14,675 bases of DNA from Ramlibacter sp. (GTDB taxonomy: Bacteria > Pseudomonadota > Gammaproteobacteria > Burkholderiales > Burkholderiaceae_C), in contig JANXVP010000473.1 of assembly GCA_025351615.1 (NCBI GenBank), positions 1 through 14,675 of the forward strand. Reading direction: 5' to 3'. Positions 1 to 14,675 of the stretch are shown here, piece after piece. The stretch's first letter is position 1. Each line of letters begins with the position of its first letter. The notes beneath the pieces are model-generated. The model did no database searches. It had not been told where the DNA came from and saw only the letters and a program-made list of their open reading frames with translations. Position numbers and translations under genes: made by a program.

Positions 1-45
1 GAAGCGTACTTCGCCGACTTGGCGCACGTGAAACTGGCCGCGTAA
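1..45 (+). CDS. C-terminal tail of an unidentified protein (partial)
   Basis: The first 14 codons read EAYFADLAHVKLAA followed by TAA, so a plus-strand gene enters from the left edge and ends here. The tail is too short to identify. It lies upstream of a strong plus-strand terminator and in DNA less GC-rich than the rest of the window, which would fit an accessory or mobile gene, but nothing in the visible residues proves that. The call rests only on an open frame running off the edge. Confidence 0.4.
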   Translation, partial: EAYFADLAHVKLAA

Positions 46-408
46 GATGAAATCCCCGGAGCGCCCCGAGTTGCCCACCGCGTCGGTCGGTTCGTCGCAA
101 GCGCCGACCGCCGCCGTGGACAACTCTGCACCTTTTGCAACGCGCCCGCAGTCCACTTATAAATCGGGGAAAGCTGTTCAAACAAGCGGAGCCACTTCTC
201 TGATTTGATGTCCGGCTTAGTGGCAAATGGCGCAAAACCGCGAAGTTACTGGGCCGTTTGGGTATCGGTGGAGTGTCCCGTCCACTTCGCCAGTCAGCAA
301 GGGTTTGCCGCTATGAAAGTAGTGGCAAACCCATTTTTCTCCATTTGGTCTTGTAAGCTATTGATTGTTCAACGGGTTTGACGTTTCCTGTTGGAGGGGC
401 TGATGTGT
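46..408. other. Intergenic region of lower GC content between convergent units
   Basis: No convincing gene is seen in these 363 bases. A 53-codon plus-strand ORF (47-208) begins one base after the preceding stop, but its product (MKSPERPELPTAS..., Ser/Thr/Ala-rich) resembles nothing I know and has no clear ribosome binding site of its own. By hand count the 60-base lines at 181, 301 and 361 have about 45-53% G+C, against about 72% for the line at 421 inside the next gene. The stretch holds a strong hairpin terminator (301-340). No matching inverted repeat or target duplication was found to define a transposon end. Confidence 0.5.
301..340 (+). terminator. Rho-independent terminator reading rightward
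   Basis: GGGTTTGCC (301-309) pairs perfectly with GGCAAACCC (324-332). The stem continues inward through GCTA (310-313) with TAGT (320-323), including one G-U pair, giving about 13 base pairs closed by a six-base loop. ATTTTT follows at 333-338. The U-tract is on the plus strand, so it ends the unit entering from the left and shields the convergent minus-strand operon. There is no comparable T-run on the minus strand. Confidence 0.8.
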
Positions 409-2346
409 TCACTCGGCCCCCGTCCCAGACGTGGCCTGACTGCCGGGCGTGGCAGCGGGCAGGAAAGCGTCGGTGAAGCAGGCATCTTCCCCCAGGCCCT
501 GTGCCATGAATGCCGGCACGGCCGCCTCGACCAATTTGAGAGAACCGCAGACGTAAACCTCGTAGCCTGTCAGGTCGCCGAAGTCGGCCAGCATGGCCTC
601 ATGCACCCGGCCGACGCGGCCGTTCCAGGCATCCTGAGGCTGGGGATGGGAGAGCACCGGAACCACCTGGAAATTGGCATGCTGGCGCTGCCAGCCTTCC
701 ACCAGATCGAGCAGGTACAGGTCCTGCCGCTGTCGCCCACCCCAGTACAGCCGCATCGGCCGCTGCACGCCGCGGTGGAAGGCGTCCTGGAGGATGCTCT
801 TGACCGGCGCGAAACCGGTCGTCCGGGCGACGAACAGGATGGGGCGGGTGCTGTCCTGCAGCACGAAGCTGCCCAGCGGCCCCTCGAAGCGCAGCGTGTC
901 GCCCAGGCGCATGCCCTGGAACACGTGGCTGGTGAAGCGCCCGCCAGGGATGCGCCCCACCTGCAGCTCGATCTGGGCGTTTTCGTTCGGCGGATTGGCG
1001 AACGAGAACGCCCGCCGTTGGCCGTCGTCCAGCAGGATGTTGATGTACTGGCCCGCGCGGAAGGCAATCGACCGGTTGTCGGGCAGTGCGACCAGCACCC
1101 GCATCACATCGGGAGCAAGAAGTTCCAGCGCCACCACGCGGCCCGTGTGCACCGCGGCACCGGCGCCGACCCCCGCCGGCGACTCGACCTCGATCACCAC
1201 GTCGCCCACCGGCAAGGCACAGCACAGCAGCGCCTTGCCCTGTGCCTTGAGCGCATCGGGCAAGGCGCTGCGCTGGTAAGGCCGGTGCTCGACGCTACCT
1301 TGCGTGACGCGGCAAAGGCACATGCTGCAGCCGCCGTTGCGACACTCGTAGGGCAAAGCCAATCCCACGCGCAGTCCCGCTTCCAGCAGTGTCTCGCCTT
1401 CGCGCAGCAGGAGCTGGGTCTCGGACCCGTCGGCGCCGTGCACTACCGCCCGGGACTGGCGTTTTTGTCTACGTCCGAACTTTGGTGGCCACCACGGCAA
1501 CATGACCAGCAATGCGGTACCGCCAGCGGCCAGCACCCACACCTGGCCAAGCGGCCGTCCGTTGACCAGCGGCAGCAGCGCCAGGTAGAACCAATCGAGC
1601 TGCAGGCTTTGTACGGCGGTGCCAAGGTCGGCCGCACCGCCCTGGCTCAGCACCGGCCGGGCTAGCGAGAGCACCAGCAGGGCCGCCAACAGGCTCCAGC
1701 CGATGCGTCTGGGCGGGACCGTGCGCGCCTTGGGCACGCGCTGCACGTGCACCATCATCATCAGCAACACCAGCAGAGGCAGGCCGATGTGAACAAACGA
1801 CAGCAGCGAAAAGAAACGGTCGCCGACGCTGGCGGGATGGATGAAGTTGCGCATCAGCGTGCCGCCGAAGCTGGGCAGCCAGTCCAGCCACTCGAAACTC
1901 GCGACGGTCACGAACTGCGCCAGGCGGTCCCAGGGCAGCATGAAGCCGTTGATCCCGGACGCATAGACCAGCCAGATCAGCGCCACGCCAGTGATCCAGG
2001 AGAACCAGCGGAAGCCATGGTATTGGTCGAAGGCGAAATGCCGCAGCAGGTGCACCACCATGGTGACCACCATCGCGTCCGAGGCGTAGCGGTGGACACT
2101 GCGCATGATGCCGCCGGCAAACCACTGGCCGTGCGTCAGCGCCTCGACCGACAAGTAGGCCTCGGCGACCCCGGTCTCGAAGAAGGCGTACAGGTACAGC
2201 CCGCTCGCACCGACCACCCAGAACAGGAAAAAGCTGATCGCGCCCAGGTGGTACAGCGGGTTCAGCCGGTCCCCGAAAGCGGCATTGAACAGCGCCTCCA
2301 TGCGCATGAACAGCCACTGCAGCAGCGATTGCAGCCGTTTCAGCAT
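409..2346 (-). CDS. Cytochrome b / [2Fe-2S] ferredoxin / FAD-NAD(P) reductase fusion protein
   Basis: A 645-aa protein with three redox modules. Residues 1-205 are a cytochrome b/b6 N-terminal domain. Its heme ligand pairs have the diagnostic 14-residue spacing: His85/His99 and His186/His200. Residues 213-288 add two helices resembling the start of b6f subunit IV, with LDWF (250-253 region) where the quinol-site PEWY motif should be. Residues 300-390 are a plant-type [2Fe-2S] ferredoxin: Cys335, Cys340, Cys343 and Cys375 or 376. Residues 398-628 are a ferredoxin-NADP reductase-type domain: RAFS (445-448) for FAD, TGFAP (510-514), VCGS (599-602) and a terminal DAF. The expected path is NAD(P)H to FAD to [2Fe-2S] to b hemes and then to quinone or an oxidoreductase partner; this is inference. 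The ATG at 2346 overlaps the upstream stop by 7 bases. An upstream in-frame extension was rejected because it lies inside the preceding gene. Confidence 0.9.
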   Translation of the reverse strand: MLKRLQSLLQWLFMRMEALFNAAFGDRLNPLYHLGAISFFLFWVVGASGLYLYAFFETGVAEAYLSVEALTHGQWFAGGIMRSVHRYASDAMVVTMVVHLLRHFAFDQYHGFRWFSWITGVALIWLVYASGINGFMLPWDRLAQFVTVASFEWLDWLPSFGGTLMRNFIHPASVGDRFFSLLSFVHIGLPLLVLLMMMVHVQRVPKARTVPPRRIGWSLLAALLVLSLARPVLSQGGAADLGTAVQSLQLDWFYLALLPLVNGRPLGQVWVLAAGGTALLVMLPWWPPKFGRRQKRQSRAVVHGADGSETQLLLREGETLLEAGLRVGLALPYECRNGGCSMCLCRVTQGSVEHRPYQRSALPDALKAQGKALLCCALPVGDVVIEVESPAGVGAGAAVHTGRVVALELLAPDVMRVLVALPDNRSIAFRAGQYINILLDDGQRRAFSFANPPNENAQIELQVGRIPGGRFTSHVFQGMRLGDTLRFEGPLGSFVLQDSTRPILFVARTTGFAPVKSILQDAFHRGVQRPMRLYWGGRQRQDLYLLDLVEGWQRQHANFQVVPVLSHPQPQDAWNGRVGRVHEAMLADFGDLTGYEVYVCGSLKLVEAAVPAFMAQGLGEDACFTDAFLPAATPGSQATSGTGAE

Positions 2347-3788
2347 CGCGCCGCTTGCAGAGCGACGCCCGCAGCAGCGGGGCGGCGCATGGCGCGCAGC
2401 ACGACCACGACGAACAGCAGGCCGCCGACGATCGCGATCGCGCCGCCCAGGCCCATCAGGCCCATGCCGGCGATCTCGGCCGGGCTGCGCAGCACCTGCT
2501 CGGCGCCGGCGACCTTGCGCTGCACACCATAGCCGCCCGACCAGACGAGGCCCAGGATGTGCATCAGCTGGCCGGCCGCGTACAGCCACGGTTGCCCGCG
2601 GGCCAGCCGGCCTTGGGGCGCGCGATAGCCCAGCGCGGGGAGCAACTTGTAGACCAGGCCCATCAGCGCCAGGGTCACGCCGACGATGCAGCCATGGTAG
2701 TGGGCGGGAATGCGCACATTGCTGCCGTTGATAAAGATGCCGATCACGCCCCCCGCGGCGAACAGCGCCATTGAGGAGAGCAGCGCGGCGCGCAGTGGCC
2801 GGGCCACGGCGTCCGCGCGCGGCGCGGTGCACAGCGCGAACACCACCGCCAGGCCGATCGGCACGATCGCAACGCCGCCGCCCAGCCGCATGGCCCAGGT
2901 CAGCAAGGCGCGATGCTCGACCGAGGCGATGTCGTGCGCCAGGTAGGCGTAGGGCGTGACGAACACGCTGGCCAGCGCGAGCGCGAACATCAGCGTCGTC
3001 ACACGCGGACTGAGCGGGACGCGCGCGCCGCATTCGCCCGCCAGCCACAACCACGCGACCAGCATCAACAAAGTCCAGGTGAACTGCAGCGCATGCCCGC
3101 CGCCCCAGAACAGAATCTCGTAATAGGCCTTGCCGTTGAGGGTCGAAGGCAACGCCGCATACGACCAGGCGAAGGCCAGCAACGCGATGGCCGTCGCCAC
3201 CGCCGCGCAACTCAGGCCGAAACGCAGCGCGCCGGAGCCATCGAAATCGAAGCCCAGCTTGGGCGCGTTGAGCAGGCTCAGCAGCACCAGCAGGCCCACG
3301 CCGACGGCGAACACCAGCAAGCCCAGGATGAACAGCGGCACGGTGAGCACCGGAATGTAGTTAGCCATGATGGCCTCACCGCCGCCAACGAAGGCAGACA
3401 GTGCCATCGCGGCCGCGCCGGCGCTGGCCAACCCCAGTGCCACCCAGCCCCAGCCCAGGCGCCGGGGCGACCCGTTCAGGCTCCACAGCATGCCTGCCAG
3501 CGCCAGGAACCAGACCAGCACGGACAGATCCACATGAACCACAAGTGCGACGTGAAAGAGATGGGCGACCGGCAGCAGCTGGTTCAGGCCGGGCGTGCGC
3601 GACAACACCAGCAACACCGAAAACAGGCCCGAGCCGATCAAGGCGGTTAGCCCCAGCCACAGCCAGCCGCGGGCGAGCTCCAGGCGAGCGTCAACGGGCA
3701 CGGCGAGCCTGTACTCGACGCCCGAGGGGATTGGCGACAGCGCGAGACCGATCGGCGGCGCAGGAAAAATTGCGGGCGAGGCGCTCAT
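2340..3788 (-). CDS. Divergent heme-copper oxidoreductase subunit I (NO reductase-like/cbb3-like)
   Basis: A 482-aa polytopic protein with about 12 hydrophobic helices. It aligns by eye with the CtaD-like protein of the same operon: NYIPVL...P (143-151) in helix III, His85 in helix II (low-spin heme), GGGH with His232 in helix VI, and PAHYHG with His363/His365 in helix X (high- and low-spin heme ligands). The active site is unusual. Helix VII has AHD (His285-Asp286) where the paralogue has AHH, and the position four after His232 is Phe236, not Tyr (oxidases) or Glu (cNOR). It may belong to one of the non-canonical NO reductase branches or be a cbb3-like relative; it is unlikely to be an ordinary oxidase. 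Its start overlaps the upstream stop as ATGA, and its end overlaps the cytochrome b fusion, suggesting a shared complex. No subunit of CcoO, CcoP or NorC type is adjacent. Confidence 0.8.
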   Translation of the reverse strand: MSASPAIFPAPPIGLALSPIPSGVEYRLAVPVDARLELARGWLWLGLTALIGSGLFSVLLVLSRTPGLNQLLPVAHLFHVALVVHVDLSVLVWFLALAGMLWSLNGSPRRLGWGWVALGLASAGAAAMALSAFVGGGEAIMANYIPVLTVPLFILGLLVFAVGVGLLVLLSLLNAPKLGFDFDGSGALRFGLSCAAVATAIALLAFAWSYAALPSTLNGKAYYEILFWGGGHALQFTWTLLMLVAWLWLAGECGARVPLSPRVTTLMFALALASVFVTPYAYLAHDIASVEHRALLTWAMRLGGGVAIVPIGLAVVFALCTAPRADAVARPLRAALLSSMALFAAGGVIGIFINGSNVRIPAHYHGCIVGVTLALMGLVYKLLPALGYRAPQGRLARGQPWLYAAGQLMHILGLVWSGGYGVQRKVAGAEQVLRSPAEIAGMGLMGLGGAIAIVGGLLFVVVVLRAMRRPAAAGVALQAARC

Positions 3789-4288
3789 GACAAGGTGATC
3801 CCTCCTTTTTCCGGGTCGAAGTCGATGACCAGGATCTGCGCGGGCTTGAGGTCCACCTGCGCATCGCGGATGTACTTGAACGGCCCCGGAGCGGCCTTGT
3901 CTTTCAGGCGCACAGCGATCCGGTGCGCCCCGGCCGGCACCTGCAGGCGGTGGTAGACCGACGATGGGCCGTCGCGCGAAAGGCCCGAAGGCGCGGCGAC
4001 TTGCCGGTACACCGTGACGCCGTCGAGGTCGACCTCGATCGTGACGGCTGACCGTTCCCGTTCGCACTTCATGGGGGTCCGCATGTTGGGCGCCAGTTTC
4101 GCGAGTTCGTCGGCGCTGAAAGGCCGGCAATCGGCGACCCGCTGACCATGGTGGATAAAGCTGACCTTGAGCACCGCCTGGTCCGCGAGCAGCGGCCGGT
4201 AAACCGGCCAGCCGGAGAAGACGCCGATAAAAAGCGCGAACAGGCCGTACAGCAACACCTGGCCCGACCCGGCGAGGACCCGATTCAT
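3785..4288 (-). CDS. Unknown membrane-anchored periplasmic protein of the oxidoreductase operon
   Basis: A 167-aa protein not recognised as a named family. One hydrophobic helix (about 9-26) is followed by a soluble domain that should lie in the periplasm. The domain has two cysteines (Cys54, Cys75), a paired His46-His47, and a beta-rich second half ending in VIDFDPEKGG (154-163). It starts as ATGA on the stop of sco and ends as ATGA on the start of the second subunit I, so translation is coupled to both. Position right after SCO/SenC invites comparison with the orf1 of norS-norY-senC-orf1 clusters, and a role in metal delivery or as an accessory subunit is possible. Both are inference from place only. 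A longer start at 4336 was rejected because it would overlap sco by 52 bases. Confidence 0.8.
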   Translation of the reverse strand: MNRVLAGSGQVLLYGLFALFIGVFSGWPVYRPLLADQAVLKVSFIHHGQRVADCRPFSADELAKLAPNMRTPMKCERERSAVTIEVDLDGVTVYRQVAAPSGLSRDGPSSVYHRLQVPAGAHRIAVRLKDKAAPGPFKYIRDAQVDLKPAQILVIDFDPEKGGITLS

Positions 4289-5151
4289 GTTCGGGCGCTC
4301 AGCGAGGCGCGGCGTGCACTGCGTCGCGAGCGCCATTCGCCGAGGAGGTATAAGGCCACCGCCAGAATAAAGGTCAAGCCACCCGCGGCTTCCAGCGCCA
4401 GCGCGTAGTCAACGCGGTAGCGGCCCGTCACCGGGTCGTACACCGTGCACAGCAGCCGGATCTGGTCGAAGACGTCGTCCAGCCGAACGCGCTGCGGCAG
4501 CGGCGAGCCGATCAGCAACTGCTTCATCGGCTCGCCCAACGCATCCGCGTCCACGCGATCGCCATAGACCTGGCGCACGATGCGCCCCTGCGCGTCGACC
4601 AGGGAAACCTGCAGCACATGGTCGAAGCCTGCCGGAGTGGCCTGGTAGAGGAAACCGAAGTCCCGCGTGAGTGGCTGCACGATCCGCGCGGGCGGGCTGA
4701 GAAAATCCCAGTTCGGCTGGCTGATGCGATGCTGCGCCGCGAAGGCCTTGAGCGCCTGCGGCGAGTCGGCCGGCTGGTTGAAGCCAATGCTGACCACGTT
4801 GAACTGATTGCTGCCGAAGCGGTCGTGCAAGGCGCGCACGGTCTCGTCCAGCGAGCGCGTGGTGGTCGGGCAGACCTGGAAGCAGCCGGTGTAGATGAAG
4901 CTCACGAGCAAGGGCTTGCCGCGGTAGGAGACCAGCCGCACCGGCCGTCCTTCGCGGTCCAGCAAGGTGTAGTCACCGATGCTGCGGCCCAGCACCGTCT
5001 GGCTGGCGCGGATGGCGGCTTTCTGGTCGAGCCCGGGCGGGCGCGGTGCGTCCTCCTGGGCCCGCAGCGCCTGCGGCTGTAACAAGGCGCCGGCCAGCCA
5101 CAACATGGCCGTCAACTTGGCGAGGGTACCGGCCGGTTTCAGGAGGCGCAT
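4285..5151 (-). CDS. senC: SCO1/SenC-family copper chaperone with C-terminal anchor
   Basis: A 288-aa protein that delivers copper to, or reduces, the CuA site of heme-copper oxidoreductases. It has an N-terminal signal or anchor (about 8-32), then a thioredoxin-like domain with the copper motif TGCFQVCP (Cys90, Cys94) and the third ligand His178 in FDHVL. A C-terminal hydrophobic helix (about 253-271) precedes a basic tail, which would place the copper site in the periplasm. LLCTVYDPVTGRY (233-245) is an extra segment, with Cys235, typical of the longer SCO relatives. The gene follows ctaB by 19 bases and serves the adjacent CuA subunit. The start was chosen at the ATG before MRLLKPAG, giving a normal signal; the in-frame extension upstream would overlap ctaB by 44 bases. 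Confidence 0.92.
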   Translation of the reverse strand: MRLLKPAGTLAKLTAMLWLAGALLQPQALRAQEDAPRPPGLDQKAAIRASQTVLGRSIGDYTLLDREGRPVRLVSYRGKPLLVSFIYTGCFQVCPTTTRSLDETVRALHDRFGSNQFNVVSIGFNQPADSPQALKAFAAQHRISQPNWDFLSPPARIVQPLTRDFGFLYQATPAGFDHVLQVSLVDAQGRIVRQVYGDRVDADALGEPMKQLLIGSPLPQRVRLDDVFDQIRLLCTVYDPVTGRYRVDYALALEAAGGLTFILAVALYLLGEWRSRRSARRASLSART

Positions 5152-5170
5152 GGCGTACTGCCCCGGCCTG

Positions 5171-6073
5171 TCAGCGCAGCAGGGCGTCGAGGGTCGCGGC
5201 GACCAGCAGCGCACTCAGCTGGACCAGTGAGGCGAAGAACGAGCCTATCGCGGTGGCGCGGTCCGGCTTGCTGGCGAGCAGCCACGACTTGTGCAGGAAT
5301 TGCACGCCGCCGCCGATCGCACCCACGGCATAGATCGGCCCGGCGCCGAACGCCAGTGGCAGCAGCGACGCCGCCACCAGGGCCGCCGTGCTCACGAAGA
5401 CGATGCGCGCCGCACGCTCGGTCCCGACCACGACCGGCAGCATGGGCACCCCCGCCGCGGCGTAATCGGCGCGGTTGGCGATGGCAAGGCTCCAGAAATG
5501 GGGCGGCGTCCAAAGAAACAGGACCAGAGCCAGCAACAGCGGCAAGGGACCCGGCGTGGGGTTGGCAGCCGCTGCGCCGGCCAGCACCGCGAAGCTGCCG
5601 GCCAGCCCGCCGACCACGATGTTGAGCGCGCTGCGCCGCTTCAGCCACACGGTGTAGACCACCGCGTAAAAGAAGGCGCCCAGGAACACGTACATCGCCG
5701 CGACAGGATTCAACACGAACCACGCTGCCGCGACGGCGCCGGCCAGCAGCAGGCCGATCAGCAGCAGCCAGCCCGGATGATGCGGCAGTGCGCCGGTGAC
5801 GAAGGCGCGGCCTCGCGTGCGGGCCATCAGGCGGTCGCTTTCGTGCTCGGCGTACTGGTTGAAAGCGCCGGCGCTGGCGGACGCCACCAGCACCGACAGC
5901 GCGAGCACCAGCACCTGCGCGAGCTCCAGCGACGCTCCTGGGGTGACCGCCAGGCCGACCAGTGCAGTGACCATGATCAGCATGCCGATGCGCAGCTTGA
6001 ACAGGGAAAGGACCTCGCGGGTCAGCTGCCGGGCGGTGCGGCCACGATCGCGCCCTAATGTGATCGTGCTCAT
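5171..6073 (-). CDS. ctaB: Protoheme IX farnesyltransferase (heme O synthase)
   Basis: A 300-aa UbiA-superfamily membrane prenyltransferase that adds farnesyl to heme B to make heme O. The first prenyl-diphosphate motif is N72-x3-E76-x3-D80 followed by RLMARTRGR (81-89); Glu at the first acidic position is common in this family. The second region includes WTPPHFWSLA (188-197) and DYAAAGVPMLP (203-213). About nine hydrophobic helices are present and the length is normal. A GGGAG ribosome binding site precedes the ATG, 14 bases after the CtaD-like gene. With the divergent ctaA it allows heme O and A synthesis, implying that at least one enzyme in the operon uses a farnesylated heme. Confidence 0.96.
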   Translation of the reverse strand: MSTITLGRDRGRTARQLTREVLSLFKLRIGMLIMVTALVGLAVTPGASLELAQVLVLALSVLVASASAGAFNQYAEHESDRLMARTRGRAFVTGALPHHPGWLLLIGLLLAGAVAAAWFVLNPVAAMYVFLGAFFYAVVYTVWLKRRSALNIVVGGLAGSFAVLAGAAAANPTPGPLPLLLALVLFLWTPPHFWSLAIANRADYAAAGVPMLPVVVGTERAARIVFVSTAALVAASLLPLAFGAGPIYAVGAIGGGVQFLHKSWLLASKPDRATAIGSFFASLVQLSALLVAATLDALLR

Positions 6074-6087
6074 GGCGCTCCCTGGCG

Positions 6088-7818
6088 TCAGCTCAGGCCC
6101 CACAGCTGCCCGAGGTACTTCCAGTTGATGAAGTAGTACAGCACGAAGGTCACCAGGAACAGCATCGCCATCACGAAGGTGCCGGGCGCCGCGAAGCCGG
6201 CTGAACCATAAGTCTGAACGACGGCGGCCGGGGCCGTGGGCGGAATTGGCGTGAAGGTCGCACGCACGGTTCCGGTATCGAGCCTCTTGCCCCAGAGGAT
6301 GGAGCCCACCGTGACGTAGATATAGAGCCCGCCGCCAACGATCGCCGACACACCCGCGATGCCCACCAGTCCCATCATCAGGTAAGCCGCACCAGGCCAC
6401 TCATAGCCCAGCGCCGCTCCGCTCAGGGCCATGTCCCAGTGCCTGCGCGACACGCCAAGAGTGCCCGCACCCATCATCACCAGGCAGAAGAAATACATCG
6501 ACAGGCCGAACAGATAGGGCTGCAGCCTGGCCAGGCCCGGCACGATCATCTCACGGCGAAACAGCACCGGGATGAGAAAGTACGTCAGGGCCATGAACGA
6601 CAGCGTCGTGCCGACCACGACCGTGGCGTGAAAATGGCCTGGCACATAAATGGTGTTGTGGATCAGCATGTTCAGCTGCTCGGTTCCCATCATCACGCCC
6701 GAGATGCCGCCGAGAAAACCGAACCCGATCAGGGAGATGAACATGCCCGAGAACACCGGGTTGCCCCAAGGCGCCTTGCGCAGCCATTCGAACAGCCCGC
6801 GGTTGTAGCCTTTCTGGCGCTGGGCGACTTCAATGGCCCCCGGAATGGTCAGGCCATGGATCATCGAGGCGAGCACCGCGAAATACATGAAGTAGCTGGT
6901 GTTGACGATCTTCCATCCGGTCGACAGCCCCGGGTCGGACAGCAGGTGGTGGGCGGCAGCGAGCTGCAGGAACAGGATGTAGAGCAGGAACGCGCCGCGG
7001 CTCACCCGCTCGGACATCGGTTTCGCGCCAAAGGCAATCGCGGCCACGGCGTACCAGATAGAGATGTGCGCCGCGACGTTGACCTGCTGCGAAGAATGGC
7101 CGAAGGCCCACCAGATGGTGCGGTAGACCAGCGGATCGACCTCCTTGACGATGCCCACGGACATCAGGAAAGTCGGAATCAGGATGATCGCACCGGAGAC
7201 GATGGTGAACACGGCGATGATTGCGGCGGTGATGGCGCCGAATGTCACCAGCGGCACCGAACCCTGGTAGGTCCGGTCACGCCGGGCGATCACCAAGGTG
7301 CCGAAGAAAACGAAGCACCCCATGAGCGCACCGACGGCGAACAGGATCAGCCCGAGATAGAACGATGGCGCTGCCATCATCGGCACGTAGGACGTCATCA
7401 TCACGCTGGAGCCGCCCTGGAACACCGCGACGTTGTTGGTGACGGCGCCGATCAGCATCAAGGCGAACGCAAGCCACGCAATTTTTGGCGTGGCAATCCG
7501 GCAGCGCAGCAGCGTCGAGGAGCAGAAGTACAGCAAGGCAATTTCGAAGAAGATGATCCAGAAGATCAGCATGTCGATGCCGTGGGCGGTGAGCACCAGA
7601 TAGAAGGTGTCGGCAGCGAGCCAGTGCACTGCCGGCCAGCGTGTGAGCACCACGCCGATGGCCAGCAGTCCGCCTACCAGCAGCGCGACCACCGCCGCGA
7701 CGGCATTGACGATCATCAGGCGCTCGGCGTGCGCCTCGAATTGCAGGCCGGAACGCGGGCAGGTCCGGTAGGTCGTCGCGACGCCGTTCGGCCCCGCCGT
7801 CAGAGTTGTTGCAGACAT
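6088..7818 (-). CDS. Heme-copper oxidoreductase subunit I lacking the active-site Tyr (sNOR/NorY-like)
   Basis: A 576-aa catalytic subunit with about 13 helices. Heme ligands are His79 (TAHGI, helix II) and His395/His397 (VPGHFHATV, helix X). The copper (or iron) B ligands are His241 (helix VI) and His290-His291 (AAAHHLLSDPG, helix VII). Helix VI reads WAFGHSSQQVN: the residue four after His241 is Gln245, where A- and B-type oxidases carry the His-cross-linked Tyr (HPEVY, HPIVY). Loss of that Tyr is a feature of NO reductases in this superfamily. With the CuA subunit before it and SenC after it, the best guess is the sNOR (norS-norY) branch; automated annotation would probably say cytochrome c oxidase subunit I. 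A GGGAG ribosome binding site precedes the ATG. Confidence 0.88.
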   Translation of the reverse strand: MSATTLTAGPNGVATTYRTCPRSGLQFEAHAERLMIVNAVAAVVALLVGGLLAIGVVLTRWPAVHWLAADTFYLVLTAHGIDMLIFWIIFFEIALLYFCSSTLLRCRIATPKIAWLAFALMLIGAVTNNVAVFQGGSSVMMTSYVPMMAAPSFYLGLILFAVGALMGCFVFFGTLVIARRDRTYQGSVPLVTFGAITAAIIAVFTIVSGAIILIPTFLMSVGIVKEVDPLVYRTIWWAFGHSSQQVNVAAHISIWYAVAAIAFGAKPMSERVSRGAFLLYILFLQLAAAHHLLSDPGLSTGWKIVNTSYFMYFAVLASMIHGLTIPGAIEVAQRQKGYNRGLFEWLRKAPWGNPVFSGMFISLIGFGFLGGISGVMMGTEQLNMLIHNTIYVPGHFHATVVVGTTLSFMALTYFLIPVLFRREMIVPGLARLQPYLFGLSMYFFCLVMMGAGTLGVSRRHWDMALSGAALGYEWPGAAYLMMGLVGIAGVSAIVGGGLYIYVTVGSILWGKRLDTGTVRATFTPIPPTAPAAVVQTYGSAGFAAPGTFVMAMLFLVTFVLYYFINWKYLGQLWGLS

Positions 7819-7831
7819 GGTCGTGCTCCCG

Positions 7832-8371
7832 CTATTTGACGTAGATGCGACCGACCATCGTGTGATGGTTGATTCCGCAATATTCGTTGCACACGACGGA
7901 GAACGTCCCCGACTGATTCGGCGTGACCTTGACGACGTGCTCGTAGCCGGGCACCACCTGGATATTGATGTTGCTGGGCTGCAGCGAGAAGCCGTGGTTG
8001 TAGTCCAGGGAGGACAGGTGCAGCTTGTAGGTCTTGTCTTTTTCCAGCTCCAGAATCGGCCACCAGCTCCACAGGCGCGCGATCATGTACACATCGCTGC
8101 CTTCGGGAGGCGCCACCACCGGAATCTTCTGGTCGGTCTCGGTACGCACGGTGTACTTGTCCACCACCGCCTGCGCCTTGGCCGAGTACTTTTCGGGTGT
8201 CGTCTTGTAGGTTTCGGTGGAGAGGTTCTGTCGCCCGTAAGCGTGCCAATAGATCATCATGAAGAACATCACCATGCACCAGACGAAGGCGATGGCGATC
8301 CACGTGCCCTCGACACGGTCCAGGGGATGCTTCCACCACAGTCGTTCGGCGGGGGGGAGGATTGCGCTCAT
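7832..8371 (-). CDS. coxB: CuA-containing subunit II (ba3/NorS-like)
   Basis: A 179-aa protein with one N-terminal helix (about 23-42) and a periplasmic cupredoxin domain, the compact build of B-type (ba3) subunit II. All CuA ligands are present: His126 (DYNHGF), then CNEYCGINHHTM with Cys161, Glu163, Cys165, His169 and Met172. The aromatic patch WSWWPILELE (101-110) is where electrons usually enter from cytochrome c. It passes electrons to the subunit I encoded 13 bases downstream. No cytochrome c domain is fused and no subunit III gene follows. NorS of sNOR is also a CuA protein, so the domain does not separate oxidase from NO reductase. Confidence 0.93.
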   Translation of the reverse strand: MSAILPPAERLWWKHPLDRVEGTWIAIAFVWCMVMFFMMIYWHAYGRQNLSTETYKTTPEKYSAKAQAVVDKYTVRTETDQKIPVVAPPEGSDVYMIARLWSWWPILELEKDKTYKLHLSSLDYNHGFSLQPSNINIQVVPGYEHVVKVTPNQSGTFSVVCNEYCGINHHTMVGRIYVK

Positions 8372-8385
8372 GGCGGGCGTCTTTC

Positions 8386-8544
8386 TTATTTGGCAACCGG
8401 AATCGTGAGAATGTCGATGACACCCCACAGCGTGTAGACCACCATCGGGATGAGAACCCCCAGGAACAGCAGCAGGAACGGGTTGTCCAGGAGCTGCTGC
8501 ATCAGTGGGACCTTCTCGGCGGCGGCTGTGTCCTGGTCGCTCAT
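8386..8544 (-). CDS. Small single-helix subunit of the heme-copper complex
   Basis: A 52-aa protein, first gene of the operon. It has an acidic start (MSDQDTAAAEK), an amphipathic stretch around LMQQLLDNP, then one hydrophobic helix (about 23-48) and a short tail ending PVAK. AGGAGA at 8552-8557 lies seven bases before the ATG and is the best ribosome binding site of the operon. It is 14 bases from the subunit II gene. By size and place it resembles the subunit IIa of ba3-type oxidases, which packs against subunits I and II; this is inferred without sequence identity. Its small size makes it easy to miss in annotation. Confidence 0.8.
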   Translation of the reverse strand: MSDQDTAAAEKVPLMQQLLDNPFLLLFLGVLIPMVVYTLWGVIDILTIPVAK

Positions 8545-8611
8545 GGTGGTATCTCCTGTTGTTGTCAGTTCTGACGCCAGGCAACTTTGCCCACACTAGG
8601 CCAGCATGGAT

Positions 8612-8625
8612 TTGACTTGAATCAA
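8612..8625. promoter_or_regulatory. FNR/Dnr/Anr-type box between the operon and ctaA
   Basis: TTGAC-TTGA-ATCAA matches the FNR/CRP-family consensus TTGAT-N4-ATCAA in nine of ten fixed positions with correct spacing. Its centre is about 74 bases before the ATG of the minus-strand operon and about 64 before the chosen ctaA ATG, so either could carry a site near -41.5. No strong -10 was recognised on either strand, which fits an activator-dependent promoter. The regulator (FNR, Anr, Dnr or NNR) cannot be told from the site. Confidence 0.65.
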
Positions 8626-8682
8626 AGTTCGACGCTTTCGGCATGCATCAACAGCGAACAGTTCGCCCGGACGGCGGCTAAC

Positions 8683-9645
8683 ATGCGCTGCATGATCCGA
8701 TCGGACGACCGCATGGCCTGGCTGCGCCGGCTGGCGTGGCTTTGCGCGGTGCTGGTGCTGGCCGTCACCAGCCTGAGCGCTTTCATCCGCCTGTCCAAGG
8801 CAGGACTCGGCTGCTCACCCTGGCCGCAGTGTTACCTGCAGAACCTGGCCCCTGGCGATCGTGGCCTGCCGCCCTTGGTGGGCGAAGCCGTGGCCACGGC
8901 ACGGGTTGCGCATCGCGTCCTTGCGGTGACAACCCTGTTGCTTGTCATCGCGATGCTGATGACCACCGTGACGCAAGGGGCGATGACGCAGCGGCGGCAA
9001 GGCCGGCAGGTCTTCGCGCTGTTGATGCTCGCCTTGTTCCTTGCGGTGCTGGGCCGTTGGACCGCAACCGCGCGTGTTCCCGCCGTCACCCTCGCTAACT
9101 TGCTGGGCGGCTTCGCCATGTTCGCAATCAGCTGGCGCCTTGCAGTCAATCCAGCGCGGACCTTGACTGCGACCCTGGCGCAGCGCCGGCTGGTTGCCTG
9201 GGCCTGGTTGGGCGCGGCGCTGCTGGTCACGCAAATCACGCTTGGAGGCATGGTCGCCGCCGCCCGCTTCGGGCTGAGTTGTCCCCAGCTTTGGGTTTGC
9301 GATCTCACCCAGGCAGGCTGGGATGCTTTCAATCCATGGCGTGAACCGGGGTTCGATGCGGCGCAACCTGGCAACCCGGCCGGCGCGTTGCTACACGTTG
9401 TCCATCGTCTGGGCTATCTGGTACTTGCCGGCGTGCTGCTGGCGCTGGCGGTCGCGGCATGGCGCAGCGGCAAGCGCGCTGCCGGGCTTGCCCTGCTCGT
9501 TCTGCTGCTGGTGCAGGGGGCTTTGGGCATCGCGCTCGTTGCGGGTGGCTTGCCCCTCGCGGTTGCGCTCGCCCACAACGTCGCGGCGGCGCTGTTGCTG
9601 GCGGTGGTTCTGAGCTTGACCGACAACGCCAGGTCTTTGCCCTGA
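8683..9645 (+). CDS. ctaA: Heme A synthase (CtaA/COX15 family)
   Basis: A 320-aa membrane enzyme oxidising heme O to heme A. It shows the internal duplication of the family. Cysteine pairs are Cys44/Cys50 (GCSPWPQC) and Cys200/Cys206 (SCPQLWVC). The catalytic-type Glu68 and His77 lie in GEAVATARVAHR; His241 (HVVHR) and His298 (AHN) belong to the second half. In helix 3 the usual His appears to be Asn139 (LANLLGG). Eight hydrophobic helices are expected. It is divergent from the oxidoreductase operon and shares its control region. The start is uncertain: ATGs at 8683, 8692 and 8713 are all possible. I chose 8683 for the CGGCGG five bases upstream; a TTG at 8587 would run through the FNR-type box. 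Confidence 0.93.
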   Translation: MRCMIRSDDRMAWLRRLAWLCAVLVLAVTSLSAFIRLSKAGLGCSPWPQCYLQNLAPGDRGLPPLVGEAVATARVAHRVLAVTTLLLVIAMLMTTVTQGAMTQRRQGRQVFALLMLALFLAVLGRWTATARVPAVTLANLLGGFAMFAISWRLAVNPARTLTATLAQRRLVAWAWLGAALLVTQITLGGMVAAARFGLSCPQLWVCDLTQAGWDAFNPWREPGFDAAQPGNPAGALLHVVHRLGYLVLAGVLLALAVAAWRSGKRAAGLALLVLLLVQGALGIALVAGGLPLAVALAHNVAAALLLAVVLSLTDNARSLP

Positions 9646-9675
9646 GGGATGCGGCTGCCGACGTCGCCTGGGTTT

Positions 9676-9732
9676 CTGACAGCCTGCCGCTGCGCGAGGG
9701 AGCAGCGGAAAATCCAGGACTTCACCTGTCAG
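9676..9732. other. Composite inverted repeat between convergent ctaA and tlpA-like gene
   Basis: Nested stems: CTGACAG (9676-9682) with CTGTCAG (9726-9732), CCTG (9683-9686) with CAGG (9715-9718), and CCGCTGC (9687-9693) with GCAGCGG (9702-9708) around an eight-base loop. It lies just after the ctaA stop and overlaps the last bases of the thioredoxin gene. It may stop transcription from both sides, but neither strand has a U-tract, so it is not a classic terminator. Confidence 0.35.
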
Positions 9733-10567
9733 ACGGCGGTGTTGGAGCCGGTACAGAGTCCCTGTACGACAAAGTCTGGAGTTTTTCCGTCAGCGTGGCG
9801 GATGAAAGCTCGCCAGTCCGGGTGCTCACCAGTTGTCCACTGGCGTCGAAGAACAGCGTCGTCGGAAGCCCGCGCTGGTTGAAAGCTGCGAGAGCCTGGC
9901 CCTTGCTGTCCAACAAGACGTTGCGCAGCGGCAGCTTGCGGGCTTCAAGCCACCCGCTGACCCGCTCGCGGGACTCGCCTTGATTCAGGAAGACGAAGTT
10001 CACTGACGGGTTTGCCAGTTGCGCCTGGTGCAGGACCGGCATTTCGCGCACGCATGGCGGGCACCAGGTCGCCCAGAGATTCACCACCGTGGGCTTTCCC
10101 TGAAACTCCGCGAGGTCGATCGTGCCGCCTTGCAGGCTCGCCAGGGACAGCGATGGAAGCTTTTGGGTAAGGTCGGGCACGGACAGCGCCAGCACGCCGG
10201 CACCCCAGATCGTGGTGCCGGCCAGCAACGCGGGCAGCAGCGCTTTTCGCAGCGCCGGCCGCTTGAACTGCCGCCCAAGTGCGAAAAGCCACGCGGCGAC
10301 AAAGCCCGCCAGCGGCCTCCATCCCCCGTCCCGGATGTCGAGGACGCTCAGGGGTGACGCCTGGTAGCTGGTGGTGTATTGCAGAACGAACGCCAGCCGG
10401 GCCACGATGAGCCCGACCGCGAGGGTTTGCCAGAGCACGGGCTCAACCTCGATGCCTGACTTGCGTCCTGCCCATTTGCCCACAGACGTGGCCGCCACGA
10501 CTGCAGCAAACATGACAAGCAGTGAGACAGGCAGGACGAGCGGGCCGATTTGAAGAACATTGGTCAC
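9722..10567 (-). CDS. TlpA-like membrane-anchored thiol-disulfide oxidoreductase
   Basis: A 281-aa protein. Residues 1-130 are hydrophobic with helices near 8-28, 45-63, 83-97 and 110-129. The segment GLIVARLAFV...DIRDGGWRP resembles prolipoprotein diacylglyceryl transferase (Lgt) helices but lacks the rest of that enzyme. Residues 131-265 form a thioredoxin domain of the TlpA/ResA/DsbE type: WATWCPPC (Cys169, Cys172), REMPVL, and cis-Pro235 in GLPTT. The domain should face the periplasm and reduce disulfides, as in preparation of apocytochromes or CuA sites; that it serves the adjacent CuA protein is inference. The start is a GTG at 10567, 24 bases after a small hypothetical gene. It converges on ctaA. 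Confidence 0.9.
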   Translation of the reverse strand: MTNVLQIGPLVLPVSLLVMFAAVVAATSVGKWAGRKSGIEVEPVLWQTLAVGLIVARLAFVLQYTTSYQASPLSVLDIRDGGWRPLAGFVAAWLFALGRQFKRPALRKALLPALLAGTTIWGAGVLALSVPDLTQKLPSLSLASLQGGTIDLAEFQGKPTVVNLWATWCPPCVREMPVLHQAQLANPSVNFVFLNQGESRERVSGWLEARKLPLRNVLLDSKGQALAAFNQRGLPTTLFFDASGQLVSTRTGELSSATLTEKLQTLSYRDSVPAPTPPSDR

Positions 10568-10591
10568 TGGCAGGCTACTTCCATGGGGTCT

Positions 10592-10876
10592 TCAAGGCCA
10601 CTTGCCGCGGCGCGGATTGGCCGGAAACAGCGATTCCTTCCACAACTGTTCTTCAGATGCGCGCTGCCGGCGTTCAAGCTCTCGCATGCCGCGCTTGTTC
10701 AAGCGCGTGATGAGCGCCAGCAGCACAAGACGATGTGCAGACGACGGCGCGGCCGCAATTCGGTCTTGCACTCGTTGCACGAGCGCGTCATAGCGGGCGA
10801 CCAACGTCTTGTTTGACAGAGCGGCTCCGGGCCGCTGACGAGGTGCCAAAGGCGAAACCGGCGGCTGGTTTTTCAC
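10592..10876 (-). CDS. Small basic hypothetical protein
   Basis: A 94-aa protein of no family I recognise. A proline-rich start is followed by a predicted helical region (about 22-80) with many Arg and Glu, including ALITRLNKRGMRELERRQR, and a basic C-terminus ending RRGKWP. It has no signal or membrane segment. The start was set at a GTG preceded by TGGAG seven bases upstream; longer upstream readings lack a good start. It lies 24 bases before the thioredoxin gene, so the two are probably one transcript, divergent from the serine hydrolase gene. It could be a cytosolic or nucleic-acid-binding protein, but nothing proves this. Confidence 0.55.
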   Translation of the reverse strand: MKNQPPVSPLAPRQRPGAALSNKTLVARYDALVQRVQDRIAAAPSSAHRLVLLALITRLNKRGMRELERRQRASEEQLWKESLFPANPRRGKWP

Positions 10877-10991
10877 GAATGCGCTCCACAAGTGACCCAA
10901 TCCTAGAGCCAGTGATCGGAAAGTCAATCCGCCCGTGAGCTTTTCGCCACTGAGAGCCGCTAGACTTGCCGATCCACCACGGGGAACGCGC

Positions 10992-12245
10992 ATGAAAAAA
11001 CTTTTCTTGTTGATCAGTGGCCTGCTCGCCATTCATGCGGCGGTCGCAGACCCGTTGCCGCGCGCGCCGGCGTCCGACGCCGGATTTTCTGCCGACGGCC
11101 TGGCGCGGATGGACAGTTTTTTTGAGCGTGAAATCCAGGCGAATCGCGTCCCGGGTGCGGTGGTGGCAATTGCACGCGACGGAAAGCTGGTTCATTACAA
11201 GGCCTACGGATATCTCGACCGGTCCAGGAACGTTCCAATGCCGCTGGATGCGGTGTTCGCTCTTGCATCGATGACCAAGGTCATGACCAGCGTCGCAGCT
11301 CTGCAGCTCAACCAGGATGGCCGCCTGCCATTGAAAAGCCGGCTCTCCGACTATTACCCTGGCTTCGCCGGCATGAAGGTCGGGGTGGCCCTGCCGGACG
11401 GAAGTCTGCGGCTGGACCCGCAGGCGCGTCCAATCTACATCCAGGACCTGTTTCGCCACACGTCTGGCCTGACCTATGGCGGGCGCGGAGACAATCCGGT
11501 CAGCCGGCTTTATCCGGACGGCACCAAGCCCGCATTCGACGGCTCGATCGGGGAGTTCATCGACATGCTCACCCAACTCCCCCTGGCGCACCAGCCGGGC
11601 ACCGCGTTCGAGTACAGCTTCTCCATCGACGTCCTCGGTGCGGTGGTGGAAAAAGTGTCCGGGCAGCGGCTCGGCGCGTATTTGCAGCAGAACGTGTGGA
11701 ATCCATTGGGAATGGCGGACACGACTTTTGCGGTCCCCGCCGACAAGAGGGCGCGCATCGCACAACCCTTCGCACGCAACCCGCTGGATGGCAAGCCCCA
11801 GTCGATTCCGGTCATCGCGCGCCAGACACAATTCGATTGCGGCGGCGCCTGTGCTTTCGGCACCGTGGCCGACTATCTGCGATTCGGCCAGATGCTGGTG
11901 AACGGCGGTGTGCTCGACGACCACCGGATCCTCAGCCCCAAGACCGTTGCGCACATGACGTCCAACCATCTCGGACCCGAAATCCGCAACACGGTCGGCG
12001 TGGTCGAGCCGCACCGGGAGGGCTATGGTTTCGGCCTTGGCGTGGCGGTGCGGGTGCACCCGGGAATTTCGGCCGTGCCCGGCAATCCCGGTGAATTCTC
12101 GTGGAACGGCGCTTATGGAACCCAGTTCTTCGCAGATCCCAAGGAAAGGCTGGTCGTGGTCGTCGGCACCGCAGCTCCGGGCGAATTGCGCAAATACTAC
12201 CGGGAGCAGGTCCAGGCCCTCGTGTACGGCGCAATGGTGAGGTAA
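10992..12245 (+). CDS. Secreted serine hydrolase, beta-lactamase/esterase family VIII-like
   Basis: A 417-aa member of the class C beta-lactamase/penicillin-binding superfamily (COG1680 type). A clean Sec signal (MKKLFLLISGLLAIHAAVA) predicts cleavage near residue 19, so it acts in the periplasm or outside. The nucleophile motif is SMTK (Ser93, Lys96). The second motif is Tyr208-Ser209-Phe210, where class C enzymes have YxN. The third region, WNGAYGT with Trp371 and Gly373, replaces KTG and is like the WGG motif of family VIII esterases. An esterase or peptidase activity is therefore likelier than true beta-lactamase activity. GGGGAA precedes the ATG; an earlier ATG at 10935 would bury the signal. 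It looks unrelated to the redox operon. Confidence 0.9.
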   Translation: MKKLFLLISGLLAIHAAVADPLPRAPASDAGFSADGLARMDSFFEREIQANRVPGAVVAIARDGKLVHYKAYGYLDRSRNVPMPLDAVFALASMTKVMTSVAALQLNQDGRLPLKSRLSDYYPGFAGMKVGVALPDGSLRLDPQARPIYIQDLFRHTSGLTYGGRGDNPVSRLYPDGTKPAFDGSIGEFIDMLTQLPLAHQPGTAFEYSFSIDVLGAVVEKVSGQRLGAYLQQNVWNPLGMADTTFAVPADKRARIAQPFARNPLDGKPQSIPVIARQTQFDCGGACAFGTVADYLRFGQMLVNGGVLDDHRILSPKTVAHMTSNHLGPEIRNTVGVVEPHREGYGFGLGVAVRVHPGISAVPGNPGEFSWNGAYGTQFFADPKERLVVVVGTAAPGELRKYYREQVQALVYGAMVR

Positions 12246-12279
12246 TGCCAGGTGCGAGCGCATCCGGGGGACGGCGAAA

Positions 12280-12288
12280 TGCTATAAC
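12280..12288 (+). promoter_or_regulatory. Possible extended -10 promoter element
   Basis: TGCTATAAC matches the extended -10 pattern TGnTATAAT except for the last base. It lies 29 bases before the ATG of the next gene, leaving a short leader that contains AAGGAAAG. No good -35 is seen, which an extended -10 tolerates. This suggests separate transcription from the serine hydrolase gene upstream. Confidence 0.35.
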
Positions 12289-12317
12289 AAAGCCACGTTA
12301 AGGAAAGCATTCGTTGT

Positions 12318-12959
12318 ATGGGCAGTTCCCCTAAAAAACCCTGGGCCAGTATCATCCGGCCCGAGGCCAGGAAACCGGCCACGGCCAGCAAAGCCGCCCC
12401 TGCGGGACCGGTCGCTGAACCTGAGGCGGGCAATACGCTGTCGCCTTATCAGCACGGCGACCCGATCCCCAAGGCAGACACCGTGGAAAAAGACACCGAC
12501 ACCAGCTGGGCGCTGTGGTCGGATCTGGCGGCCAGCGAAAACCGCGGTTTTGCGGACACGGCTCCTCCTACCGACACGATGAAATTTTCCGCCGAGGAGC
12601 GCAGCTACGCCGCGACGGTCCCCGCTGCCCTGCAGGCTGCTGCGCCAAAGGCGCCGAGGCGGCGTGAGCTGTCGATCGTGGAGGTGATGGTCGAGGCGCG
12701 CAGGAACAACCGGGTCTGCCCGCAACCTGCCAGATGGCAGCAACTCTACGAGATGCTGCCCGAGAAAAAGCAGTCCGGCGCAGCTTGGGAACCGCCGCCG
12801 CCCCTCGTCGATGCCGCATGGCAGGGAACGCCGTCAATCCCCAAGCGGATGTGCTTTCGGGAACACATCGAGTGGGCCGCGACGCACGACTGCCTGCAGC
12901 AGGTCTTCACCTTCATGAAGAGCCTGTCTGAAAGCGAATGGCATCACATGGGGGAGTAG
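12318..12959 (+). CDS. Hypothetical protein, conserved C-terminal part
   Basis: A 213-aa soluble protein without signal or membrane segments. The first half (1-115) is rich in Ala, Pro, Lys and Thr and probably disordered. The second half looks folded: RRELSIVEVMVEARRNN (114-130), then RWQQLYEMLP, and a C-terminal FREHIEWAATHDCLQQVF region ending SEWHHMGE. From memory, similar C-termini occur in uncharacterised proteins of Burkholderiales, but I cannot name a family. AAGGAAAG lies upstream of the ATG. The gene ends five bases from the convergent sirB2-like gene. Confidence 0.8.
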   Translation: MGSSPKKPWASIIRPEARKPATASKAAPAGPVAEPEAGNTLSPYQHGDPIPKADTVEKDTDTSWALWSDLAASENRGFADTAPPTDTMKFSAEERSYAATVPAALQAAAPKAPRRRELSIVEVMVEARRNNRVCPQPARWQQLYEMLPEKKQSGAAWEPPPPLVDAAWQGTPSIPKRMCFREHIEWAATHDCLQQVFTFMKSLSESEWHHMGE

Positions 12960-12964
12960 GGCGC

Positions 12965-13351
12965 TCATCGGGCGAACAGCCCGAGGGGATTCTTGCTGAT
13001 CGCCACCGAGACGATCCAGCCGAAGCTGGCCAATGCCGCCATCCATGCAGCGGCGCGCAACGGCCTCGGCAGCCCTGGTCGCAAGGCCACCACGCCGAGC
13101 GAGATGTACACCACCAGGCCGATGATTTTCGCGGCCAGCCACGGAGCCGCTGTGGGTGTCAGATGCAGGGTCCAGGCCAGCCAGAGCGCCGACAGCAGCA
13201 GCACCGAATCGATGACGTGCGGCACACTTCGGGCGGCGCGCCCGCGCACCCAGGTGGCGCCACGCAGCGATGCGATTCCGCGGACGAAGAAGCCTACGAA
13301 AGACAGCACGACCGCGCTCTGGTGAAGGGTCTTGACGGTCAGGTAATCCAT
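12965..13351 (-). CDS. SirB2-family membrane protein
   Basis: A 128-aa protein with four hydrophobic segments (about 10-28, 43-62, 68-88 and 97-118), the size and build of the SirB/SirB2 family. LHQSAVVLSFVGFFVRG (9-25) and PHVIDSVLLLSALWLAW (44-60), with conserved His10 and His45, are typical. The biochemical role is not established; the name comes from invasion-gene regulation in Salmonella. It starts two bases after the nnrS stop and so belongs to the nsrR-nnrS unit, which suggests a link to nitric oxide response or to heme/quinone membrane chemistry. Confidence 0.85.
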   Translation of the reverse strand: MDYLTVKTLHQSAVVLSFVGFFVRGIASLRGATWVRGRAARSVPHVIDSVLLLSALWLAWTLHLTPTAAPWLAAKIIGLVVYISLGVVALRPGLPRPLRAAAWMAALASFGWIVSVAISKNPLGLFAR

Positions 13352-13353
13352 GC

Positions 13354-14550
13354 TTACCCGGGTTTGCCATCCAGCCGCGCGCGCGTAAGCACCGGCCAGT
13401 AACGCAGCGCGTACAGTCCAAACCCCGCAGACCACAGTGCTGCGGAACACAGCACTGCGTGGATCGTGAAGGCAGGAACGGCGAGCGGAACCAGGACGCG
13501 TACCAGCGCCGCGGCAATGACGAGCGCATAGCAGGCCACATCCGCCCGGTCGGCGCGCATCGGGCGACCGGTATGGCCCTTGGCGGTCCGGGTCATCATG
13601 CCGATGATCAGGCCACCCGCCGCACCGACCGTCAGGGCATGGACCGCACTCGACGACGGCACCAGCCCGGACTCCGACATGGCGCGCAGCGCGAGATGCA
13701 CCGGGATCCAGAAGTAGCCGATGTGCAGCACCCAGACCAGCGGTGTCCGCCAGGTCTTCCATGGCTGCCAGCCCAGCCAGCGCGCAAAATGCGCCGTCGC
13801 CGCCGTGGCGGCGATCGCGATCAGCCGCGTGCCGTGCACCTGGAGCGCGTCGGCCAGCAGCAATGCCAGCACCAGGCCCAACGCCGTCATTTCGAGGGCC
13901 GGCTGGCGGGCCGCCTTCGCGCCCGGCACCCCGTTGTTGGTGAACATGGGGACGACCCGGCCGGCCATCACCGCCATGATGAAGAGCAACCCATCCAGCG
14001 CCGACTGGATGCCGACCCACCCGGGAAAGCGCAGCACGTGCAGGTTGTCCAGGTGGACCGTGAGTTCGGCCGCCGACATCAGCACCAGCAGGACCACGAA
14101 AAAGTAGTTGCGCCGGTTGCCCGCCGCGACAAAGGCCCGCCCCAGAGCGAGGGATGCCGCCAGCGGAAAACAGGCATTGACGATCGCGGCCGTCCAGCCG
14201 AAGGGCGTCAGGACCAATACCCGGCCCGCCACCCAGAGCAGCGCCAGTGCCGCCAGCGGCGCGCCCGTGGGCGTGGGCTGGTTGGACCAGTTGCGCCCGG
14301 CCGTGAACAGGAAGCCGACGACGACCGCCATGGCAAAGCCGAACAGCATCTCGTGCGCGTGCCATAGCGGGCCCTGCAGGTAAGGGCGGCCCAGCCAGCC
14401 GGCGAACTGCAGCGCCCAAAGCGGAATCGACAGCGCGGCACAGATGCTGGCCAGCAGGTAGAAGGGGCGAAACCCGAGTTGCCACAACGCAAAGCCCGGC
14501 GCTGCCGCTGCAGCGTGTCGTGGCTCGACGATCTGGATCAACTTTGTCAT
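13354..14550 (-). CDS. nnrS: NnrS-family heme/copper membrane protein
   Basis: A 398-aa polytopic protein of normal family length, about 12 helices. Family landmarks: GFRPFYL (26-32), WHAHEMLFGF (63-72) with His64, His66 and Glu67, LDNLH (167-171), GRVVPMFTNNGV (197-208), HALTVGAAGG (304-313) and MTRTAKGHTGRP (319-330). NnrS binds heme and copper and protects cells from nitrosative stress; it appears with denitrification or NO-detoxification genes and is often under NsrR or NnrR control. Its ATG overlaps the stop of nsrR as ATGA, so the two are translationally coupled, with sirB2 just downstream. Confidence 0.96.
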   Translation of the reverse strand: MTKLIQIVEPRHAAAAAPGFALWQLGFRPFYLLASICAALSIPLWALQFAGWLGRPYLQGPLWHAHEMLFGFAMAVVVGFLFTAGRNWSNQPTPTGAPLAALALLWVAGRVLVLTPFGWTAAIVNACFPLAASLALGRAFVAAGNRRNYFFVVLLVLMSAAELTVHLDNLHVLRFPGWVGIQSALDGLLFIMAVMAGRVVPMFTNNGVPGAKAARQPALEMTALGLVLALLLADALQVHGTRLIAIAATAATAHFARWLGWQPWKTWRTPLVWVLHIGYFWIPVHLALRAMSESGLVPSSSAVHALTVGAAGGLIIGMMTRTAKGHTGRPMRADRADVACYALVIAAALVRVLVPLAVPAFTIHAVLCSAALWSAGFGLYALRYWPVLTRARLDGKPG

Positions 14551-14675
14551 CGGGAAGCAGACCTGGCGGGGATTTTCAGTGCCTGCCGGTCCACGAACAG
14601 GATGGTGCGAAGCTGTTTCCGGTTGCTGGCCAGGTCGGCCAGCGTGTAGCGGTCCAGCACCGTGTAGAAGGCGTC
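14547..14675 (-). CDS. nsrR: NsrR nitric-oxide-sensing Rrf2 repressor, C-terminal end (partial)
   Basis: Only the last 42 codons are inside the window. The tail DAFYTVLDRYTLADL (first 15 visible residues) closely follows the C-terminal region of Rrf2-type NsrR, which in E. coli reads LDNYTLADL. The [2Fe-2S] or [4Fe-4S] cysteines and the helix-turn-helix lie beyond the right edge. NsrR represses NO-response genes and releases DNA when its cluster reacts with NO. Overlap with nnrS as ATGA supports the call. Other Rrf2 regulators are possible but less likely in this context. Confidence 0.8.
   Translation of the reverse strand, partial: DAFYTVLDRYTLADLASNRKQLRTILFVDRQALKIPARSASR

Follow-up and report, generated by a model that had tools for sequence, protein, structure and literature searches.

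An eNOR-type gene set of Ramlibacter sp. in one operon with a cytochrome b–reductase fusion and a subunit I paralogue lacking the CuB histidine pair

We analysed a 14,675-nucleotide stretch of DNA from Ramlibacter sp., hereafter the window, in which eight genes (g1 to g8) all lie on the minus strand between positions 409 and 8544. The first-pass annotation had described eight co-directional genes separated by at most 19 bases or overlapping, and this layout was confirmed. Gaps of 13–19 bases come first (g1/g2, 14; g2/g3, 13; g3/g4, 14; g4/g5, 19), followed by overlaps of 4–7 bases, which the annotation had also reported for the final genes (g5/g6, 4; g6/g7, 4; g7/g8, 7). The features are as follows.

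g1, 8386..8544, minus strand: 52-aa protein with a single hydrophobic stretch, called from the open reading frame and start, without a Pfam family
g2, 7832..8371, minus strand: subunit II, PF00116 (COX2) above cut-off in a scan with the sequence extended upstream; CuA motif CNEYCGINHHTM read in the sequence
g3, 6088..7818, minus strand: eNOR-type subunit I, Pfam COX1, 208 bits
g4, 5171..6073, minus strand: CtaB heme O synthase, TIGR01473, 250.8 bits (cut-off 210.3), and Pfam UbiA
g5, 4285..5151, minus strand: SCO/SenC copper chaperone, PF02630 (SCO1-SenC) above cut-off; CFQVC read in the sequence
g6, 3785..4288, minus strand: 167-aa protein, no Pfam match above cut-off
g7 (I*), 2340..3788, minus strand: subunit I paralogue of heme-copper fold that lacks the CuB His pair, Pfam COX1, 55 bits (cut-off 34.8)
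g8, 409..2346, minus strand: cytochrome b fusion, Pfam Cytochrome_B, Fer2, FAD_binding_6 and NAD_binding_1
ctaA/COX15, 8587..9645, plus strand: divergent from the operon

The CuA-type set with CtaB and SenC that had been proposed for the first half of the operon was borne out by Pfam and TIGR families and belongs to the eNOR group. Six metal ligands of g3 (H79, H241, H290, H291, H395 and H397) are invariant in seven aligned sequences. Gln245, within the motif GHSSQQ, lies four residues past the helix VI His, where oxygen reductases carry Tyr; reduction of O2 by g3 is not supported on this ground, nor does g3 fit the sNOR (norSY) and cNOR/qNOR classes, for which Asn and Glu, respectively, are expected at this diagnostic position. 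GHSSQQ was matched 88 times in the scanned loci, some of which overlap, and the CuA motif of g2, the gene directly upstream of g3, was tallied in relatives. By sequence, the best solved relatives of g3 are B-type/ba3 oxidases, among them the Thermus ba3 oxidase, which has Tyr in the alignment at the position where g3 has Gln.

The replacement of the active-site Tyr of subunit I by Gln is given as the eNOR signature in excerpts of PMC8756737 and PMC8879329, and PMC8879329 reports that eNOR, earlier named ba3-a1, reduces NO with cytochrome c as donor. According to the same excerpts, this B-family type pairs a CuA or cupredoxin subunit II with the Gln-for-Tyr subunit I, a combination it has in common with the present operon. 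SCO is likewise found in the eNOR operon in an excerpt of PMC6431628, and the norSY-senC-orf1 cluster of ammonia oxidisers, as excerpted from PMC4940428, also places NOR genes beside SenC; yet sNOR has Asn at the diagnostic position in the excerpt of PMC8756737, whereas g3 has Gln. Judged from sequence, the first operon half is an eNOR-type NO reductase with CuA subunit II, CtaB and SCO, for which NO would be the substrate. Homologues of g1 are 56–73% identical and adjoin subunit II in 14 of 20 loci, and g1 is likely a small subunit of the CuA enzyme. Elsewhere in the window's genome there were two matches to the NirS family, one above the cut-off but covering just 73 of 368 positions (29.2 bits) and the other below it; a NirK-like protein carrying a cytochrome c tail fell short of its family cut-off.

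The first-pass annotation had further proposed two paralogous heme-copper subunits. The kinship of g7 stands on both sequence and predicted structure, which shows the overall heme-copper fold and has the Thermus ba3 oxidase among its best Foldseek matches; searches of the PDB with the g7 sequence and with the g7 profile returned nothing useful. Since the CuB His pair is absent, however, "two heme-copper subunits" overstates g7. In an alignment of 121 rows (118 distinct, three being duplicates), H84, H231, H362 and H364 are kept in every row, which covers the heme-ligand His of helices II and X (H84, H362, H364). Of the three His that CuB requires, g7 keeps helix VI H231 and lacks the helix VII His-His pair, whose place, 49/50 residues past the helix VI His, matches the eNOR spacing. 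Position 280, that of the first His of the pair, is never His in the 121 rows, and position 281 is Tyr in 101, His in 14, Phe in 5 and Thr in 1 (98, 14, 5 and 1 in the distinct rows). The Thermus ba3 oxidase has a full CuB site, and g7 differs from it in this respect. We regard g7 as a putative former heme-copper subunit I that has retained its heme ligands and lost CuB.

The NAD(P)H input module that had been predicted is present in g8, as far as reductase domains recognised by Pfam can tell. This protein is a bc-type cytochrome b fused to [2Fe-2S] ferredoxin, FAD and NAD domains, three Pfam domains above cut-off. Its heme b ligands H84, H98, H185 and H199 are invariant in 11 sequences and agree with the bc1-type cytochrome b that the genome also encodes; the N-terminal part of g8 shares these four heme His with bc1/b6f cytochrome b. 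In an alignment with the genome's bc1-type cytochrome b, DWFY of g8 falls opposite PVWY, at the site of the PEWY-type Qo motif, and matches of mitochondrial cytochrome b to g8 extend to the Qo loop region. Unlike a bc1/b6f system, the eight operon genes include no Rieske protein or cytochrome c1 in a Pfam/TIGR scan, g8 has the DWFY loop, and reductase domains are fused to it. These domains, which make up the C-terminal half of g8, resemble those of BenC/MmoC-type ferredoxin-NADH reductases, which are not fused to a membrane cytochrome b. Use of NAD(P)H by g8 is suggested by this domain homology; residue 507, in the nucleotide-binding motif, is Arg, and among the 86 relatives aligned this position is Gly in 84 and Thr in 2.

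A sister fusion, cytochrome b–4Fe-4S–FlpD, was seen at 75 of 80 named loci. Both examples scanned contain PF02662, the domain of MvhD/FlpD electron-transfer subunits, which here follows cytochrome b and 4Fe-4S domains. The window's genome, 91% complete, yielded no fusion of this type. As for g6, its model (pLDDT 94.6) predicts a single N-terminal helix and a beta-sandwich domain and gave no Foldseek match at E 0.001. Two Cys, C54 and C75, are invariant in an 18-row alignment, and neither alignment nor structure model made a redox site evident. We consider g6 probably a membrane-anchored, periplasmic partner.

The arrangement recurs across many genomes, and the grouping is therefore beyond chance and real. 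Among 250 genomes of the window's order, eNOR and close I* occur in the same 19; G145 (225 bits), one of 20 genomes with a match, was not classed as close I*. Full-length cytochrome b-FNR (>700 bits) is found in 18 of these 19; G153 also has it, with no eNOR detected. For the genome contig scan the best 80 of 544 relatives were retained, and in the 80-locus tally, from which SCO matches below 35% and subunit I matches below 45% identity were dropped, eNOR and I* share a strand at 69 of the 80 named loci. Cultured carriers include Ramlibacter lithotrophicus RBP-1 and Simplicispira lacusdiani (loci L091 and L101). The FNR fusion lies downstream of I* at 54 of 72 loci, upstream at 17 and on the other strand at 1. 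A second sample consisted of 30 genomes that we chose among those with g7-profile or eNOR matches; in it, a cytochrome b fusion is present in 18 of 19 genomes with eNOR and in 1 of 11 without. The E-value threshold for a match was 1e-100, which 19 of the 22 genomes listed passed, and the reductase-only matches of G258, G266 and G292 were excluded.

Consistent separation of the two operon halves in other genomes had been named as the refuting outcome. The halves stay together in the window's order and in the named relatives, while a different lineage is mixed: g6 and the cytochrome b fusion remain alongside eNOR there, but I* is mostly elsewhere. Nine genomes of this lineage (five named Magnetococcales) have eNOR, cytochrome b-FlpD and g6, with no I* in the cluster; G153, G465 and G405 are omitted from the count. 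The order g1-II-I-CtaB-SCO-b/FlpD-g6 is seen in seven of the nine. The regions retrieved numbered 20, 19 around g7 matches in other-lineage genomes and one from G592. One G465 contig carries two b/FlpD fusions, g6 and I* without eNOR, and a 3.5-kb contig of G405 carries eNOR, CtaB and SCO, the sole g7-profile match of that genome overlapping its own eNOR. Across a phylum sample of 398 genomes, 30 have a g7-profile match without detected eNOR (23 above 400 bits). In G187, I* is on the opposite strand and hence not in the same transcript, and at locus L158, where I* and both fusions occur, the roughly 6 kb of available sequence upstream of them gave no eNOR match.

The sequence data establish which genes are present, the state of their ligands, their conservation and how they co-occur; NO as the substrate, the path of the electrons, assembly into a complex and what g6 and g7 do are inferred. 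The reading that we favour, with moderate confidence, is that a known kind of NO reductase comes with its own NAD(P)H or Fe-S–cytochrome b electron input and with a CuB-less paralogue that would not be a second reductase. The proteobacterial eNOR, with CuA and heme-copper centres and its maturation genes in the operon, would convert 2 NO to N2O. Electrons could pass in g8 from NAD(P)H through FAD and [2Fe-2S] to two hemes b, and from there either into quinone or straight on towards the CuA enzyme. The probably periplasmic g6 would be a membrane-anchored partner, and g7 would be expected to serve in electron transfer or assembly. Several observations count against this reading, namely Arg507 of g8, the 30 of 398 genomes with I* and no eNOR, the nine genomes without I* in the operon, G187 and L158.

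The proposed branched chain, in which cytochrome c would drive one catalytic heme-copper reductase and NAD(P)H another, with NO and O2 as substrates, retains the NO-reducing branch, as the eNOR group would imply. In its favour are the overlapping genes and the placing of g7, by both Pfam and its predicted fold, in the COX1 superfamily. However, the first His of the CuB pair is missing from every g7 row and Gln replaces Tyr in g3, so that neither the second catalytic branch nor O2 reduction by g3 is supported; with the CuB pair absent, g7 probably does not act as another terminal reductase, and the two-reductase scheme as a whole strikes us as very improbable. A more serious, if doubtful, alternative is that g7, alone or together with g6, acts in assembly by inserting heme or copper into eNOR and other heme A enzymes. 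I* relatives adjoin COX15/ctaA in L219 and L221 (by Pfam) and L204 (by reading), and one in L212 lies near SCO and genes that, by reading, resemble a CuA oxidase operon; g6 has no evident redox site; and ctaA is divergent upstream, as in the window, at 38 of the 80 named loci and just downstream at 14. Yet ctaA was not seen by the same test at the remaining 28, and its presence nearby may mark heme A use only. The four His kept throughout the g7 alignment would fit a heme protein better than a bare chaperone.

We also weighed independent neighbours sharing one promoter, which we think rather unlikely. Under this scheme eNOR would be fed by cytochrome c only, g8 would be a separate NAD(P)H:quinone reductase and g6 and g7 other accessories, all co-induced, for example by NO stress. 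The CuA subunit II alone accounts for electron entry into eNOR, for which cytochrome c use is reported in an excerpt of PMC8879329. The DWFY loop at the Qo motif place and the varying order of the later genes, as seen in the positions of the FNR fusion and in G187, point the same way. Against it, the cytochrome b fusions and g6 track eNOR in two lineages, more tightly than shared regulation alone requires. An improbable but far-reaching reading is a quinone-independent respiratory supercomplex from NAD(P)H (or Fe-S/FlpD) to NO, in which electrons would cross the membrane from the cytochrome b fusion through CuB-less g7, as a two-heme wire, to the CuA of eNOR, an enzyme with a proposed proton channel.

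The reductase is of a known kind, and we found no description of the attached electron-entry protein or the copper-less subunit in the literature searched, which was available in excerpts. Those on eNOR (PMC8756737, PMC8879329, PMC6431628) make no mention of cytochrome b fusions, g6 or a CuB-less paralogue, nor do those of PMC4940428, PMC10734462, PMC8114936, PMC7787665 and PMC4013037 mention these fusions with eNOR. Cytochrome c is named as the eNOR electron donor in the excerpt of PMC8879329, which mentions no dedicated partner. Among the matches listed, these proteins bear the database names cbb3-type oxidase subunit I (in a listing of 120 out of 6811, to which the tally was confined) or hydrogenase iron-sulfur subunit, and surveys may therefore misread them.

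In two lineages eNOR is accompanied by a cytochrome b whose cytoplasmic modules, NAD(P)H-flavin in one form and 4Fe-4S/FlpD in the other, are exchangeable. Such a protein would link NO reduction, and hence N2O formation, directly to the cytoplasmic redox pool. If the supercomplex were true, I* would be the founding member of heme-copper subunits turned pure electron carriers. With its heme ligands kept and its copper site lost, the paralogue would offer a natural experiment on the purpose of CuB.

The first-pass annotation described the sequence accurately: eight genes lie on the minus strand, with the junctions from g1 (52-aa protein) to g5 (SCO) 14, 13, 14 and 19 bases apart and the final three junctions overlapping by 4, 4 and 7 bases. 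Pfam and NCBIfam assign the families CuA subunit II, subunit I, CtaB, SCO, a second COX1-family protein (g7, or I*) and a fusion, g8, in which cytochrome b is joined to ferredoxin, FAD and NAD domains. The same annotation's suggestion of a second reductase in the operon is improbable. The operon and its surroundings are:

409-8544, minus strand, operon g1-g8, eight genes
8587-9645, plus strand, ctaA, divergent from the operon
9722-10567, minus strand, TlpA-like thioredoxin whose N-terminal stretch weakly matches LGT
12318-12959, plus strand, ORF of 213 aa, no Pfam family
12965-13354, SirB-family gene adjoining NnrS
13354-14550, minus strand, NnrS (PF05940, 372 bits), linked to NO metabolism, ~5 kb from g1

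By motif, the genome itself carries an aa3-like and a partial cbb3-like subunit I, and its contig C582 (locus L255) encodes a NirK-like protein of two cupredoxin domains followed by a cytochrome c motif at the C-terminus, scoring under the TIGR02376 cut-off. NnrS, the NirK-like protein and these oxidase subunits fit NO metabolism, of which they are no proof.

By its residues, the operon's first half is an eNOR, with predicted NO reductase activity. The CuA motif is present in g2, and an alignment of seven sequences shows that g3 keeps H79, H241, H290, H291, H395 and H397 as well as the motif GHSSQQ, which places Gln245 four residues past the helix VI His. At this position the aligned ba3 oxidase has Tyr, whereas g3 has Gln, the residue that PMC8756737 gives as diagnostic of eNOR, in contrast to Asn in sNOR and Glu in cNOR and qNOR. 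eNOR, formerly ba3-a1, is reported to be an NO reductase working with cytochrome c (PMC8879329), and SCO belongs to the ba3-a1 operon (PMC6431628).

Residues 1-300 of g8 align with bc-type cytochrome b, and the remainder is similar to BenC/MmoC reductases. H84, H98, H185 and H199 are invariant in 11 sequences, and DWFY is aligned to PVWY of the same genome's bc1-type cytochrome b. Residue 507, in the nucleotide-binding motif VARTTGFAP, is Arg, through either a genuine substitution or a fault in the assembly; the 86 aligned relatives have Gly (84) or Thr (2).

In the window's order, eNOR was found in 19 of 250 genomes and a g7 match in 20, of which 19 are close and fall in the same 19 genomes, spread over 13 families; these genomes, like those counted below, share ancestry, so the counts are not independent events. 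The twentieth match (G145) is a distant paralogue only. The remaining six members of the window's family in this sample lack both eNOR and g7; both are found in G592, a member of that family from the phylum sample. Linkage of eNOR to I* on the same strand is seen in 15 of the 19 genomes (the window and 14 loci); G187 has I* nearby on the opposite strand, and the contigs of G030, G126 and G170 are too short to show the arrangement. Full-length cytochrome b-FNR occurs in 18 of the 19 (exception G011); among genomes outside the 19, G153 has it together with SCO and g6, the 167-aa protein, on a contig of 4 kb.

Among 80 loci of named genomes, the best 80 of 544 relatives, 69 have eNOR and I* on one strand, and 9 of the remaining 11 start ≤300 bases from a contig end. 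Locus L130 has CuA and CtaB matches and, besides I*, a g3 match of 22% only, and therefore another oxidase; in L158, the 10 kb upstream of I* contain no match to eNOR. Of these best 80 loci, 78 contain g6, 75 a FlpD-type sequence and 68 both fusion kinds. The sister fusion, by Pfam in two examples (L038, L049), comprises cytochrome b, 4Fe-4S and FlpD; no cytochrome b-FlpD gene was found in the window genome. L113 (Castellaniella sp. S9) and L152 share a similar reduced order with no CtaB match.

The phylum sample yielded eNOR in 30 of 398 genomes and a g7-profile match in 60. I* exceeds 450 bits in 28 of the 30 eNOR genomes (G428, 248 bits; G405, none), and 30 of the 60 lack a detected eNOR, 23 of those with matches >400 bits. 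The operon was viewed in nine eNOR-positive genomes, of which five are named Magnetococcales: seven have CtaB, SCO, cytochrome b-FlpD and g6 downstream of eNOR, and two have the parts at separate places. The first-pass idea that the genes belong together stood for eNOR, I* and cytochrome b-FNR in the window's order and the named relatives; in this other lineage the outcome is mixed, I* lying in none of the nine operons. I* is ~5 kb upstream of the operon on the same strand in G340 and inside the cluster in G443. Within a hand-chosen set, a cytochrome b fusion occurs in 18 of 19 eNOR-positive genomes and 1 of 11 eNOR-negative ones (G465, where g6 and I* share its 5-kb contig). Because the fusion and g6 accompany eNOR in this other lineage too and I* is mostly not in the operon there, the former look like constant eNOR partners, whereas I* seems to have been added and to be fixed in the window's order.

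In other lineages I* adjoins ctaA (L204, L219, L221) or lies near an oxidase operon with an ABC transporter (L212); these proteins have no CuB His pair and form a wider unnamed family. Distant g7 paralogues (40-47% identity) occur in L053, L054 and L024; in the first two, the second residue of the lost CuB pair is His and the retrieved stretch contains no eNOR. The predicted helix XI of g7 contains His409, which 119 of 121 rows retain, at a position not known to be a heme-copper ligand.

That the operon's parts are independent neighbours sharing no complex is rather unlikely, its probability being slightly raised because in G187 I* lies close to eNOR on the opposite strand. The most economical view, which we hold to be probable from the sequence comparisons, is that of an NO reductase which electrons enter through a cytochrome b that is dedicated to it and exchangeable; confidence in it is slightly lowered by Arg507, which is unlike all 86 aligned relatives. 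The passages of open-access literature that were searched yielded no description of cytochrome b fusions with eNOR. Under the favoured reading of a dedicated cytochrome b, the NAD(P)H version would be the only one left in the window, electrons from cytochrome b may reach the CuA enzyme directly or go to quinone, and I* could act either in carrying electrons or in assembly.
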